Source of the DNA: Phycisphaerae bacterium
Lineage (GTDB): Bacteria > Planctomycetota > Phycisphaerae > JAJVII01
Direction of reading: 5' to 3'
Assembly: GCA_022072085.1 (NCBI GenBank)
Contig: JAJVII010000012.1
Coordinates: 62,001-126,000, forward strand
DNA: 64,000 bases
The notes below the pieces were generated by a model. That model saw nothing but the letters and a program-made list of their open reading frames with translations. It did not search any database and was not told the DNA's origin. Position 1 is the stretch's first letter, and every line of letters begins with the position of its first letter. A program made the position numbers and the translations under genes. Below, one piece after another: positions 1 to 64,000 of the stretch.

Positions 1-1141
1 TCTCCAGCAGCGTGTCCCAGAAGCCGGAGGTGGTCCGGTGGCGCATCGTCATGTCGTCGTCGCGGATCGAATAGAGCACCCGGACGTCCGACGCCGGGAT
101 CTTCGCCCCGCCCGCCCCGGCCAGGTCGGTCACCTGGGCGCTGACTCCCTCCAGGGCCGCGCCGGAGGAAACCGTGACCTTGCCGACGAACGCGCCGTTG
201 CGGCAGGCGGCGATCGACACCGGCTCAGGCCCGCCGACGCCGCCGTCCAGCGGGTCGGCGTAGTCCTCCGGCGACGAGCGGTGCAGCACGCTGGTCGTCC
301 AGACCTGCACGCCGTCGGGCCGGGCGATGTTGGGGGCCACGCCGGCCGACGCCGTCAGCGACAGCCGCACCAGCCCGCAGGTGCTCCAGATCGAATGGTG
401 GTTGAGGTTCTCCTTGCGCAGTCCCGAGCCGTAATAGGGGGCGCGATGGACCTCGATCGCCAGCACGTTGGTCCCTTTGACCAGGTCGCCGGGGGCGATC
501 GCCAGCGTGCCGGCGCCGCGGATCCGCTTGGCCAGGTTCTCCTTGTCGCGCAGGACCACGCCGGTGTCGTGGACCGCGTTGCTCATCACGCACTTGCCCG
601 GGGCGGTCTCGAACGCGTCGACCGGCAGGTCGTCGGCCACCGTGTCGGGCCCCAGTTCCCCGTCGGGCAGGTTCCTGCGGGCGATCTGCCTGCCGTTGAG
701 GTAGACAACCACGCCGCCTCGGAATTCCAGCGACAGCGTCAGGTTCTTCACCGCCGCCGGGTCGGCCACCGCGAACCGCCCGCGGAGGCACTCGACCGCC
801 AGGGCCGGTCCGCCCCCGTCGATGAATCCGTAGACCGCGCGATTGTGCGTGCTCACGTGCAGACGACTCCAGCCGGTGTCGTCGAACGCGGTCGCGGCCC
901 AGCCGGCCGGCGGGGCATCGGTCTGCACCACGAACGAGGGGCCGTAAGCGTCGTTGGGCCCGGGGACGAGCTTGTCGGCCTCTCGCACGACCGGCGTTCG
1001 CCAGACCATGAACGCCCGCCAGCAGGAGCCCTGGTCCAGCACGACGGTCGGACCGGCTGCCGGGTCGTCGGCCGCGAGGGCCGGCACTGTCAGGAGGGCC
1101 ATCAGGCTCACTGCCAACATGAATCGGCGACACATGCGCAT
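1..1141 (-). CDS. Secreted protein with jelly-roll-like domain, 3' end outside window
   Basis: The start is ATG at 1141, preceded by a GAGGAG box about eight bases upstream; no stop occurs before base 1, so the C-terminus lies outside the window. Residues 1-24 form a signal peptide ending in TVPALAA. The next 200 or so residues look like a galactose-binding-type beta-sandwich, with phrases such as DDTGWSRLHVSTHN and VVVYLNGRQIARR that are common in planctomycete secreted carbohydrate-active proteins. The product is probably periplasmic or extracellular. It follows the lipoprotein gene at 1183-3420 by 41 bp, so it is the third gene of an operon with that gene and the NHL-repeat gene. Catalytic function cannot be told from the visible part. 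Confidence 0.75.
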   Translation of the reverse strand, partial: MRMCRRFMLAVSLMALLTVPALAADDPAAGPTVVLDQGSCWRAFMVWRTPVVREADKLVPGPNDAYGPSFVVQTDAPPAGWAATAFDDTGWSRLHVSTHNRAVYGFIDGGGPALAVECLRGRFAVADPAAVKNLTLSLEFRGGVVVYLNGRQIARRNLPDGELGPDTVADDLPVDAFETAPGKCVMSNAVHDTGVVLRDKENLAKRIRGAGTLAIAPGDLVKGTNVLAIEVHRAPYYGSGLRKENLNHHSIWSTCGLVRLSLTASAGVAPNIARPDGVQVWTTSVLHRSSPEDYADPLDGGVGGPEPVSIAACRNGAFVGKVTVSSGAALEGVSAQVTDLAGAGGAKIPASDVRVLYSIRDDDMTMRHRTTSGFWDTLLE

Positions 1142-1182
1142 GAGAAACTCTCCTCGGAGGGTGCATGAGTTCGGGGTCAGGC

Positions 1183-3420
1183 CTACCTGCCGGCCGGCGA
1201 GCCGCTGCCGGACGGGCCGGGCAGCCAGGTCAGATCGCCCAGCGGCTGGCCGGCAGCGTCGGTGATCTGGGCCACCATCATCCAGGTCGTGAGCCGGTTC
1301 TCGACCTCCAGCAGCAGCCGATTGGCCCCGGCGGCCAGGTGAACCGGCACGACGTCCACCGAGTCGTGGAACCCGCGGCTGGCGGTCGCGCCGCTGATCC
1401 CGTCGTGGACGAGCCGGCCGTTCAACCAGGCGCGGTTGTGGTCGTTGGTGTCCAGCCGAAGCACCGCGTCGCGGGCCCGGTCGCTGTAGAAGTAAGTCAT
1501 CGCGTAAGCCAACTGGTTGCCGTCCTCGCCGAGCCGCCGCCCGAGGTCCACGGCCTGGGCGTTCAGCGCCGACCACTTCACCTCGCCGGCTGCGGTCTTG
1601 ATCGCGTCGCCGTCGGCCGGCTGAACGGTCGCCGGGTCGAAGGGGTGGTTCTTCAGGTCGCGGGGGAAAGGCCCGGCGGTGATCCAGTGATCGACGTAGT
1701 CGGTGCGGACCATCGTGCCCGGCTGGGCGAGGAAGGCATACCTGGCCGTCGTGACCGCGTTGGCGGCCGGGCTGCGGTCGGCAATGCCGCTGACCTGGAG
1801 GATGTACTGCCGGTCGCGCTTCAGCGGCTCGGCCAGCGTCAGGACGACTTCGCGCTGCTGGCCGCGGCCGTCGGCATTCAGCGCCGCGTCCTTGACCTGG
1901 AGCGGCGCAGCGGGCTCGAGCGGAGCCGGTCCTTCCTCGGTGGTGAAGAGCCGGAAACCGCCGGCCTTGATGCTGCCCGGAGCGACCGGCTCGTCGAAGC
2001 GAACGATCCATTCGGTGTCGGAAGCGGGCACGACGTATTCGACCTTCGGCGGACCCTTGTCCGCGGCCTCAGACAGCAGCCGCCAGACGACGGCCGGCCC
2101 GTCGGCGTTCACCCGCTGATAGGCCAGCAGCGACTGGCCCGTCGGACCGGCGGCCAGCACCGGCTCCTCGGCCTCGTCGCGGTCGGCGACGATCAGGGCG
2201 GCCGGGCGGTCGATCAGCCCCCAGCCGGGCAGCATGCGGGTCATGTAGAGCCGGCGGTGGTTCAGCCGCCGCGTATCGACGAGTTGCCCGCACGACCAGA
2301 CGACCACCAGGCTGCGCCCGTCGTAGCAGGCGGCCGGCGTGCCGGTCGGCCAGTTGTCGCCCATCGTGTGCTTGAGGGCCCCGCGCATGCCCATCGGCCA
2401 GCCGGGGTGGTTGAACCAGCGGGCGGCGTCCAGGCAGTTGGGAACCCGGCCGTCGGCCTTGGCCCCGGCGAAGCGTTCGCCCCCGCCGCGGCGGAAGGGC
2501 TCTGAGGCCTTCAGCTCGGGCAGGCTGCCGTCGGCCAGGAGGCGGGCGCCGGCGATCGCCCCGTTGCCGCTCCAGCCCCAGGGGTCGGGAAACGGCTGGC
2601 TGTTCATGAAGACGTAGCCGTCGCCCCACGCCCCCACCGCGACCGACGCGCCGGCGATCTTGTCGACCCAGACTTGGGTCGTGGGAACGACGACCTTGCC
2701 CTGGCTGCTGACCAGCGCGGCGTACCACTTCTGGCAGACGAGGTAGTTCGAGCCCGTCCAGGCGACGCTGGGGCGTTCGCCGCGATCGAGGATCGTGAAC
2801 CCCATCTTGTCGGTCAGCGTGCCGTTGGCGGCGTCGATGCGGGCGCCGTGAATCTCGAAGTGATCGTCCACGTAGCCCTGCCAGACGACGAGGAACTGCC
2901 CCTTGCCGTCGGTGGTGACGGCCGGGGCGACCTGGGCGCCGGATCGGCCGGCGATCAGGAAGCCCTCCGTCGGCGTCACCTGGCCGTCGGGAGTGACGAT
3001 CGCGCCGTAGATGTCGCTGTCACGTCCGCGGCGGTCGGCCCAGACGACCAGGAAGTGGCCGCTGCAATAGGCGACCGCGGGAGTCTCCTGGGCCCCGGCC
3101 TGGGCGCAGACCGTCAGCGGCTCGCCGACGGTCGCGCCGTCGGGCGAAATCCGCTGGGCCAGGATGTCGCTGCCGCCGCCGGCGCCGCTGAAGCCCTCCT
3201 GCCAGACCAGCAGGTAGGTGTCGGCGCCGAACGCAACGGCCGGGGCGAACTGCCCGCCGTGGGCGGGCGAGGCGACGGGGCCGGCGGCGCCCAGCGTCAC
3301 GCCGGCCGGCGGCTGGCCGGCGTCGGAGGCCATCACGGCCATGGGCATCTGCGGGACCGCGCAGGAGGCCAGCAGCATCGCCGCCGGCAGCGACAGAACG
3401 AGTGTGGCGGTTCGCCTCAT
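1183..3420 (-). CDS. Lipoprotein with beta-propeller-like repeats and C-terminal binding domain
   Basis: 745 aa. The ATG at 3420 overlaps the stop of the upstream gene by 4 bp (ATGA). Residues 1-20 are a lipoprotein signal with lipobox LLASC. Residues about 45-330 hold repeated blade-like segments built on YLLVWQ, FLVVWAD, FLVVWQG and SLVVVWS, as in seven-bladed propeller proteins that gather sequence around a VVW core. Around residues 390-520 comes an Ig-like or SbsA-like segment (EWIVRFDEPVAPGS, QYILQVSGI). The last 150 residues resemble a galactose-binding domain (NRAWLNGRLVHDG). The likely location is the outer membrane or cell surface. No enzymatic motif is visible, so a binding or sensing role is an inference. 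Confidence 0.8.
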   Translation of the reverse strand: MRRTATLVLSLPAAMLLASCAVPQMPMAVMASDAGQPPAGVTLGAAGPVASPAHGGQFAPAVAFGADTYLLVWQEGFSGAGGGSDILAQRISPDGATVGEPLTVCAQAGAQETPAVAYCSGHFLVVWADRRGRDSDIYGAIVTPDGQVTPTEGFLIAGRSGAQVAPAVTTDGKGQFLVVWQGYVDDHFEIHGARIDAANGTLTDKMGFTILDRGERPSVAWTGSNYLVCQKWYAALVSSQGKVVVPTTQVWVDKIAGASVAVGAWGDGYVFMNSQPFPDPWGWSGNGAIAGARLLADGSLPELKASEPFRRGGGERFAGAKADGRVPNCLDAARWFNHPGWPMGMRGALKHTMGDNWPTGTPAACYDGRSLVVVWSCGQLVDTRRLNHRRLYMTRMLPGWGLIDRPAALIVADRDEAEEPVLAAGPTGQSLLAYQRVNADGPAVVWRLLSEAADKGPPKVEYVVPASDTEWIVRFDEPVAPGSIKAGGFRLFTTEEGPAPLEPAAPLQVKDAALNADGRGQQREVVLTLAEPLKRDRQYILQVSGIADRSPAANAVTTARYAFLAQPGTMVRTDYVDHWITAGPFPRDLKNHPFDPATVQPADGDAIKTAAGEVKWSALNAQAVDLGRRLGEDGNQLAYAMTYFYSDRARDAVLRLDTNDHNRAWLNGRLVHDGISGATASRGFHDSVDVVPVHLAAGANRLLLEVENRLTTWMMVAQITDAAGQPLGDLTWLPGPSGSGSPAGR

Positions 3421-4565
3421 GGCCTGGCTCCCTTCTTGATCACGCGGATGCAGCCGCCGCCGAGCACGTAGACGTTGCCCGCCGCGTCGATGCCGCAGGG
3501 CACGCCGCCGACGCAGTCCTTCCACGGACCGGTCATCGCGGTGTTCTTCCCGAAGCCCGGCCCGAACGTGCGGACCTGGTCGCCCTTGATGATGCGGATG
3601 ACCGTCTCGTCGTCGGAGCGGCAGATGAAGCAGTCCAGCGGCTTGTTGTAGAAGATCATGTTGGGCCCGCCGCCGGGGTGGAACCGGGCCTCCAGCAGGG
3701 CCCCGTCGCAACTGCGGTCCCGCGGCGTGTCGGGCAGTCGGCCGGCGAAGGTCGAAACCTCGCCCTTGGCCAGATCGACCTTGCGGATGGCGGCGTTCAC
3801 CTTGTCGGCCACGTAGAGGTTGCCCTTCCCGTCGCAGGTCATCCCGTGCTGGCGGCCCTGGCTGTGGGCGAACCGCGCCTGGGCCAGCGGGCCGTTGGCG
3901 TAGCCGGTCCCGCCCTGGGGGTTCAGCGTCGTCACCAGGTCCTTGGCCGGGTCGTACCGCCGCAGCCAGTCGCCGTCGAACAGGTAGAGCGTCCCGTCGC
4001 TGTCCAGCGCCACGCTGTCGAAAACCGAGGTGAACAGGGCGTCGCGCCCGGCCCCGTCGCGATGGCCGTTGACGCCCGCCTGGCCGGCCACCGTCGTGGT
4101 CAGCCAGACGCCCGAGGTCCGCCGGATCCGCCGCAGCGTCAGGTTGGCGGCGTCCACGACGTAGAGCGTGTCGTCGTCTGCGACGGCGATGTCCAGCGCG
4201 TCGCCGAAGGTCGCCCGGCCGGGCGGACCGTCGCTGGCGCCGGGCAACTCGGGCTGGCCGGTCAGCAGCAGCGCCTGGCCGTCGGGCGTCACCTGGGCGA
4301 TGAACGTCCCGGCGGCGACGTAACCGTTGCCCTTGCTGTCGAAGGCGACAATGCCGCCCAGGCCGGTTTCCAGCCTGGGCCCGGGGACGAACTTGTGGAC
4401 CAGCGGATTGCCGGCGTAGATCTCGGCCTGCCACTGGTCGATGTCGTCGGTGAGGATCAGCCTGGGCGCGTCGGCCGCCAGCACGGCCCCGACGACGGCC
4501 AGCAGGGGCAGGACCCAGAGCAGTCGACGGAGAAGCGGGGCGTCGGCCCTTGAGTTGGATCGCAT
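3417..4565 (-). CDS. Secreted NHL-repeat protein
   Basis: 382 aa. The start is ATG at 4565, chosen because a full AGGAGG lies seven bases upstream; a longer in-frame extension to 4628 has no such site. An Arg-rich N-terminus followed by LLWVLPLLAVVGAVLAAD is a signal peptide. The body contains NHL-type propeller repeats: GGIVAFDSKGNGYVAAG, DIAVADDDTLYVVDAAN, GNLYVADKVNAAIRKVD and GNVYVLGGGCIRVIKK. NHL proteins bind ligands or form scaffolds and are rarely enzymes by themselves. It is the first gene of a three-gene operon, with a 4-bp overlap to the lipoprotein gene downstream. Confidence 0.85.
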   Translation of the reverse strand: MRSNSRADAPLLRRLLWVLPLLAVVGAVLAADAPRLILTDDIDQWQAEIYAGNPLVHKFVPGPRLETGLGGIVAFDSKGNGYVAAGTFIAQVTPDGQALLLTGQPELPGASDGPPGRATFGDALDIAVADDDTLYVVDAANLTLRRIRRTSGVWLTTTVAGQAGVNGHRDGAGRDALFTSVFDSVALDSDGTLYLFDGDWLRRYDPAKDLVTTLNPQGGTGYANGPLAQARFAHSQGRQHGMTCDGKGNLYVADKVNAAIRKVDLAKGEVSTFAGRLPDTPRDRSCDGALLEARFHPGGGPNMIFYNKPLDCFICRSDDETVIRIIKGDQVRTFGPGFGKNTAMTGPWKDCVGGVPCGIDAAGNVYVLGGGCIRVIKKGARP

Positions 4566-4670
4566 CGCGGCCTCCTGTGCGGGCATCTGAAGATCGTCCC
4601 ACTCTATCAAACCCGCGCAGTCCGTCAAACGGGTCGGGCGGCGCGGCTGATTTCTGCGTAAGAGACCTCA

Positions 4671-5047
4671 TGACGCAGGGAATCGTAAGAATCGCGACAA
4701 GGACGGGTGTCGGCGAAGTGGAGGGACAGAAGGCACGCTGGATGCTGACCTCTGGGCAATGGGCGACTGCACCCTACGGTGTGGGAGTTGCGGCGCCCGG
4801 GGCAGCGCTTCCGGTCGATGGGCCGCCTCGCCGCCCAGGTGCGAAGGGGAAGCAGGTTTCGTACACCTTCACGTTCAAGACGCAGGGCGGCCTCCTACGC
4901 GAATACGACGGCTACGTGTTGGTGGCGAATATCGACGGTTCTTGGGAGCCGTGGGGCTACGACATGGACGGCGTCTCGGCCCCTCCGTATAGGGGTCGCG
5001 AAGCCTACCAGCAGGCGCACAGGGCACAGGACGCGCGGGACAAGTAG
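4671..5047 (+). CDS. Hypothetical protein, possibly an eroded gene
   Basis: An open frame of 125 codons from ATG 4671, on the opposite strand to its neighbours. The last 55 residues are protein-like, with alternating beta pattern (VSYTFTFKTQGG, DGYVLVANIDGSWEPWG), while residues 35-70 are Pro/Gly/Ala-rich and read less convincingly. No signal peptide or known family is recognised. The weak upstream sequence AAGAGACCTC is not a good ribosome site. It may be a real small gene or the remnant of a longer one. Confidence 0.35.
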
Positions 5048-5153
5048 CAGGGTTCACGCCGTCGCGACGATCTCGCCCCGCTGCCAGGTGAACGGGATGG
5101 CTTCCACCGAGGTTGCCCCCGGGTCGGCGAGGGAGAGGGAGCGCGGGCGCGTC

Positions 5154-7724
5154 CTACTGTTTCTCCGAGTCGGCCGACTGGCTCGCGGCGAACGCCTTGA
5201 CCACCGGGGCAACCGGGTCGGCGGCCTGCTTGTCGCCGATCACCGGCTTGGGCGGCTGGTAGTCGCCGCTGATGTAGTAGAGGAACTGCGGCGAGATGCG
5301 GAACTGCTGGGCGAAGGTCTTGCTCCGGTTCACCTTGTGCGTCGCCGCGACGGCCAGCCGCTCCAGCCCGTACTTCAGATACTTCCCCTCGCCGGTCAAC
5401 TCGTAGGCGTAGCCCGGAACCGCCAGCGTGAAGCCGGCCAGCCCGTTGTATTCGCCGCGCTGGCTCTTGCCCATCGTCTTGTTCACGTCGCAGTACATCA
5501 GCGAGTCGGCGGCCAGCACCGTCGCTTTGGCGGCCTCCAGGTCGCCGACCGTCTTGAAGCAGTTGTAGAGCCCCTCGGCTGCCAGGCCGTACATCCAGAA
5601 CTGGTCCCACGCCTTCTGCCCGCCTCGGCCGACGCCCAGGGCCGTTGTCGCCTTGGCCTGCTTTTCCCAGACGGCCTTGTACTTCGCATCGCGCGACGCC
5701 CGCCAGGCCAGGAACAGCCCGGTGATCCGGTTGCCCTGGGCCCGCAGGGCGCTGCCGCCGTGGGCCGTCAGGTAGTCGCCGGCCAGCAGACCCACGTCGC
5801 GATACCAGCCGTCGCCGGTCAGGTCGTAGAGTTCGTAGAGGCTCTGGCTCTTGGCGCTGTCCACGTTGCCCGAGACGCCGAACGGCTCGCCGCCCCACCA
5901 CTGGCGGAAGTGGCCGCGGTCGGGGCAGGTGTGCTCGATGCCGTTGAGCGCTTGATTCGTCGGGTGCCAGTGGCAGATGTCGATGTCGGCCAGGTGCATC
6001 GCCGCCGCCTCCGCGGCGTCGAAGAACTCCCACGCCCCGCTGCGGACGAAGCGGATCAGACAGGCCCGCGGGAAGTCGTAGTAGTTGCCGTCCCAGCGGC
6101 TGTTCAGGGCGTCGTTCTCGGTGCAGTAGTCCTTGTATTCGCAGTGGGATCCGAAGCTCATCCAGCCGTATTCCTCGACCTTCTGGCCCGAGACATAGGT
6201 CGTCTCCAGCGGCTTGCCGTCCTTGTCCTTCAGGACGCTGGGCAGGCAGAATTTCACCTTCACGTCCTTCTGCGGGCTGCCGTTCATGTAGGCCATCACC
6301 GTCGCGAACGACAGGTCGGTCGCGTTCTCATACTCCTGCACCAGCGGGCGCAACTCAGCCGGGTAGTTGTCCAGCGAGATGTCGCAGATCCTGTCGAACG
6401 CGAGGGTCTTCTGGCAATACCACTGCGGCTGGCAGGCGGCGAACAGCGGCGAGACGACGGCCATCGCCCGGGCCCGGTCGTCGGCGGCGCCCGCGGGGGC
6501 GTGGAACGCGAAGAGCAGGTCGTGCGTCCTGGCCCCGCCGGTGTAGAGGTCGATGCGGGTCAGCGGCTCGGAGTATTCGCCCGCGGGCACGGCCGCCTTC
6601 TCGCCCTGCAACGGCACCAGCCAGACGCCCACGCTCCCGTCGCCGGCCGCCTCCAGCCCCTTGGGATGGAGCTGCCAGAACCAGCGCACGCCGACGGTGA
6701 GCGCCTGACTCTTGCCGTCCAGGCTCAGCCAGCCGACCCGCCGCGTGTCGATTTCCTTGCACGGGCCGGTCGCCTGCGACTGGCCGCTGACGACGTATGC
6801 GATGCTGGTCGGCTGGAGCATGGCGACGCGCTGCCCGCCATGCACCGCCCCCTCGATGTCCTGGCCCTGTGAACTGCCCAGGGCGTAGCGATACTGCGGG
6901 CCGGCGTCAGCCAGTTGCAGCCGGAAACCGAGCTGCCGCAGGCCGACGAACGAATCGAAGCTCGCCCCCTGTCGGTTGACGACGGTGAAGACGACGCGGA
7001 CCGCCGCCGAGCCGGCCAGCGCGTAGTAGCGGGCCTGGAAGTCCAGCTTGTCGGCGCCCTCCTGCTGGAACGCGCCGGTCACCAGGACGACGGCGCGGGC
7101 CGGCCCGTTCTCCTCGACCGTGATGGACTTGACCACGGCCGTCGCGTCCGCGGGCGCGCCGAGCGCCGGCGGCTTGGCCATCTTGTTCTCGATCGGCGTG
7201 CGGCCGTACTCGGCCTTGAAGACCACCTCGCCCGGGGCCTTGATCGCCGCCTTGCCGCCGGCCTCGACCGTATCGAACAGGTGCCACGGGCCCTTGGAGA
7301 CGGTGAAGCGGACCGTTTGCGTGTTGACCGTGACCGCGTCGCCCCTGGCCTCGACGACCACCGGCGGCAGCGGCGGGCCGGGCAGTTTCGGCGCCGCGTC
7401 GTCGCGGACGGTGAAGCGGGCCGTCTGGCCGGCTTTGACGTCCGTGCGGAAGTGGACGGTCATGAACCGCACCGAGTCGTCCGTCAGCCAGCGTTCGCGG
7501 ACGACGAACTGGGCCTGCACGGGCGAGCCGTTGGCGTCGGCCAGCCAGAACTTGTCCACGTCCTTGCAGGTCCCCTGCGGCAGGGGCACGCCGCCGTTGA
7601 CGGCGTTGTCGACGCGATCGACGCCGGCCCGCTCGGGCACAACCAGCGGAATCTCCAGCCCCCGCGCCGCCGGTCCGCACCAGAGGGCCGCCAGCAGCAG
7701 TGTTACGATTCGTGCGGTTCGCAT
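5154..7724 (-). CDS. Secreted PcRGLX/YetA-like protein (putative rhamnogalacturonan lyase family)
   Basis: 856 aa. The start is ATG at 7724 with AGGAG eight bases upstream. A signal peptide ends near GPAARG at residues 19-24. Residues about 25-110 (EIPLVVPERAGVDRVDNAVN, GVPLPQG, WLTDDSVRFMTVHF) match the first domain of the PcRGLX/YetA family, followed by a beta-sandwich segment to about residue 330. Residues about 460-800 are Trp/Tyr-rich alpha-helical (YDFPRACLIRFVRSGAWEFF, HWHPTNQALNGIEHTCPDRG) and look like an alpha/alpha toroid. The family includes exo-rhamnogalacturonan lyases (PL26), so pectin or rhamnose-containing glycan breakdown is possible. Family assignment is fairly sure; the substrate is not. 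Confidence 0.75.
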   Translation of the reverse strand: MRTARIVTLLLAALWCGPAARGLEIPLVVPERAGVDRVDNAVNGGVPLPQGTCKDVDKFWLADANGSPVQAQFVVRERWLTDDSVRFMTVHFRTDVKAGQTARFTVRDDAAPKLPGPPLPPVVVEARGDAVTVNTQTVRFTVSKGPWHLFDTVEAGGKAAIKAPGEVVFKAEYGRTPIENKMAKPPALGAPADATAVVKSITVEENGPARAVVLVTGAFQQEGADKLDFQARYYALAGSAAVRVVFTVVNRQGASFDSFVGLRQLGFRLQLADAGPQYRYALGSSQGQDIEGAVHGGQRVAMLQPTSIAYVVSGQSQATGPCKEIDTRRVGWLSLDGKSQALTVGVRWFWQLHPKGLEAAGDGSVGVWLVPLQGEKAAVPAGEYSEPLTRIDLYTGGARTHDLLFAFHAPAGAADDRARAMAVVSPLFAACQPQWYCQKTLAFDRICDISLDNYPAELRPLVQEYENATDLSFATVMAYMNGSPQKDVKVKFCLPSVLKDKDGKPLETTYVSGQKVEEYGWMSFGSHCEYKDYCTENDALNSRWDGNYYDFPRACLIRFVRSGAWEFFDAAEAAAMHLADIDICHWHPTNQALNGIEHTCPDRGHFRQWWGGEPFGVSGNVDSAKSQSLYELYDLTGDGWYRDVGLLAGDYLTAHGGSALRAQGNRITGLFLAWRASRDAKYKAVWEKQAKATTALGVGRGGQKAWDQFWMYGLAAEGLYNCFKTVGDLEAAKATVLAADSLMYCDVNKTMGKSQRGEYNGLAGFTLAVPGYAYELTGEGKYLKYGLERLAVAATHKVNRSKTFAQQFRISPQFLYYISGDYQPPKPVIGDKQAADPVAPVVKAFAASQSADSEKQ

Positions 7725-8070
7725 CCTGTGGCTCCTGTGTGTGTCAGCTCCCCCGCCCCGGCCGCCCCCCGCCATCCGGCGATCAGTCCAAGCCTAATCG
7801 CCCCGTCCGCGAAATGAAAGCCCTGAGCGGAGGTAGCAGGCTCGCCCCCCTCGTAAGAGGGCGCGGATGTCCGGGTTCGTGTCGCGCCGCGGGGGCGGCG
7901 GCCGTCGCGGCCGGGCCGCAACCGCCGGCCGGGCCGGGCGATGCGGGGCGCGGAGAGAATTTCGATTTTGCCGGGACGCCCGTACAGGTTGTGCGCGCGG
8001 ATCATCGCAACCCCCGCGGCCGGCGGGCCCTGGCGGGATACCTTCAAGAGCCTGTATTGGCCTGTATCCG
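7725..8070. other. Intergenic stretch without a recognisable gene
   Basis: About 350 bp of very GC-rich sequence between the start of the YetA-like gene and the orphan PEP-CTERM tail. Short open frames exist on both strands but are Arg/Pro/Gly-rich and have no ribosome site. I see no promoter, terminator or RNA gene that I could defend. Confidence 0.5.
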
Positions 8071-8190
8071 TCAGCCGCGCTGTGAGTTTGCGCGGCGGCG
8101 GGCCAGGGGGGCGGCCAGCGCGCCGAAGAGCAGCAGGGCGAGCGTGGCCGGCTCGGGGACAGGGGCGGGGTCGGTGGTGAACACGTGGAC
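8071..8190 (-). pseudogene. Orphan PEP-CTERM sorting tail (gene remnant)
   Basis: On the minus strand the frame reads PVPEPATLALLLFGALAAP followed by LARRR and a TGA at 8071. This is a complete PEP-CTERM tail: the PEP box, a hydrophobic segment and a basic cluster, which exosortases recognise. No gene body precedes it; going upstream the frame runs straight into the 3' end of the SulP permease gene, which uses another frame. Bases 8092-8160 match 11833-11901 at 66 of 69 positions, so this piece is a copy of the tail of the PEP-CTERM protein 3.7 kb away or shares a recent source with it. Confidence 0.65.
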
Positions 8191-8219
8191 CCGCCCGCAC
8201 CGACGGCCCCCGCAACATC

Positions 8220-9905
8220 TCAGGCCGGCAGGGGCGCCAGGCCGGGGGGCGAGGGGTTGGCCAGCAGTTCGCGGGCCCGGGAGAGGGCCTTGCGCGAGGC
8301 GGCGAACATGTCGTCCTCTGAAAGAAAGACGTTGGCCCCACCGACCATCTCGACCAACTTTGTGTTGCCCAGGATGGTCCGCAGGTTCGATCGCACGCCG
8401 GACATCAGCACCTTGCCCCCGGCAGACTGGACGCGGCGGATGAACGCCCCCAGCACGTCCAGGGCAGTCACGTCGATGGCGTGGATGCTCTTGAGCCGCA
8501 GGACGAAGACCCGTGCCCGCCCCTCGACTTTCTCCAGCTTGCGCTCCAGATCCTCGGAAGAGCCGAAGTAGAGGTTCCCGCCGATCTCGATGATCAGCAC
8601 GTCCACCGGCTGGGAGAGCGAATCGATCTCCTTTTCCCTGAACGTTCCGTTCTCGGCCTCGGGGTGGATCAGCAGCCTGACCGGCACCGTGGTGGTGTCG
8701 CGCAGGTAGAGGAAGATCGAGATGGCGATGCCCATGTAGATCGCCCAGTCCAGGTCGGGCATCAGGATGGTCGCCCCGAAGGTCGCCCACAGGACCGTTC
8801 GGTCGCTGCGCCCGGCGGCGCAGACCTGGCGGATCTGGCCGACGTTGACCATGCCGTATCCGGTCAGGATGATGACGCCGGCCAGAGCGGCGTCGGGCAG
8901 GTAGCGGGCCCAGGGGGCAAACAGCAGCAGGATCGCCGCCAGCAGCAGCCCCGACAGCACGCCGGCGATCCGCGTCTGCGCCCCGCTGGCGTGGTTGATG
9001 GCCGAGCGGGTGAACGACCCGCTGGCCGGGTAGCACTGGAAGAACGAGCCGACCAGGTTGGCCGCCCCCTGCCCGCGGAACTCGCGGTTGGCGTCGACCT
9101 TTCGCCCGGAGATCGACGCCAGGGACTTGGAGATCGACATGGCCTCGACCAAGCCGATGATCGCGATCGCCATCACGCCGCTGAACAGGCCGCGCGCCTG
9201 GGCCAAGCTGAACCGGAACAGGTGCGGACGCGGCAGGACCGAGGGGATTTCGCCGGTCAGCTTCACACCGTGGCGGCCCAGGTCGAACGTCCATGCCAGG
9301 ACGATGGCCAGCAGAATGCCGATCAGCGCCCCGGGCAGCCGCTTGCCGCGTATCCTGCACAGCAGCATCACCGCGATCACCAGCAGCCCCAGGCCCAGGG
9401 CGTAAGGGTTGGTCTGACCGATGCGGGCAGCGACATGGTAGAGCTTGACCACCAGCGGCATGTAGCCCCGCCCCGGCGAAACGCCCAGCAGCGAATGGAC
9501 CTGGCCCAGGGCGATGATCACCCCGGCTCCGCAGGTGAAGCCCACGACCACGGCGTGGGAGACGTACTTGATCATCCGGCCAAACTTCATCAGCGAGAAG
9601 GCGATCTGAACCGCCCCAACCAGGAAGGTCATCAGGAAGACCATGCTCAGGGCGTCGTCGCGACCCATGTAGGACCGCATGCTGCTGGCCACCAGCAGCG
9701 AGATCGCGTTGGTCGGACCGGTGACCAGGTAGGGCGAACTGCCCATCAGGGATGCAACCATCGCCGAGACGATGGCCGTGTAGAGCCCGTAGACGGGGTT
9801 CAGTCCGGCGATGATCGCGTAGGCCATGCCCTGCGGCAGGGCCACCGTCGCCACGGTGAGGGCCGCCACGAAGTCGCGACGAGCCTTCTCAAGGGTGTAG
9901 ATCAT
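8220..9905 (-). CDS. SulP-family sulfate/anion permease with STAS domain
   Basis: 561 aa, usual length for SulP carriers. ATG at 9905 is chosen; a TTG twelve codons upstream is possible. The N-terminus holds the family signature (ALPQGMAYAIIAGLNPVYGL, LVTGPTNAISLLVA), followed by about ten further membrane segments to residue 410. The C-terminal 110 residues form a cytoplasmic STAS domain (VDVLIIEIGGNLYFGSSEDL, HAIDVTALDVLGAFIRR). It most likely imports sulfate, although SulP members also carry bicarbonate or other anions. Together with sat, cysC and the sulfotransferase elsewhere in the window it completes a plausible sulfate-to-glycan route. Confidence 0.9.
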   Translation of the reverse strand: MIYTLEKARRDFVAALTVATVALPQGMAYAIIAGLNPVYGLYTAIVSAMVASLMGSSPYLVTGPTNAISLLVASSMRSYMGRDDALSMVFLMTFLVGAVQIAFSLMKFGRMIKYVSHAVVVGFTCGAGVIIALGQVHSLLGVSPGRGYMPLVVKLYHVAARIGQTNPYALGLGLLVIAVMLLCRIRGKRLPGALIGILLAIVLAWTFDLGRHGVKLTGEIPSVLPRPHLFRFSLAQARGLFSGVMAIAIIGLVEAMSISKSLASISGRKVDANREFRGQGAANLVGSFFQCYPASGSFTRSAINHASGAQTRIAGVLSGLLLAAILLLFAPWARYLPDAALAGVIILTGYGMVNVGQIRQVCAAGRSDRTVLWATFGATILMPDLDWAIYMGIAISIFLYLRDTTTVPVRLLIHPEAENGTFREKEIDSLSQPVDVLIIEIGGNLYFGSSEDLERKLEKVEGRARVFVLRLKSIHAIDVTALDVLGAFIRRVQSAGGKVLMSGVRSNLRTILGNTKLVEMVGGANVFLSEDDMFAASRKALSRARELLANPSPPGLAPLPA

Positions 9906-10002
9906 GCCCGCCCAATATAGCCGAACGGCATCCGGCGACAAGAGAGGCTGAAGGCGGCGCGGCAGCCCGGGCGGCCGATTCGGGCGGCAGTGGAAAGACC
10001 CG

Positions 10003-10025
10003 CGAATCCGGAGGGCTGGACGCGG
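10003..10025 (+). repeat. Short dispersed repeat, copy 1
   Basis: The 23 bases starting CGAATCCGGAGGGCTGGA match 11088-11110 at 20 of 23 positions in the same orientation. The two copies bracket the cupin-HicA-HicB patch. The origin is not known to me. Confidence 0.35.
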
Positions 10026-10109
10026 CCGGAGTTCCTTGCCAGGAGGGTGGCCGGGGCAGCATCGAGGAGCCGCGTGTCAGGACCGGCCAAGTCGGACGGA
10101 GGGTCTACC

Positions 10110-10454
10110 TTAGTCCTGTCTGACGATGTCGACCGAAATCTCGACCGCCGGGATCGCGCCCCTGTTCTCAAGCCAGTGAGTCGTGTTCCTGTCTTCGGGC
10201 CAACCCACGCCCGGCCCGTAATCCGTGGCGACTCCGTTTCGATGGTCCGTGATCGTTCCTTGCAGGATGTACACAACGCCCGGCCGGTCCTTGTGGTCGT
10301 GAACCGGCCCAAAGACGCCTCCGGGTTCGATGGTCACCAGGCGCATTCGGAGCTGTCGCCCCGACATCCCCTCGATCTCGGGGCCGAGGTCGACCGCCGT
10401 GAGCAACTTCGTGGTGACGCCCTTGGTCTCCGGCGATGCCTTTTCGCTGCACAT
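10110..10454 (-). CDS. Small single-domain cupin protein
   Basis: 114 aa. The start is ATG at 10454, preceded by AAAGGAACGAACC. The sequence is a single cupin barrel: motif 1 is GPVHDHKDRPGVVYILQG with two histidines, and motif 2 is GVGWPEDRNTTHWLENRG with a third histidine. These could bind a metal, although the usual glutamate of motif 1 is not obvious. Such short cupins occur as dioxygenases, isomerases or sugar-binding proteins; no substrate can be inferred. It lies just downstream of hicA on the same strand and may be transcribed with it. Confidence 0.75.
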   Translation of the reverse strand: MCSEKASPETKGVTTKLLTAVDLGPEIEGMSGRQLRMRLVTIEPGGVFGPVHDHKDRPGVVYILQGTITDHRNGVATDYGPGVGWPEDRNTTHWLENRGAIPAVEISVDIVRQD

Positions 10455-10535
10455 GGTTCGTTCCTTTCCGGGAAGGCAGGCCGAACGTCGTGGGCCATTC
10501 GACAAGCTCATGGGGAGCCAATGGCAAATGCAGGA

Positions 10536-10754
10536 TCAACGGATTGCGGCTATGAACTCATCGGGACTGATCCCGGCCTGCCGCAGCAGGCCGCGGAGCG
10601 TACCAACGGCCAATTCCTTGTGAAGCGGTATCACACAGCCCCGGTCGCCTCGGCGCATCACGACATGACTGCCGCGCTGGCGTGCCTGACGAAAACCCAT
10701 GCGTTCCAAAGTACGAATGACATCCTGGCCGGAGATGCGGGGCAGTTTAGGCAT
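10536..10754 (-). CDS. hicA: HicA-type mRNA interferase toxin
   Basis: 72 aa, the typical HicA size. The start MPKLPRISG at 10754 overlaps the end of hicB by 8 bp. Family features are visible: the N-terminal ISGQDVIRTLERMGFR, the double-stranded-RNA-binding-like core with the catalytic-type histidine in RGSHVVMRR, and the C-terminal IPLHKELAVGTLRGLLRQAG. HicA toxins cut mRNA and are neutralised by HicB. Here the antitoxin gene comes first, the less usual order. No defect is seen, so the toxin is probably functional. Confidence 0.9.
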   Translation of the reverse strand: MPKLPRISGQDVIRTLERMGFRQARQRGSHVVMRRGDRGCVIPLHKELAVGTLRGLLRQAGISPDEFIAAIR

Positions 10755-10956
10755 GAACGGCAACCTCGAAGGTCGTCACCAACGGACGGGCGGGTCGCTC
10801 CATCGGGAACTCTTCGAGATAAAGCTCGGTCGCTTCCTGCAAGTTACGGAGTGCGTCCTCGATATCGACGCCTTGGCTGACGGTACCGACTTCGGGGCAT
10901 TCCGCCACGAACAGGTCGTTCTCTTTGTGAAGCACTGCGGTCAGCGTTCGCGTCAT
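10747..10956 (-). CDS. hicB: HicB-type antitoxin
   Basis: 69 aa. ATG at 10956 is preceded by GGAGGACTCGCC, a strong ribosome site. The sequence MTRTLTAVLHKENDLFVAEC and PEVGTVSQGVDIEDALRNLQ is the partial RNase H-like fold of HicB antitoxins. It is short and lacks the C-terminal DNA-binding helix-turn-helix or ribbon-helix-helix seen in longer HicB proteins, so autoregulation by this protein alone is doubtful. It is co-transcribed and translationally coupled with hicA. Confidence 0.9.
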   Translation of the reverse strand: MTRTLTAVLHKENDLFVAECPEVGTVSQGVDIEDALRNLQEATELYLEEFPMERPARPLVTTFEVAVHA

Positions 10957-11087
10957 GGCGAGTCCTCCATTTGCAGTATATCCGTCGCTCTGCCCAGGGG
11001 CAATCACGCAGCGGCATGACCCGCGGTCCGACGGCACAAAGAGAATACCGCTTCCTCAGCGGCCTCAGCGTCCCCGCGGCATGTCTC

Positions 11088-11110
11088 CGAATCGGGAAGG
11101 CTGGACACGG
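11088..11110 (+). repeat. Short dispersed repeat, copy 2
   Basis: Starts CGAATCGGGAAGGCTGGA and matches 10003-10025 at 20 of 23 positions in the same orientation. It lies in the 295-bp gap upstream of hicB, where I see no gene. Confidence 0.35.
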
Positions 11111-11251
11111 TTAGAACTTTTCGCGGCCGAGGCATGGGCCCTTGGCGGCCATAGTTGACAGTATGGCACTTCGCGGCGTTTGGTAGAGAACAAGACGAAG
11201 GTGCGGCCGCACCTCGCGGTGTTCCTGTGGCAAGATGGCCTGAAGATGACG

Positions 11252-11626
11252 TCACAAGGGGGCGAAGTCCTCTGGGTGCGAATCATAGTGTTGCTCAAAC
11301 AGACCGAAAAGGAAAGAGTCATCCGGAATTAGGCCAGCATATTCTCCATCTAGAGCCGGCTCTTCTACCTCCAGGTCTTTTCCAGTGCTGAGCACTTCCC
11401 TTACGCGAACCAGAAGCTTTGCGACCGAATCGACACCGAAGAAGTGGTACCCCTCGGCCGCATATGACAACTCTAAGGGCGTCAGACACTCAACAGCGTG
11501 CAACACGCCACCGTTCATGGCTAGCCCGTGGGCGCGGAGAAGATTGCAGATCGCTCGATCGCCGATCTTCGGAGTTGCCCCACCGCCTGCGCAGGCCCTG
11601 TTCCAGATCAAGTCCGACTCCCGCAT
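11252..11626 (-). CDS. Conserved-looking protein of unknown function
   Basis: 124 aa from ATG at 11626, chosen because GGAG lies eight bases upstream; ATG at 11650 is an in-frame alternative without a ribosome site. The protein is acidic and soluble, with helices around ICNLLRAHGLAMNGGVLHAV and a C-terminal LFGLFEQHYDSHPEDFAPL. The layout (an N-terminal helical domain, then a short acidic tail) recalls DMP19/SMI1-type small proteins, some of which are immunity proteins, but I cannot confirm membership. Base composition is lower in GC than the neighbouring genes, which fits an accessory gene beside hicAB. Confidence 0.6.
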   Translation of the reverse strand: MRESDLIWNRACAGGGATPKIGDRAICNLLRAHGLAMNGGVLHAVECLTPLELSYAAEGYHFFGVDSVAKLLVRVREVLSTGKDLEVEEPALDGEYAGLIPDDSFLFGLFEQHYDSHPEDFAPL

Positions 11627-11823
11627 TCGATATTCTCCATGATGTGCCATTCACCGCAGTTCGCAAATCCGGTAGCCTCACCCACGAGTTTGAACCGGGG
11701 CCCTCGCACGAGTGATCATAAGCTGAGTCTGCGCAAGAAGAAAGCCGCCCCGTTGTTCGCGGTCGCCTTTCGCGTGAAGAAAGTTGGGAAGACTGGTTTG
11801 GAACCATGCATCGGGCCGAACTG

Positions 11824-12210
11824 CTACTTCCTGCGGCGGCGGGCCAGGGGGGCGGCCAGGGCGCCGAGCAGCAGCAGGGCGAGCGTGGCCGGCTCGGGGA
11901 CCGCGACCGCGGCCAACTGGGCGTCCCAGGTCACCGCGTAGTCCCAGCTCGCGAAGTCGCTGTTGGCGAAGCCCAGCGTGAACTCGTATCGGCCGGCTGA
12001 CAGGCCGGTCAGGTAGATATGCTCGACGTTGTCGACGGTCGAAACGCTCTGGTCGATCAGGCTGCCCTGCACGTAGCCCGAGGCGTTGTAGAACTTCAGG
12101 TTGATGTCGGCCAGCGACGGCGTGAAGGTGGCCGACGCAAACGGCGTCTGTCCGTCCACCTCGGCGATCGCGCGGTTCCAGGTCAGCAGGATCGACAGCG
12201 AGGTGACCTC
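11824..12210 (-). pseudogene. C-terminal part of the PEP-CTERM S8-like protein, after an in-frame stop
   Basis: This stretch is in the same frame as the S8-like gene upstream and is separated from it only by a TAG at 12211-12213. It encodes about 128 residues: a beta-sandwich segment (LSILLTWNRAIAEVDGQTPF, HIYLTGLSAGRYEFTLGF) and a full PEP-CTERM tail (VPEPATLALLLLGALAAP, LARRRRK). A GTG at 12159 could start translation of the last 111 residues but would give no signal peptide. The simplest reading is one gene split by a nonsense mutation: changing TAG to CAG gives an unbroken open frame of 477 codons. Confidence 0.75.
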
Positions 12211-13257
12211 CTAGCCAGCGGCGACCTCGAAGAAGTAGGTCTTGCCCGACGCGGTCAGCGTGTCGTAGTCCCAGCCGGTCGTGCCGACGTCGGCGACGGC
12301 GCTGGCCTCCTGCTCGCCGGAGGTCAGGATGCGGTCGCTGTTGTCGATGTTCAACTCGCCGGCGCCGTAGCGGGAATCCAGCGGCTGGGTCTGGGTGTGC
12401 GACCACGAGACGAACTCGGTCTTGGTCGCCCCGCCCATCAACAGGGCCTTGATGGTCAGTTCCTTGGAGGCGTGAACGTCGCTGCCGGCGGTCTGCATCA
12501 GCAGCCCAGCGGCGGCGCTGACCATCGGCGTGGCGTAGCTGGAAGCCGTGCCGGGGGCGACGATGTCGGGCTTGGATCGGCCGGCCACGTCCAGGCTGGT
12601 CGGCCCGTGGCTGCCGCCGCCGTCTCTTCGGCCGACGACGATGGCGTTGTAGCTCTGGCCCAGCAGCTTGGGCACGGTGGTCGTTGAGCCGTTGTTGACG
12701 GCGACGACGGCCAGCACGTTGTCGCGGACGACCATGTAGTCCAGGCGGCGGGTGATCTCGATGGCGTCGGCGTCGGAAGTCTGGGAGTCTTTGCTGACCC
12801 AGCTCGCGTTGATGATGCGGCTGGTCTCGACCTTGGGGGCGTAGCGGTTGTAAGCGCGGAGGAAGCCCGTGTCCAGCCAGTTGCCGGCGCTGTAGACGTC
12901 GATGGTCGCAATGCCCGATGCGATGCCCGAGTTGCCGTAGTAGTACGTGCCGACCGTGTAGGCGTGGCTGGAGTAGGCGCCGATGCCGGTCTTGTCGGTG
13001 AAGGTCTTTCCCGAGAAGGCCACAGGGATGGTCGAGGGCGGCGTGTAGGGCAGATACTGCGTGCCGTTGACGTCAAGCGACGCCTCGACCTGGGTCACCT
13101 TGACGCCCGAGCCGTTGGGGATGGGCTGGCTGGCCAGCGTCCGGCGGGCGACCATCGACGTGTAGCCGATGTCGTCCATGTAGCCGGCCGAGGCGGTCTG
13201 AGTCCAGGGGAGAACAAGAGCGACGGCGAGGAATCCGATCCGGCGAACAGGACGCAT
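12211..13257 (-). CDS. Secreted S8 (subtilase)-like protein, cut short by TAG
   Basis: 348 aa from ATG at 13257, with GAGGAG eight bases upstream. A signal peptide ends at TQTASAG. The subtilase-like layout is visible: GSGVKVTQVEASLD in place of the Asp motif (Glu in the Asp position), SSHAYTVGTYYYG carrying the His, and GTASSYATPMVSAAAGLLM carrying the Ser. Planctomycete PEP-CTERM proteins of this type commonly show Glu for Asp, so peptidase activity is uncertain. As read, the product lacks the PEP-CTERM anchor and would be released or misfolded. The gene body ends in YFFEVAAG directly before TAG. Confidence 0.8.
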   Translation of the reverse strand: MRPVRRIGFLAVALVLPWTQTASAGYMDDIGYTSMVARRTLASQPIPNGSGVKVTQVEASLDVNGTQYLPYTPPSTIPVAFSGKTFTDKTGIGAYSSHAYTVGTYYYGNSGIASGIATIDVYSAGNWLDTGFLRAYNRYAPKVETSRIINASWVSKDSQTSDADAIEITRRLDYMVVRDNVLAVVAVNNGSTTTVPKLLGQSYNAIVVGRRDGGGSHGPTSLDVAGRSKPDIVAPGTASSYATPMVSAAAGLLMQTAGSDVHASKELTIKALLMGGATKTEFVSWSHTQTQPLDSRYGAGELNIDNSDRILTSGEQEASAVADVGTTGWDYDTLTASGKTYFFEVAAG

Positions 13258-13454
13258 CCGGGGCGCTCCTCAGACCCTTATACGTCTTGTCCGAAGGCGC
13301 CCTGGGTCGGGGCAGGCCTCTCGAACCCTTCTCAATAGTCATTCTTGCAAACCGCGTACCACAGATGGGTCGATCGGAGGCAAGATGTCATAACCATATA
13401 AAATGCAATTGTTTACATGCAATAACCCCCGTTCCTGGTTTCCCTCTGTGATGA

Positions 13455-13476
13455 GAAAATGCAACATGCGTGTTGC
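13455..13476 (-). terminator. Weak hairpin terminator after the guanylyltransferase gene
   Basis: On the minus strand the RNA reads GCAACA-CGCA-UGUUGC followed by AUUUUCUC. This six-pair stem with a short U-rich tail lies 30 bp after the stop of the guanylyltransferase gene. The stem is short, so efficiency is doubtful. The nearby AT-rich stretch 13400-13465 also carries three ATGCAA copies upstream of the S8-like gene and probably holds its promoter. Confidence 0.35.
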
Positions 13477-13505
13477 GAGATGTGTACACGCCCCCGGGAA
13501 GTCAC

Positions 13506-14588
13506 TCAGTCATGTGCGTCGCCGAACTGCTCGCGGACCCGGGCCAGCAGCGTCTTGAGGTCGCCCGCCCGGGCCTTGGAGGTCACCAGCGTGACGCCGC
13601 GGCTCTGCACGACGACGAGGTCCTCGACCCCCAGCGCCGCCAGCAGCGCCCCCGGCTCATCCGAGAACAGGATGTTGCCCTTGGCATCCACCGTCGCCAC
13701 GCGGCCGCGGCACAGGTTGGCCTGGCCGTCGGTGGGGTTGACCTCCGCGACCGCCGGCCAGTTGCCGACGTCCAGCCACTGGCAGTCCAGTTCGCGGACC
13801 AGCACGGAGCAGTTCGGGTCAACCGACGCCGGCTCCATCAGGGCGAAGTCGATGCTGATGCGCGGCAGGTTGGAGTAGGCCGCCGCCGTCCGGGCCGCGT
13901 CGCCGTCGGCCCAGGCGTCGGCAGCCGCCCGCAGCGCCCGCAGATGATCGGGGCGAAACCGGCCCAGCCGGGCGACCAGCGTGTCGGCCCGCCAGATGAA
14001 CATGCCGCTGTTCCAGTAGTGCTGTCCGTCGGCGCAGTAGCCGACGGCCGTCGCGTGGTCCGGTTTCTCCACGAAACGCCGGACGCGGAAGGCCTGCTTG
14101 CCCACGGCCGGCCCGCGATGGATGTAGCCCAGGCCCGTGTTCGGCCAGGCGGGCGGGATGCCAAGGGTCACCAGCGCGCCGGGGTCCGCGTCCAGCAGGC
14201 CCATCGCGTCCTCGACGGCGCTGGCGAAGCGGTCGACCGGGCGGATCACGTGATCGGCGGTGAAGATGCCGACCTTGGCGTCGGGATCGCGGCGGGCCAG
14301 CAGCAGACAGGCCAGGCCGATGGCGTTGGAGGTGTCGCGAATGGCCGGCTCGCCCAGGATGTTCTCCCGCGGCAGCGAGGTCGCGACGCGGGCGATGGGC
14401 TCGACGAGTTCGGCGCTGGTGACGATCCAGGTCCGCTCGGGCGGGAACAAGCCGCCCAGCCGCTCCAGGGCCAGTTCGAGCAGGCAGCGGCCTTCGACCA
14501 GGGGGAGCAACTGCTTGGGCCGCCCCTGCCGGCTGAGCGGCCACAGCCGCGTGCCGCTGCCGCCGGCCATGATCACTGCGTGGTTCAT
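13506..14588 (-). CDS. manC: Mannose-1-phosphate guanylyltransferase
   Basis: 360 aa, the size of the short (GMP-only) enzymes without the phosphomannose isomerase domain. The start is ATG at 14588 with AGGAG ten bases upstream. The nucleotidyltransferase signature GGSGTRLWPLSRQGRPKQLL sits at residues 9-28, and VGIFTADHVIRP and FVEKPDHATAVGY are typical of the family. It makes GDP-mannose from mannose-1-phosphate and GTP in the cytoplasm, the donor for mannose- or fucose-containing glycans. It stands alone between the two envelope-protein genes. Confidence 0.9.
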   Translation of the reverse strand: MNHAVIMAGGSGTRLWPLSRQGRPKQLLPLVEGRCLLELALERLGGLFPPERTWIVTSAELVEPIARVATSLPRENILGEPAIRDTSNAIGLACLLLARRDPDAKVGIFTADHVIRPVDRFASAVEDAMGLLDADPGALVTLGIPPAWPNTGLGYIHRGPAVGKQAFRVRRFVEKPDHATAVGYCADGQHYWNSGMFIWRADTLVARLGRFRPDHLRALRAAADAWADGDAARTAAAYSNLPRISIDFALMEPASVDPNCSVLVRELDCQWLDVGNWPAVAEVNPTDGQANLCRGRVATVDAKGNILFSDEPGALLAALGVEDLVVVQSRGVTLVTSKARAGDLKTLLARVREQFGDAHD

Positions 14589-14706
14589 CGTCCTGGGCTC
14601 CTGCAACGTCGGCGCGTTCCGCCGACGACAGGATAACCCGTGTGCGTCCGGAGAATCAACCGGCGATTCGGGAGGCGGGGTCAACGCCCCGGCGAGAAAC
14701 CGGGGT

Positions 14707-17700
14707 CTACCAGGTCATCACGCTTCGGCCGATGATCTGCGGGCGGACGTAGCCGGCGGCGCCCGGCGCGTAGTTGCACTTGGAGCGGTCCAGCAACACC
14801 ATCAGCCGCCGGTGGAACTTGCCCTTGGCCGCTGGATCCCAGAAGTTGCCCGTGTAGCTGCGGTCCAGATCCTCGACCAGCACGTAGACCATGAACACGT
14901 CGCTGCGCGTCGTGCCCACGTCGGTCAGCCGATCCATCATGAAGTTCTGCTCGGTCGGGCTGCCCGGCGATTCCTGGTCGCAATGCCACGCTGTGCTGCT
15001 GCTGTTCACCCACGTACTGCTCTGGGTGTCGTAATACCACGTCGGCACGGGGCGGTTGGTCGCGGTGGACCACCTCGCAACATCCGGCTGCTCAAGTCGA
15101 GCGTTGTACTGGGTGATCGACTGGGCCACATAGGAACTGTTACCGGTGTAGGTCAACTGGTCCAGCAGGGGCTTCATGCTGGTCATCTCGTTCACCAGGC
15201 CCAGTTGCCCGACGCCCTCCTGGAAACCACGATTGGTCGCGTTCTGTCGATAATCATAAATGCGCTGATGCAACTGGTAAGTGAATCCCGAGACGGCCTT
15301 CTTCCTCTGGGCGAGCTTCTGGTATATGTCCATGCCCTCGTCGTTGCCGTCAGGCCCGTTGGCCCCGTGCCAGGTCATCCCCGGGGACATGTAGTAGCTC
15401 ATGCACATCAGCACATGCGGCGGGGCGGTGTTGACGTTGACCAGGCCGGGCAGACGCAGTTCCGTCAGGTCGTCGGCCGTCCCGTCCCCGTTGTCGTCGG
15501 CGCTGTTATACCGCCGGCTCATCCGCGTCAGCCACCCCAGCACGCGATAATCCCCCCGCGTCGCGTTCGCCCAGTTCAGATACAAATCCCCCGTCGCCGC
15601 CCCCGTCGTCGCCGCCGTGATATGGTCCGTCACCGCCTTGCACCCGCTCACGCCCGCCGCCTGCGGGCCCACCGTCATCAGATAGTGCAACTGCCCCACC
15701 GTGTCAAAATCATGCACCACGTTGTCCGGCGGCACCGCAATCGACGCCAGCCGCCCGTCCTGATACGGCGTGTAGAACGTCGTCACTACCTCCGCGTTCT
15801 GGCTCCCGAAACTCTGCGTCGGCGTGTTGTACCACACGTCCCGCGACTGCAGCCACTGCTTGTCGCCCCGGCTGGCGTGCCGCGTCACGTTCCCGATCGA
15901 CGGACGGTCCAGCCACTGGCTGACCCCCATCGCCGCCGAGATCGCGCTGTTGCCCGCTCGGTCCACGATCACCAGCGGGTTGCCCGCTCCCGACGCCTGG
16001 TTGGACAGCATCGGACGCAGCAACTCGATGTCGCGGTTGATGTCCCCGTTGCGGAACAGCAGGTTCCCGTTGGTGATCGCCGTCCCGATGAACACCGACG
16101 GCCAGCCGAATCCCTCCGCCGTCGTCGCGTGGCTGCGGATCGTCAGCCGGCCCCCCGCCGACACCACCGTCCCGCCCGGGATCGTCACCGCCAGCGTGCC
16201 CAGACGAATCTGCCAATACCCCACGTTCACGTCCACGTTATACGGGTTGAACAGCTCCAACGCATACCGGCTGTTGCTCCACGTGCTCAACGCGTAGTGC
16301 TTGATCGCCACCTCCGTGATGAACACCTGCGGCTCGTTCCCGTATATCCCGCTGGTGTTATACACCGTGTCCACCTTGTTGCTCCCCCCGCCCGCTCCCG
16401 TCGTCGAGAGGTCCTGGTCGGCGTCCCGCCAGTCCGCCAGGTTCACCACCGCCTGCTCCACCTGCTGGCTGCTCAGGCCCCCCGTCGGCGCCATCGCCCC
16501 GGACAACGCAAACGCCGCCACCAACGCCTTGGTATACAGCGCATTGTGCGGGCTGGCGTTGTTCACATACAGACACCCCGGATCATCCGCTGTCTTCAGC
16601 CCCGCCTTGTAGATCGCCATCCACGCGTCCCAGCTCGCCGCTCCCGACGGCGCCCCCCCCGTCGGCATCACGTTCGGATGCACATTACGCACCCAACTGT
16701 AGCTGGTGAAATACATCTGGAGCGAGTTGTTGATGTGCGCCGCGTCAAAAGGATTGGTCAGCGGCACCGTCTCGCTGATGTCGGGGATCAGGTAACGCCG
16801 GTCGGCGCTGCGGGTGTAGGAGTAGCTTCCGACGGTGGCTGCGCGATCGGTGAAGGTCATCGGCCAGTCGAGTTCAAGGCGGGCGGCGGCCGGTCCGGGC
16901 TTGACCCCGTAGCTCTGGAGCGCGAACGTCTCCCAGGGACGGAACGGCAGGGCGTTGGGGAACGTGTCGGTGATCCGGGCGTTGTCCAACTGCATGCTGT
17001 AGTCCAGGTCCGGATGCTTCACCAGTTCCGCGGAACCGATATCCGACTGGGACGAGAGCGATCGGCCGAAGTAAGCGCCGTAACTCTGGTTGGACGCCAT
17101 CCATTTGAACGCCCCGTTGCCATACTGGCTCCAGACGGCCTCGATGCTGGCCGCTGGGGCGTCCACGCTGTAGGGCGTGTTTCCCAGGTCGAAGGGCGTC
17201 CCGCGGCCGGCTGTGTTCAGGTTGATCATCGCGCTCTCGTCGATCACCCGCACCGCCCAGCGATACTGGCCGTTGGGGCTGAGCAACCATCGCGAGTCGT
17301 TCACGCCGTCCCCGTCGGCGTCGGCCTCCAGGGCGCTGGCCAGCACGCTCGTGTCCGTTGCCGCCACCCCGCGGTTGAAGTTGGGGCCCGCCAGATTGGT
17401 GATGTGCGGCCAGAGGTAAACCCCGCCGGCCTGCTTTTCCGGCAGCGTGCTGGCCAGCCAGGCGTCGTCCCACAGGCCGAACTTCGCGGGGTCGCTGTTG
17501 GTGCAGGGGAAGTCGAACGGCTCGTCGGGCACGTCGTGGCTGGACGTGCCGTTCCCGAGCATGTTGGCGTCGTCGCCCCAGAGGTCGCGGGTCAACTGCC
17601 CGATCACCACTTCGCAGACCGCGTTGGCTTCCACGTCCAGGCGGGCGTCCTCCAGCCCGATCGCGCCGGCGGCACGGTCCATCTGGCTCATGCCCAGAAA

Positions 17701-17796
17701 GCCCATGCCCACGACGAACAGCACGACCACCAGCGCGACCACCAGGATCAGCGCCGAACCGGTCCGACGCCGCGGCAAGCGTGTTGAGATGAGCAT
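14707..17796 (-). CDS. GspK-like pseudopilin, copy A
   Basis: 1029 aa from ATG at 17796 (AAAGGCGACAAT upstream). The N-terminus has a basic leader and a prepilin-like hydrophobic segment (TG, then SALILVVALVVVLFVVGMG) with a Gly cleavage site but no Phe/Thr. GspK hallmarks are present: VRVIDESAMINLNTAGRG near residue 190 and LPGLVNVNTAPPHVL near residue 790. It is much longer than E. coli GspK (about 330 aa). Residues about 376-794 are encoded by a 1,257-bp tract identical to that in the divergent paralog at 18122-21118. The ends differ: the C-terminal 230 residues are unique. Predicted role: minor pseudopilin at the tip of a type II secretion-like pseudopilus. Confidence 0.8.
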   Translation of the reverse strand: MLISTRLPRRRTGSALILVVALVVVLFVVGMGFLGMSQMDRAAGAIGLEDARLDVEANAVCEVVIGQLTRDLWGDDANMLGNGTSSHDVPDEPFDFPCTNSDPAKFGLWDDAWLASTLPEKQAGGVYLWPHITNLAGPNFNRGVAATDTSVLASALEADADGDGVNDSRWLLSPNGQYRWAVRVIDESAMINLNTAGRGTPFDLGNTPYSVDAPAASIEAVWSQYGNGAFKWMASNQSYGAYFGRSLSSQSDIGSAELVKHPDLDYSMQLDNARITDTFPNALPFRPWETFALQSYGVKPGPAAARLELDWPMTFTDRAATVGSYSYTRSADRRYLIPDISETVPLTNPFDAAHINNSLQMYFTSYSWVRNVHPNVMPTGGAPSGAASWDAWMAIYKAGLKTADDPGCLYVNNASPHNALYTKALVAAFALSGAMAPTGGLSSQQVEQAVVNLADWRDADQDLSTTGAGGGSNKVDTVYNTSGIYGNEPQVFITEVAIKHYALSTWSNSRYALELFNPYNVDVNVGYWQIRLGTLAVTIPGGTVVSAGGRLTIRSHATTAEGFGWPSVFIGTAITNGNLLFRNGDINRDIELLRPMLSNQASGAGNPLVIVDRAGNSAISAAMGVSQWLDRPSIGNVTRHASRGDKQWLQSRDVWYNTPTQSFGSQNAEVVTTFYTPYQDGRLASIAVPPDNVVHDFDTVGQLHYLMTVGPQAAGVSGCKAVTDHITAATTGAATGDLYLNWANATRGDYRVLGWLTRMSRRYNSADDNGDGTADDLTELRLPGLVNVNTAPPHVLMCMSYYMSPGMTWHGANGPDGNDEGMDIYQKLAQRKKAVSGFTYQLHQRIYDYRQNATNRGFQEGVGQLGLVNEMTSMKPLLDQLTYTGNSSYVAQSITQYNARLEQPDVARWSTATNRPVPTWYYDTQSSTWVNSSSTAWHCDQESPGSPTEQNFMMDRLTDVGTTRSDVFMVYVLVEDLDRSYTGNFWDPAAKGKFHRRLMVLLDRSKCNYAPGAAGYVRPQIIGRSVMTW
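15416..16672 (-). repeat. Perfect 1,257-bp inverted repeat, left copy
   Basis: This tract, inside pseudopilin gene A, reads the same on the minus strand as 19219-20475 does on the plus strand. I found no mismatch within it; the first differences are at 15415 and 16673. The flanking parts of the two genes have clearly diverged. Confidence 0.9.
17438..17586 (-). repeat. 149-bp near-identical tract, left copy
   Basis: Part of pseudopilin gene A that matches 18329-18477 (opposite strand) at 146 of 149 positions. It encodes the DLWGDDANMLGNGTSSHDV region. The surrounding N-terminal sequence is far less alike, so this looks like a second, older exchange tract. Confidence 0.8.
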
Positions 17797-17896
17797 ATTG
17801 TCGCCTTTCGCCGGCGGCCCCGGGACTTGTCCAGATGCCGCTCAACTGATGTTACGCGGTTGGCCGCCGGCCGACAATGGGGCAGATGGGGGCCTG

Positions 17897-17925
17897 TTGC
17901 CATACACAGGACAGGGGACGATAAT
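17897..17925 (+). promoter_or_regulatory. Candidate sigma70-type promoter for pseudopilin gene B
   Basis: TTGCCA at 17897-17902, a 17-bp spacer and GATAAT at 17920-17925 lie in the 325-bp gap between the divergent pseudopilin genes. The gene starts at 18122, so the leader would be about 190 bases. The rest of this gap shows no gene. Confidence 0.45.
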
Positions 17926-18121
17926 AGTCCAGTGGGCTCGATGTGCCGGTAAGCCCTCTCCGCCCGGGGCGTTGGGCGGATGGGCCGCTGCAATCGTCAC
18001 AACTGCGAGAGTTGAGCATCTCTGCGACAGGCGGCCTGGCGGGTCTCGGACATCGGCTCTGACATATTGTGGCTGGAATGCAGTCAGCCGTCTTGCCGGC
18101 GGCGGCACGGGGAGATTCTCA

Positions 18122-21118
18122 ATGCCTCATACGTTGCAGCTTTCACGGCGTCGCGGCACGGCCTTCATCCTTGTGATCGTCCTGCTGGTCGTGCTGTTCG
18201 TCATCGCCATGGGGTTCATGGGCATCACGCGCATCGACCGGATGGCCAGCCAACTGGACCTTCGGGACTCGCAGATGCACGCCGAGGCCAACGCCGCGAT
18301 CGAGCAGGTCGTCGGGCTGCTCAGCCAGGACCTCTGGGGCGACGACGCCAACATGCTCGGGAACGGCACGTCCAGCCACGACGTGGCCGACGAACCGTTC
18401 GACGTCCCCTGCACCAACAGCGACCCCGCGAAGTTCGGCCTGTGGGACGACGCCTGGCTGGCCAGCACGCTGCCGGAGACCGTGGGCGCCGACTATCGCT
18501 GGCCGCACGTTACCAATCTGGCGGGCACGAATTTCGGCCGCAGCGTGGCGGCCTCCGACACCAACGTGCTGGCCTCGACGCTCGAAGCCGACGCCGACCG
18601 CGACGGCATCAACGATTCGCGCTGGTATCTCAGCCCGTCGGGCCGCTTTCGCATAGCCGTCCGGGTCGTCGACGAGTGCTCGATGATGAACCTGAACACC
18701 GGCGGCCGCGGCTTTGCCGACGACCGGGGCTCGACGCCGTCTCACATCGCCATGGTCCGATGGAACGCCGAAACCCAGTGGAACAACGGCAGCGCCCCGG
18801 ACGACGCCTACCTGGTCTCCGCGCAGCACTGGTCGGGCAGCAATCCCGAGAGCATGAACAACGCCTACTTCTTCGGGCGGCGTTCCGTCGGGTCCAACGC
18901 CGACGGCCGAACCGCCACCGACGCAGCCTGCGACTATTCGATGAAACTGGACAACCCCCGGCTGCTCGACGTCGTCCCCGACGCCCTGCCCTTCCGCCCG
19001 TGGGAGACGCTGGCCATGCAGAGCTACGGCATCAAGGCCGGGCCCTGCGCCGCCCGCATCGACGCCGGCTGGTTCTGGAGCATGAAGACCACCCGCGGCA
19101 CCATGCCCGACATCCGCACCAACATGACCGATCCGACCTGGGGAACCGGGGTTAACGGCAACTGGTCCTACCGGATGTATTACACGACCTACAATTGGGT
19201 GCGTAACGTGCATCCGAGCGTGATGCCGACGGGGGGGGCGCCGTCGGGGGCGGCGAGTTGGGACGCGTGGATGGCGATCTACAAGGCGGGGCTGAAGACT
19301 GCGGACGATCCGGGGTGTCTGTATGTGAACAACGCCAGCCCGCACAATGCGCTGTATACCAAGGCGTTGGTGGCGGCGTTTGCGTTGTCCGGGGCGATGG
19401 CGCCGACGGGGGGCCTGAGCAGCCAGCAGGTGGAGCAGGCGGTGGTGAACCTGGCGGACTGGCGGGACGCCGACCAGGACCTCTCGACGACGGGAGCGGG
19501 CGGGGGGAGCAACAAGGTGGACACGGTGTATAACACCAGCGGGATATACGGGAACGAGCCGCAGGTGTTCATCACGGAGGTGGCGATCAAGCACTACGCG
19601 TTGAGCACGTGGAGCAACAGCCGGTATGCGTTGGAGCTGTTCAACCCGTATAACGTGGACGTGAACGTGGGGTATTGGCAGATTCGTCTGGGCACGCTGG
19701 CGGTGACGATCCCGGGCGGGACGGTGGTGTCGGCGGGGGGCCGGCTGACGATCCGCAGCCACGCGACGACGGCGGAGGGATTCGGCTGGCCGTCGGTGTT
19801 CATCGGGACGGCGATCACCAACGGGAACCTGCTGTTCCGCAACGGGGACATCAACCGCGACATCGAGTTGCTGCGTCCGATGCTGTCCAACCAGGCGTCG
19901 GGAGCGGGCAACCCGCTGGTGATCGTGGACCGAGCGGGCAACAGCGCGATCTCGGCGGCGATGGGGGTCAGCCAGTGGCTGGACCGTCCGTCGATCGGGA
20001 ACGTGACGCGGCACGCCAGCCGGGGCGACAAGCAGTGGCTGCAGTCGCGGGACGTGTGGTACAACACGCCGACGCAGAGTTTCGGGAGCCAGAACGCGGA
20101 GGTAGTGACGACGTTCTACACGCCGTATCAGGACGGGCGGCTGGCGTCGATTGCGGTGCCGCCGGACAACGTGGTGCATGATTTTGACACGGTGGGGCAG
20201 TTGCACTATCTGATGACGGTGGGCCCGCAGGCGGCGGGCGTGAGCGGGTGCAAGGCGGTGACGGACCATATCACGGCGGCGACGACGGGGGCGGCGACGG
20301 GGGATTTGTATCTGAACTGGGCGAACGCGACGCGGGGGGATTATCGCGTGCTGGGGTGGCTGACGCGGATGAGCCGGCGGTATAACAGCGCCGACGACAA
20401 CGGGGACGGGACGGCCGACGACCTGACGGAACTGCGTCTGCCCGGCCTGGTCAACGTCAACACCGCCCCGCCGCACGTGATTGCGCAGCTGAATTGGCAA
20501 CTCAGTCCCCGCGAGAGCTGGAACTCACAGACCAACGGGTACGTGTATTCCTATGAATGGCAACGCCATGAACAAGGCAAGCCGGCGGCGTCTGCCTTCA
20601 TCTATAACCAGAAGATCTACGACCAAGCGAGGGCCAGTGGATTCACCGAAGGTGTTGGCGAGTTGGGCCGTGTCAGCGAGCTGATGGACCCCTCGGCTGT
20701 CCTGAACGCCTCACAATTTGCCCGCAGGCCCAACGGTTCACCCGGGGCATGTCCCTTCAGCGCCCGCAACATTCAGCGGGAGATGGAGTTCTATTACGAC
20801 GAATACTACATGAATTTCCTGCCCCCGACAGATTACTACTTCTATGCCCAGGTCGCGCCGGGCAATCCGAACGAGCGGCACTTCCTCCTCGACCGCATCA
20901 CCGACGTCGCCACCACGCGGTCGGACACGTTCCTGGTCTACGTGCTGATCCAGGACCTGAACGTCGGCTACAGCGGAAACTACTGGGACGCGGCAGCCGG
21001 CGGCCCGCACACGCAGAGACTGGTGGCGCTGATCGACCGCTCCCGGTGCAACTACCCGCCGGGCAATGCCAGCCACCAGCAGCCGACGATCGTGCTGCGC
21101 AGCCAGCCCACCTGGTAA
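18122..21118 (+). CDS. GspK-like pseudopilin, copy B
   Basis: 998 aa from ATG at 18122, preceded by GGGGAG. The N-terminus (RRRG, then TAFILVIVLLVVLFVIAMG) is a prepilin-like hydrophobic segment. GspK hallmarks VRVVDECSMMNLNTGGRG and LPGLVNVNTAPPHV are present. It is a divergent head-to-head neighbour of copy A. Residues about 367-785 are encoded by the 1,257-bp tract shared exactly with copy A, while the last 213 residues (from IAQLNWQLSPRESW) and most of the N-terminal third are its own. Codons in the shared tract end mostly in G, whereas flanks prefer C. Predicted role as for copy A; together they may be alternative tip subunits. Confidence 0.8.
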   Translation: MPHTLQLSRRRGTAFILVIVLLVVLFVIAMGFMGITRIDRMASQLDLRDSQMHAEANAAIEQVVGLLSQDLWGDDANMLGNGTSSHDVADEPFDVPCTNSDPAKFGLWDDAWLASTLPETVGADYRWPHVTNLAGTNFGRSVAASDTNVLASTLEADADRDGINDSRWYLSPSGRFRIAVRVVDECSMMNLNTGGRGFADDRGSTPSHIAMVRWNAETQWNNGSAPDDAYLVSAQHWSGSNPESMNNAYFFGRRSVGSNADGRTATDAACDYSMKLDNPRLLDVVPDALPFRPWETLAMQSYGIKAGPCAARIDAGWFWSMKTTRGTMPDIRTNMTDPTWGTGVNGNWSYRMYYTTYNWVRNVHPSVMPTGGAPSGAASWDAWMAIYKAGLKTADDPGCLYVNNASPHNALYTKALVAAFALSGAMAPTGGLSSQQVEQAVVNLADWRDADQDLSTTGAGGGSNKVDTVYNTSGIYGNEPQVFITEVAIKHYALSTWSNSRYALELFNPYNVDVNVGYWQIRLGTLAVTIPGGTVVSAGGRLTIRSHATTAEGFGWPSVFIGTAITNGNLLFRNGDINRDIELLRPMLSNQASGAGNPLVIVDRAGNSAISAAMGVSQWLDRPSIGNVTRHASRGDKQWLQSRDVWYNTPTQSFGSQNAEVVTTFYTPYQDGRLASIAVPPDNVVHDFDTVGQLHYLMTVGPQAAGVSGCKAVTDHITAATTGAATGDLYLNWANATRGDYRVLGWLTRMSRRYNSADDNGDGTADDLTELRLPGLVNVNTAPPHVIAQLNWQLSPRESWNSQTNGYVYSYEWQRHEQGKPAASAFIYNQKIYDQARASGFTEGVGELGRVSELMDPSAVLNASQFARRPNGSPGACPFSARNIQREMEFYYDEYYMNFLPPTDYYFYAQVAPGNPNERHFLLDRITDVATTRSDTFLVYVLIQDLNVGYSGNYWDAAAGGPHTQRLVALIDRSRCNYPPGNASHQQPTIVLRSQPTW
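18329..18477 (+). repeat. 149-bp near-identical tract, right copy
   Basis: Matches the minus strand of 17438-17586 with three substitutions only. It lies within the N-terminal part of pseudopilin gene B. Confidence 0.8.
19219..20475 (+). repeat. Perfect 1,257-bp inverted repeat, right copy
   Basis: Identical to the reverse complement of 15416-16672. The two copies are separated by 2,546 bp that contain the 5' parts of both pseudopilin genes and their promoter region. The first differences outside are at 19218 and 20476. Confidence 0.9.
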
Positions 21119-21215
21119 CCACCGGGAACGATCGGGCCCCGGCCGCTTCAACCGGCCAGGATGCGGACATCGAATTCAAGTGACGGCAGGTGTCGCGCCG
21201 ACTCCGCAGCGGCGA

Positions 21216-22472
21216 TCACGGGCTCGGCTGAGGGGCTGGAACCCGATAGGGAGTCGTCGGAGGCGTGCCCTGGCCCGGGCCGTGGGACTTGAGCCAGTCG
21301 CCAAGGGGCATCGCTCCGCCGATCTCCGCGGCGGCAGGCGGCGCCGCCTGGGCCGGCGCAGGATTCGTCGGCAACGCAGCGGCTGAGGCGGGGCTCGGCG
21401 AGACGCCGGCTGGGGCCGGCAGAACCGACGGCGCGGGGCTCGCAGGAGACACGGCCGAAGCCGGAACAGCCGACTCGTCGGGCTGAGTCGTCGGCGGCCC
21501 CATGAGCTGGGCCGCGATGGCGTCAGCCACATCCAATGCCGGCTGGGTCGTCGCCGTCACGTTCAGAATGATGTCCTCAGCCACGTTGGGCTGCCGGGTC
21601 TCCAGCGCCAGCCAGGCGGCCAGTATCTGGCTTTCAAGGGCGGGCGTTCGGCCGTCGGCGCGGCGTCCGGAGGCGATCAGTTCGGCGGTGCGGGCCGGGC
21701 CGAGCAGGTCGGCGGCCCCGCGCGGCGCATCCAGCACGCCGGGGCAGTTGTCCAGACAGTTGCGCAGGTGGCGAACCGCGGCGACCGCGTCCCCCTGGCC
21801 AGCCTTGGCCAGGGCCGTCAGCCACTCGATCTCCCCCTGCCGCCGCGCCATCGCCATTTCAGCCAAGAGCGTCTCGTCGGCCTGCGTGAACCGTCCGGCG
21901 GCAAGCTCATCGGCAGCCCGGCGCAGGCCGGGGTTGACCTTGAGTTGCCCGGCCAGGTCGAAGTCCGGCTGCGGCCGGACGTTGATCGGCTCAAGCCCCG
22001 GACTGGCCATGAGGGCCTGTATCTCTTGCGAGAATGCGTCGAGAACCTCCAGTCCCGATCCCCCGCTGCCATAATTGGCTGTTCTGCTGCGAGCGGGCAT
22101 ACGGAACGCCGGCAAGCCCGTTGGGTCGCTGCCGTAGCGCCGGACGTTGTAAGACGACGGCCTGCCAACAGGATCCCGCCCCGTGTAGAGGAACTGCCTG
22201 GCAGCCCCGCCGACGGCGCCGGCGCCGGAGGACGCGTAATTGGGCGTGAGCGGGCCGGTGCCGTATCCGGTCGGACGCCTTGTCAGGCCGCCACCCGTAC
22301 GACGGGTGTAGGTTCCGCCGAGGTCCTGGGAAGGATCGCGGCCACGAAACTGGGATCCTCCCAGGTGGAAACTGCCAACCGACCGCGATTCGGTGCCCTG
22401 GCCGGTCGCACACAGCGGCGTACACATCGAGAGGCCAACGCCGATTGCCAAGGCGATCAAAGATATCTTCAT
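21216..22472 (-). CDS. Secreted protein of unknown function with Pro/Ala-rich tail
   Basis: 418 aa. The start is ATG at 22472 with GAGAGG just upstream. A signal peptide (KISLIALAIGVGLSMCTPLC) is followed by a Gly/Arg/Tyr-rich region to residue 130, a helical domain around residues 150-330 (ADELAAGRFTQADETLLAEM, AVAAVRHLRNCLDNCPGVLD) that resembles a TPR-like repeat pair, and a low-complexity Pro/Ala/Ser tail of about 90 residues. No catalytic motif is seen. It faces the pseudopilin gene B and may act in the same envelope system, but that is only positional. Confidence 0.7.
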   Translation of the reverse strand: MKISLIALAIGVGLSMCTPLCATGQGTESRSVGSFHLGGSQFRGRDPSQDLGGTYTRRTGGGLTRRPTGYGTGPLTPNYASSGAGAVGGAARQFLYTGRDPVGRPSSYNVRRYGSDPTGLPAFRMPARSRTANYGSGGSGLEVLDAFSQEIQALMASPGLEPINVRPQPDFDLAGQLKVNPGLRRAADELAAGRFTQADETLLAEMAMARRQGEIEWLTALAKAGQGDAVAAVRHLRNCLDNCPGVLDAPRGAADLLGPARTAELIASGRRADGRTPALESQILAAWLALETRQPNVAEDIILNVTATTQPALDVADAIAAQLMGPPTTQPDESAVPASAVSPASPAPSVLPAPAGVSPSPASAAALPTNPAPAQAAPPAAAEIGGAMPLGDWLKSHGPGQGTPPTTPYRVPAPQPSP

Positions 22473-22659
22473 GTCGTCCTCTCCGCGGGACCGTGGGCCG
22501 CCGTCTCCTGCATATATTGTAGTGCCAATCGCCCAGCAGAGGAAGCCGTCGAGGTCTAAGTGCTCCGGCATCGCCGCGTCACCAGCCGGCCGTGGTTCTT
22601 CTCGATCTGCCGGGCACTCCAATAGGTCACCCCAGGGACTGGGACTCGCCGCGATTGCC

Positions 22660-22688
22660 TTGATTCTGCACAGACTTCCAACTAGACT
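22660..22688 (+). promoter_or_regulatory. Candidate promoter for the prepilin gene
   Basis: TTGATT at 22660-22665, 17-bp spacer, TAGACT at 22683-22688. Transcription would start near 22695, which makes ATG 22736 rather than ATG 22694 the likely translation start. Each hexamer fits four of six consensus positions. Confidence 0.35.
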
Positions 22689-22735
22689 GGATTATGGGCA
22701 GAAGCAGGAAGGCCCCCCAACCCGGCAGGTGGCGT

Positions 22736-23569
22736 ATGCGGAAGCGTTCAGGACATGCGGGTTTCACGCTGATCGAGTTGTTGATCATCATCGGCATCCT
22801 TGCACTGCTCCTGGCGATCCTCATGCCCTCTCTGTCGGCTGCCCGCGAAGCGGCACGGCGGGTCAAGTGCGCCCATAACCTGCACAACATCGGTTTGGCA
22901 TTGGCCAGCTATGCCAACGACAACGGCACTCAGTATCCGCGCACGAACAAGAGCCCCAACAAGTGGCGGAACGTCGGCTACCAGGCGACATTCAACGACG
23001 CTACGAACGCCACAAAGAACGCGGGCAACCTGCGGGCGCTTTACTTGCTGATCCGCGGCCGCTACGCAACCCCGGATCTGTTCATCTGCCCGTCCGCATC
23101 CACCGACGAGGCCCTCGCGGTGAATTCCATCGACACGTATTATGAGTTCCCCCGCCGGGTGAACTGCTCCTACTCCTACTACAACACCTGGGGCTGGTCC
23201 CCCAAGTCGACGGACAATTCGGCGCTCGCCGTCCTGGCCGACCGCAATCCGCTCATCAAGTTCTACTGGTATCCCACCTGGTCGTGCGACCGGGGCGACG
23301 CGAACGATGCGGTCAGCATGGATGCCCGTGTCGACCGAAACGTCCCGGAATCCGCCAACTCACCTAATCACGGCGGTCGCGGGCAGAATGTTCTGTTCAT
23401 CGGCGGCCAGGTCGAGTTCCACGGCACCCCGAGGATCGGTCTGACCATCAATGGCGTCCAGGACAACATCTACACCGAGGCCGACGGCTCGGCCTGGGGG
23501 AAGGTCATGAATGAAACCGTCCTGGGCGAGGAGCCCTACAGTTCGGACGACGCCTGGCTGGTCCCCTGA
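22736..23569 (+). CDS. Type IV prepilin-like protein of the planctomycete H-X9-DG type
   Basis: 277 aa. Start ATG 22736 is preferred over 22694 because it has AGGTGG upstream and gives the usual short leader: MRKRSGHAG, then [20 protein letters not shown], the methylation and cleavage signature. The mature part holds YDNDN-like [11 protein letters not shown] and, near residue 215, [20 protein letters not shown], which corresponds to the H-X9-DG motif with GG in place of DG. Such proteins are very common in Planctomycetota and are thought to be cell-surface pseudopilin-like subunits. It points away from the divergent secreted protein gene. Confidence 0.85.
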
Positions 23570-23593
23570 CGTCCAACTTCAATCCCCAGCGGT

Positions 23594-25549
23594 TCAGCGA
23601 GTCTTGTCCTCGGGGGGCCAATCCGGCAGGAAGTCCCGGACCATGATGGGCATGAAGTCCTGGAGGAATTTCTCCGCCGCCGCCTGGTGCTCGTCTTCAT
23701 CGGATATCAACGGGAACTTCACTTCCACCTTCGCGTAGTAGGCATACTTCCCGAAGGGGCTGTTCAGGAGCAGTCTCACCTTGGTGTGGTCGCCTTCCAT
23801 CTGCCCGTTGAAGCAGAAGAAGTAGATCACATTGTTCCGCCGTTCTCCCTCGTCGCGCCCGAAGAACTGCACGCGCCGCACATTGACCTTGCGGCCGGCA
23901 AACGTGAATTCCGGATACTTGCTCGCGCTGACGTTCTCCGTGTAGCCGCCGCCCAGGTAGCACCGCTCCGGCACGTGGGGCACCACGTCCGGCTCGCCGG
24001 TGTAGTAGCTGACGAAGAAATAGGCCTGCATCCTGTTGTCGACCGGGCGCCCCTTGTCGTCGGTCAGCACGTAGAGCCGCTGGATATACTGCGGGCTCAT
24101 CAGCATCGTCGCGGAGTCCTGCGGCACTTCGCTGGCCGTCTTGCCGTCGCGAAGCCGCGTGGGATGTTTGGCGCCGAGCGTCTTTTCGATGTCCGGTCCA
24201 AGCATGCGCTGGGCCGGGCCCCAGTCCGCCGGCACGGCCCACGCGCAGTCCGTGCCTTGCTGGGGGATCTCATCGGGGAAGCGATCCAGCGCCTGCTTGA
24301 GCGGTACGGGATGCTTGAGGAAGACCGTGCCCATGATGGCGTTGACGACGTTCCAGCTCACGGCGCTGACCAGCAGCACGCCCGCGACCGCCACGAAATG
24401 CCTCTGCCTGAGATCCGGCATGACGCTGCGGGCGAACTTGCCGATCCGGGCCGGTTCGGACAGGGCGCCGAAGAACCGCCCCAGCCCGCGCCCGACGGCG
24501 CCGGGCACGGCCGCAGCCATGTCCAGAATGGAAGAGCCGCCTGCTTCCGACGGGGCCGGCGTCGCTTCCTGGCCGGATGCGCCGCGCTGATCGGCCTCTT
24601 CGACGACGATCTTGGACAGGATGACATGCAGCAGCCAGAACAGCAGGAAGGCGACCGGAAGCATCAGCAGGCCTTCCATCGTGTGCGCGAACCCCTCGGC
24701 CCAGCTTCCCCGGTCGATGTAGTGCAGGAAGCCCATGCCCGTGACCCGGAAGACGTTGCTGGCAATGGCGATCGGGATCGTCGCCGCCAGCAGTATCAGC
24801 CGATGCCACAGCGGTCGGCGGGCCATGTAGGCCATCAGGGCCCCCAGGGCCATGAAGGCCATCATGATCTTCATGCCGCTGCACGCCTCGGCAACCTGGA
24901 GCGAGGCCATCTTCCCGCTCCGCGTGAACACGTCGATCACCACGCCGTTGAGGTCGGCCCGGATGCCCACCAGTTTCAGCACCAGCGCCGACGACTTGGC
25001 CGCGACTTGCTGGAGCTTGGTCGAAATCGGATCGTAGAGGATGCCGCCGATCCGGATGCCGAACAGGATGAACACCAGCGGGAACCACACCGCCCCCAGG
25101 AACCGCCACCCGCACAGGGCCAGCACCATGCCCACCAGCAGCAGCCACCAGGAATAGTCCTGGCCCATGATCAGCTTGATCCAGTAGGTCGCGAACAGAA
25201 AGCAGCCCAGGGCCAGGGCGATCACGCCCAGCCCCGCCCAGGTCGGCCTGAGCGGCACGTCCAGCCACTTGTCGCGGATCGCCAGCAGGATGCCGACGCA
25301 GAAGAACGGAATGACCAGCCCGTGGCTCCAGTTGTCGTTGTGCAGCCAGACCAGGAACAGCCGGATCATCGTTCCGTGGAACAGCCAGAAGAACAGCCCG
25401 GCCAGCATGACGATCTTGGTCAGCCGCGAGGGCGTGAAGAAGTCGAGGGCATCGCGCATGCTGTGCCCGCCGCCGGCCGATCGGGTGAACGTCCTGACAG
25501 CCTCGGCCTGCTCCGGCGTAAGCGGTTTGTCTCCTACTGCTTCGGTCAC
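23594..25549 (-). CDS. Exosortase with fused EpsI-type C-terminal domain
   Basis: 651 aa from GTG 25549; ATG 25459 is an alternative start. Residues 40-320 form eight or so membrane helices with the exosortase catalytic set: Cys about 223 in AEACSGMK, Arg about 268 in NVFRV and His about 289 in HTMEG. Residues about 390-645 form a soluble domain (RCYLGGGYTENVSASKYPEF, VRRVQFFGRDEGER) of the EpsI/DUF3485 kind, usually a separate gene or a fusion in planctomycetes. The enzyme is predicted to cut PEP-CTERM tails and attach the proteins to the envelope. Candidate substrates in this window are the S8-like protein and the orphan tail at 8071. Confidence 0.88.
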   Translation of the reverse strand: MTEAVGDKPLTPEQAEAVRTFTRSAGGGHSMRDALDFFTPSRLTKIVMLAGLFFWLFHGTMIRLFLVWLHNDNWSHGLVIPFFCVGILLAIRDKWLDVPLRPTWAGLGVIALALGCFLFATYWIKLIMGQDYSWWLLLVGMVLALCGWRFLGAVWFPLVFILFGIRIGGILYDPISTKLQQVAAKSSALVLKLVGIRADLNGVVIDVFTRSGKMASLQVAEACSGMKIMMAFMALGALMAYMARRPLWHRLILLAATIPIAIASNVFRVTGMGFLHYIDRGSWAEGFAHTMEGLLMLPVAFLLFWLLHVILSKIVVEEADQRGASGQEATPAPSEAGGSSILDMAAAVPGAVGRGLGRFFGALSEPARIGKFARSVMPDLRQRHFVAVAGVLLVSAVSWNVVNAIMGTVFLKHPVPLKQALDRFPDEIPQQGTDCAWAVPADWGPAQRMLGPDIEKTLGAKHPTRLRDGKTASEVPQDSATMLMSPQYIQRLYVLTDDKGRPVDNRMQAYFFVSYYTGEPDVVPHVPERCYLGGGYTENVSASKYPEFTFAGRKVNVRRVQFFGRDEGERRNNVIYFFCFNGQMEGDHTKVRLLLNSPFGKYAYYAKVEVKFPLISDEDEHQAAAEKFLQDFMPIMVRDFLPDWPPEDKTR

Positions 25550-25828
25550 AGCGATAGATTCGCCTTCTCCGGCTTGGCCGGCTCTGCTGATGCTACGACA
25601 GATTGATGGCCGTGGTTCACCAAAGATCGGCTAAAATCAAGCCTGATGTTAAGTATAGTCGCCGGGCGGCGTCCAGCCCCGTTCGACAGGATTTTTGGCT
25701 CGGACGCCGGCCAACGGGCCTCGGTTCATCTTACGGCCAACCCGAAGGCCGGCAAGTTGAATCAACAGGTCGAATCGGCCGATAGGATCAGCCGGTAGAC
25801 GCGTCAACACACCAGACCCGGCGGTTGC

Positions 25829-26953
25829 ATGGTCATCCCTCTTACAGTCGCATGTGCGGTCGCTCTGGGCCTCGGGCTGCTGCTCACGCCGCTGATGGCG
25901 CGGCTGGCCCTGCGGCTGGGGATCACGGACAAACCCGACAGCCTGCTCAAGCCGCACCAGAAGCCCATGCCCTATCTCGGCGGGGCGGCCTTCTACCTCG
26001 CCTGGGCCGGGGGCGTGGCCGTGCTGGCCATCGGCTGGCCGGGGCTGGCGAGCGGCCGACTCTGGCTGGTGTTGGGCGCCGGGGCGGGCGTGCTGGCCCT
26101 TGGGCTGCTGGACGACGCCCGCGGCCTGGGTCCCAAGCCCCGGGTCGTCGTTGAGGTCGCGGCGGCGGTCGTTCTCTATGTCGGTGGCGTGCGGTTCGTG
26201 GCCATCCCGGGCCTGTCGCCGACCGGCTGGGCGGTCTGGCTGCCCGGGCTGGCGCTGCAAATCGCCCTGGTCCTGGGCGCCTGCAACGCAACCAACCTGC
26301 TGGACGGCCTGGACGGCCTGTGCGGCAGCGTCGCGGCGATTGCCCTGATTGGCCTGGCGGCGCTGGCGGCCGGGGCGCTGGGCGCGACGCAGGCCGAGGG
26401 GATGGACGGCCGCCTGACCGTCGTCGTCGTCATGGCCCTGCCTCTGGCGGCGGCGGTGATCGGGTTCCTGGTCTACAACTGGCGTCCGGCCAGCCTGTTC
26501 ATGGGCGACGCCGGCAGCCTGCTGCTGGGGTTCACGGTGGCGGCCATCGGCGCCCTGCTGTCGGGCCCGGGCGTCGGGGGCCTGCACCTGGGTCTGTCCG
26601 GCCTGGTCATCTTCATCCTGCCGATCGCCGACACGGGGCTGGCGTTCTATCGCCGCAGCCGCAGCGGCCGGCCGCTGTTCGAAGGCGACCGCAGCCACTT
26701 CTACGACCAGCTCGTCGACCGCGGCTTCTCGGTTACCCAGTCGGTCAGGACCTGCATGATGCTCGCGATGGTCTTTGCACTGGTGGGATGGGTGGGCGGC
26801 GTGCTGCTGAGCTTCGGGTGGGCGATGGGGCTCTACGTCGTGACGCTGGGCGCGACCGCCTGGTGCCTGCACCGCTTCGGCTTCACACGGCTGGAGAGGG
26901 CGCCCGCGCCGCCGGGCAGTCAGCCCGCATCGTCGTTCAAAGGTTCGCGCTGA
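25829..26953 (+). CDS. WecA/MraY-family undecaprenyl-phosphate sugar-phosphate transferase
   Basis: 374 aa with about eleven membrane segments, the size of WecA-type enzymes. Motifs: KPMPYLGGAAFYLAW near residue 45, LLDDARGLGPK near 92 (the Asp pair), NATNLLDGLDGLCG near 153 and FMGDAGSLLLGF near 222, then GDRSHFYDQLVDRG as the His-containing loop near 288. It transfers a HexNAc-phosphate from a UDP-sugar to undecaprenyl phosphate and so starts glycan synthesis at the inner membrane. It overlaps the convergent acyltransferase gene by 34 bp. It likely primes the repeat unit built by the operon at 35-59 kb. Confidence 0.88.
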   Translation: MVIPLTVACAVALGLGLLLTPLMARLALRLGITDKPDSLLKPHQKPMPYLGGAAFYLAWAGGVAVLAIGWPGLASGRLWLVLGAGAGVLALGLLDDARGLGPKPRVVVEVAAAVVLYVGGVRFVAIPGLSPTGWAVWLPGLALQIALVLGACNATNLLDGLDGLCGSVAAIALIGLAALAAGALGATQAEGMDGRLTVVVVMALPLAAAVIGFLVYNWRPASLFMGDAGSLLLGFTVAAIGALLSGPGVGGLHLGLSGLVIFILPIADTGLAFYRRSRSGRPLFEGDRSHFYDQLVDRGFSVTQSVRTCMMLAMVFALVGWVGGVLLSFGWAMGLYVVTLGATAWCLHRFGFTRLERAPAPPGSQPASSFKGSR

Positions 26954-27627
26954 CCCACGCGGACGGCCGGCACCCCCATGACGACGCTCCAGGGCTCGAC
27001 GTTGCGGGACACCACCGAGTTGGCGCCGACGACGGCCCCGCGGCCGACCGTCACGCCGGGCAGAACCACCACATTGGCGCCGAGGAAACTGTCCTGCTCA
27101 AGCTTCACCGGAGCGGTCTTCAGCCCACGCTCGCTGTCGGGCAGCATCGGGCCGGCCAGCCGTTTACCCGGTGTGGGCCATTCGCTGACGGAGTAGATCT
27201 TCGCACTGGACGCGATCCCCACAAAGTCCTCGATCACCACGCCGCCGCCGCCGAGCACGACCACGTTGGGCGCCAGGTGACAGCGGCTGCCGATGGCGAT
27301 GGAACCGTCCTGGGCGCTGAGCTGGACGTAGCGATCGATCAGCGAGTGCTCGCCGATGCGAATCCGCCGCAGGCCGGTCATCACGACCCCCACGCCGACC
27401 AGGCTGCAACGCCCCATCGCGCCCAGCCGGCAGCGATAGGCCCACTGGCGCAGCTTCATGCCAACCGCGCCGGGCAGGTGGTTGATCGGCATCCACAGCG
27501 GATCGACGAGCAGCCCCTTGGCCAGCAGCTTCAGGGCCATGCCGACGGGCAGACGCCCCCCGGTCGCATACGAGTTGCGAACGCTGGTGTCCTGCTGCGA
27601 GTCTTGGCGGTCCGCGCTTCCCACGGC
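26920..27627 (-). CDS. Left-handed beta-helix (hexapeptide) acyltransferase
   Basis: 235 aa from GTG 27627, chosen because GAGGA lies eight bases upstream; TTG 27642 is less likely. Hexapeptide-like repeats run through IRIGEHSLIDRYVQLSAQDG, IAIGSRCHLAPNVVVLGGGG and LGANVVVLPGVTVGRGAVVG, ending in PWSVVMGVPAVRVG, the pattern of WcaF/NodL-type O-acetyltransferases. It is the last gene of the operon GNAT-ACP-AMP ligase-SDR. The acyl donor could be acetyl-CoA or an acyl-ACP made by its neighbours. Confidence 0.8.
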   Translation of the reverse strand, partial: AVGSADRQDSQQDTSVRNSYATGGRLPVGMALKLLAKGLLVDPLWMPINHLPGAVGMKLRQWAYRCRLGAMGRCSLVGVGVVMTGLRRIRIGEHSLIDRYVQLSAQDGSIAIGSRCHLAPNVVVLGGGGVVIEDFVGIASSAKIYSVSEWPTPGKRLAGPMLPDSERGLKTAPVKLEQDSFLGANVVVLPGVTVGRGAVVGANSVVSRNVEPWSVVMGVPAVRVGQREPLNDDAG

Positions 27628-27635
27628 TGAGATCC

Positions 27636-28364
27636 TCAACAACTGATGCCCCCGTCAATGACGATCGTCTGTCCGGTGATGAATCTTGCGCTATCCGAAA
27701 GCAGAAACTCGACGACGCCGACGACGTCCTCGACCGTGCCCAGTCGGCCCAGCGGTGTGCGCCGGGAAATCTGGGCCTTCTGCGATTCGTTCAGCCCCTC
27801 GCTCATCTCCGTCTCCAGGAACCCGGGCGCAACGGCGTTAACCGTGATGTTCCGGCCGCCCAGTTCGCGGGCCAGGCTCCGCGTCAGCCCCAGCAGGCCC
27901 GCCTTCGTGGCCGAGTAGGCCCCCAGCCCGCTGTAGCCGCGCAGGCCGACGATCGAGGAGACGTTCACGATCCGCCCTCCCCCGCCCAGCAGCATCACGC
28001 GGGACGCCTCCCGGGCCAGCCAGATCGCCCCCAGCAGATTCACCTGGATCGTCTGGAGAATGGCCTGGTCGCTCATGGTCGCCAGCACGCCATCGCGGGC
28101 CAGGCCGGCGTTGTTCACCAGCGCGTCGATCCGCCCGAACCGCTCATGCACGCGGCGGACGGCCCGGATCACGGCGGCCGAGTCCGACACGTCGGCCGCG
28201 TCGAAGATCAGCCGCTCGCCGTGCTCCCTGGCCAGTTGCTCCAGCGATTCGCCCGGCGTGCGGCTGAAGGTCGCCACGCGATCGCCGAGTTGCAGGAACC
28301 GCCGCACCAGGGCCAGACCCAGGCCTCGGCTTCCCCCGGAGATGACGACAGCGCGATCGCTCAT
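27636..28364 (-). CDS. Short-chain dehydrogenase/reductase, FabG-like
   Basis: 242 aa, the classic SDR length. The NAD(P)-binding GGSRGLGLAL is at residues 10-19, NNAGLARDG near 87, catalytic Ser in VSSIVGLRGY near 135 and the Tyr-x-x-x-Lys as YSATK near 150. The C-terminus ITGQTIVIDGGISC is typical of 3-oxoacyl-ACP reductases. Next to an ACP and an AMP ligase, a beta-ketoacyl or hydroxyacyl-ACP substrate is plausible. The gene follows the ligase gene by 7 bp. Confidence 0.88.
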   Translation of the reverse strand: MSDRAVVISGGSRGLGLALVRRFLQLGDRVATFSRTPGESLEQLAREHGERLIFDAADVSDSAAVIRAVRRVHERFGRIDALVNNAGLARDGVLATMSDQAILQTIQVNLLGAIWLAREASRVMLLGGGGRIVNVSSIVGLRGYSGLGAYSATKAGLLGLTRSLARELGGRNITVNAVAPGFLETEMSEGLNESQKAQISRRTPLGRLGTVEDVVGVVEFLLSDSARFITGQTIVIDGGISC

Positions 28365-28371
28365 GTCTGGC

Positions 28372-29724
28372 TCAGCCTCCTCGCCGGAGTTTCATGCTAC
28401 CGCCGGTCGCCAGCGTATCAACCAGGTTGATGATCCGCGGCCGCTTGTGCCCCGCCAGTTGGCGGCAGGCGAAGTCGATCCGCTCGCGCAGCGCCGCCCG
28501 GTCGGCGCCGGGCATGGGCAGCACGTCGGCCTGGACGAGTTGTCCGACGATGGAACTGTCCACCCCGCTGACGCGGACCTCCGCAACCCCCTCGACGCCG
28601 CGCAGGACGGCTTCGATCTCCTCGGGATAGACCTTGTCGCCGCCGACGTTGATCCGTGTGGACTCCCGCCCGAGAAACAGGACCCGGTCGCCGCGGACCT
28701 CGACCGAATCGCCGGTGTCGAACCACCGACCGGCCACCGGCTGGTCGTCGAGGTACTGCCGCATGGAGCGGCTGGAGCGGATCATCAGTCGGCCGTTCTC
28801 GACCTTCATTGCGACCGGCAGATCGTCGCGATTGAGCAGGGAAGCCGGCAGGCCTTCGCGGGCATCGTGCACGGAGAAGCAAACGCCCATCTCGGTCGAG
28901 GCGTATATCTGCGTGATGCGTGCGTCGGGAAACTCGCGCCGAAGTGCGTCCAGGATCGGCTGCCGGGCGGCCTCGCCGCCGAGGGTGATCTGCCGCAGCG
29001 GCATGCGGCGTCGCTGCCCGTCGCTGGATCGCACCAGGAGCATCCGCCAGAACGTCGGCGTGCCGGAGACGAACTCGACGCGATCGCGAACGATAGCGTC
29101 GATGATATCGCCCATGTCGCGCGACGTCGGCACCGTCAGCCTGGCTCGGCCGATCAGGCCGGTCAGCAGGACCTGCAATCCCGCGTAGCGGGTGCACTCA
29201 TACGCCAGCAGCATCCTGACGCCGGCCAGTTCAGGCCTCGGGCGGATGCCGCTGGTCAGACTGGCCCAGGTGTGCAGGGCGGCCTTCGGTTCGCCGGTTG
29301 TGCCGGAAGTGAACAGGACCACCTCGCTCGGGGCGTTGGCGGGGAGGTCACGCGGGGCCGCACCCGGCACGGACGGCGGCGGAGTCACCAGCCGCGGATC
29401 GCCCGCCGATTCTGCCGCTTCGGGTTCACAGACGATGCACGCCAGGCCGAACCGATCGGCCAACGCGACAATATCCTCGGCCGACTGGCTGGAGAGCAGG
29501 TATGCGCGACATCCCAGCCTGTCCAGCGCCGCAGCCGACGCGATCCATTCCGACCCGTCGCTCAGCGCCAGGCCGACGGGCCTGCCCGCCATCGCCGCCC
29601 ACGCCGCCGCCAGGGCGGACGCCCGGGCAGCCAGCGTGTCGAACGTCGCGATCGCCGCGCCGCGGGCCACCGCCTCGCAGCCGCCGTTGTGCTTCGCCAG
29701 GTTCATTAGCAGTTCAAAGAGCAT
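28372..29724 (-). CDS. AMP-forming acyl-CoA/acyl-ACP synthetase-like ligase
   Basis: 450 aa, a little shorter than usual ANL enzymes (500-550). The ATP-binding loop VVLFTSGTTGEPKAALHTW is near residue 137; the adenylate motifs ITQIYASTEMGVCFS near 275 and WFDTGDSVEV near 335 and the catalytic-lysine end GGSMKLRRGG are all present. It should activate a carboxylic acid as acyl-adenylate and pass it to the ACP encoded 5 bp upstream. The substrate cannot be told. The tight operon with ACP and SDR favours making a small acyl group for glycan decoration. Confidence 0.85.
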   Translation of the reverse strand: MLFELLMNLAKHNGGCEAVARGAAIATFDTLAARASALAAAWAAMAGRPVGLALSDGSEWIASAAALDRLGCRAYLLSSQSAEDIVALADRFGLACIVCEPEAAESAGDPRLVTPPPSVPGAAPRDLPANAPSEVVLFTSGTTGEPKAALHTWASLTSGIRPRPELAGVRMLLAYECTRYAGLQVLLTGLIGRARLTVPTSRDMGDIIDAIVRDRVEFVSGTPTFWRMLLVRSSDGQRRRMPLRQITLGGEAARQPILDALRREFPDARITQIYASTEMGVCFSVHDAREGLPASLLNRDDLPVAMKVENGRLMIRSSRSMRQYLDDQPVAGRWFDTGDSVEVRGDRVLFLGRESTRINVGGDKVYPEEIEAVLRGVEGVAEVRVSGVDSSIVGQLVQADVLPMPGADRAALRERIDFACRQLAGHKRPRIINLVDTLATGGSMKLRRGG

Positions 29725-29729
29725 CGGCG

Positions 29730-29999
29730 TCAGCTCTCCGCCGCCTTGTCGGGAGACCCGGCCTGGTAGATCGCCACCAGCTCACCCAGCGTCCGAGGCA
29801 GCCGCGCCGCCGTGCCGTCCCGGAACGGATCGTGCCCGAGTTCCTGCTCCAGCCGCACGACCAGCGTCGCGAAGTCCAGGCTCTCCAGGCCGATGCCCTC
29901 GCCGAACAGCAGCGCATCGTTCGCCATTGCCGGCGCCGAACGATTTGAGTACCTCAGCACTTCGGCGATCAATTCGCGGATTCTCTCATCCACCTGCAT
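29730..29999 (-). CDS. Acyl carrier protein
   Basis: 89 aa. Start ATG 29999 with AGGAG five bases upstream. An acidic four-helix ACP pattern is visible, with the phosphopantetheine-serine loop as GIGLESLDFATLVVRLEQEL; Glu replaces the Asp that usually precedes the serine. It starts 2 bp after the GNAT stop and ends 5 bp before the ligase gene, so the three are translationally linked. Confidence 0.82.
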   Translation of the reverse strand: MQVDERIRELIAEVLRYSNRSAPAMANDALLFGEGIGLESLDFATLVVRLEQELGHDPFRDGTAARLPRTLGELVAIYQAGSPDKAAES

Positions 30000-30001
30000 C
30001 G

Positions 30002-30640
30002 TCACTCCTCGTCTTTCCCCACGGAAGATGGACCCAACTCGATGATGTAGATGTTCTCGCGCCGCTCATGATGCTCCAGCTTGCCGACCAGACGGAAGCC
30101 GCAACGCACGTAGTAGGAATTCGCCGGCTCCAGGCCCTGCCCCACGAGCACTTTGACCTGCCGACATCCGCGTGCCCGGAACTCATCGAGCGCCGCCCGC
30201 ATCAGCCGGCCCCCCACGCCCTGGCCGCGCACCGCCGGGCTGGTCACTACGCTGAGCAGTTCGGCCGGCGGGTAGTGCTCGCGCTCGACCGTGCCGGGAT
30301 ACAAGACTGTCTGAATGACATGCCGCACTGTGCGCGGATGGAACGCCCTGGGCAGCAGGCGAAGGCCCAGCAGGAGCCCCTTGCGCCTGAGGATGCCGCG
30401 ATAGGTCCGCCGCAACTCCGTCGCGCAGCTCACGAACCCGACGACGTGCCCGCCGGACTCGGCCACGAAGCCGAAACCATTCTTCGTCCGCGGCAGGGCG
30501 TCGTAGATGCTGCGGAGCACGCCGACCCCAAGGCTGGAAAGGAACCCGCTCGCGATCTGACTGCGGTGCAACTCGGCGACGGCCGGGGCATCGCCCGGCG
30601 TCAGCGCCCGAATCACGACATCGCCGTTCTGAACCGTCAC
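30002..30640 (-). CDS. GNAT-family N-acetyltransferase
   Basis: 212 aa from GTG 30640. The GNAT fold is visible: FVAESGGHVVGFVSC (beta4), LLSVVTSPAVRGQGVGGRLM with the acyl-CoA loop R/Q-x-x-G-x-G/A near residue 135, and NSYYVRCGFRLVGKLEHHER. The target is unknown; in this setting an amino sugar is a reasonable guess. It heads the leftward acyl-ACP operon and is divergent from the ACP-FkbH genes. Confidence 0.82.
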   Translation of the reverse strand: MTVQNGDVVIRALTPGDAPAVAELHRSQIASGFLSSLGVGVLRSIYDALPRTKNGFGFVAESGGHVVGFVSCATELRRTYRGILRRKGLLLGLRLLPRAFHPRTVRHVIQTVLYPGTVEREHYPPAELLSVVTSPAVRGQGVGGRLMRAALDEFRARGCRQVKVLVGQGLEPANSYYVRCGFRLVGKLEHHERRENIYIIELGPSSVGKDEE

Positions 30641-30676
30641 GGTGAACCGGGCCCTTTCAGACGGGGAGGTCGCTCC

Positions 30677-30704
30677 TTGGCAACGGCCGACATTACAGTA
30701 TTAT
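30677..30704 (+). promoter_or_regulatory. Candidate promoter of the ACP-FkbH-heparinase unit
   Basis: TTGGCA at 30677-30682, 16-bp spacer, TATTAT at 30699-30704; each hexamer fits five of six consensus positions. It lies in the 280-bp gap between the divergent GNAT and ACP genes, leaving a leader of about 200 bases. Confidence 0.45.
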
Positions 30705-30709
30705 CGGCC
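30685..30709. promoter_or_regulatory. Palindromic operator-like site overlapping the promoter
   Basis: GGCCGA and TCGGCC face each other across 13 AT-rich bases, directly over the spacer and -10 region of the candidate promoter. A regulator bound here could control both divergent units. Confidence 0.3.
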
Positions 30710-30922
30710 CCATAGCCAGGCAAGCTTAGAAAAGCGACCGGAACATTCGACGTATGAATTGTCCCGCGTACAGATCGATCCGAACCTTCCATCGACGGGG
30801 TAATGCCCCCGCGATAAGATGAGGCGATGGGGCGGAGCGGAACTCCTTGTGCGCGGCCTTGACCGGCCGTGTCGCGGCTGATTCGTCGCCCGGCGGTTCG
30901 GGAATTGCGAAAGGCTCATCGA

Positions 30923-31165
30923 GTGGATCATCTACTCCGGCTCCAGCGGATCTTCCGCGACGCGTTCGACGACGACGCGCTGACCATCACGCCGCAGACC
31001 TCTCACGACGACCTCGATGGCTGGGACTCCGTGCAGCAGGTCAAGTTGATCCTCTCGATCGAGGCCGCCTACGGCATTCAGTTCGACATCGAGCAGGTCA
31101 CGCGGTTCAAGACCGTCGCCGACTTCATTGCCGCCATCGAAAGCCAGCAAAGCAGCAAGGCATGA
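30923..31165 (+). CDS. Acyl carrier protein paired with FkbH
   Basis: 80 aa from GTG 30923 (AAAGG nine bases upstream), the normal ACP length; GTG 30869 would add 18 atypical Arg-rich residues. The phosphopantetheine site is DDLDGWDSVQQVKLILSIE. The stop overlaps the start of the fkbH-like gene by 4 bp (ATGA). FkbH partners carry a glyceryl group made from 1,3-bisphosphoglycerate, so this is probably a glyceryl-ACP carrier. Confidence 0.8.
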   Translation: MDHLLRLQRIFRDAFDDDALTITPQTSHDDLDGWDSVQQVKLILSIEAAYGIQFDIEQVTRFKTVADFIAAIESQQSSKA

Positions 31166-33321
31166 GCGGGATCGATCACGCCACCGAGAGGGCCCTGGGC
31201 CTCCTGCAAGATTGCCCGACCGATCGGCTGGGACCGGCGGCGGCGGAAGCAGTCGCCCTGTTCGCGGCGGGCGCCAATGTGCCAGCGGTCGACGCCCTGG
31301 CCGACCTGTTGGAATCGCGGCTGGGCGACCCGGCGGCGATTGGCAGGGTGGGCGATCTGCTCGCGGAGGGCCCGACGCCGATGGCCAAACTGCTGGCCGG
31401 GCGGCTGCTCACGCTGGCGGCCCGAACCGACGACGCCATCGCTGCCTGCACGCAGGCTCTGGCTTCGCTGCCGGGCATCGAGCCGGACGCGCTCGCCCAG
31501 CGGGCCAGGCTGCTGGCCAAGGCCAAGCGATTCGAGGAGGCGGCCGCCGATCTCCAGGCCGCATTGACCGCCTATCCGCCCTACCCGTTCTTCGTCAAGA
31601 GCGAGCGTCTGATCGAGCGGATCATCGCCTCGGGCCTGTGGCAGCCGCGGCGGAAGATCAAGCTGGCGGTGCTGGCCAGCTCGACGACCGCCCTGCTGGC
31701 GCCGCTGCTACGGGCGTCCTGTTTCCGCAACGGCGTGCAGGCCGACGTCTACGAGGGCCCCTACGGCGCCATCCATCAGGAGATTCTCGATCCAGGATCC
31801 GGGCTCTACCGCTTCGCCCCCGACGCGGTGCTGATCCTGGTCAACAGCCGCGACCTGGCCCTGCCGCCCAGCGGCGGGATGCAGCAGGCCGCCGATTTCT
31901 GCGGACAACTGCGGGCCCGCTGGAGCCAGCTCCGCGACCGCCTGCCCTGCCACGTCATCCAGGTCGGCTTCGACTGCCCGCCGGCCGGCGCGTGGGGGGC
32001 CCTGGAGGAAATGATCCCCGACGGGCGCCGCCGTGTGCTGGCTGAGGCCAACCGCCTCCTGCTGGCCGACCTGCCGCCTTACGTTTCGTTCATCGATCCG
32101 GGTGAGGTCGCGCTCCAGTTCGCCGGGCCCTTCCACAACGCCGTCGAGTGGCACACCGCCAGGCAATATCCCGCGTCGGCGGCGCTGCCGCTGCTGGCCG
32201 ATCACGTCGCAGCCCACTGCCAGGCAGTCCTGGGCCTGACCGCCAAAGTCCTGGTCATGGACCTGGACAACACGATGTGGGAGGGCATCATCGGGGAGGA
32301 CGGGCTGGGCGGAATCAAGATTGGCCCGCCGTCGCCGCAGGGCGAGGGCCGCCTGGAACTCCAGCGCTACGCCAAGGAACTTCAGGGCCGCGGCATCCTG
32401 CTGGCGGTCTGCTCCAAGAACAGCCTCGCCAACGCCGAGTCGCCCTTCCGCAGCCACGATTCGATGCTGCTCAAGCTCGAAGACTTCGTCGCCTTCGCCG
32501 CCAACTGGCAGGACAAGGCCAGCAACCTGCGGGCGATGGCCGAGGAATTGTCGCTCGGGCTGGACAGCTTCGTTTTCCTGGACGACAGCCCGATCGAGCG
32601 GGCGTGGGTGCGGCGGGAACTGCCGCAGGTGATCGTGCCCGAGTGCGGGCCGGCGCCGTGGGACATGCTCGCGGCCCTGCGCCGCGGAATGTATTTCGAG
32701 AGCCTGGCGCTGACGAAGGAGGACTTCGAGCGCCACCGCAGCTACAAAGCCAACGCCGACCGCCGCCGTACCGAGCAGGCGGCCGGCTCGCTCGAGGATT
32801 TCCTCCGCGGGCTGGAACTGACCGCCCGCCACGGGCCGGTCGACGAAGCCGCGCTGGCCCGCGTCGCGCAACTGACCAACAAGACCAGCCAGTTCAACCT
32901 GACGACGCGGCGCTACACCGAGGAGCAGGTACGGGCGATGGCCGAGTCGCCCGACTGGTGGTGCCGCTGGTTCAGGCTCACCGACAAGTTCGGCGACTAC
33001 GGCCTGATCGGCGTGATCTTCGCCCGCACGGGCGAGACCTGGGAGATCGACACCTGGCTGATGAGCTGCCGGGCCCTGGGCCGACAACTGGAGCAGTTCA
33101 TGTGCCGCGTGCTGGCCGATGCCGCCAGGACCGGCGGCGCCTCGGCCATCCGCGGGCAGTACATCCCGACCGCCAGGAACGGCCTGGTGAAAGACCACTA
33201 CGCCGAGCTCGGCTTCAAGTCCGAGTCCGAAGAGGGCCGGTTTCTGCTGGACCTTTCAGCCGCTTCGATTCCGACGTGCGATTTCATCTCGACCTCCGAG
33301 CCGGCGCCTAATCGGATTTGA
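31162..33321 (+). CDS. FkbH-like HAD-superfamily protein (glyceryl-ACP forming type)
   Basis: 719 aa. Residues 1-160 form a helical, TPR-like extension not found in the shortest FkbH proteins. The middle holds a SGNH-like segment (VLILVNSRDLALPP), then the HAD phosphatase motif VLVMDLDNTMWEGIIGEDGL near residue 370 and the second motif FVFLDDSPIERAWVR near 470. The C-terminal 180 residues are GNAT-like (AQLTNKTSQFNLTTRRYTEE, YIPTARNGLVKDHYAELGF). The FkbH family takes 1,3-bisphosphoglycerate, removes phosphate and loads D-glycerate on an ACP. It is translationally coupled to the ACP gene. A glycan decoration role is inferred from context. Confidence 0.85.
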   Translation: MSGIDHATERALGLLQDCPTDRLGPAAAEAVALFAAGANVPAVDALADLLESRLGDPAAIGRVGDLLAEGPTPMAKLLAGRLLTLAARTDDAIAACTQALASLPGIEPDALAQRARLLAKAKRFEEAAADLQAALTAYPPYPFFVKSERLIERIIASGLWQPRRKIKLAVLASSTTALLAPLLRASCFRNGVQADVYEGPYGAIHQEILDPGSGLYRFAPDAVLILVNSRDLALPPSGGMQQAADFCGQLRARWSQLRDRLPCHVIQVGFDCPPAGAWGALEEMIPDGRRRVLAEANRLLLADLPPYVSFIDPGEVALQFAGPFHNAVEWHTARQYPASAALPLLADHVAAHCQAVLGLTAKVLVMDLDNTMWEGIIGEDGLGGIKIGPPSPQGEGRLELQRYAKELQGRGILLAVCSKNSLANAESPFRSHDSMLLKLEDFVAFAANWQDKASNLRAMAEELSLGLDSFVFLDDSPIERAWVRRELPQVIVPECGPAPWDMLAALRRGMYFESLALTKEDFERHRSYKANADRRRTEQAAGSLEDFLRGLELTARHGPVDEAALARVAQLTNKTSQFNLTTRRYTEEQVRAMAESPDWWCRWFRLTDKFGDYGLIGVIFARTGETWEIDTWLMSCRALGRQLEQFMCRVLADAARTGGASAIRGQYIPTARNGLVKDHYAELGFKSESEEGRFLLDLSAASIPTCDFISTSEPAPNRI

Positions 33322-33345
33322 CCGCCTGCCCGGCGCCATCCGATA

Positions 33346-35457
33346 ATGCAACTGATGAATCGCCTGCAACGCCTTTACTGGACCGCCCGGGGCCTGGGCT
33401 GGGACAACCTGCCCCGAAGACTTGTGCACGAGCTGCGGAAACGCAGCGGACGGCTCCGCCGCCGGCTGGACCCGCGACGCTTCGACGACGCGGCCTACCG
33501 CCGCGACACCGGCCTGACTCCCGGGCAATCCAGATCGCTCTGGTCGCAACGGGCAGGGCGCATGCTCCCCCTGCCCACGCCTACGATGCTCGAACGCGTC
33601 GCCGGCGGCCGCGAATGGCAGGCAGCCGTCACCGACGTCTGCGAGCAGGCCCTGGCCGGCGACTATCCGTTCTTCTCCAACTGGACCGGCCGACTGGGCT
33701 GGCCGCCCGACTTCAACCTCGACCCGGTACACGATATTCATTGGCCGACGAACGAGCACTGGACGCGGACCGCCCGGTCCGGCCCGCCGCGCGACGACAT
33801 CAAGCTGGTCTGGGAGCCGTCGCGGTTCACGCTGGCGTTTCACCTGGCCCGGACGTACGTCCGCGACGGCAGCGAACGGTGGGCCGAGGCCTTCTGGCGG
33901 ATGTTCGACGCCTGGGTCGAGCAGAATCCCCCCATGCTCACGGTCGCCTGGGGCTGCGGGCAGGAGATGACCTTCAGGCTGATGGCCATGCTGTTCGCGG
34001 CGTCGGCGACGCTGGAGAGCCCGGCCGCAACGGACGATCGGCTGGACGCCCTCTCGCGGCTGGCCTGGCAGACGGCCAACTCGGTCGAGGCCACCATCGA
34101 CTATGCCCGCTCGCAGGAGAACAACCACGCGCTGAGCGAGGCGGCCGGCCTGTGGACCGTCGGACTTCTGTTCCCCGAATTCCCGCGGGCCCGGAAGTGG
34201 CGGGATGCCGGCCAACAGGTGCTTGCCGCGGAGTCGGCCCGCCAGATCTACGCCGACGGTTCGTTTGTGCAGAACTCGCTCAACTACCACCGCGTGATGA
34301 TGGACGACCTGGCCTGGTGCTGCGCGCTGGGGCGTCGCAATGGTCAGCTCCTGGACGGCGTCGAGCACCGTCTGGCGGCGGCGACGGACTGGCTGGGCGA
34401 GATGATCGACCCGGCTAGCGGACGCGTGCCCAACTATGGCGCCAACGACGGTGCGAACGTCCTGCCGCTGAGCGTCTGCGACTATCTCGACTACCGCCCG
34501 ACGCTCCAGGCGGCGCACGGCCTGCTGCACGGCTGCCGCCGGCTGGCGGCCGGGCCGTGGGACGAGAAGATGCTCTGGCTGTGCGGCCGGGAAAGCCTGT
34601 CGGCGCCAGTGAAGTCACCGCCGCGATCGGCTGCCTGGTCCGCGCCCGACGGCGGCTACTACGTCCTCCGCGGGCCGCGCTCCTGGGCCATGACGCGATG
34701 CCACACCTTCCGCGACCGCCCGGGCCAGCCGGACATGCTGCACGTCGATCTGTGGATCGACGGGGTCAACGTCCTGCGCGACGGCGGCAGCTACTCCTAC
34801 CAGGCCCCGCCGCCCTGGAAGCAATACTTCAAGTCCACCGCCGCCCAGAACACGGTCGAAGTCGGCGGCGTGGACCAGATGGTTCACGGGCCCGGGTTCC
34901 TCTGGTTCCAGTGGACGCGGTCGCGGCTGGCGAAGTTCGCCGCTTCGCCCGACGACGGCGCGGGCGACTTCGAGGGCGAACACGACGGCTACCGGCGCCT
35001 TCGGCCGGGCGTGCTGCACCGCCGAGCGGTCGCCCGTCGCGGCGAATTCTGGATCGTCGTGGATGACCTGCTGGGCGCGGGGCGCACGGAGTTGGCGCTG
35101 CGCTGGCGGCTGGCGGAGGGGAACTGGCGGCAGATGGAACGCAACGCGTGGTCGGCCGACCTGCCCGGCGTCGGCCCGATTCGTGTGGCCGTCGCCGCGG
35201 AGGCGGAGGGGCGACTGTTGGCCGGACAGGAATCGCCCGGGCCCGAAGGATGGGAATCGCTTTACTACGGCCGCAAACAGCCGGCGCCGACCGTCGTGCT
35301 GGCCGAGTCTGCGGACCTGCCACGGCGCTACGTCACCGTCATCGCGCCAGGCCCCCGGCTGGGCGTCGCCGTCCGGAGCGAGACTCTGATTGTCAGCGGG
35401 GAAACGGTGCTGGAGATGACATTCGCCCCCCCGGGCCGCTCACCGATTCTTGCCTGA
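33346..35457 (+). CDS. Heparinase II/III-family protein
   Basis: 703 aa. N-terminal alpha/alpha toroid (residues about 90-380: IKLVWEPSRFTLAFHLARTY, AWGCGQEMTFRLMAML, QENNHALSEAAGLWTVGLLF, NYHRVMMDDLAWC) with the Asn-His pair typical of the family. The C-terminal beta-sandwich (residues about 430-690) carries HTFRDRPGQPDMLHVDLWID and NTVEVGGVDQM. No signal peptide is evident, which is common for such proteins in exopolysaccharide loci. It is likely a polysaccharide lyase acting on the glycan made here, or a processing enzyme. It lies 24 bp after the fkbH-like gene and its 3' end overlaps the convergent GT4 gene by 18 bp. Confidence 0.85.
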   Translation: MQLMNRLQRLYWTARGLGWDNLPRRLVHELRKRSGRLRRRLDPRRFDDAAYRRDTGLTPGQSRSLWSQRAGRMLPLPTPTMLERVAGGREWQAAVTDVCEQALAGDYPFFSNWTGRLGWPPDFNLDPVHDIHWPTNEHWTRTARSGPPRDDIKLVWEPSRFTLAFHLARTYVRDGSERWAEAFWRMFDAWVEQNPPMLTVAWGCGQEMTFRLMAMLFAASATLESPAATDDRLDALSRLAWQTANSVEATIDYARSQENNHALSEAAGLWTVGLLFPEFPRARKWRDAGQQVLAAESARQIYADGSFVQNSLNYHRVMMDDLAWCCALGRRNGQLLDGVEHRLAAATDWLGEMIDPASGRVPNYGANDGANVLPLSVCDYLDYRPTLQAAHGLLHGCRRLAAGPWDEKMLWLCGRESLSAPVKSPPRSAAWSAPDGGYYVLRGPRSWAMTRCHTFRDRPGQPDMLHVDLWIDGVNVLRDGGSYSYQAPPPWKQYFKSTAAQNTVEVGGVDQMVHGPGFLWFQWTRSRLAKFAASPDDGAGDFEGEHDGYRRLRPGVLHRRAVARRGEFWIVVDDLLGAGRTELALRWRLAEGNWRQMERNAWSADLPGVGPIRVAVAAEAEGRLLAGQESPGPEGWESLYYGRKQPAPTVVLAESADLPRRYVTVIAPGPRLGVAVRSETLIVSGETVLEMTFAPPGRSPILA

Positions 35458-36663
35458 CTCGGCCTGCACACGCTGGAGCGTGGCGATGAAGCGGTCGGCC
35501 ATCGCGTCGCGACCGAACTCCCGCTCAGCCAGCAGGCGCGACTGAACCCCCATCGGCTTCAACTCGTCGCGGTGATCCCGCATCCACAGGACGGCGTCGG
35601 CGAAGGCCGCTGGATCGTCCGGCGGCGCGACGCAGCCGCAGCGGTTGGTCTCGATCAGCCCAGCCAGCCAGCCGGGGTAGTTGGTCAGCACCGGCAGGCC
35701 CGCGGCGATGTAGTCGAAGAACTTGTTGGGGCTGGTCCCGTTGTAGAAGCCCGGCACGTTGGCCAGGATCTGCATGCCCACGTCCACGTGCGGCAGGATG
35801 CCGGCCAGTTCGAGCTTGGAGACCGGGTCGTGGAACGCGACCAGGGCGTCGAGCCCCTCGGCCTTGGCCCGGGCCTGGAGCCCCGGCTTGAGCCCACCAC
35901 TGCCGATGAAGATGAAGCGCACGTCCGTCACGCCGCGCTGCTTGAGGACCGCGGCGGCGTCGAGCACGGCGTCCAGCCCGTTGGCCCGGCCGTGGGCCCC
36001 CGTGAAGACCAGCTTGAAGGCGTCACCGGCCAGCGCCGGGTGGTCGAAGCGCGGGGCGTCGGGGCGGAAGATGTCCAGGTCGCAACTGTTGGGGATGAAC
36101 GTGATGTCGTCGGGGCTCACGCCCGACGCGGCGATGTGCTCCTTCATCCCCGGCGCGAGGATGACGACGTGGGCTGCCGCCCGGTAGAACGACACCTCCA
36201 TCCGCCGCAGATACCACTTGAGCAGCGGATTGGTCAGCAGGCCCATGTCGATGGCCAACTGCGGCCAGATGTCGCGGACCTCGAAGACGAAAGGCACGCC
36301 AAGTCTGCGAGCAGCGTCGCGGCCCGGCTTGCCGACGTTCAGCGGGGTGGAGGTGGCGAAGACCAGGTCGGCCCGGCTGGCGACGGCGACGCGGGCGGCC
36401 AGCTTGCAGAACCGGTTGAAGGCCATCCATCGCCGGCGGAAGCTCATCGCGTTGGAATAAGCGACGTTGAGGAAGTGGACCTCGATGCCGTCGATGTTCT
36501 CGGTGGCCGGGCCGCCCGGGTCCGACTTCGACGCGCCGGCGCCGCCGGCGATCATCGTCACGCGATGGCCGCTCTGGGCCATGCGACGGGCAAACTCGTA
36601 GCTTCGCGTCCCGCCGCTGCGATCGGGCGTCGTGAAATGCTGATGGATGTAGGCTACGTGCAT
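35440..36663 (-). CDS. GT4-family glycosyltransferase
   Basis: 407 aa from ATG 36663. The N-terminal Rossmann fold begins MHVAYIHQHFTTPDRSGGTR with a Gly-rich donor loop. The C-terminal GT-B half has DAPRFDHPALAGDAFKLVFT, FIFIGSGGLKPGLQ and the family ExF-E stretch as GTSPNKFFDYIAAGLPVLTN. WbuB-like members of this family add N-acetylsugars or fucosamine to lipid-linked repeat units in the cytoplasm. It is the last gene of the long leftward polysaccharide operon. Confidence 0.87.
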   Translation of the reverse strand: MHVAYIHQHFTTPDRSGGTRSYEFARRMAQSGHRVTMIAGGAGASKSDPGGPATENIDGIEVHFLNVAYSNAMSFRRRWMAFNRFCKLAARVAVASRADLVFATSTPLNVGKPGRDAARRLGVPFVFEVRDIWPQLAIDMGLLTNPLLKWYLRRMEVSFYRAAAHVVILAPGMKEHIAASGVSPDDITFIPNSCDLDIFRPDAPRFDHPALAGDAFKLVFTGAHGRANGLDAVLDAAAVLKQRGVTDVRFIFIGSGGLKPGLQARAKAEGLDALVAFHDPVSKLELAGILPHVDVGMQILANVPGFYNGTSPNKFFDYIAAGLPVLTNYPGWLAGLIETNRCGCVAPPDDPAAFADAVLWMRDHRDELKPMGVQSRLLAEREFGRDAMADRFIATLQRVQAESGKNR

Positions 36664-36673
36664 GTTCGCCCCG

Positions 36674-38860
36674 TCACTTATTCGAAGGTGCAGCGCCGCC
36701 GCCCGAGAGCAGGTCGGCATACTCGTCAGCCAGAACGACGGTCCGACGCTCCGTGGCCGCCGTCATCGCGGCGAAGCTCGCGAGCGTCGCGTTGACCAGT
36801 TGGTCCAGCGGAATCAGCGGCTGGCCGCCGGCGGCGACGCGATCGACGAACGCCGCGAACTCCGCGCGGTGTCCCTTGTCCTGGCGGCGGGTCTTCAATC
36901 GCTTGAAGCCACCGAATCCGTAGGCGACCGTCTTGCGGAAGTTGTCGATCTGGACCGCCCTGCCCTGGCTGAACAGTTCCGCGCGCTCCTTGGGGAAGTT
37001 CCTGGGACCGTTGGCGAAGTAGTCCACGGTTCCCACCGAACCGTCCTGGAAGCCCAGCGTGATCGACATCTTGTCCACGCGGACCGCGACACCCTCGCCC
37101 ATCATGGTGGCGGCGACGGTGCGCACCGGCGAACCGGCGTAGAACGACAGCAGGTCGATGTAGTGGCAGGCCTCGCCGATGATCCGCCCGCCGCCGCGGA
37201 CCGGGTCGTGCACCCAGTGCTCCGGCGGGATGATCCCGGCGTTGGCCAGAAAACGCATCGCCAGCGGCTCGCTGCGCCCGGCCAGCAGTTCGCGGACCTT
37301 CACGCTGTGCGGCGAGAAGCGGCGGTTGAAGCCGACCATCACCTGCAAGCCCGGGGCGGCCCGGACGGCGGCCAGGATGTCGGCCACCTGCTGGGTGTTC
37401 ATCGCCAGGGGCTTCTCGACCATCACGTGCTTGCCGGCGGCGAGGGCCTCGACGACCATCCGGGCGTGCAGGCTGTGGCCGACGGCGATGATCACCGCGT
37501 TGATTTCGGGATCGCCGAGGATCAGCTTGTAGTCGGTGACGGCCTGGCGGGCCTTGCCCTTGCCGGCCAGGAAGGCGGCGGCTCGGCCGTCCAGGTCCGC
37601 GATGTACTTGATGTCGGCCCCGGTCCGGACCAGCGCCGGGATGAGCGTCATCTTGGAGAAGTTGCCCGCGCCGATCACGCCGACGACGACGCGACGGACC
37701 GACTGGGCAGCCGCGTCCGGGAGACGCAACGTGATCGACGTCGAGCGGTCGGCCTGCTCCGGGTATTCCAGGACCACGCCCAACGTACTGCCGCCGCTGA
37801 TGGCTTCGTAGGCCTCGGGAGCCTCGCTGAAGGCGAAGCGGTTGCTGATCAACGGATCGACCTTCAGGCTGCCGTCGGCCAGGGCGGCCAGCACCGCCTC
37901 GAAGTTCCGCTGCTCGGTCCAGCGGACGAACCCGACGGGGTAATCCTGCCCGCCCTGCTCGTAGGCTTCGTCGTATCGGCCCGGGCCGTAGCTGCACGAG
38001 ACCTGGAAGGTCAGCTCCTTCTCGTAGAAGTCGGTGCGGCGCAGGTTCAGTCCGATCACGCCGACCAGAACGATCCGCCCGCGCTTGCGGCACATCTCGG
38101 CCGCCTGGTGGATGATCTCGTCGGTCTTCGCCGAGGCGGTAATGATGACGCCGTCGGCGCCGCGACCGCCGGTCGCCGACATGGCCGCCGCGACCGGATC
38201 GCCGCCGGCGCCGACGTTGACGGTCTGGACGCCGAACGACTCAGCCAGCGCCAGGCGGGCGGGATTCACGTCGGTCCCGATGACGTGGCCGCCCGAGGCC
38301 CGCAGGAGCTGGGCCGTCACCAGGCCGATCAGACCCAGGCCGACGACCACGAACGTCTCGCCCAGGGCCGGGGCAGCCAGCCGGACGCCCTGGAGACCGA
38401 TGCTCGCCAGGACGGTGAAGGCGGCCTGCTCGTCGGTCACGCCGTCGGGAATCTTCGCGCAGAGGTTCCTGGGAACGCAGACGATTTCCGCGTGCGGCCC
38501 GTTGCTGACGACGCGGTCGCCCGGGGCGAAGCCAGCGACGCCCGGACCGACCTCCAGCACGACGCCGGCGTTGCAGTATCCCAGCGGCATGGGCTCGCCC
38601 AGCCGCGTGAACACCGCCTCCAGCGTCGGCAGCAGGCCGTCGGTCTTGATCTTGTCCAGGACCTGCTTGACCCGGTCGGGCTGGCTGCGGACCTTGGCCA
38701 GCAGGGACGCCTTGCCGAACTCGACCAGCATCTTCTCGGTGCCGGCGGAGATCAGCGTTCGGCGGGACTGGATGAGCAACTGGCCGCGCCCCGGCCGCGG
38801 CGCGGGCACGTCGGCCAGCATCACCTGCCCGCCCCGCATGTCATTGAGGACCTGTTTCAT
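36674..38860 (-). CDS. Two-domain oxidoreductase: zinc-type dehydrogenase fused to Gfo/Idh/MocA
   Basis: 728 aa. Residues 1-360 are a medium-chain alcohol-dehydrogenase domain (LGYCNAGVVLEVGPGVAGFA, VVVGLGLIGLVTAQLLRASG). Residues about 385-720 are a Gfo/Idh/MocA dehydrogenase (VVVGVIGAGNFSKMTLIPAL, HVMVEKPLAMNTQQ, GEACHYIDLLSFYAGSP). Such fusions occur repeatedly in polysaccharide loci and are thought to oxidise or reduce nucleotide sugars, but no member has a settled substrate that I can name. It ends 10 bp before the last GT4 gene. Confidence 0.87.
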   Translation of the reverse strand: MKQVLNDMRGGQVMLADVPAPRPGRGQLLIQSRRTLISAGTEKMLVEFGKASLLAKVRSQPDRVKQVLDKIKTDGLLPTLEAVFTRLGEPMPLGYCNAGVVLEVGPGVAGFAPGDRVVSNGPHAEIVCVPRNLCAKIPDGVTDEQAAFTVLASIGLQGVRLAAPALGETFVVVGLGLIGLVTAQLLRASGGHVIGTDVNPARLALAESFGVQTVNVGAGGDPVAAAMSATGGRGADGVIITASAKTDEIIHQAAEMCRKRGRIVLVGVIGLNLRRTDFYEKELTFQVSCSYGPGRYDEAYEQGGQDYPVGFVRWTEQRNFEAVLAALADGSLKVDPLISNRFAFSEAPEAYEAISGGSTLGVVLEYPEQADRSTSITLRLPDAAAQSVRRVVVGVIGAGNFSKMTLIPALVRTGADIKYIADLDGRAAAFLAGKGKARQAVTDYKLILGDPEINAVIIAVGHSLHARMVVEALAAGKHVMVEKPLAMNTQQVADILAAVRAAPGLQVMVGFNRRFSPHSVKVRELLAGRSEPLAMRFLANAGIIPPEHWVHDPVRGGGRIIGEACHYIDLLSFYAGSPVRTVAATMMGEGVAVRVDKMSITLGFQDGSVGTVDYFANGPRNFPKERAELFSQGRAVQIDNFRKTVAYGFGGFKRLKTRRQDKGHRAEFAAFVDRVAAGGQPLIPLDQLVNATLASFAAMTAATERRTVVLADEYADLLSGGGAAPSNK

Positions 38861-38936
38861 GATGCCCTTTCAGGGGTGCGGCCAAGCCGCGTCCAGCGTG
38901 TTATGAACTTCCGCCGCTCGATCCGTTGGACGAGGC

Positions 38937-39049
38937 ATGGCAAGGAAACCGTGCCCCGGCGACGCCACGGACGACGAATGGGCCTGTGTGACGCGGCACT
39001 TGACGCTGATGCGAAGGGACGCGCCTCAGCGGGAACACCCGCTTCATGA
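38937..39049 (+). pseudogene. N-terminal fragment of an IS5-family transposase
   Basis: The frame reads MARKPCPGDATDDEWACVTR, then about 18 residues including LMRRDAPQREHPLHE, the start of IS5/IS427-type transposases (DUF4096 region). It then runs into the 3' end of the glycosyltransferase gene, so all of the catalytic part is gone. No terminal inverted repeats were found. It is a relic of an insertion in the 183-bp gap inside the operon. Confidence 0.65.
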
Positions 39050-40255
39050 AGAAGCGGACCCGACGAACCTTTTCCACCCCTGGAAGGGACGGGGCTTGAT
39101 GGACTCGTCACCGAACAGGTAGCGGTAAAGGAGGACGAGGTTCGCTCGCTGGTGTTCCCATCGGTAGTGCTTCTCGTAGGCCTGACGGCCGCGGCGACCC
39201 GCTTCAACGCGCAATTCCGGGTGGGTAACCAGTTTGTCCAGCAGTTCGGTCAGCGCCTGCCTGTCGCCGTATGGGAGGCCCCAGCCCAGACCGTATTGCT
39301 CGGCCACGCGGGCCGGGTAACTGCCGGCCGTGCACAGATACGGCTTGCCCAGCATCATCGCCTCGAACATCTTGTTGGCGCTGGAAATGTAGATGACCTT
39401 CAGCGACGGATCATAGAGCAAGCTGATAAGGTCGGCCTGATCCATCCGCTTGAGCGACTCCTGGTGCGAGACCAGTCCGTCGAAGGTGACGTTGGTCATC
39501 GCCTCGTAGCGACGCCGGATCGCCGGGTCGCTCAGTTTGCCGAAGGCGTCCAGGCAAAGGTCCGAGCGGCTCTCGACGGCGTCGGCCAGCAGGAAGGCCC
39601 CGCGGAGCAGGGAGAGCCGGCCGCTGAAGTTGATCTTCAACGGCTGGCCGTCGGCTGGGCGGTAGTCCGGACCGCAGTCGTGCTCGGGGACGTTGAGCAC
39701 CTGGATGACCGGAACCCGTCGGGCGGCTGGGCGACCGAAGAACTCGGCGCAGACATCCAGGCAGCCCTGGCTGAGGAGGATGCCGTCAGCAAAAGGCGCG
39801 ACCATGCGGTCCAGCAGGGTGAACAACTGCGGGACGGGGAATGGTTGGCCGGTCAGGCACAGCCCCCAGGCGTCGCGGATGTCATAGACCACCTTCACGC
39901 GCCGAAACAACTTGCAGGCGACCGCCGGGACGAAGGCGTCCAGGTTCATCGCGTGGATCAGGTCGTAATGGCCCCGCAGGTACTGACGAAACAGCCATAT
40001 CCACCACAGCGGCCAGTAGAGAAAGTACTTCTTGCTGGACGCCGGGACCGGTCGCTGGAAGCGGAGGATATCGAAGCCGTCGGCCTGCTCGCGGGCGGGC
40101 AGATCGCCGCCGACGTTCCAGCAGAGAACCGTCACCTCGTACCCAAGTTCCCGCAGGGTCGAGACGGTCCGCGGTCCGGCTGGCGTGGAGTCCCACAGCC
40201 CGCCGCGAACCACGCAGGCGCGACGGCGGCGACCGACCTGGGGCGAGTCACTCAC
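39044..40255 (-). CDS. GT4-family glycosyltransferase
   Basis: 403 aa from GTG 40255, which has AGGAG eight bases upstream and overlaps the acyltransferase stop by 8 bp. N-terminal CVVRGGLWDSTPAGPRTVST resembles the donor-loop region of GT4 enzymes; LIHAMNLDAFVPAVACKLF is in the acceptor domain. In the C-terminal half LKINFSGRLSLLRGAFLLAD and SSANKMFEAMMLGKPYLCT carry the usual E(x7)E-like element. A cytoplasmic enzyme of repeat-unit assembly. Donor sugar unknown. Confidence 0.85.
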   Translation of the reverse strand: MSDSPQVGRRRRACVVRGGLWDSTPAGPRTVSTLRELGYEVTVLCWNVGGDLPAREQADGFDILRFQRPVPASSKKYFLYWPLWWIWLFRQYLRGHYDLIHAMNLDAFVPAVACKLFRRVKVVYDIRDAWGLCLTGQPFPVPQLFTLLDRMVAPFADGILLSQGCLDVCAEFFGRPAARRVPVIQVLNVPEHDCGPDYRPADGQPLKINFSGRLSLLRGAFLLADAVESRSDLCLDAFGKLSDPAIRRRYEAMTNVTFDGLVSHQESLKRMDQADLISLLYDPSLKVIYISSANKMFEAMMLGKPYLCTAGSYPARVAEQYGLGWGLPYGDRQALTELLDKLVTHPELRVEAGRRGRQAYEKHYRWEHQRANLVLLYRYLFGDESIKPRPFQGWKRFVGSASS

Positions 40256-40826
40256 CGGCCTGCTCCTCCCGCGTCTGACCGACAAGCTGCTCGAATTGCT
40301 CCAGCAGGTCGGTTCGACCGCCTCGTTCCAGTTGCCGTTGGAGGTAGTCACGGCTGTCGCCGACCGGCTCGGCCGGGCTGCCCACAACGATGGTCCAGGG
40401 GGGAATCTTGCCGCGAGCCACCGAGCCTGCCCCGACCACGGCCCCGCGGCCCAGTTCCACGCCCGGCATCAGCACCGAGTAGGTTCCGACAAACGCGAAC
40501 GGCCCTACCTTTACGGGACGGAACACGCCGAAGGGCTTCTCGAACGTCATGCCAAGTCCGCGACCGATCGTGTACGGCGACCAGTCGTGCGTGAGAATCC
40601 GCACGTTCGAGGAGATCGTGCAGCCCTCGTTCAGCTCGATCATCGAATAGTCGGTGCCGTCGAACCAGATCTGGGCGGAGATGTAGTTCGGGCGGCCGTT
40701 GATGACCATGCCCCGCCGCTTGTAGTAACGCAGCATGAAGCGCGTGCAGGTCGACGGGCTGATGGGCGAAATGATGTTGCGCAGCTTGAACACCACCGCC
40801 TTCTCAATCTTCCTGAACAGCGACAT
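40248..40826 (-). CDS. Hexapeptide-repeat O-acetyltransferase
   Basis: 192 aa from ATG 40826 (AAAGGGAACCTG upstream). Left-handed beta-helix repeats: MIELNEGCTISSNVRILTHD, VKVGPFAFVGTYSVLMPGVE and LGRGAVVGAGSVARGKIPPW, with the C-terminal IVVGSPAEPVG of the WcaF/CysE-like group. The His in RILTHDWSPY is the likely catalytic residue. It probably acetylates a sugar of the repeat unit. Confidence 0.85.
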   Translation of the reverse strand: MSLFRKIEKAVVFKLRNIISPISPSTCTRFMLRYYKRRGMVINGRPNYISAQIWFDGTDYSMIELNEGCTISSNVRILTHDWSPYTIGRGLGMTFEKPFGVFRPVKVGPFAFVGTYSVLMPGVELGRGAVVGAGSVARGKIPPWTIVVGSPAEPVGDSRDYLQRQLERGGRTDLLEQFEQLVGQTREEQAGE

Positions 40827-40894
40827 CAGGTTCCCTTTCTGCCCTGTATGACCCCCGTCGCTTCCGTCGTCCTGAGACGGCCGCCGGGCCTGGC

Positions 40895-42235
40895 TCAGGC
40901 CCCCGGACTCCACAGGTCACGCCGCTGAGCGTCGATCTCCGCCTGGACAAGTTCCGGCGCCAGATTATCGAGCCCTCGCGTGCAGACGTAGCCGCCGACC
41001 ACGACGACAACCAGGACTCCGAAGTTGGTTCCAGTGAATCCGGTCCGCATCAACAGGTAAGACCAAGCCGCCATGGTCACAACCAGGAAGGCCTTCAGCC
41101 ACGTTGTCGGCCGAATCATCCACCCATAGACCTTGTAAACCAACAAGGCCCATATCACGCCATAGAGCCAGGGGCCCAGCGGCCCGAACAGCATGTGGGC
41201 CTCGGCCAGGCAGCCGAAGGTGCTGACGTGATAGGACACTGTCTCGCGATCGAATGCCGGCTTGAAGTAGCGGCTATAGAGGCCCACCATCGGCTTCCCC
41301 GGCCACACGGCGCGAGGGATGATCACAATGACGCTATCGTAGGCGGCCTCGGGCAGGCGTCGCGGCGACCACCTGAAGTTCTCGATCACGAGTGGCAGGT
41401 AGTAGCCTTCCTTCTGATACTTGTATAAGTGCGAAGTCGCGCCCGCGAAGGTATCCCGTTCGCCCACGCGTCCCAGCAGCATGAAGGCGAAGATGACAAC
41501 TGCGAAGGCGGCCGCCGCGGTCAAGGCGAGGTGCCACATCTTCTTGAAGAAGCCGGCCGACGACCACTTGAGCATCTGCCATACGACCAGCAGCACAATC
41601 AGGGGCATGACCACCGCCGTCTTGCCGGCCCCAAGGATCGTCAGCCCCGCAACCAGGCAGAAGAACAGGATCGACTTCTTCGACTTGTTCTCGCTGAACA
41701 CCATTATCGCGGCAAAAATCAGGATCAGGCCCCTGAAGATGTTCCGCAGGTAATTGATTGGCCCCAGTCCCTCCTTGATGTAGGTGTACGCCCTTGGATT
41801 GAGGGCTCGATCGATCATCGTCAGGGGATTGAATCCGACACCGGCCCCCAGCGAGATAATCATGAACGCCAGAAACAAGAAGAAGATCAGCTTCGTCCGC
41901 CACTGCACCTGCTCGGGGACAGGGAGGATTGGGAGGGCAATCTTCCTCCTCTGACGAAACAGCAGGACCAGACTGATCGCGTAGAACGTGTAGAAGAACT
42001 TCCGCAGGGTCCAGAACGCCAGACTGAACTGTTCGGTCTTGAGCAAGCTCAGTCGATAGATCGGCTCCCAGTACATGTGGCCCAGGTAGGGCCCGACGTA
42101 GAGCATGCCAAACGCGCCCAGGAACAGCGTCATCGGCGAAAAGACGCGGTAGTTCCGCCCAAGGATCAGCAACTCCATCGCCAGCATGACCAGCAAGGCG
42201 ATCGGAATGTCCAGGAAGAAAGGATAGTCGCTCAT
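40895..42235 (-). CDS. Wzy-like O-antigen/polysaccharide polymerase
   Basis: 446 aa with about ten to twelve membrane helices and no other domain. The sequence pattern (LGPINYLRNIFRGLILIFAA, AVWPGKPMVGLYSRYF, AEAHMLFGPLGPWLYGV) fits oligosaccharide repeat-unit polymerases of the O-antigen type: a periplasmic loop rich in Arg/Tyr and a proline-glycine turn near the end. Wzy proteins are poorly conserved, so the call rests on topology and position between glycosyltransferases and the Wzx flippase. Confidence 0.75.
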   Translation of the reverse strand: MSDYPFFLDIPIALLVMLAMELLILGRNYRVFSPMTLFLGAFGMLYVGPYLGHMYWEPIYRLSLLKTEQFSLAFWTLRKFFYTFYAISLVLLFRQRRKIALPILPVPEQVQWRTKLIFFLFLAFMIISLGAGVGFNPLTMIDRALNPRAYTYIKEGLGPINYLRNIFRGLILIFAAIMVFSENKSKKSILFFCLVAGLTILGAGKTAVVMPLIVLLVVWQMLKWSSAGFFKKMWHLALTAAAAFAVVIFAFMLLGRVGERDTFAGATSHLYKYQKEGYYLPLVIENFRWSPRRLPEAAYDSVIVIIPRAVWPGKPMVGLYSRYFKPAFDRETVSYHVSTFGCLAEAHMLFGPLGPWLYGVIWALLVYKVYGWMIRPTTWLKAFLVVTMAAWSYLLMRTGFTGTNFGVLVVVVVGGYVCTRGLDNLAPELVQAEIDAQRRDLWSPGA

Positions 42236-42315
42236 CGCCTACCAACCTCGATGCCTTGTCTCGGCAAGACGCCCGCGACGTCTGCCTGCTCTCATTATAC
42301 GACAATGACAGTCGG

Positions 42316-43443
42316 CTACTCTTGCAGACGACCGCTCGTCGCCAAGGACCGGTACAGCTTCTCCCAAAGCGAGCAGACCAGTTCATTGTGCGACCAGACG
42401 GAATGGTAGTTGGCCTGCTGTGCCGCCTCCGGCATGGGCTGGGCCAATTCCTCGTAGCACAACTCCGTCAAGGCGTCCAACTCGAACAGGTGACAGCCGT
42501 CCTCCCGCTTCCGCTGGAGGTAGGTGTTCTCCGGACGCAGGAACAGCTTGGTCCCGCAGCACAGGCTGTAGGTGCAACTGAAGCCGCCGACCGCGTAGTA
42601 CTGCGGCATGATCAGCACATCCATGTCGCGGAGGAACTCCAGGTAGTCCGGCAGACTCATCAGTTCACGAACGGGATGAAAGGCCCTGCCCAACATGCGG
42701 CCGCCCAGAGCGGTTATGGCATCCGCCATCCCCGCATCGCCAGTCGACAGGAGAACATGGACCTCCAGTTGCCGATCCGAGAAACGCGCCAGTTGCTCAA
42801 AGGCGAACTCGTACTCGGCGACCGCGCGGGCGCGATGGCCGACGCAGACCTTCAGCGGCGAACGCGGTTGCCGGAGTTGGAACCGCTCGGGCAAGCCCGG
42901 GTGCGGATAGCGGGCCAAGCAGCGCGTGGACAGCGGGCCAACCATCGTTTGGAGCATCTCGAATTCCTGGTCGGTCTGACAGGAGACGGCCGCCAGGCGG
43001 GGCACACAGTAGCGATAGGGGCGGAACCACAGGTATCGCAGCGGGTTCAGCCCGATCGGGTAGTGCCGCCAGGGCGAGATGACCCCTCCGCCCCAGCTGA
43101 TCCAGGCGGTGCGGGCCAGCAACTGCGGCACACGCCGCAGGCCGAACCAGAACCACCGATTGTAGACCCCGTGGATGATCAGGCTGCCGCCCTCGTCGGC
43201 CACCTCCCTCAGCCGCGGCACCAGCGATCGCAGCCCTTCCGGCACGAACCCGCATTGATCAGCCGTCAGTGCAATGGCGTCCTGGCGGAGGCGGTCGCGG
43301 ACACGGCCGGGATCGCCGCCCCAAACGATCACCCGGTGGGCCAGATCCAGGCCCGGGGGGCAGGCCAGCATCGACGGCGAGAGACAACTGCTCAGCAGGT
43401 GCAGCGGCCCGCCGTTGAGCAGATGGTAGATCGTGTAAGCCAA
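42316..43443 (-). CDS. GT56 (WecF)-like glycosyltransferase
   Basis: 375 aa. Start TTG 43443, chosen because GGAGG lies five bases upstream. The sequence follows the pattern of TDP-Fuc4NAc:lipid II transferase: SLIIHGVYNRWFWFGLRRVP, then AWISWGGGVISPW, PLKVCVGHRARAVAEYEFAF in the donor half, YLEFLRDMDVLIMPQYYAVG and GTKLFLRPENTYLQRKREDG near the end. GT56 enzymes use a TDP-4-amino-4,6-dideoxy sugar. That suits this operon, which encodes dTDP-deoxyaminosugar enzymes. Confidence 0.7.
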   Translation of the reverse strand: MAYTIYHLLNGGPLHLLSSCLSPSMLACPPGLDLAHRVIVWGGDPGRVRDRLRQDAIALTADQCGFVPEGLRSLVPRLREVADEGGSLIIHGVYNRWFWFGLRRVPQLLARTAWISWGGGVISPWRHYPIGLNPLRYLWFRPYRYCVPRLAAVSCQTDQEFEMLQTMVGPLSTRCLARYPHPGLPERFQLRQPRSPLKVCVGHRARAVAEYEFAFEQLARFSDRQLEVHVLLSTGDAGMADAITALGGRMLGRAFHPVRELMSLPDYLEFLRDMDVLIMPQYYAVGGFSCTYSLCCGTKLFLRPENTYLQRKREDGCHLFELDALTELCYEELAQPMPEAAQQANYHSVWSHNELVCSLWEKLYRSLATSGRLQE

Positions 43444-43470
43444 GCCATCCTCCGTGGGAATCTGCCGCAA

Positions 43471-45015
43471 TCACAGCGACGGGGACGGGGGCTGTCCGGA
43501 GCCGCCGCGCCGTGCAGACTTGATCACTTGCGTCACAAACGCCCGGAAATCGGCCACATTCAGCCCATAGCTTATCACCAGCCAGCAGACCGTGCCAACA
43601 ACAACCTCCGCGATCAGCGTCCAGAGGTTGGAGTGCATCGGCAGGACCCACGGCACGGCCAGCATGGCCACGCAGACAACAGCGGCCACCAGGCCGGAGG
43701 GGACGATATCCAGCACTTGTCGCCAGACCGAACAATGGACCGCCAGGGAACTGAGGTAGGCGTTGACCAGGTAGCCCAGGATGCCCACGCCGACCTGACC
43801 GATGACGATGGCCTGGATGCCCCACCGCCAGGCGATGACCAGGTTGGCGACGATCAGCCCCTGCTTGATCAGGGCGCCGATCAGGATCAGGTCGCTGCGT
43901 CCGCGCCCCTTGACCAGGTCCACGTTGTTGCCGCTGAGCGGGAAGAAGAAGACCAGCGCCGCCAACCAATGAATGTAGGGGATCGCCGGAATCCAGGCCC
44001 GGCCCAGCAGGCCCCGGACCAGCGGACCGGCAGTGGCCAGCAGCATGGCCGCCATCAGCCCGCTGAACAAGGCCAGGGTGCGGACCACGCGGCGAAAACC
44101 TTGTCGCAGGCGAGCGGGTTCCTCCTGGACCTGGGAGAAGGCGGAGAAGGCGACGCGGGAGACGATGGAGTTGATGTTCACCGAGACGGTCATCTGCAAC
44201 CGCCGGGCGTTGGAATAGAGACCCAGGGAGACCGCGTCGAAAATCTTGCCGATGACCAGGAAGTTCAGGTTGTCGAAGATCACCGCGATCAGAGAGGTGG
44301 CCATCAGCTTGGAGCCGAAGCCGAACATCTTCCGCAGGGCCGACCAGGAGAACTCCCGCGTCGGCCGCCAGTTGCTGACTACCCACATCAGGGCGACCCA
44401 GACCAGCCGCATGGCCAGCATCTGGGCGATGATGGCCCAGACCCCCGCGCCCATCAGGGCCAGGCCGACGCCGACGACGCCGGAGGCCACGGAGGCCGGA
44501 AAGGAGGCCGACAGGAGCTTGCGGAACTGGAACTGCCGCTTGAGCAGGGCGTGCTGAACCGCACCGAAGGCGTTGATGACGTTGTTGACCGACAGCCAGC
44601 AGGTCAGCGGCACCAGGATGGGCTGGTCGTAAAAGGCCGCAATCCACGGCGACGACAGGCTCAGCAGGCCGGCCATCAACACCCCGAGGGAGATGTTGAA
44701 GTAGAAGACCGAACTGCAGTCGACGGAGGTGACTTCCTTCTTCTGGATCAGGGCGTTGGCAAAGCCGCTGTCAACGACCGTCTGGACCAGGGCATAGAAG
44801 ATCGCCAGCATCGCCACCAGGCCGAAGGCCTTGGGCCCCAGCAGGCGAGCGAGAATCAACTGGACGGCCAGGAGGACCAGTTGCTGCGAGATGTTCTCCA
44901 AAGCGCTCCAGACGGTCGCCTTGAGCATCTTGGAGGTGTTGATTACCACAGAGGTGTTCCACGGCCTTGCCGGAATGACCGTCCGGCCGCGAGAAAGACA
45001 AATTGAGACCGTCAC
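43471..45015 (-). CDS. Wzx-type lipid-linked oligosaccharide flippase (MOP family)
   Basis: 514 aa if GTG 45015 is used (overlapping the ATP-grasp stop by 4 bp); ATG 44928, giving MLKATVWSALENISQQ, is the more usual start for the family. Twelve to fourteen membrane helices are predicted. The N-terminal LLGPKAFGLVAMLAIFYALV and the long stretch LGLYSNARRLQMTVSVNINS are typical of WzxC/PST proteins. It moves undecaprenyl-linked repeat units to the periplasm for polymerisation. Confidence 0.87.
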   Translation of the reverse strand: MTVSICLSRGRTVIPARPWNTSVVINTSKMLKATVWSALENISQQLVLLAVQLILARLLGPKAFGLVAMLAIFYALVQTVVDSGFANALIQKKEVTSVDCSSVFYFNISLGVLMAGLLSLSSPWIAAFYDQPILVPLTCWLSVNNVINAFGAVQHALLKRQFQFRKLLSASFPASVASGVVGVGLALMGAGVWAIIAQMLAMRLVWVALMWVVSNWRPTREFSWSALRKMFGFGSKLMATSLIAVIFDNLNFLVIGKIFDAVSLGLYSNARRLQMTVSVNINSIVSRVAFSAFSQVQEEPARLRQGFRRVVRTLALFSGLMAAMLLATAGPLVRGLLGRAWIPAIPYIHWLAALVFFFPLSGNNVDLVKGRGRSDLILIGALIKQGLIVANLVIAWRWGIQAIVIGQVGVGILGYLVNAYLSSLAVHCSVWRQVLDIVPSGLVAAVVCVAMLAVPWVLPMHSNLWTLIAEVVVGTVCWLVISYGLNVADFRAFVTQVIKSARRGGSGQPPSPSL

Positions 45016-46034
45016 TCGCCGCGGGGCATCCGCATGGGCACGAGATCCTTATAGGCCCGCACGCCGACTTCCGCCTTCAGCCAGCCGGGGTCGGGCTGCT
45101 CGCCACAGGCCCAGGCAAGAATGGCCGCCGGGATGTTCGCCCCGCAGAGGTGGTGGAACGGGTAGTCACCTGTGAATCGCGGATTCACGTCGATGACCCG
45201 CAGCGTGCCGCCGTCGTCCAGGACGTCCACACCCCAGATGCCCGGATGGCGGGTCAGCGCCCCCAGTCGCCGCGGGATTTCCCCGGCGATCAACGGATCG
45301 ACGGTGACCACCTGGTCGGTCTCGCCCGCCCGCATCGACACCACGCGGATGGCGAAGTGGCAGGCATAGCGGCCGGCCAGATCGTTCACCACGTCAACGC
45401 AGTACTCCGGTCCCTGAATGGCCTGCTGGATCAGCACGCTCTGGTCAGCCGGGCAGTCGAAGAACCGCGACGATTCCAGCCGGGCCAGTTGTTCGACTGC
45501 GGCGTCGTAACTGGCACGAAGTTCATCCAGCGTCTGGCATCGATGCAGACCCAGTGAGCCGAAACCGATCCGGGCCTTGGTCAGCACGGGAAGACGCAGC
45601 CGCCCGTCCGACAGGGCATCCCGCGCCTCCTCCAGCGACAGGGTAGCCCAGGGAACGGCGATACCCGCCTGCTCCAGCCGCTGGCCGCACTCGTACTTGT
45701 CCAGGCATATTCGCCCCCACTCGGCGTCGGGAATCACCGGAACGGCCCCGACGGCTCGCAGGTCGGCCAGGTGACGTGACAGGACAAAGGTGTCCCAGTC
45801 GTGCAGTGAGCAGATCACCCCGACCTGCCGGCTGCGGCACAGTTCCAGAATCGTCGGGATGTAGGAGTCGCTGTAGGAAGGCGGCACCACGACGGCCTCA
45901 TCGGCCACGAGCATGGCCGGCGTATCCGGGTACATGTTCGCGCAGATCACCCGGCCCTGGCCAGCCAAGGCCTGGCGGAAATAATGAACCAGGTAGCTTC
46001 GCCTGCCCGCGCTGGTCAACAGAACATTGGTCAT
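45012..46034 (-). CDS. ATP-grasp domain protein (carbamoyl-phosphate-synthase-like)
   Basis: 340 aa from ATG 46034. The N-terminal part (NVLLTSAGRRSYLVHYFRQA) is the pre-ATP-grasp domain. LDKYECGQRLEQAGIAVPW and LPVLTKARIGFGSLGL are in the ATP-grasp core; IQGPEYCVDVVNDLAG and VIDVNPRFTGDYPFHHLCGA contain the metal-binding Asp/Asn/Arg set. Such enzymes join a carboxylate to an amine or thiol with ATP cleavage. In a glycan locus with carrier proteins it may link an amino acid or acyl group; the substrate is not known. Confidence 0.82.
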   Translation of the reverse strand: MTNVLLTSAGRRSYLVHYFRQALAGQGRVICANMYPDTPAMLVADEAVVVPPSYSDSYIPTILELCRSRQVGVICSLHDWDTFVLSRHLADLRAVGAVPVIPDAEWGRICLDKYECGQRLEQAGIAVPWATLSLEEARDALSDGRLRLPVLTKARIGFGSLGLHRCQTLDELRASYDAAVEQLARLESSRFFDCPADQSVLIQQAIQGPEYCVDVVNDLAGRYACHFAIRVVSMRAGETDQVVTVDPLIAGEIPRRLGALTRHPGIWGVDVLDDGGTLRVIDVNPRFTGDYPFHHLCGANIPAAILAWACGEQPDPGWLKAEVGVRAYKDLVPMRMPRGE

Positions 46035-46056
46035 GGGCGTTCCGTATTCTGCCAAA

Positions 46057-46833
46057 TCAGTTCCGAGGGGCCGTTGTCAGGTAGACCTTGTGGCCGTTGG
46101 TCCAGAAGTAGGCCGGCTCATGGCCCGGAAACTCAAAGCCTCGAACTCGACGATCGATCTCCTCCAGCGACAGCGCCTTGATGTCCAGTTCCTTCAGCGG
46201 CAGCAGCGAGTCCCGGCTGAAGTACTGGCGTTTGACCTGGTCGCTCAGCAACGACCGCTGCGGCGTCCGGTTGGCTTTGCCCGCCAGGACGGCCTCCACG
46301 TTTTCCAGGTAGAGTTCCCACAGGGCGATCAGGATGCGTTGTTCGACCATGAAGGCGGTGTCTTCGCAGCTCACCGGGAACTTCTTGATTGCGATGATGT
46401 CGCCCGAGTCGACGCCGGCGTCCACGAAGTGAAGCGTGGCGCCGCCCTCGCTGTCGCCCAGAATGACCACGTGGCAGCAGATGTTGACGCCGGCCCGCTG
46501 CGGCAGGAAACCGCCATGCATGTTGACCACGCCGCCGGAGAACCGCTCCAGCAAGGCCGGCTTGAGGATTTCCGCAAAGCGGCAGACGAAACCGAAGTCC
46601 AGCGAACCGGCCGCGAACTGCTCGACCAGTTGCCCGGTCGTCAGCCTGGGAATCCCCAGTTCCCTGGCCCGGGGTCCCAGAAAGGGATAGTCCCAGAGCT
46701 GCGGGTATCGCGACTGGGCGATGTCCGGACCCACGACGGCCACGACTTCGACATCAGATCGACGGTGGAGGTCGTTCAGAACCCTGCTGGCGATCGGCAG
46801 ATGGCCAAACACCACCGCCTTCTTCCTGGACAT
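46057..46833 (-). CDS. Formyltransferase, probably acting on an amino sugar
   Basis: 258 aa from ATG 46833, with AGGAG seven bases upstream. The N10-formyl-THF transferase fold shows the catalytic Asn-His in GVVNMHGGFLPQRAGVN near residue 110 and the catalytic Asp in HFVDAGVDSGDIIA near 145. The C-terminal part lacks the OB-fold of methionyl-tRNA formyltransferase. Sugar N-formyltransferases such as QdtF and WlaRD have this core. Located with an aminotransferase and dTDP-sugar enzymes, it most likely makes an N-formylated dTDP-sugar. Confidence 0.82.
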   Translation of the reverse strand: MSRKKAVVFGHLPIASRVLNDLHRRSDVEVVAVVGPDIAQSRYPQLWDYPFLGPRARELGIPRLTTGQLVEQFAAGSLDFGFVCRFAEILKPALLERFSGGVVNMHGGFLPQRAGVNICCHVVILGDSEGGATLHFVDAGVDSGDIIAIKKFPVSCEDTAFMVEQRILIALWELYLENVEAVLAGKANRTPQRSLLSDQVKRQYFSRDSLLPLKELDIKALSLEEIDRRVRGFEFPGHEPAYFWTNGHKVYLTTAPRN

Positions 46834-46864
46834 CTTGAATCTCCTGGGTATGCGCTGGCAGGAG

Positions 46865-47905
46865 TCATCGGCCGCCAGCAAGCTGGCCGGTCGCAAAGGC
46901 CTCGTAGGCGGACTCCAGTGCCTGCAATTCGGTCTGGGGCATCTTGATATCGTTGGCGGAGTTGAACCGCTCCTCCAGGGCATACGGGCGGAGCGGGCAG
47001 CCCCGCCGAGCCATGATCTCGCTCAGCCGGCCGTAGAACGCGCCGGGATCCGCGCACAGGTCTTCGTAGGCGTAGACCAGCTTCTGGCTGTCGGGGACGT
47101 GTTCGAGATCCTCGTCGATCGACTTGACCGTGAAGTAGACCTGGCCGGCCACCTGGCGGACGGGGTCCATGGACGCCAGCAGGTCGTATTCCTTCGGCTT
47201 GACGGACCACCAGATCTGATCGGTCCCGTAGTACTTCTTCCGCGACTGCATGACCGATTGCAGCAGGAACCTCGGCTGGCGGCGGATGTGAATGAACAGC
47301 AGCTCCGGCATCCGCTGGGCGAAGAACGGGATGTTGTACTGCATCATCATGCCCTTGGACATGAACGGCTTGCCGAAGACCGATTCGATGGAGGCCAGTT
47401 CGGCCCGCATCCGGGGGATATCGACCTGAGCCAACTCCTCCGGCGTCATGTGGCCCGGGTCGTGGTTGGGGAAGAACCGCCGCCAGAAATGGAAGAACTC
47501 GCTGATCGCCATGGCCCCGGTCGTCTTGCCCAGCGTGCTCTTGAAGCCGCTGGAGGACTGGATGTCGGCCAACTCGTTGCGGTAGTCGTACTGCGGATCG
47601 AAGAGCAACTGCTGGAACATCGCCCCGACCATCGGGGCGTAGGCGAATCGCGACAGCATGTTCGTGGGGTAGGCGAAGTCGCCGCTGGCCGCCAGAATCT
47701 GCGTCAGGACCGTGGTGCCGCTGCGCGGGCATCCGACGATGACCGCCACCGGCAGTCGCGGCGTCGAGAAGCGACTGTTCTCCGCCGCCTGAACGGGCCC
47801 GAGCAGCGCCTTGAGTTGGGCGATCCTCTCAACCAGTTTCTGATTGGGGCGGAACTCCTCGGCACGGTCCCCTTCGTGCTTGAGGAAGTGCGACTCCTTG
47901 CCCAT
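46865..47905 (-). CDS. Sulfotransferase family protein
   Basis: 346 aa from ATG 47905 (AGGAG seven bases upstream; ATG 47908 directly before it is equally in frame). The 5'-phosphosulfate-binding loop [20 protein letters not shown] is near residue 56 and the 3'-phosphate-binding region is LLFIHIRRQPRFLLQSVMQS. The enzyme would transfer sulfate from PAPS to a glycan or other acceptor. PAPS can be made by Sat and CysC encoded 12 kb away. This suggests a sulfated polysaccharide. Confidence 0.85.
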   Translation of the reverse strand: MGKESHFLKHEGDRAEEFRPNQKLVERIAQLKALLGPVQAAENSRFSTPRLPVAVIVGCPRSGTTVLTQILAASGDFAYPTNMLSRFAYAPMVGAMFQQLLFDPQYDYRNELADIQSSSGFKSTLGKTTGAMAISEFFHFWRRFFPNHDPGHMTPEELAQVDIPRMRAELASIESVFGKPFMSKGMMMQYNIPFFAQRMPELLFIHIRRQPRFLLQSVMQSRKKYYGTDQIWWSVKPKEYDLLASMDPVRQVAGQVYFTVKSIDEDLEHVPDSQKLVYAYEDLCADPGAFYGRLSEIMARRGCPLRPYALEERFNSANDIKMPQTELQALESAYEAFATGQLAGGR

Positions 47906-49173
47906 CATTCCACTCCTTCGGTGCAAGGGGCCTGGCCCCGCTCCCATGTGAATTGCCCCATGAACTCCTCGACCGACAACTTGCGCATCAGCGTCTGCCA
48001 TCGTCCATCCCGCTCGCGGACCACGACCGGCGGCGCCGTCCGGATGAACGGCGGCGCCGTGACCAGGGAGTAGGCGCCGACGTTGGAGAACACCAGAATG
48101 TCGCCGCGGGCGATCGGCCGGCGGCAGTCACGAAATATCACGTCATGTTCCAGGCAGGTGAAACCGGTGACGTCCGTCGCTTCGGCGTCTTCCTCTCCGC
48201 CCCGGCCTGGCGGCCGCAGCACTTCCATCGGCAGGTTGATCGCGTTGGGAACGATCTTGAGGTGACTGACGCTGCCGGCCGTCGCCGCTACCCGGCGTCC
48301 GGGCAGTTGTTTGACAACTTCAACCCGGCAGGCGTATTGCAGGGCGTCGGCCACCATGCCGACCCCGGGCTCCAGGATCAGTTGCGGGCCGCCTTGCGTT
48401 CCGTAGCGGGCGGCCAGGATCGGCGCAACGGCCGCCGCGTACTGCTCGAAGCCGGGCGGATCGAAGCTCAACTGCTCCAGCAGGGCGGGCGGCATGTTCC
48501 CGCAGAATCCCCCGCCCAGGTCGAGATAGCCAGGCCGGCCCTCGGGAAACAGATCATCGGCGATCCGCACCATGGCCTGTGCCCGATCGGCGTAGGCCTC
48601 GGCCGACCGGTCGAATGAAGAATGGCAGTGCAGCCCCGCCAGTCTCGCATGGGGCAACTGCCGGATCCGCCTCGCCGCCTCCTGAAGGTCGCCATTGCTT
48701 GCGCTCAGGCCGAACCGGGACGTCTTGCCCTGCCACTGCATGTCGAGGTTGCACCGCAGTCCCAGCTCTGCCGGCGGAGCGGCCCGGCCGGACAGCAGAT
48801 CGGCGACGACCTCCAGTTCGTCCAGGCTGTCGATGTTGAGCATGGCGCCGCCGGACAGGGCGACGTCCAGTTCGTCGCGCGTCTTGACCGGACCGTTGAA
48901 GATGATCCGCTCGTGCGGCACGCCCAGGGTCCGGGCGATCTGATACTCCATGCCCGAGACGACCTCGGCGTAGAGGCCCAGCCGGTCGGCCTCGACGCAC
49001 AGCGCCGGCAGGTAGTTGGTCTTGTAGGAATGGCCCAGGTTCGTGTTCGGATAGTGCCCGCGGAACGCCCCCAGGAACCGCTGGACGTTGCCCCGATAGA
49101 TGTCCAGCCGCCCGATGAATGCGGCCCCGCCGACGGAGTCCAACAGACTGTTCAGCTCATCCCAGGTGTACAT
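47905..49173 (-). CDS. PLP-dependent decarboxylase of the diaminopimelate/ornithine (fold III) group
   Basis: 422 aa from ATG 49173 (AAAGGCGACAC upstream). The TIM-barrel PLP domain carries the lysine in NLGHSYKTNYLPAL near residue 43, LAGLHCHSSFDRSA near 190, YLDLGGGFCGNMP near 225 and EPGVGMVADA near 275; the C-terminal beta-domain has the substrate Cys-like region TGFTCLEHDVIFRD near 345. The usual reaction is loss of CO2 from a D-stereocentre amino acid. In this operon it is not needed for lysine and may make an amine for glycan or ACP-bound decoration, as BtrK does in butirosin. Confidence 0.82.
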   Translation of the reverse strand: MYTWDELNSLLDSVGGAAFIGRLDIYRGNVQRFLGAFRGHYPNTNLGHSYKTNYLPALCVEADRLGLYAEVVSGMEYQIARTLGVPHERIIFNGPVKTRDELDVALSGGAMLNIDSLDELEVVADLLSGRAAPPAELGLRCNLDMQWQGKTSRFGLSASNGDLQEAARRIRQLPHARLAGLHCHSSFDRSAEAYADRAQAMVRIADDLFPEGRPGYLDLGGGFCGNMPPALLEQLSFDPPGFEQYAAAVAPILAARYGTQGGPQLILEPGVGMVADALQYACRVEVVKQLPGRRVAATAGSVSHLKIVPNAINLPMEVLRPPGRGGEEDAEATDVTGFTCLEHDVIFRDCRRPIARGDILVFSNVGAYSLVTAPPFIRTAPPVVVRERDGRWQTLMRKLSVEEFMGQFTWERGQAPCTEGVE

Positions 49174-49396
49174 GTGTCGCCTTTGCCTGCGTGCTGTCCA
49201 GCGCCAGCCGAGCCTGCATACGCCACAGGTCCGCCGAGCGGTCGGTACTGTCAAAGCCCATCGAGCGGTAGAGCGCCTGCGCCGGTTCGTTCTGCGGCGA
49301 AACGTCCAGGGACATGCTCGCCATGCCGCGAGCGAGGGCAGCGTCCACGGGACACCCGCAACGGCGGCCATCGGGACCGACCGCGGGATCGATCAA
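49157..49396 (-). pseudogene. C-terminal remnant of a GNAT acetyltransferase
   Basis: An open frame of 79 codons beginning right at the end of the aminotransferase gene (TTG 49396). Residues 18-55, MASMSLDVSPQNEPAQALYR, SMGFDSTD and ADLWRMQARL, are the last strand-helix unit of a GNAT acetyltransferase. The acetyl-CoA loop and N-terminal half are missing. It overlaps the start of the decarboxylase gene by 17 bp. Intact relatives in this setting would acetylate the dTDP-aminosugar; here formylation seems to have replaced it. Confidence 0.6.
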
Positions 49397-50499
49397 CTAT
49401 TGCTTCTGCAGCAACCGGCCACCAGACCGCAGATGCGGTCGATCTGGTCGGTCGGCAGGTTGTGGTAGAGCGGCATGCAGAGGATGCGGCTGGCGATGTC
49501 TTCGGCGATCGAAAGGTCGCCGCGCGGGGCCTTGGCGTAGGCCGGCGTCTTGTGCAGCGCGGGGTGGAAGTAACGCCGCGGGTGGATGCCCTGGGCCGCC
49601 AGGACGTCCACCACGGCCAGCGCCGTCTTCTCCGACGGCAGCAGCACCGGCATGTAGCTGTAGTTGTATTCGTCCGGATGGAAAGCCTGGAACCGCAGCC
49701 CGGCTGCGCCAGCCAGCGACCGCTGATAGTGCCGATAGAGTTCGCGCCGGCGGGCGATCACCGCATCCAGGTGGCCGAGGTTGGCCAGGCCCAGGGCGGC
49801 GTGGATCTCGGTCATCTTGGCGTTGGTGCCGTCGTCGCTGAGTTCCTTGGCCTGGTCGTGGCCGAAGAAGCGGAACTGCCGCAGGCGGGCGTCCAGCCGG
49901 TCGTCGCGGGTGAAGCAGGCGCCGCCCTCGCAGGTGTTGAACAGCTTGGTCGCGTGGAAGCTGGTGCAGGAGATGTCGCCCCAGTCCATCACGCTTCGGC
50001 CGGACGCCTGCACGCACATGGCGTGGGCAGCGTCGTAGATCACCTTCAGCCCGCGCTCGGCGGCGAGGGACTCGATGGCCGCCACGTCGCACGGGGCGCT
50101 GAAGACGTGCACCGGCATGATGCCGACCGTCTGGTCGGTGATCGCCTCGGCGATCCGGACCGGGTCCAGGTTCCAGGTGTCCGGGTCGATGTCCGCAAAG
50201 ACCGGCGTGCAGTATTCCCACGCGATGGAACTGGCCGTGGCGGCGTAGGTGAACGGCGTGGTGATGATCTGGCCGTGCAGGTCCAGCGCCCGGATGGCCA
50301 GTTGCAGGGCCAGCGTGCCGTTGCCCAGGCAGACAGTCTGCTTCACGCCCAGCCGGCGCGAGACCTCGGCCTCCAGCCGCTGGAGCAGCGGGCCGTTGTG
50401 GGTCATCACGCCGCTGTCCCATATCTGGCGGAGATAGGGGGTGAATTCGTCCAGCGGCGCCAGCGACGGTTGGGTGACGAAGATGGGGCGATCAGCCAT
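49393..50499 (-). CDS. DegT/DnrJ/EryC1/StrS-type sugar aminotransferase
   Basis: 368 aa from ATG 50499, overlapping the Gfo/Idh stop by 8 bp. A fold-I PLP enzyme: TVCLGNGTLALQLAIRALDL (phosphate cup), VIYDAAHAMCVQASGRSV with the PLP-ring Asp, and the Schiff-base lysine in SCTSFHATKLFNTCEGGA. RYFHPALHKTPAY is also typical. It adds an amino group to a keto carbon (C3 or C4) of a nucleotide sugar using glutamate. Here the substrate is probably dTDP-4-keto-2,6-dideoxyhexose. Confidence 0.9.
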   Translation of the reverse strand: MADRPIFVTQPSLAPLDEFTPYLRQIWDSGVMTHNGPLLQRLEAEVSRRLGVKQTVCLGNGTLALQLAIRALDLHGQIITTPFTYAATASSIAWEYCTPVFADIDPDTWNLDPVRIAEAITDQTVGIMPVHVFSAPCDVAAIESLAAERGLKVIYDAAHAMCVQASGRSVMDWGDISCTSFHATKLFNTCEGGACFTRDDRLDARLRQFRFFGHDQAKELSDDGTNAKMTEIHAALGLANLGHLDAVIARRRELYRHYQRSLAGAAGLRFQAFHPDEYNYSYMPVLLPSEKTALAVVDVLAAQGIHPRRYFHPALHKTPAYAKAPRGDLSIAEDIASRILCMPLYHNLPTDQIDRICGLVAGCCRSNS

Positions 50500-51457
50500 G
50501 GGCGACCTCGCGCAGTCGGGTTTGGTAATCGGCTTGCCGCTGAATCGTCTCGTAGGACGCGTCGAACCGCCCCGAAGCAACCGTGGCGGCGAAATGCTGC
50601 CACATGTTCCGGTAGTAATGGTCGGACGGCAGCACGCGCTGCTCGGACCGGTCCTGCCACTCCAGTTGCAACGTCGGGCGGAAGTCCGGAGGCGGGGTAA
50701 AGAACCGCCCGGCCGTCAGCTTGCCCTTTGTGCCCAGCAGTTCCACCGAGCACTGGTAGTAGGAGTCAAAGCCGAAGTAGCACTGGGCCGCCACTTCGCC
50801 CGGGCCGACCAGCGTGGCCGAACCGGCCAGGTCCACGCCTCGCCGCGGATCCGTCTCCAACGTGGCCGCAGTGAGCGTCAGGTCTGGCCCCAGGAAATGC
50901 TGGGCCGCCTTGAGGACGTAGCCGCCGGCGTCCAGCAAGGCGCCGCCGCCCAGGGCCGCGTCGTATCGGAAGTTATCCGGCGGCAGCGGCGGGAAAGAGA
51001 AGGTCGCCCGGACCAGCCTGAGGTCGCCCAGCTCGCCTGCTGCTACGATCTGGTCGATCGACCGCGTCTGGCTGTGCAGCGGGAACAGATAGTTCTCCAT
51101 GACGCAGCAACGGTGCTGTCGGGCCAGGGCCAGCAATTCGCCAGCCGTCCCCGCGTCGGCGGCGAAGGACTTCTCCACCAGCAGGTGCTTGCCGGACCGC
51201 AGGGCCTTGTCGATCCACTCCGGATGCAGGCCTGTCGGCAGGGGCATGTAGACCGCGTCGATGTCGTCACGATCCAGCAGGGCCGCGTAGCCGACGACCG
51301 GCTCGCCGCCGAACTCGCGGGCGAACTGGGCCGCCTTCGACTCGGTGCGGCTGGCGACGGCGACCAGGCGGACGCCCTCGGCCAGGCGCATCGCAGGGAT
51401 CATTGCCCTGCGGGCGATGGCGGCGCAACCCATCACGCCGACTCTCAGTTCCGCCAT
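50492..51457 (-). CDS. Gfo/Idh/MocA-family oxidoreductase (likely NDP-sugar 3-ketoreductase)
   Basis: 321 aa from ATG 51457. NAD(P)-binding VGVMGCAAIARRAMIPAM and the EKS motif HLLVEKSFAADAG (Lys near residue 94) are clear, as are YLFPLHSQTRSIDQ and GGALLDAGGYVLKAAQHF with the catalytic-type His/Tyr. It sits directly downstream of the 2,3-dehydratase gene. In antibiotic pathways the 2,3-dehydratase product needs an immediate 3-ketoreductase of this family, such as TylC1, which is the most likely role here. Confidence 0.87.
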   Translation of the reverse strand: MAELRVGVMGCAAIARRAMIPAMRLAEGVRLVAVASRTESKAAQFAREFGGEPVVGYAALLDRDDIDAVYMPLPTGLHPEWIDKALRSGKHLLVEKSFAADAGTAGELLALARQHRCCVMENYLFPLHSQTRSIDQIVAAGELGDLRLVRATFSFPPLPPDNFRYDAALGGGALLDAGGYVLKAAQHFLGPDLTLTAATLETDPRRGVDLAGSATLVGPGEVAAQCYFGFDSYYQCSVELLGTKGKLTAGRFFTPPPDFRPTLQLEWQDRSEQRVLPSDHYYRNMWQHFAATVASGRFDASYETIQRQADYQTRLREVAHG

Positions 51458-51473
51458 GTCGCGTGCTCCGGTT

Positions 51474-52943
51474 TCAATTCGCCTGGCGCATCGCGCCGAC
51501 GCCCAGCGAGGCCATCAGGCAGCGGGCCTCGACGTTCAACAGGTGCGAGTGCAGCACCATGTGTTTGAGGTGGTGGATGCTGATCCAGCGGCAGTTCTCG
51601 TCCGGCGGGTCGGCCCAGTCGGGATCGACCTGGACGATCCGGTTGTGGTTGTTCTCGCGGAAGAAGCGGCCGCCCTCCTCCGATTGCAGCGTGTCGACCC
51701 AGCAGCGACCGAACGACGGATCCAAGGCCTCGGCCAGGTAGGCCGGCGGGTCGTCGGGATTCTCGTCCTGCGGGAAGCACTGGACCGTCGGCCCGATTTC
51801 CAGCACGTCCGCGTTGCCCGGCTCCAGCTTGGCCTGCACCAGCAGTTCGGCCCGGCCCTGGCGGACCCGCAGGAAGTAGGTCATCAGCCCCACGCTCAGC
51901 GGCCGGACGATCGGCTGATACCAGGCGGGCACCTCCCGGTTGCTTGCCTCGACCCGGACGCCGATCACCTCGAACATTCGCCCCTGCTCGTGGCGGATGA
52001 CCGAGTCGGTGACCTGCCAGCCGCGCATGTCGCGCGGGCGGACCGGCTCGACGGTCTGGGCGGCCAGGAAGCGCCGCCCGGCCAGCCAACGCAGGTCGGC
52101 CGCGTAGGCCGGACTGTCCACCGGTCGGGTCAGTGTGTCCATCAAGGCCGCTTCCAGCTCGCTGGTCGGCCGGGCGAGGCGGCCGGTTTCCAGACCGGCC
52201 GCCCGCTCGATGCGAGCAACGCAATGCTCGGCGTCGCCGGCGCCGGAGGCTTCGTCCGCATCAAGCGGGATGCAACTGAGCACCGTGCGGGCATCCATGT
52301 TGACCACGTTGTCCTGCCGCAGCAGCCGGAGGATCTGGCCGAGGGTCAGCCAGCAGAAGTCCTCCCGGACGGCCACCTCCTCGGTGGTTTCCACGACGAT
52401 GTTGCGGTTCAACTTGCGGAAGAAGCGGCTGCCCTGTTCGCTCTGGAGCGAATCGACCAGGACCCGCCCGCGCGATCGGTCCAGGAAGTATTCCAGGTAG
52501 TGCGGCGAGCGGCCCTGGTGGATGCGCATGTAATTGCTTCGCGTGGCCTGAACTGTCGGCGAGATCTGGATGTAGTTGATGTTGCCCGGCTCCATCTTCG
52601 CCTGGGCCAGGAAGTGCAGCACGCCGTCGATCCTCTTGACGAGGAAACCGAGGATGCCGATCTCCGGCTGGTGGAGGATCGGCTGATCCCACTCGCCCGG
52701 CCGGGGCGATTCCTGCCGGACGCGCAGGCCGTCGACGCTGAAGAACCGGCCGCTCTCGTGGCTCAGACCGCCGGTGCGCGGGTCGAACCGCCAGCGCTCC
52801 AGCCGGTCGAAGGGGACCGGCTCGATGACGAACCGGTGCTGCCGGGCCCGGTCGTCAAACCAGGCGGCGAAGGCGCCGTTGGGCATCGGGCGGCTGTCCT
52901 CGCACAGGGCCGAAGCCAGCAGATGCAGCGAGTCGCGGCTCAT
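51474..52943 (-). CDS. NDP-hexose 2,3-dehydratase (EvaA/TylX3 family)
   Basis: 489 aa. ATG 52943 overlaps the rfbA stop by 4 bp and has GGAAGG upstream. The protein is two copies of the same domain: [33 protein letters not shown] and [20 protein letters not shown] in the first half are repeated as [34 protein letters not shown] and [20 protein letters not shown] in the second, the hallmark of EvaA-type enzymes. It removes water from dTDP-4-keto-6-deoxyglucose at C2-C3, giving a 2-deoxy sugar after reduction. These enzymes are best known from actinomycete antibiotic clusters. Confidence 0.9.
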
Positions 52944-53824
52944 GCCCGGGCCTTCCGCTGGAGCAGGTACTCGCGGACGTAATCGAAGTAGATGCTCTTG
53001 TTGCCGGCGATCCGCTGAAGCATTTCGTCCGGGCTGATGAAGCCCATGTGGACGGCGATCTCCTCCAGACAGGCGATCTTCAGCCCCTGCCGCTTCTCGA
53101 TAGCCTGCACGAAGCTGGTGGCCTCGGCCAGGCTGTCGGGGGTGCCGGTGTCCAGCCAGGCCGTGCCGCGGCCGAGCAGGTTGACCTTCACGCGGCCCTG
53201 CTGGAGGTAGAGGTTGTTCAGCGAAGTGATCTCCAGTTCGCCTCGCGCCGACGGGGTGACCTGGGCGGCCAGGTCGCAGACCTGGCTGTCGTAGTAATAC
53301 AGCCCGGTGACGGCATAGTTGCTCTTGGGCTGCTTGGGCTTTTCCTCGATGCTGACGACGTTGCGGTCCTTGTCGAACTCGACCACGCCGTAGCGCTGCG
53401 GGTCGGAGACGCGATAGCCGAACAGGACGGCCCCGCCCTGGGCGGCTGACTCGCGGGCCTTCTGGAGGCTGGGGGCCAGACCGGCCCCGAAGAAGATGTT
53501 GTCGCCCAGCACGAGGCAGCCGGGCCCGCCGGCCATGAAGTCCCGGCCGATCAGGAACGCCTGGGCCAGCCCTTCCGGCCGAGGCTGCTCGGCGTAGCCG
53601 AGCCGGATGCCCCACTGGCTGCCGTCGCCCAGCAGCTTGCGATAGAGCGGCAGGTCGGTCGGGGTGGAGATGACCAGCACCTCGCGGATGCCCGACAGCA
53701 GCAGGACGCTCAGCGGGTAGTAGATCATCGGCTTGTCGTAGACCGGCAGCAACTGCTTGCTGACGGCCGTGGTCATCGGGTAAAGCCGCGTGCCGCTGCC
53801 GCCGGCCAGGATGATGCCCTTCAT
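52940..53824 (-). CDS. rfbA: Glucose-1-phosphate thymidylyltransferase
   Basis: 294 aa, normal RmlA length, from ATG 53824 with AAAGGAG upstream. Signature [20 protein letters not shown] at residues 1-20, [34 protein letters not shown] and [20 protein letters not shown]. It makes dTDP-glucose from glucose-1-phosphate and dTTP, the first step of dTDP-deoxysugar synthesis. It overlaps rfbB upstream and the 2,3-dehydratase downstream by 4 bp each, so the three are translationally coupled. Confidence 0.96.
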
Positions 53825-54906
53825 CGTTTGGCTCCTTTCGGGTCGCGGCCGACGCCGAGACGCTCGCCGGCGTACTTCCCCTCGCGGATGGGCCGCCACC
53901 ACCACTCGTTGTCCAGGTACCACTGCACCGTCTTGCGGATGCCGGTGTCGAAGTTCTCACGGGCCCGCCAGCCCAGTTCGTCCTCGATCTTCGTCGCGTC
54001 GATCGCATATCGCAGATCGTGCCCGGGGCGGTCCGTGACGAAGGTGATCAGGCCGCGATAGGGCCCGTCCGCGTGCGGGCGCAGTTCGTCCAGGATGTCG
54101 CAGATCGCCTGGACGACCTGGAGGTTCGTCCGCTCGTTGCGCCCGCCGATATTGTAGGTCTGGCCCGGCCGCCCGCGCGTGACGGCCAGCCACAGCGCCC
54201 GGGCGTGGTCCTCCACGTAGAGCCAGTCGCGGACGTTCTCGCCCTTGCCGTAGACCGGCAGCGGCTTGCGATGCAGGGCGTTGAGGATGACCAGCGGGAT
54301 CAGCTTCTCGGGGAAGTGATAGGGACCGTAGTTGTTGGACGTGTTGGTCACCAGCACCGGCAGGCCGTAGGTATGGAACCACGCCTGCACGAGGTGATCG
54401 CTGGAGGCCTTGGACGCCGAGTAGGGGCTCCGCGGGTCGTAGGGCGTCCGTTCGGTGAACAGGCCCGTCGCCCCCAGGCTGCCGTACACCTCGTCGGTCG
54501 AGATGTGGTGGAACCGGAACGCCGCCCGTGCGTCCGCCGGCAGCTTGTCCCAGTACTCCCGGGCCGCGTCCAGCATCGTATAGGTTCCGACGACATTGGT
54601 CTGGATGAACGTCGCCGGTCCGTCGATGCTGCGATCCACGTGGCTCTCAGCCGCCAGGTGCATCACCGCGTCGGGCCGGAAGTCGGCGAAGACCGCCCCC
54701 ATCGCCGGCCGATCGCAGATGTCCGCCCGCACGAACCGGTAGTTGCCCTTGCCCTCGATCTGGCGGAGCGAGGAGAGATTGCCGGCATAGGTCAGCTTGT
54801 CGACGTTGCAGACCTCCTGGCCCAGCTCGCCAACGAGATAACGCACGACCGCCGACCCGATGAATCCCGCGCCGCCTGTCACCAGAACCCTGCGTGCCTT
54901 GTCCAT
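53821..54906 (-). CDS. rfbB: dTDP-glucose 4,6-dehydratase
   Basis: 361 aa from ATG 54906 (AGGGAG upstream). An extended SDR with [20 protein letters not shown], the catalytic [13 protein letters not shown], the [15 protein letters not shown] Tyr-Lys pair and [20 protein letters not shown]. It forms dTDP-4-keto-6-deoxyglucose using bound NAD. It is the first gene after the terminator-like hairpin and conserved leader element in the gap 54907-55171, suggesting that its transcription is controlled separately from nrdJ. Confidence 0.96.
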
Positions 54907-54950
54907 GGGCGCTCCCTGGCTGAGCCGGACGGAACCGTCCCGGTCAGAGC

Positions 54951-54993
54951 AGACTTCGTCCCCGTCGGCTGCGCGCACGTCCGCAACGCAACC
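54951..54993 (-). promoter_or_regulatory. Conserved leader element, copy 1 (hairpin plus invariant tail)
   Basis: On the minus strand GGUUGCG (54993-54987) pairs with CGCAGCC (54973-54967) around a 13-base loop. The invariant tail GACGGGGACGAAGUCU follows directly (54966-54951). The 24 bases 54951-54974 are identical to 58224-58247 upstream of wecB. The element ends 44 bp before rfbB. Confidence 0.6.
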
Positions 54994-55022
54994 CGTTCAG
55001 ATCGCACAAGCTACGAACACAA

Positions 55023-55051
55023 ATCGTCCAGCCTCCCAACGGCCGGACGAT
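55023..55051 (-). terminator. Hairpin terminator or attenuator after nrdJ
   Basis: In the minus-strand RNA an 11-pair stem (AUCGUCCGGCC with GGCUGGACGAU, one G-U pair) closes a seven-base loop and is followed by UUGUGUU. It lies 120 bp after the nrdJ stop and just upstream of the leader element of rfbB. The U-tract is imperfect. Confidence 0.5.
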
Positions 55052-55171
55052 CCAGTGCTCAAGTCACTGTCATTCATCGACGCGAAGACGCACTGCCGTG
55101 AATCAACAATCCGCACACCCGGACGGCCGGCCCGTTCCTCTGGCCCGGATCGGATCGGGCGGCGCCGTTTC

Positions 55172-57064
55172 TCAGCCATCCGCCTGCATGCCCGGGGGCA
55201 ACTCGCCCCTGGCGTCGGCGTTGACCAGAGCCATCGGCTGACGGTCGCGGCATCCGTCGCGATAGACCGTCACGCCCTTGCACCGCAACTGGTAGGCCCG
55301 CCGATAGACCCGGTCGACCTGCTCGACGGTCGCCTCGCGGGGAAAGTTGATGGTCTTGGAAACGGCTGAGTCGCACGACTCCTGGAACGCCGCCTGCTGA
55401 CGCAGGTGCCATTCCGGGCTGAAGTCGTGGGCGCAGACGAAGAGTCGTCGGACCGGCTCGGGGACCTCGGCCATCTCGGCCAGCGAACCGACGCGGGCGA
55501 TGCGCTCCATCAGCTCGTCGCTGTGGAAGCCGCCCGCCCGTGCAACGCGCTCGAAGACCGGATTGATCTCGATCAGCCTCTGACCGTCCATGACGTTGCG
55601 GACGAAGGCCAGCGAGAAGACCGGCTCGATGCCGGCCGAGCAGTTGGCGATGATGCTGATGGTCCCGGTGGGCGCCACCGCGGTCGAGCAGGCGTTGCGC
55701 ATCTTCCGCCGGTGGACCGTCTGCCACGTCGAGCCGGGCCAGTTGGCAAAGCAGCCGCGCTGCTCAGCCAGTTCCTCGCCGGCCGCGTGGGCCTGTTCCT
55801 GCACGAAGCCCATGAACCGCCGGCCCCACTCGGCCCCCTCTTCGCTGTCGTAGGGGACGCCCAGCTTGAACAGGGCGTCGGCATAGCCCATGACCCCCAG
55901 CCCGATCTTGCGGTTGGCGTCGCACATCTCGGCGATCCGGGGCAGCGGGTAGCGGTTGGCGTCGATGACGTTGTCCAGCAGGCGGACGGCCCATCGGATC
56001 GCCTGGCCGAGACCTTCCCAATCCACTGTCGCGACGCCGGGCCCGGTGGAGTCGACGAACGCCGCGAGATTCACGCTGCCCAGGTTGCATGCCTCGTACG
56101 GCAGCAGCGGCTGCTCGCCGCAGGGATTGGTGGCCTCCATCCGCCCGACATGCGGCGTGGGATTGGCCTGGTTGATCCGGTCGATGAAGACCACGCCCGG
56201 CTCGCCGGTGGCGTGGGCGTTGGCGACCAGCGCCCGCCAGACATCGCCGCGCGACCAGAATCGGCCGGCGGCGGCAGCGCCGGGCCCCTGGCCGTCGGCA
56301 GCAGGCAGCGAGCGGAGGTCGTACTGGTGGATGTCCAGGCTTCGCGGGAGCAGGAACCGTTCGCCCGTCCGCGGATTGCGGACGACGTGCGCGGCGTCCG
56401 GGTCGGCCAGCAGGCCCTCCATCCACTCGTCGGTGATCTTCACCGAGAGGTTGTAGTTGGTCAGGCAGGCGAGGTCCTGCTTGGCGTTGAGGAACTTGAG
56501 GATGTCAGGATGATCGACAGCCATCATCCCCATGTTGGCGCCGCGACGCAGGACGCCCCGCTGGATGGCGTTGGTCGCCTCGGAGAAGGCCTTCAGAAAA
56601 CTGATCGGGCCGGACGCCGTCCCGCCGTTGCCGCTGATGCTGTCGCCGGCCGGCCGCAACTCGTCGAAGGCGAAGCCGGTCCCGCCGCCGGCCTTCTGGA
56701 TCAGGGCGGTGTCCCGGATCGACTCGAAGATCCCCTCGACCGAGTCGGGGACCGGCAGCACAAAGCAGGCCGACAGGGTCCCAGCCTGGCGCCCGGCGTT
56801 CATCAGCGTCGGGCTGCTCGGCAGGAAGCGACGGCTGGCCATCATCCCGTAGAAGCGGCGACGCCACAGGGCCACCTCTCCGTCGTCCGCCCCGTGGATC
56901 GCTTCGACCTCGGCCAGCGTGCGGCTGACCCTGTCAAACAGTTCCTGCGGCGTTTCGACGACCCGGCCGGTCTCGTCCTTGCGGAGGTAGCGGTCCTCCA
57001 GCACGCGCCGAGCGTTGGCTGACAACTCCGGCGCAACGGCGTTCATGTCGTCAAGAGATGTCAT
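55172..57064 (-). CDS. nrdJ: Adenosylcobalamin-dependent (class II) ribonucleotide reductase, short form
   Basis: 630 aa. Class II features: GTLSACFVLPVPDSVEGIFE (redox cysteine), GGTGFAFDELRPAGD, the radical site NPCGEQPLLPYEACNLGSVN (Cys and Glu) and PTGTISIIANCSAGIEPVF (second redox Cys region is near here). It reduces ribonucleotides to deoxyribonucleotides. The protein stops at GELPPGMQADG, soon after KGVTVYRDGCRD; the roughly 100-200 residue TSCPD/C-terminal region with the redox Cys pair of standard NrdJ is absent. Its place between wecB and the dTDP-sugar genes is unusual. There is no ATP-cone. Confidence 0.85.
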   Translation of the reverse strand: MTSLDDMNAVAPELSANARRVLEDRYLRKDETGRVVETPQELFDRVSRTLAEVEAIHGADDGEVALWRRRFYGMMASRRFLPSSPTLMNAGRQAGTLSACFVLPVPDSVEGIFESIRDTALIQKAGGGTGFAFDELRPAGDSISGNGGTASGPISFLKAFSEATNAIQRGVLRRGANMGMMAVDHPDILKFLNAKQDLACLTNYNLSVKITDEWMEGLLADPDAAHVVRNPRTGERFLLPRSLDIHQYDLRSLPAADGQGPGAAAAGRFWSRGDVWRALVANAHATGEPGVVFIDRINQANPTPHVGRMEATNPCGEQPLLPYEACNLGSVNLAAFVDSTGPGVATVDWEGLGQAIRWAVRLLDNVIDANRYPLPRIAEMCDANRKIGLGVMGYADALFKLGVPYDSEEGAEWGRRFMGFVQEQAHAAGEELAEQRGCFANWPGSTWQTVHRRKMRNACSTAVAPTGTISIIANCSAGIEPVFSLAFVRNVMDGQRLIEINPVFERVARAGGFHSDELMERIARVGSLAEMAEVPEPVRRLFVCAHDFSPEWHLRQQAAFQESCDSAVSKTINFPREATVEQVDRVYRRAYQLRCKGVTVYRDGCRDRQPMALVNADARGELPPGMQADG

Positions 57065-57100
57065 GGGTTGGCCCGCCCCCCGAGTCTCTCTATCGTGCGG

Positions 57101-58186
57101 TCAGCCGGCCAGCACGCGGACGATCCGCTCAGCCGTCTTGCCGTCCCACAGGGGCGGACGGGCAACGGCGACCTGGGTCCGCATCGACTCGACGAAACCG
57201 GCCCATATCTTCTCGGCGTCGGTGCCGACCAGGCGGTTGCCGCCGACCTCGCAGGTGACGGGCCGTTCGGTGTTCTCGCGCAGAGTCACGCAGGGCGTGC
57301 CCAGAATGGTCGTCTCCTCCTGGATGCCGCCGGAGTCGGTGAGCACGACCGAGGCGTCGGCCATCAGCCCCAGGAACTCCAGGTAGCCCTGCGGCTCGAG
57401 CAGGCGGATGGCCCCGCCGCTGGACGCGACGCTCTGGAGCAGACCGAAGGTCTCCATCCGCGCCCGCGTCCGCGGGTGGACGGGGAAGACCACCGACGTC
57501 CGCTCGGCGACCCGCACGATGGTCGACCAGATTCGCTTGAAGGTCGTCGGGTCGTCCACGTTGCTCGGCCGGTGGAGGGTCACCAGGGCGAAGGCCTTGG
57601 GCGTCAGACCCAGGGCGGCGGTCGTGTTGCGGGCCTTGGCCTTTTCCAGGTTGGCCAGCAGCGTGTCGATCATCACGTTGCCGACTAGGTGCACCTTCTC
57701 GTCCGGCACGCCCTCGGCCTTGAGGTTGGTCACGCCCGACGGCTCGCTGACGAACAGCAGGTCGCTGATCGCGTCGGTCAGGACGCGGTTGATCTCCTCG
57801 GGCATCGCCCGGTCGAAGCTGCGCAGGCCGGCCTCGACGTGGGCGACCTTGATGCCCAGTTTGGCAGCCACCAGGGCGCAGGCGATCGTCGAGTTAACGT
57901 CGCCGACGACCAGAACCATGTCGGGCTTGCGTTCGAGGCAGACCGGCTCAAAGCGTTTCATGATCTCTGCCGTCTGAACGGCGTGACTGCCGCTGCCGAC
58001 CTCCAGGTCGATGTCGGGGCGCGGAATGCCCAACTCCTCGAAGAAGAGCTGGCTCATCTTGTGGTCGTAGTGCTGGCCGGTGTGGACCAGGAGGGGTTCA
58101 ATGGAAGGGGCGGCCTGGTAGGCCCGCATCAGGGGCGCAATCTTCATGAAGTTCGGCCGGGCGCCGACGATATTGATGATCTTCAA
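57101..58186 (-). CDS. wecB: UDP-N-acetylglucosamine 2-epimerase (non-hydrolysing)
   Basis: 361 aa from TTG 58186, chosen because AGGAG lies nine bases upstream and the family normally starts at KIINIVGARPNFMKIAPLMR. Other landmarks are LLVHTGQHYDHKMSQLFFEE, HVEAGLRSFDRAMPEEINR with the catalytic Glu/Asp-His set, and VVLTDSGGIQEETTILGTPC. It interconverts UDP-GlcNAc and UDP-ManNAc. The WecA-like and GT56-like proteins of the window would fit a ManNAc-containing repeat like that of enterobacterial common antigen. The gap upstream holds a copy of the conserved leader element. Confidence 0.95.
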   Translation of the reverse strand: MKIINIVGARPNFMKIAPLMRAYQAAPSIEPLLVHTGQHYDHKMSQLFFEELGIPRPDIDLEVGSGSHAVQTAEIMKRFEPVCLERKPDMVLVVGDVNSTIACALVAAKLGIKVAHVEAGLRSFDRAMPEEINRVLTDAISDLLFVSEPSGVTNLKAEGVPDEKVHLVGNVMIDTLLANLEKAKARNTTAALGLTPKAFALVTLHRPSNVDDPTTFKRIWSTIVRVAERTSVVFPVHPRTRARMETFGLLQSVASSGGAIRLLEPQGYLEFLGLMADASVVLTDSGGIQEETTILGTPCVTLRENTERPVTCEVGGNRLVGTDAEKIWAGFVESMRTQVAVARPPLWDGKTAERIVRVLAG

Positions 58187-58223
58187 GTTCCGTGACTCCT
58201 GTCGAGTTCTCTTGGATGTGGAT

Positions 58224-58266
58224 AGACTTCGTCCCCGTCGGCTGCGCCGGACATTTCGGCGCAACC
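58224..58266 (-). promoter_or_regulatory. Conserved leader element, copy 2 (hairpin plus invariant tail)
   Basis: On the minus strand GGUUGCGCCG (58266-58257) pairs over all ten bases with CGGCGCAGCC (58249-58240) around loop AAAUGUC, followed directly by GACGGGGACGAAGUCU (58239-58224). The last 24 bases of the site are identical to copy 1. The stem base changes between the copies but pairing is kept. The element ends 37 bp before wecB, in the 180-bp gap after the nusG-like gene. Confidence 0.65.
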
Positions 58267-58366
58267 TATTTAATAACATACAATTATGACTATACGACCC
58301 GCGTTCTCCACCACAGCCGTGGCATCCCGCAGGCCCGCTCGCTCTATCGACTTTACGCGACGCCGC

Positions 58367-58912
58367 TCATGCGGGTTCGAGCTGATCGGCGTCGATTTCG
58401 ACCGCCGCGCCCTGGCCCAGCATGCTTACCAGCAGCACGAATCGATCACGCCCCTTGAGCCGGTCGACGAAGCCCTCCAAGCCGGCCAGCGGACCCGCGA
58501 TGATCCGGCAGGCCGTACCCGGCCTGAAGCGTGTTACCGGTCCGACAGGCTGATCGGCATGAAGCATCCTGCGGATGCCTTCCAGTTCGCCGGCGAGCCT
58601 GGCCTGGTCAGCCACCTCGATCGTGCGGACCAGACGCCCGGTCGCCAGCGCCGCCAGACGAGCTTCCTCGTCGCCGCACAGGAACAGGTAGCCGGGGAAC
58701 AGCACGACCCGGCTGCGCCATCGACGGCCTTTGCTGCGTAACCACTTGTCATACATCGGCAAGAAATAGCACCTGCCTGAACGGGCAAGCTCCCAGGCCA
58801 ACGCCTTTTCCTGACGCGGCTTGCAGTGCCCCACCCACCAGCGCCCGGTAAACGAGTCAATCGGCGATTCTTCCGGACGGGCCAGCGGCGGGTTGTCCTT
58901 GGAGTTGAGCAT
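58367..58912 (-). CDS. NusG/RfaH-family transcription antitermination factor
   Basis: 181 aa from ATG 58912 (weak ribosome site). The NGN domain runs from RWWVGHCKPRQEKALAWELA near residue 23 through SRVVLFPGYLFLCGDEEARL; the C-terminal KOW domain is GTACRIIAGPLAGLEGFVDR near residue 135. Specialised NusG paralogs (RfaH, UpxY, LoaP) let RNA polymerase read through long polysaccharide operons. Here the gene is first in such an operon, with its own 180-base leader. The presence of two matching hairpin elements downstream suggests its target. Confidence 0.88.
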   Translation of the reverse strand: MLNSKDNPPLARPEESPIDSFTGRWWVGHCKPRQEKALAWELARSGRCYFLPMYDKWLRSKGRRWRSRVVLFPGYLFLCGDEEARLAALATGRLVRTIEVADQARLAGELEGIRRMLHADQPVGPVTRFRPGTACRIIAGPLAGLEGFVDRLKGRDRFVLLVSMLGQGAAVEIDADQLEPA

Positions 58913-58965
58913 ACAAACTCGCGGATTACGAATGAAGACTACGGAGGCGGGCCGAGCGTCTGTTC

Positions 58966-59013
58966 CCGGACTCGGGGGTCTGGGCAATCCTGATGCCCGA
59001 GTCCGGTTGCCCA
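58966..59013 (-). promoter_or_regulatory. Alternative hairpins in the leader of the NusG-like gene
   Basis: Two overlapping inverted repeats: an 11-pair stem (CCGGACTCGGG at 59006-58996 with CCCGAGTCCGG at 58976-58966) and a 7-pair stem (TGGGCAA at 59013-59007 with TTGCCCA at 58987-58981). The 5' arm of the longer stem lies in the loop of the shorter one with no spare bases, so they should exclude each other. Confidence 0.5.
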
Positions 59014-59096
59014 ATCCACCCGGCAAGCAAGGCGATTTGTCCGGAACAGGCAGGCGGTCCGGAACTCATCTGCCTATTGCAGAATGCCAGGAATGT

Positions 59097-59124
59097 AGTA
59101 TATACGGGCCAGTTGCTTACGCAA
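59097..59124 (-). promoter_or_regulatory. Candidate promoter of the NusG-led polysaccharide operon
   Basis: On the minus strand TTGCGT (59124-59119), 16-bp spacer, TATACT (59102-59097). Transcription would start near 59090 and give a leader of about 180 bases that includes the alternative hairpins. The -35 is weak, the -10 good. Confidence 0.4.
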
Positions 59125-59150
59125 TGCAAGAGCCGTTCTCGAATGGCCCA

Positions 59151-59179
59151 TTGACAAGTGGACGGTTTGTCGCTACTAT
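59151..59179 (+). promoter_or_regulatory. Sigma70-type promoter of sat
   Basis: TTGACA at 59151-59156, 17-bp spacer, TACTAT at 59174-59179: the best promoter match in the window. It is divergent from, and about 27 bp away from, the candidate promoter of the polysaccharide operon. Leader length to ATG 59223 is about 36 bases. Confidence 0.7.
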
Positions 59180-59222
59180 TCCCCCTTTTCCTATGGGATT
59201 TGTAGACTTAATGGAGAGCCTG

Positions 59223-60419
59223 ATGATCAAGCCCCACGCCGCAGACGCCCTCAAGCCCCTCTACGTCGCCGACGACGCCGCCCGCAAGAAGCTGGCCGCC
59301 GAGGCCGCGAAGCTGCCCTCCATCGTGGTCAGCTCGGCCGCCGCCGCCAATGCCGTGATGCTCGGCAGCGGCTACTTCACCCCGTTGTCAGGATTCATGA
59401 ACCTGGCCGACGCCCTGAGCATCGCCAGGAACATGCACGCCACCTGTGGCCTGCTGTGGCCGGTTCCCGTTCTCAACGTCGCCCCGGCCGACAAGCTCGG
59501 CAGCGTCAAGGCCGGCAGCCGCGTCGCCCTGCGCGACCCCAACGTCGAGGGCAATCCGGTCATCGCCGTGCAAGACGTGAAGTCCATCGAGACGATCAGC
59601 GACGAGCAGATGGAGGCCCTGCTCCAGGGCGTCTTCCGCACCAACGACCCCAAGCACCCCGGCGTGGCCGCTTTCACATCGACTGGCCGAACCGTGCTGG
59701 CCGGCCCGATCCAGGTGCTCAACTACTCCTACTTCGCGACCGAGTTCCCCGACACCTTCCGCACGGCCGTCCAGATCCGCGAGGAGATCGCCAAGCGCGG
59801 CTGGCAGAAGGTCGTCGCCTTCCAGACCCGCAACCCGATGCACCGGGCTCACGAGGAGCTCTGCCGCATGGCCCAGGAAGCGGTCAACGCCGACGGCATC
59901 CTTGTCCACATGCTGCTGGGCAAGCTGAAGGCCGGCGACATCCCGGCCGACGTCCGCGACGCCTGCATCCGCAAGATGGTCGATGTCTACTTCCCGCCCA
60001 ACACGGTGATGATCACCGGCTACGGGTTCGACATGCTCTACGCCGGCCCGCGCGAGGCGGTGCTGCACGCGATCTTCCGCCAGAACGCCGGGGCGACGCA
60101 CTTCATCGTCGGCCGCGACCACGCCGGCGTGGGCAAGTATTACGGCCCGTTCGACGCCCAGGCGGTCTTCGACGAGATCCCGGCCGGCGAGTTGAAGATC
60201 GAGGTCTTCCGCGCCGACCACACCGCCTACAGCAAGAAGCTGGACAAGGTCGTGATGATGAAGGACCACCCCGACCACAAGCCCGAGGACTACGTGATGC
60301 TCAGCGGCACGGCCGTCCGCGACATGCTGGCCGCCGGCAAGCCGCTGCCGCCGGAGTTCGCTCGTCCCGAGGTGGGCGCGATCCTGATGAAGTATTACCA
60401 GAACGAGGCCGGCGCGTAG
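59223..60419 (+). CDS. sat: Sulfate adenylyltransferase (ATP sulfurylase)
   Basis: 398 aa, the length of single-domain bacterial Sat. ATG 59223 is chosen because GGAGAG precedes it; ATG 59211 lies within that site. Motifs: VVAFQTRNPMHRAHEELCRM (QxRNPxHxxH), GATHFIVGRDHAGVGKYYGP and TMISGTAVRD-like VMLSGTAVRDMLAAGKPLPP near the C-terminus. It makes APS from sulfate and ATP. With cysC downstream and the divergent sulfotransferase operon it supplies activated sulfate. Confidence 0.95.
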   Translation: MIKPHAADALKPLYVADDAARKKLAAEAAKLPSIVVSSAAAANAVMLGSGYFTPLSGFMNLADALSIARNMHATCGLLWPVPVLNVAPADKLGSVKAGSRVALRDPNVEGNPVIAVQDVKSIETISDEQMEALLQGVFRTNDPKHPGVAAFTSTGRTVLAGPIQVLNYSYFATEFPDTFRTAVQIREEIAKRGWQKVVAFQTRNPMHRAHEELCRMAQEAVNADGILVHMLLGKLKAGDIPADVRDACIRKMVDVYFPPNTVMITGYGFDMLYAGPREAVLHAIFRQNAGATHFIVGRDHAGVGKYYGPFDAQAVFDEIPAGELKIEVFRADHTAYSKKLDKVVMMKDHPDHKPEDYVMLSGTAVRDMLAAGKPLPPEFARPEVGAILMKYYQNEAGA

Positions 60420-60478
60420 CCGCACCGCCCGCTCCCTGACGGTCGCGGCCCACCGTGTACTGAATCCTGTAGAAGCAA

Positions 60479-60600
60479 TCTTCACCACAGAGAACACAGA
60501 GAGCACAGAGTCGGGAGTATCAAAAAATTCTTGATTTCAGGCATTTCTTGACGCTTCTGACCTCCTCTGTGATCTCGGTGTCCTCTGTGGTGAATGAAGA
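60479..60600. repeat. Imperfect inverted repeat of the CACCACAGAGAACACAGAG type
   Basis: TCTTCACCACAGAGAACACA near 60479 is mirrored by the stretch up to 60600 reading TGTCCTCTGTGGTGAATGAA, with an AT-rich centre (CAAAAAATTCTTGATTTC). Similar repeats occur between genes in many bacterial genomes and MAGs. It fills most of the 333-bp gap between sat and cysC, where no gene is seen. Confidence 0.6.
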
Positions 60601-60752
60601 TTTCTTTTGCAGGCCTCAATAGCCGCGAGCGTAAGCGAGCGCGTAGACAAGCGTGCGGCCGATCGCAAGATCGTAGCCGCCGAACTCAACCTGCGTAACC
60701 GTTCGATCGAAAAGAACTGACCGCAACACCACCGCACGCAAGGAGACTTCCT

Positions 60753-61370
60753 TTGGCCGAGCAGAAAGCCACCAACATCGTCTGGCATGAAGGGCACGTC
60801 AGCCGCTCCAAGCGGGAGGAACTGCTGGCCCAGCACGGCGCGACCGTCTGGTTCACCGGCCTGCCCAGCAGCGGCAAGAGCACCGTCGCCTTCTCCGTCG
60901 AGCACGCCCTGATCCAGCAGGGCCGGCTGGCCTACGTCCTGGACGGCGACAATGTCCGCCACGGGCTGAACAAGAACCTGGGATTCTCCGCCGCCGACCG
61001 CGAGGAGAACATCCGCCGCATCGGCGAGGTCTGCAAACTCTTCGCCGACGCCGGCGTGATCTGCCTGGCCAGCTTCGTCAGCCCCTACGTCAAGGACCGT
61101 GACAACGTGCGCAAGATTCACGACGCAGCCGGCCTGCCCTTCATCGAGGTCTTCGTGGACGTGCCGGTCAACGAGTGCGAGAAGCGCGACCCCAAGGGTC
61201 TCTACGCCAAGGCCCGCAAGGGCGAGATCAAAGGCTTCACCGGCATCGACGACCCCTACGAGCCGCCGGTCAAGCCGGAGCTGGCCCTCAAGAACGCCGA
61301 GGGCACCGTCGCCGACGCCGCCGCCCAGGTCCTGGCCCTGCTCAAGGCCAAGGGCGTCCTGAGCAAGTGA
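60753..61370 (+). CDS. cysC: Adenylylsulfate kinase
   Basis: 205 aa from TTG 60753 with AAGGAG seven bases upstream. Walker A GLPSSGKSTVAF near residue 36, the APS-binding LDGDNVRHGLNKNLGFSAAD, and FVSPYVKDRDNVRKIH and DPKGLYAKARKGEIKGFTGI typical of CysC. It phosphorylates APS to PAPS, the donor for sulfotransferases. It follows sat on the same strand across the repeat-bearing gap. Confidence 0.96.
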   Translation: MAEQKATNIVWHEGHVSRSKREELLAQHGATVWFTGLPSSGKSTVAFSVEHALIQQGRLAYVLDGDNVRHGLNKNLGFSAADREENIRRIGEVCKLFADAGVICLASFVSPYVKDRDNVRKIHDAAGLPFIEVFVDVPVNECEKRDPKGLYAKARKGEIKGFTGIDDPYEPPVKPELALKNAEGTVADAAAQVLALLKAKGVLSK

Positions 61371-61399
61371 CCGCCGTCGCCCATTTCCAGGACAACGAC

Positions 61400-61432
61400 A
61401 AGGGCGCCCGTCTCGCGACGGGCGCCCTTTCT
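61400..61432 (+). terminator. Strong rho-independent terminator after cysC
   Basis: A 12-pair stem, AAGGGCGCCCGT (61400-61411) with ACGGGCGCCCTT (61418-61429), loop CTCGCG, followed by TCTGTTTG. It lies 30 bp after the cysC stop. Confidence 0.85.
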
Positions 61433-61457
61433 GTTTGTGCGACCGCGGGCGCGGCGA

Positions 61458-61570
61458 TCAGGCCGACCGGACACGCTGCTGCCACCAGCGGACCGTCCGC
61501 CGCAGGCCTTCGTCGAAGTCCATCCGGGCGACGAAGCCGAAAGCCTGCCTCGCCCGCCGGCAGGTCAGTC
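61458..61570 (-). pseudogene. C-terminal remnant of an NAD-dependent sugar epimerase/dehydratase
   Basis: The minus-strand frame ends AFGFVARMDFDEGLRRTVRW, WQQRVRSA, stop at 61458. This is the usual last stretch of extended-SDR UDP-sugar epimerases (LGF.P..DF.EGLRRTV.W). The upstream part of the frame is low-complexity Arg-rich and overlaps the small membrane protein gene, so the rest of the epimerase is gone. Confidence 0.55.
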
Positions 61571-61753
61571 TCCTGACTGACGGTCCTCGGGGCCGGGAGG
61601 CCGAGACCCGCCTTTGCCTTTGATGTCTTCGGCCCGTTGGCGTGACCGGCGCTCCATGCGGAGGCACAGGAAGAACATCGCCGCCCCGCCCAGCAGGACG
61701 CCACCGAGAATGAGCGCACTACTGTCGAAATGCATCCACGTACTTGCCGACAC
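61565..61753 (-). CDS. Small single-span membrane protein
   Basis: 62 aa from GTG 61753, chosen because GGAGG lies seven bases upstream. Residues 10-31 (SALILGGVLLGGAAMFFLCL) form one membrane segment, followed by a basic, then Gly/Pro-rich cytoplasmic tail (RMERRSRQRAEDIKGKGG). No family is recognised. Too short for a confident function. Confidence 0.55.
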   Translation of the reverse strand: MSASTWMHFDSSALILGGVLLGGAAMFFLCLRMERRSRQRAEDIKGKGGSRPPGPEDRQSGD

Positions 61754-61906
61754 CTGTTCACCTCCCTCCCCCCAATCCCGGCGGACAACCCGCCCCATGC
61801 CTCCGTTCCAGACCCACTTGGGCCGGCACCCGCGGCCTGCCGGCCTCGGGAGGAAATTACCTAAGCCCGACAGAACGCGACGGACCACCGCCCCGGCACG
61901 TGAACC

Positions 61907-62281
61907 CTAGCGGAACCGCCCGGCCTTCACGTCGTAGATGGCGCTGCCGCTGTAGTGGCTGCTGACGTAGACGCAGTCGCCCTCGACGGCGAAGATGGTC
62001 TCGACCTTGTCGCCGCGCTGGATCTTGGCCGCCCCGGCGGTGGCCAGATCGTTCCGAAGTTCCGTCCCCAGTTCGACGATGTCGAAGTCCTCGAAGCCGG
62101 CTCGCTGCATCAGCCGAACGATATCGTCGGCGCTCAGCGCGATGACATCGCGGCTGGGCACCGCGACGACCTGCGCCCCGTACTGCGGCGGTGAACCGCC
62201 GCACCCCCCCGCCAGCAGCATCGGCACCAGGCACATCACCGCAAGACCCGTCCGCACCAGTCCCCGTCGTGCACTACTCAT
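61907..62281 (-). CDS. Small lipoprotein downstream of the secretin gene
   Basis: 124 aa. ATG 62281 overlaps the secretin stop by 4 bp and has GGGAG five bases upstream. The N-terminus ends in the lipobox MLLAGGC; the mature part (PSRDVIALSADDIVRLMQRA, VETIFAVEGDCVYVSSHYSG) is a small alpha/beta domain of unknown family. Tight coupling with the secretin gene suggests a pilotin-like or accessory role, but its sequence does not show a known pilotin. Confidence 0.7.
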   Translation of the reverse strand: MSSARRGLVRTGLAVMCLVPMLLAGGCGGSPPQYGAQVVAVPSRDVIALSADDIVRLMQRAGFEDFDIVELGTELRNDLATAGAAKIQRGDKVETIFAVEGDCVYVSSHYSGSAIYDVKAGRFR

Positions 62282-63666
62282 TCTGACTCCCGCTGTGCGT
62301 GGATCCGCCGCAGGCTCTCCTGCAGCGCGGTACGGAATTCCGGTCCGACGGTCGGGATGACCGGCCGCTCCTTCGCCGGCACCAGCGTCCGGGCTCCGTC
62401 GGGGCGGACGATCCGGGCGGTGATGAACACCGCCAGTTGCCTGTTGGTCTTGACCTGGGAATCATTGCGGAACAGCCGCCCGACGCCCGGGGCCTTGCCC
62501 AGCCCCGGCACCCGCACCTGGTTGACCTGGCTGCGGGAGTCCATCAGGCCGGCCACCGCCGCCGTGCCGCCGTCCTCGATGCGGATCACGCTGCGGGCCT
62601 GGCGGCGGCTGACCACGGGCAGGTCGTTCTCCCCGCGGGCCACGACGTCGCTGACCTCCACTTCCATCTCCAGCGTGATCTCGCTGTTGTCGCCGATCCG
62701 CGGGATGATCCGCAGGATAGTGCCCGATTCGATCTTCTCCAGCTGCGCCTGGACGTAGTAGGCCCCGGGCGTGGTGATCTGGAAATACTCGTCGGTGGTT
62801 ACCTTGATCTGGGCCTCGCGGTGATCCTGAGCGACCACTTGCGGCGAGGCGACGATCGTCGCCTCGTCGTTTGAGGCCAGCAGATTGAGCATCATCAGCA
62901 GGCTGTTGGTGAACTCCTTGCCAACGGTGTAGCCGATCTCAATGCCCCAGGGCCAGTCCGGCCCGGGCAGCCCCCCGCCGTGGTAGTCGGAGTTGGTGGC
63001 CAGGCCCGCCCGTATCTGCGGAAACGTCCAGCGCACGCCCAGGTCCAGCAGGTCGTTCTGCTCCAGCACCACCACGCGGGCGTTGAGCATCACGTGCCTG
63101 GGTGCCACGTCCAGTTGCTTGAGGTCATCGACGATCCGCTTGAGCACCGCCGGCGGCGCGGTGACGCAGACGGTGTGGGCGGTGGCGTCGGCCTGGGCAT
63201 AGGGGCGGAAGCCCGGCGAGAGCATCTTCACCGCCGCGTCGGCCGCCGCGTAGTCCAGCCGCAGGACCTGCGTCTGGCTGACCAGCGCGTAGGACGGACC
63301 GTCCAGGGCCGGCGAGCAGACCAGCAGGTAGCCCGGCATCTCCTTGACGGCGTAACCGGTGCCGGCCAGCAGAATCTCCAGCGCCTTGCTCAGCGGCACG
63401 TCCTTCAGTTCGCAGGTCACCACGCCCTGCACGGTGAAGTCGGGCACGATGACCACGCCGGTCTGCGCCGCGACGTCCGAGAGCGCCTGCCGCAGGCTGG
63501 TCTCGTAGAAGACGTTGGTGACCCGCTTGCCTCCGGCCGCGTCGGCGGGACTGGCGATCGGCGGGGATGAGCCGCCCGGCTGGGTCGCTGGGACCGGCTC
63601 AAACCCGTCAGCCATCACGACGGCGGGCGCCAGAGCGAGCAAGAGCATCAGGCAACTGCATTTCAT
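62278..63666 (-). CDS. Secretin (type II/IV secretion outer-membrane channel)
   Basis: 462 aa from ATG 63666 (GAGGTG upstream). A signal peptide ends at VVMADG. Residues about 50-115 form an STN/N0-like domain (TSLRQALSDVAAQTGVVIVP, LSKALEILLAGTGYAVKEMP), 120-190 an N1-like domain (RHVMLNARVVVLEQNDLLDL follows), and 235-440 the secretin core with ATIVASPQVVAQDHREAQIK, SGTILRIIPRIGDNSEITLE, GGTAAVAGLMDSRSQVNQVR and VPGLGKAPGVGRLFRN. It has fewer N-domains than classical GspD (about 650 aa). It could be the outlet for the pseudopilin-like proteins in this window. Confidence 0.88.
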   Translation of the reverse strand: MKCSCLMLLLALAPAVVMADGFEPVPATQPGGSSPPIASPADAAGGKRVTNVFYETSLRQALSDVAAQTGVVIVPDFTVQGVVTCELKDVPLSKALEILLAGTGYAVKEMPGYLLVCSPALDGPSYALVSQTQVLRLDYAAADAAVKMLSPGFRPYAQADATAHTVCVTAPPAVLKRIVDDLKQLDVAPRHVMLNARVVVLEQNDLLDLGVRWTFPQIRAGLATNSDYHGGGLPGPDWPWGIEIGYTVGKEFTNSLLMMLNLLASNDEATIVASPQVVAQDHREAQIKVTTDEYFQITTPGAYYVQAQLEKIESGTILRIIPRIGDNSEITLEMEVEVSDVVARGENDLPVVSRRQARSVIRIEDGGTAAVAGLMDSRSQVNQVRVPGLGKAPGVGRLFRNDSQVKTNRQLAVFITARIVRPDGARTLVPAKERPVIPTVGPEFRTALQESLRRIHAQRESE

Positions 63667-63679
63667 TGAACACCTCAAG

Positions 63680-64000
63680 TCACGGTTGGCCTGCCGGGGC
63701 CGGCGGCTTCGGACTCCCGTCCGGCTGACTGGTCGGAGGATCGCCCGCCGCCTGCGGCGTCGGGACGGTGAACCGGACGGCCTTGACCACCGCCGGCTTG
63801 CGCTCGGCATACTGGACCGAGACGCTGGCGATGTACTCGCCGGGATTGAGGGCCTGGGTCCAGAGGATCGGGACAACCGCCTCGCTGCCGGCCTGGATGG
63901 CCAGCGGGGTCACCGGCGGGGCCATGCCGACCGGCTGAGCGGCGGGGGTGCTGAGGCTGACCCGCACCTCCGGCCGGATGCTCACATCCCCGCTGTTGCG
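63680..64000 (-). CDS. C-terminal part of an unknown envelope protein, 5' end outside window
   Basis: 107 codons open to the window edge, ending at TGA 63680-63682, 13 bp before the secretin start. The visible sequence is a beta-sandwich (IRPEVRVSLSTPAAQPVGMA, LNPGEYIASVSVQYAERKPA) with a Pro-rich tail. It may be a pilus-assembly component in the same operon as the secretin, but the N-terminus is needed to say so. Confidence 0.6.
   Translation of the reverse strand, partial: RNSGDVSIRPEVRVSLSTPAAQPVGMAPPVTPLAIQAGSEAVVPILWTQALNPGEYIASVSVQYAERKPAVVKAVRFTVPTPQAAGDPPTSQPDGSPKPPAPAGQP

Follow-up and report, generated by a model that had tools for sequence, protein, structure and literature searches.

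The closest described counterparts of the locus examined here are the PEP-CTERM/exosortase (EpsH) proteins, whose description we take to be the work of Haft and colleagues, and the KP-43/SubHal subtilases. PEP-CTERM proteins (PF07589, TIGR02595) have a signal peptide, a C-terminal PEP motif, a hydrophobic stretch and an Arg-rich end. According to PMC1569441, PEP-CTERM protein sets belong to the fastest-evolving parts of their genomes, the genes being often duplicated and lost. The present gene shares these features, and an exosortase occurs in the same genome and in the same window (the whole 64,000-nucleotide stretch of Phycisphaerae DNA analyzed), together with 75 anchors in the genome; it differs in carrying an in-frame TAG between the body and the anchor. 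KP-43 (PDB 1wmd) and SubHal (5fax) have an S8 domain followed by a C-terminal beta domain, an order that is shared by the protein family described here, whereas PEP-CTERM or dockerin tails in part of its members set this family apart, as does, by motif reading, a Glu in the register of the catalytic Asp of S8 enzymes. Like nonsense-disrupted pseudogenes in general, the gene has a conserved frame interrupted by one derived stop, and it differs from them only in its youth. A search of one collection of open-access papers found nothing on PEP-CTERM proteins in connection with a premature stop codon, gene conversion or stop-codon readthrough. The reading that we favor, with a probability of about 0.6, is that a young nonsense mutation inactivates an exosortase-sorted, KP-43-like subtilase homologue belonging to a birth-and-death family.

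Re-translation of the minus strand gave a frame of 477 codons in total from 13257 to 11827, in which 348 sense codons precede an internal TAG and 127 more lead up to the terminal TAG (Table 1). The first-pass annotation had placed a single TAG between EVAAG and EVTSL, and both its coordinates and the flanking residues proved exact. The Peptidase_S8 profile PF00082 matched the pre-stop part at residues 119-300 (39.4 bits, cut-off 21.8, E = 5.7e-10), and the post-stop part was matched by the PEP-CTERM profile PF07589 (29.1 bits, cut-off 20.7) and, at its C terminus, by TIGR02595 (26.3 bits, cut-off 16), the matches to these two profiles lying only beyond the TAG. Because the PF00082 match upstream and the PF07589 match downstream both exceed the Pfam cut-offs, the split frame is not a product of chance. 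GC3 was 0.922 before the TAG and 0.953 after it, indicating that the coding look is retained on either side. A signal peptide was recognized by eye in the first ~24 residues; as the TAG lies between them, it and the anchor are not on the same polypeptide.

Table 1. Features of the split gene and of related PEP-CTERM loci. Positions are those of the window unless a locus (L), a contig (C) or the window's own genome (G000) is named.
Feature	Position	Strand	Evidence or remark
Pre-stop part, 348 codons	12214..13257	(-)	Translation; PF00082 match; residue conservation
E58	13084-13086	(-)	Alignment of relatives
H98	12964-12966	(-)	Alignment of relatives
S240	12538-12540	(-)	Alignment of relatives
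Internal in-frame TAG, codon 349	12211..12213	(-)	Translation; absent from 32/32 relatives
Post-stop part, 127 sense codons: remaining KP-43-like beta domain and PEP-CTERM anchor	11830..12210	(-)	
Trp360	12178-12180	(-)	Alignment of relatives
PEP-CTERM sorting signal of split gene	11830..11904	(-)	Profile match (G000:C8:73830-73904)
Original terminal stop, likewise TAG	11827..11829	(-)	Translation
Orphan PEP-CTERM coding segment	8092..8163	(-)	Directly past SulP gene stop
Exosortase (EpsH) domain	24626..25399 (G000:C8:86626-87399)	(-)	E = 5.5e-56; 678-codon open frame
Second split PEP-CTERM gene	L073:1912-3312	(+)	TAG at 3127-3129, 60 codons before end
Body and anchor in different frames	G000:C16:74830-74898 (L044)		Probable frameshift
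Second orphan anchor	C2:46576		Frame inspection

Homologues were sought at several taxonomic levels. The class-level search covered 397 genomes, of which 151, counting the own genome, gave matches, and no row among the matches listed had a stop within the matched stretch; the searches at genus, family and order level added no homologue from other genomes, the genus level comprising the own genome only. Thirty-two relatives were then aligned, namely a paralogue from the own genome (L002), two from named records (L003 and L004), and the best 29 of the class search (L005-L033). The closest of them, L005, has a 477-codon open frame (472 residues from the first start codon) that holds both parts in one frame. 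None of the 32 has its C terminus at the TAG position, so that the long frame is ancestral and the stop derived; a natural C terminus at this point was thereby ruled out, and with it the earlier proviso that orthologues might end at the same place. The first-pass annotation had also traced the stop to a C-to-T change in CAG and expected Gln at this codon in orthologues. No relative carries Gln there: the column is a gap in 20 of the 32, and the remaining 12 have S, T, C, P, H, A or G, the TAG facing Thr of L005 and His of L007 in pairwise alignments. As the codon thus lies in a variable-length loop without Gln, an origin from CAG is neither shown nor excluded. Eleven residues past the TAG, Trp360 is kept in 32/32 relatives and Arg362 in 28/32. 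Upstream of the TAG, amino acid identity was 0.56 to L005 and 0.50 to L007; downstream of it, the values were 0.47 and 0.49, respectively. By this measure the two parts of the gene are similarly conserved. Since the relatives read through and identity is alike on both flanks, the break is either derived and recent or an error.

The pre-stop part consists of the signal peptide, an S8-like domain in which E58, H98, N189 and S240 are kept in all 32 relatives, and the initial strands of a C-terminal beta domain. A single-sequence search of solved structures gave no match at E 0.01. The family profile, built from 31 relatives and the window sequence (L012, whose frame runs off its locus, was dropped from the profile but counted among the 32), did match KP-43 and SubHal across the S8 domain and, separately and in the same order, across the C-terminal domain, with domain E-values of 0.00061 and 0.0045. 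This placed the TAG between the first conserved strands of the KP-43-like C-terminal domain. An AlphaFold2 model from a three-sequence alignment, with a mean pLDDT of 36.9 and some confidence only in the C-terminal strands at about 327-450, put strands at 327-334, 339-345, 349-361 and onward to 450. These low-quality strands agree with the profile placement, indicating that the TAG removes most of the beta domain plus the anchor. Thus, the loss of surface anchoring predicted by the first-pass annotation is correct for the anchor itself, and incomplete in that most of the beta domain goes with it.

Might the short product nevertheless be functional, in that an S8-like protein once bound to the cell is now secreted in free form through anchor loss? 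E58, H98 and S240 all lie upstream of the TAG, and the anchor appears dispensable in the family, as the relatives' tails differ: among the 32 members scanned with Pfam, in which the window's member was counted without its tail, 13 carry Dockerin_1, 5 carry PEP-CTERM and the others neither. Anchor loss is therefore compatible with the family. Loss of the beta domain, however, is seen in no relative, the cut domain and its Trp360 being kept in every one aligned, and no relative ends where this product would. On these comparisons we consider a functional truncation improbable. Tails are also swapped across relatives of the family encoded by 12214-13257. A separate feature of this S8-like family is the invariant Glu58 where subtilases carry the catalytic Asp, His and Ser being kept, in 32/32 relatives. 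We take the register of Glu58, by motif reading, to be that of the catalytic Asp in S8 enzymes, and a Glu-His-Ser triad is therefore possible; in the structure alignments, the listed part of which begins after Glu58, both His98 and Ser240 are matched to 1wmd.

Anchor genes were further surveyed genome-wide. The own genome has 75 PEP-CTERM matches and a single EpsH domain match, which lies inside the window and represents the enzyme expected to process PEP-CTERM proteins. All 75 anchor frames were inspected, with signal peptides judged by a simple hydrophobicity scan and by eye. An in-frame TAG splits a long signal-peptide body from its anchor in two of the 75, the present gene and L073 in G000:C34. 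Other lesions were of differing kinds, including the displaced frames of L044, a paralogue of the L073 split gene (50% over 230 residues), and the orphan anchors (Table 1); one further frame runs off a contig end. In three relatives holding 140 anchors, six short frames comprised four running off contig ends, one probable frameshift and one decayed frame, and none was split by a TAG; this inspection took in six of the seven frames shorter than about 165 codons (all but G075:C51:418-483), a range that splits farther upstream would escape. Lesions of such different kinds are more readily explained by gene decay than by a programmed mechanism.

As a rival reading, the TAG could be a consensus error, or the assembly could have taken up the allele of a minority strain, with the organism's gene intact. 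The frame is otherwise undamaged on either side of the TAG, and the assembly is a draft of 72 contigs with completeness 96.95 and contamination 1.68. The post-stop part bears no sign of relaxed constraint, which counts against the mutation reading because a sequence error would look the same. Moreover, CTAG is strongly under-represented in the own genome (128 seen versus 756 expected from trinucleotides, in 326571 bases), and it is a little surprising that both internal TAGs, in the split gene and in L073, stand in a CTAGG context. This last argument is weak, since CTAG also occurs at 2 of the 11 terminal TAGs of anchor genes. Two TAG splits plus other lesions in one gene class, against no internal stop in 43 ABC-transporter domain matches of the same genome (a small sample, viewed only in the interior of the profile match), argue weakly for biology over random error. 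We accordingly regard an error or minority allele as unlikely, albeit the most serious of the rivals considered for the TAG itself.

The second gene of the same genome with a body-TAG-anchor layout, likewise CTAGG, could also point to programmed readthrough of TAG, by which a small share of the product would be anchored and the larger share free. Yet no CUA anticodon was found by ARAGORN among 48 tRNA matches of the genome, the best PylS score in it, 26.1 bits, stayed below the cut-off of 178.15, and TAG terminates 11 of the 75 anchor frames (TGA 55, TAA 9). TAG is thus an ordinary terminator in this genome, with no sign of recoding. Furthermore, the layout was seen in none of the six short frames examined in the three relatives, and the TAG of the split gene falls within a folded domain. 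Readthrough to the anchor as a general rule was rejected on the tRNAs, PylS, the TAG terminators and the three relatives, and for this gene we hold programmed readthrough to be very improbable. The first-pass annotation had offered a phase-variable site as another possibility. No tandem repeat was found in 11700-13600 and the inverted repeats found are imperfect, the TAG being touched only by one arm of a 77% pair whose other arm lies 1.3 kb away; phase variation by slippage or inversion was rejected for want of a visible substrate. Separate translation of the post-stop part, from a 111-codon GTG frame (12159-11824) with AGGAGG at the TAG, was set aside because the exosortase should be out of reach for a product that lacks a signal peptide.

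A recent knock-out, one of the options listed in the first-pass annotation, is consequently the best reading of a derived stop at which no relative ends. Under the young nonsense mutation, the ancestral gene would have encoded a complete secreted PEP-CTERM protein, with signal peptide, S8-like domain, KP-43-like beta domain and C-terminal anchor for the exosortase. A recent single nonsense substitution would then have turned codon 349 into TAG, so that translation would stop inside the beta domain. The 348-residue secreted product would lack the anchor and the greater part of the beta domain and would probably be unstable or of no use, and the downstream 127 codons would go untranslated in any exportable form. 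In a family that gains and loses genes quickly, the split gene would be either a young pseudogene or a null allele that segregates. The frame has undergone no decay so far; we infer that the organism truly carries the mutation and that its product is non-functional. Taken alone, the internal stop is unremarkable, a gene breakage of probably recent date, and it cautions against listing the 348-residue product as a naturally free protease.

The anchor of the split gene is identical at 66 of 69 bases to the orphan anchor 3.7 kb away. Across the own genome, a neighbor was the best DNA match for 14 of the 31 anchors having another within 5 kb, as compared with a mean of 0.65 and at most 5 in 2000 label shuffles; in a second genome (G069, L167-L217) it was so for 13 of 34 anchors, against a shuffle mean of 0.73 and a maximum of 6. 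Among the 15 best pairs listed in G069, most are far apart or on different contigs, so any copying would not be local only. When the bodies of ten own-genome pairs were compared, two were related, the C6 pair (45% over 592 residues) and the C2/C8 pair (42% over 43 residues, E = 8.9e-8), the latter situated at two contig ends and perhaps stemming from a repeat in the assembly. The other eight gave no match at E < 0.01, one of these being the window pair, where the orphan lacks a body and the compared frame overlies SulP. Anchor third positions agreed at up to 26/27 in own-genome pairs, and in 7 of 8 pairs the identical block starts within 6 bases of the anchor start. Near-identical anchor DNA in neighbors with mostly unrelated bodies suggests copying between genes. 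We tentatively propose, at somewhat less than even confidence, that anchors are short DNA cassettes copied between neighboring genes by local gene conversion or short duplication, that body-anchor joins are continually made and broken, and that the TAG-split gene and the orphan are two products of this turnover. Anchor copying, if true, would help explain the rapid multiplication of exosortase substrates, and the pattern of anchor likeness deserves a study of its own, for which any closed genome with many anchors would be suitable. Further example anchors in the own genome lie at L073:309-386, 1428-1505 and 3223-3300. The anchors at G000:C2:399-476 and G000:C8:154863-154940, together with the flank that follows them, are identical at 251 of 254 bases and lie at two contig ends, an identity that probably reflects a repeat that broke the assembly.

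Follow-up and report, generated by a model that had tools for sequence, protein, structure and literature searches.

A head-to-head pair of GspK-like genes in a planctomycete with middles probably homogenised by ectopic gene conversion

Among the closest described counterparts of the locus reported here is tufA/tufB of Salmonella enterica, inversely oriented paralogues in which about 1.2 kb of near-identity is maintained by homologous recombination and inversions are a minority product (PMC5485169, PMC8262849). The two genes, of 1,185 nt, undergo one conversion per 10^5-10^6 generations, and the conversion walk averages about 500 nt in each direction (PMC5485169). For identical cassettes in Salmonella, the rate of RecA-dependent recombination is about 2.6e-6 per cell and generation. 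When the cassettes were inverted, inversion accounted for 5/59 selected recombinants (8%), and for as much as a quarter in previous tuf studies (PMC8262849). The tuf genes are near-identical from end to end and lie 762 kb apart, whereas in the pair described here (genes A and B) only the middle appears homogenised, the ends have diverged and the copies are adjacent.

Pilin-gene mosaics formed by conversion, in a RecA-dependent manner, are also known from Neisseria pilE/pilS (PMC4534519). There, one expressed gene is accompanied by many silent copies, whereas A and B are both complete, with their own starts, and conversion between them would lower diversity. As at spnIII/hsdS of Streptococcus pneumoniae, inverted repeats lie within paralogous coding genes; spnIII inversion is partly independent of known recombinases (PMC6620402) and has been observed, whereas at A/B an inversion is only conceivable. 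More generally, prokaryotic duplicates can undergo concerted evolution, leaving paralogues within a genome more alike than orthologues (PMC6053082). Unlike that general pattern, the A/B case is partial and concerns one lineage, and its long persistence is only a possibility.

The window analysed here, a stretch of 64,000 nucleotides from a Phycisphaerae bacterium, carries A and B in a divergent, head-to-head arrangement. They are the only members of their family in the genome.

14707-17796, minus strand: gene A, an ORF for a large GspK-like (pseudopilin-type) protein of 1029 aa, with a prepilin-like hydrophobic N-terminus, a VNVNTAP motif and weak, sub-cutoff NCBIfam matches to Verru_Chthon_A and T2SS_GspK
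17797-18121, no strand: divergent intergenic region of 325 bp between the A and B start codons, with one promoter-like plus-strand match at 17897-17925 (a consensus match only)
18122-21118, plus strand: gene B, an ORF for a paralogue of A of 998 aa, start set at MPHTLQLSRRR, with a weak T2SS_GspK match over residues 11-76

The term GspK-like is best taken as a descriptive label that assigns no family; the T2SS_GspK scores of A and B (13.8 and 22.6 bits) lie far below the NCBIfam cut-off of 130. Both proteins carry the VNVNTAP motif and, after a glycine, a hydrophobic prepilin-like N-terminus that can be read directly (RRTGSALILVVALVVVLFV and RRRGTAFILVIVLLVVLFV). A PDB profile search returned one weak match, of the VNVNTA region to EEPD1. 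The models that AlphaFold2 built from two alignments were poor (mean pLDDT 25.2 and 36.2), and we base no domain claim on them; the second hints weakly at a helix at the N-terminus and a beta hairpin at the C-terminus, outside the tract shared by the two genes. The surroundings include an exosortase gene, polysaccharide genes and one DUF1559-type pseudopilin gene (22694-23569). In several relatives, the single homologue is preceded, at a distance of a few kb, by DUF1559-type pseudopilin genes of the same strand.

The preliminary description of this locus reported a perfect 1,257-bp inverted repeat within the two genes. An inverted repeat is indeed present, but its exact part covers 1,169 bp; over the longer interval (15416-16672 and 19219-20475) 1,253 of 1,257 positions are identical, with mismatches at 16585, 16591, 16633 and 16642. 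Allowing 12 mismatches extends the arm to 1,309 bp (15412-16720 and 19171-20479).

15416-16584, minus strand: gene A copy of the exact, putatively converted tract; longest exact match between A and B, 1,169 bp, inverted; 0/375 degenerate codons differ
19307-20475, plus strand: gene B copy of the same tract
16585-16720, minus strand: upstream edge of the A copy, graded (partner 19171-19306), holding nearly all 12 mismatches of the 1,309-bp arm; dS about 0.25 over codons 356-404
16585-19306, no strand: segment that a crossover could invert, 2,722 bp between the exact arms; the assembly does not prove its orientation
17438-17586, minus strand: putative short conversion patch, the second in A, with 3 mismatches over 149 nt; synonymous differences at 2/44 codons, against 29/82 in its flanks
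18329-18477, plus strand: partner of this patch in B, 149 nt with 3 mismatches

Within the exact tract the reading frame is identical in the two genes, and the pair is the sole repeat of the main tract in the genome. When the aligned columns were shuffled 2,000 times, the longest exact run was 62, which places the 1,169-bp match beyond chance. The downstream edge is sharp and falls within a VNVNTAPPHV motif; the upstream edge is graded. Two further points of the preliminary description agree with our measurements: the genes diverge at both ends (42-48% amino acid identity there), and the arms enclose about 2.5 kb with both gene starts. The enclosed segment measures 2,722 bp between the exact arms and 2,450 bp between the extended ones, and it contains both start codons and the 325-bp intergenic region.

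Divergence along the pair is strongly uneven. Outside the tract, A and B share 42-68% amino acid identity at a dS of about 0.65-1.0. By codon segments of the alignment (NG86), dS is 0.95 for codons 1-70, 0.065 in the short patch (71-120), 0.65 for codons 121-200, 0.99 for 201-355, 0.25 for 356-404, 0 in the core (405-793) and 1.02 at the C-terminus. Identical and diverged stretches thus alternate as a mosaic, synonymous sites included, and the near-identical tract has diverged homologous sequence on both sides in both copies. Synonymous differences occur at none of 375 codons in the core, against 87 of 220 in those diverged parts that were counted (Fisher p about 5e-44).

The only other genome of the same family/order that was compared (G001) carries one homologue, located on a contig of 5.6 kb. 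In the core, A and B are 100% identical to each other and 44% identical to this homologue, so that the paralogues are closer to one another there than to the orthologue. In the flanks, the A-B identity (42-68%) resembles that between A and G001 (35-60%). Since the flanks of A and B are about as diverged from each other as from G001, the duplication is probably old and the middle was homogenised later. The core also appears homogenised rather than constrained, because it is only 44% identical to G001 while its synonymous sites are identical between A and B. Conserved motifs and a weak lamin-tail-like stretch, under the Pfam cut-off, do lie in the core, and one can ask whether strong selection alone, with no recombination, has kept it identical. 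The lack of any difference at 375 degenerate codons, the low identity in G001 and the absence of Rfam matches within 13-64 kb of the window, the tract included, make this scarcely credible; we rejected it as contradicted by the synonymous sites.

It seems very likely, therefore, that A and B are old head-to-head duplicates of a large GspK-like gene and that ectopic gene conversion homogenised their middle. An identical middle with diverged ends would also follow if the whole gene had duplicated recently and its ends had since been exchanged for diverged sequence of other origin. That sequence of events requires donors that are absent from the genome, and it does not easily explain why another near-identical patch is embedded in the diverged 5' part. 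We consider it very improbable and rejected it on these two grounds.

The patch, which the preliminary description did not mention, lies upstream of the main tract. Its exact runs are 73 and 57 nt, in a setting where nucleotide identity outside the main tract is 63%, and no comparable window arose in 5,000 shuffles. The contrast in synonymous differences between patch and flanks is significant (Fisher p = 6e-5). These data are best explained by two or more conversion events. In our reading, the inverted copies of an old pseudopilin duplicate pair recombine homologously, and either gene may repeatedly have received stretches copied from its partner. Some 1.17-1.3 kb of the middle would have been homogenised recently, in one event or a few, and an older, smaller event would have left the 149-nt patch nearer the 5' end. 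The process would be RecA-type recombination with non-reciprocal copying. It would not act as a functional switch, and the inner segment would be inverted just occasionally, as a side product of that recombination.

Donor and recipient are indistinguishable, the core being identical and a close relative for comparison being absent. GC3 of core and flanks does not point to a donor; a protein search of the genome and viral contigs found no close relatives, and a profile scan yielded nine distant Planctomycetota loci, which served for alignment only. Conversion itself is an ordinary process, well documented in bacteria; the gene pair is new. If conversion is the correct reading, A and B offer a clean natural case of partial concerted evolution in bacteria, in which the middles are kept alike and the ends drift.

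Features of the assembly, judged on a 1.38-Mb sample (a quarter of the genome), bear on how literally the repeat should be taken. Some 35 contig tips in this sample share exact repeats with other tips, mostly of 125-127 bp; three of four DDE transposase matches fall within about 400 bp of contig tips, and, the A/B locus apart, exact repeats inside contigs are at most 173 bp. SPAdes has a maximum k of 127, and its contigs overlap at their ends (PMC5481147). The tip overlaps thus probably stem from a de Bruijn assembly of the SPAdes type with k=127, and the library may have included long reads or mate pairs. Short-read fragments in metagenomes are below 1 kb, and metaSPAdes collapses bulges, masks small differences and passes repeats via strain (pre-masking) contigs (PMC8021871). 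With short fragments, and with no other internal exact repeat above 173 bp in the sample, it is unexpected that a 1,169-bp exact inverted repeat was passed twice within one contig.

It is quite possible, if short of probable, that the two cores are very similar and non-identical, graph simplification having masked isolated differences and perhaps having set the inner orientation arbitrarily. The size of the tip repeats, the position of the transposase matches, the shortness of every other sampled internal repeat and the described behaviour of metaSPAdes all fit such an effect, which is compatible with conversion. An assembler does not, however, create similarity from nothing: a k=127 graph would merge only copies that share about 127 nt exactly at both tract ends, and the patch and the graded edge, with exact runs below 127 nt, should be untouched. 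Long reads or mate pairs, if they were used, would also speak against it. Conversion stands despite these limits: the exact runs of the patch and the graded edge are that short, and copies would be merged only if they truly shared about 127 nt exactly at the tract ends. Perfect identity and the inner orientation, by contrast, are not proven by an assembly of this type, and the same caution holds for long perfect inverted repeats in short-read-type assemblies generally. The gene-conversion half of the preliminary description is accordingly well supported, by the synonymous counts in core, patch and diverged parts and by the low core identity to G001. Its view that recent exchange is certain if the assembly is right has to be tempered, since the k=127 signature leaves full identity and inner orientation insecure; exchange as such rests on evidence independent of that signature.

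The other half proposed a phase-variation-like switch, for which we found no positive evidence. In Moraxella, inversion at tfpQ/tfpI reportedly swaps parts of pilin genes through a dedicated invertase, Piv, whereas no invertase was found among the scanned window proteins near A and B. A switch would require crossovers between the arms to flip the inner segment often enough to be useful; C-terminal parts would then change places between the two promoters, giving alternative chimeric pseudopilins. The arms are long, inverted and just 2.5-2.7 kb apart, and they flank the segment as the repeats of an inverton would. Both genes read the tract in one and the same frame, and the flip performed in silico leaves the two products intact, at 1007 and 1020 aa. 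At spnIII, RecA-independent inversion that known recombinases do not explain occurs at repeats of 333 bp and shorter (PMC6620402).

Several observations nevertheless make such a switch unlikely. No second orientation was seen in the one assembly. The window proteins scanned by Pfam include no recombinase domain. The suggested comparison of the same locus in related genomes, for which the surrounding 10-20 kb was read in 20 class relatives, yielded no comparable pair, each relative having one copy near the match. Chimeras would form as predicted, but only the C-terminal ends (about 214 and 236 residues) would be re-paired; both genes stay open after the flip, and therefore no on/off effect would follow. 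At recombination and inversion rates like those of Salmonella, inversion is possible as a rare by-product. Given the frequent inversion of spnIII without known recombinases or RecA, a switch retains a low probability. One can envision a recombinase-free invertible locus in which RecA-type crossovers regularly flip the 2.5-2.7 kb and swap C-terminal parts, supplying a planctomycete population with alternative surface or tip pseudopilins while conversion keeps the arms identical; we consider this quite unlikely. If inversion did occur, the locus would be a shuffling device for surface proteins, and we found no such device in planctomycetes in the literature searched.

Other features of the window and genome were also seen. 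A near-palindromic repeat of about 165 bp at 60458-60621 (ACCACAGAG...CTCTGTGGT) has some 30 genome copies of at least 100 bp and no Rfam match; it looks like a small non-coding mobile element. The end of contig C8 of G000 (154869-155338; L051) overlaps the start of contig C2 (1-470; L045) by 470 bp at 98.9% identity, with 5 mismatches, possibly another near-identical repeat or a join. On the minus strand, a subtilase-like ORF (12211-13257) is closely followed by a distinct short ORF whose tail is of PEP-CTERM type (11824-12159); a frame change or sequence error may have split a single gene into these two. Coding sequence for a PEP-CTERM-type tail also forms a 69-bp direct repeat (95.7%; 8092-8160 and 11833-11901), the first site of which adjoins a sulfate-permease gene. 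Finally, the genes at 23594-63876, for an exosortase, glycosyltransferases, a polysaccharide flippase, a sulfotransferase, ATP sulfurylase, APS kinase and a secretin, look like a sulfated exopolysaccharide and PEP-CTERM cluster.
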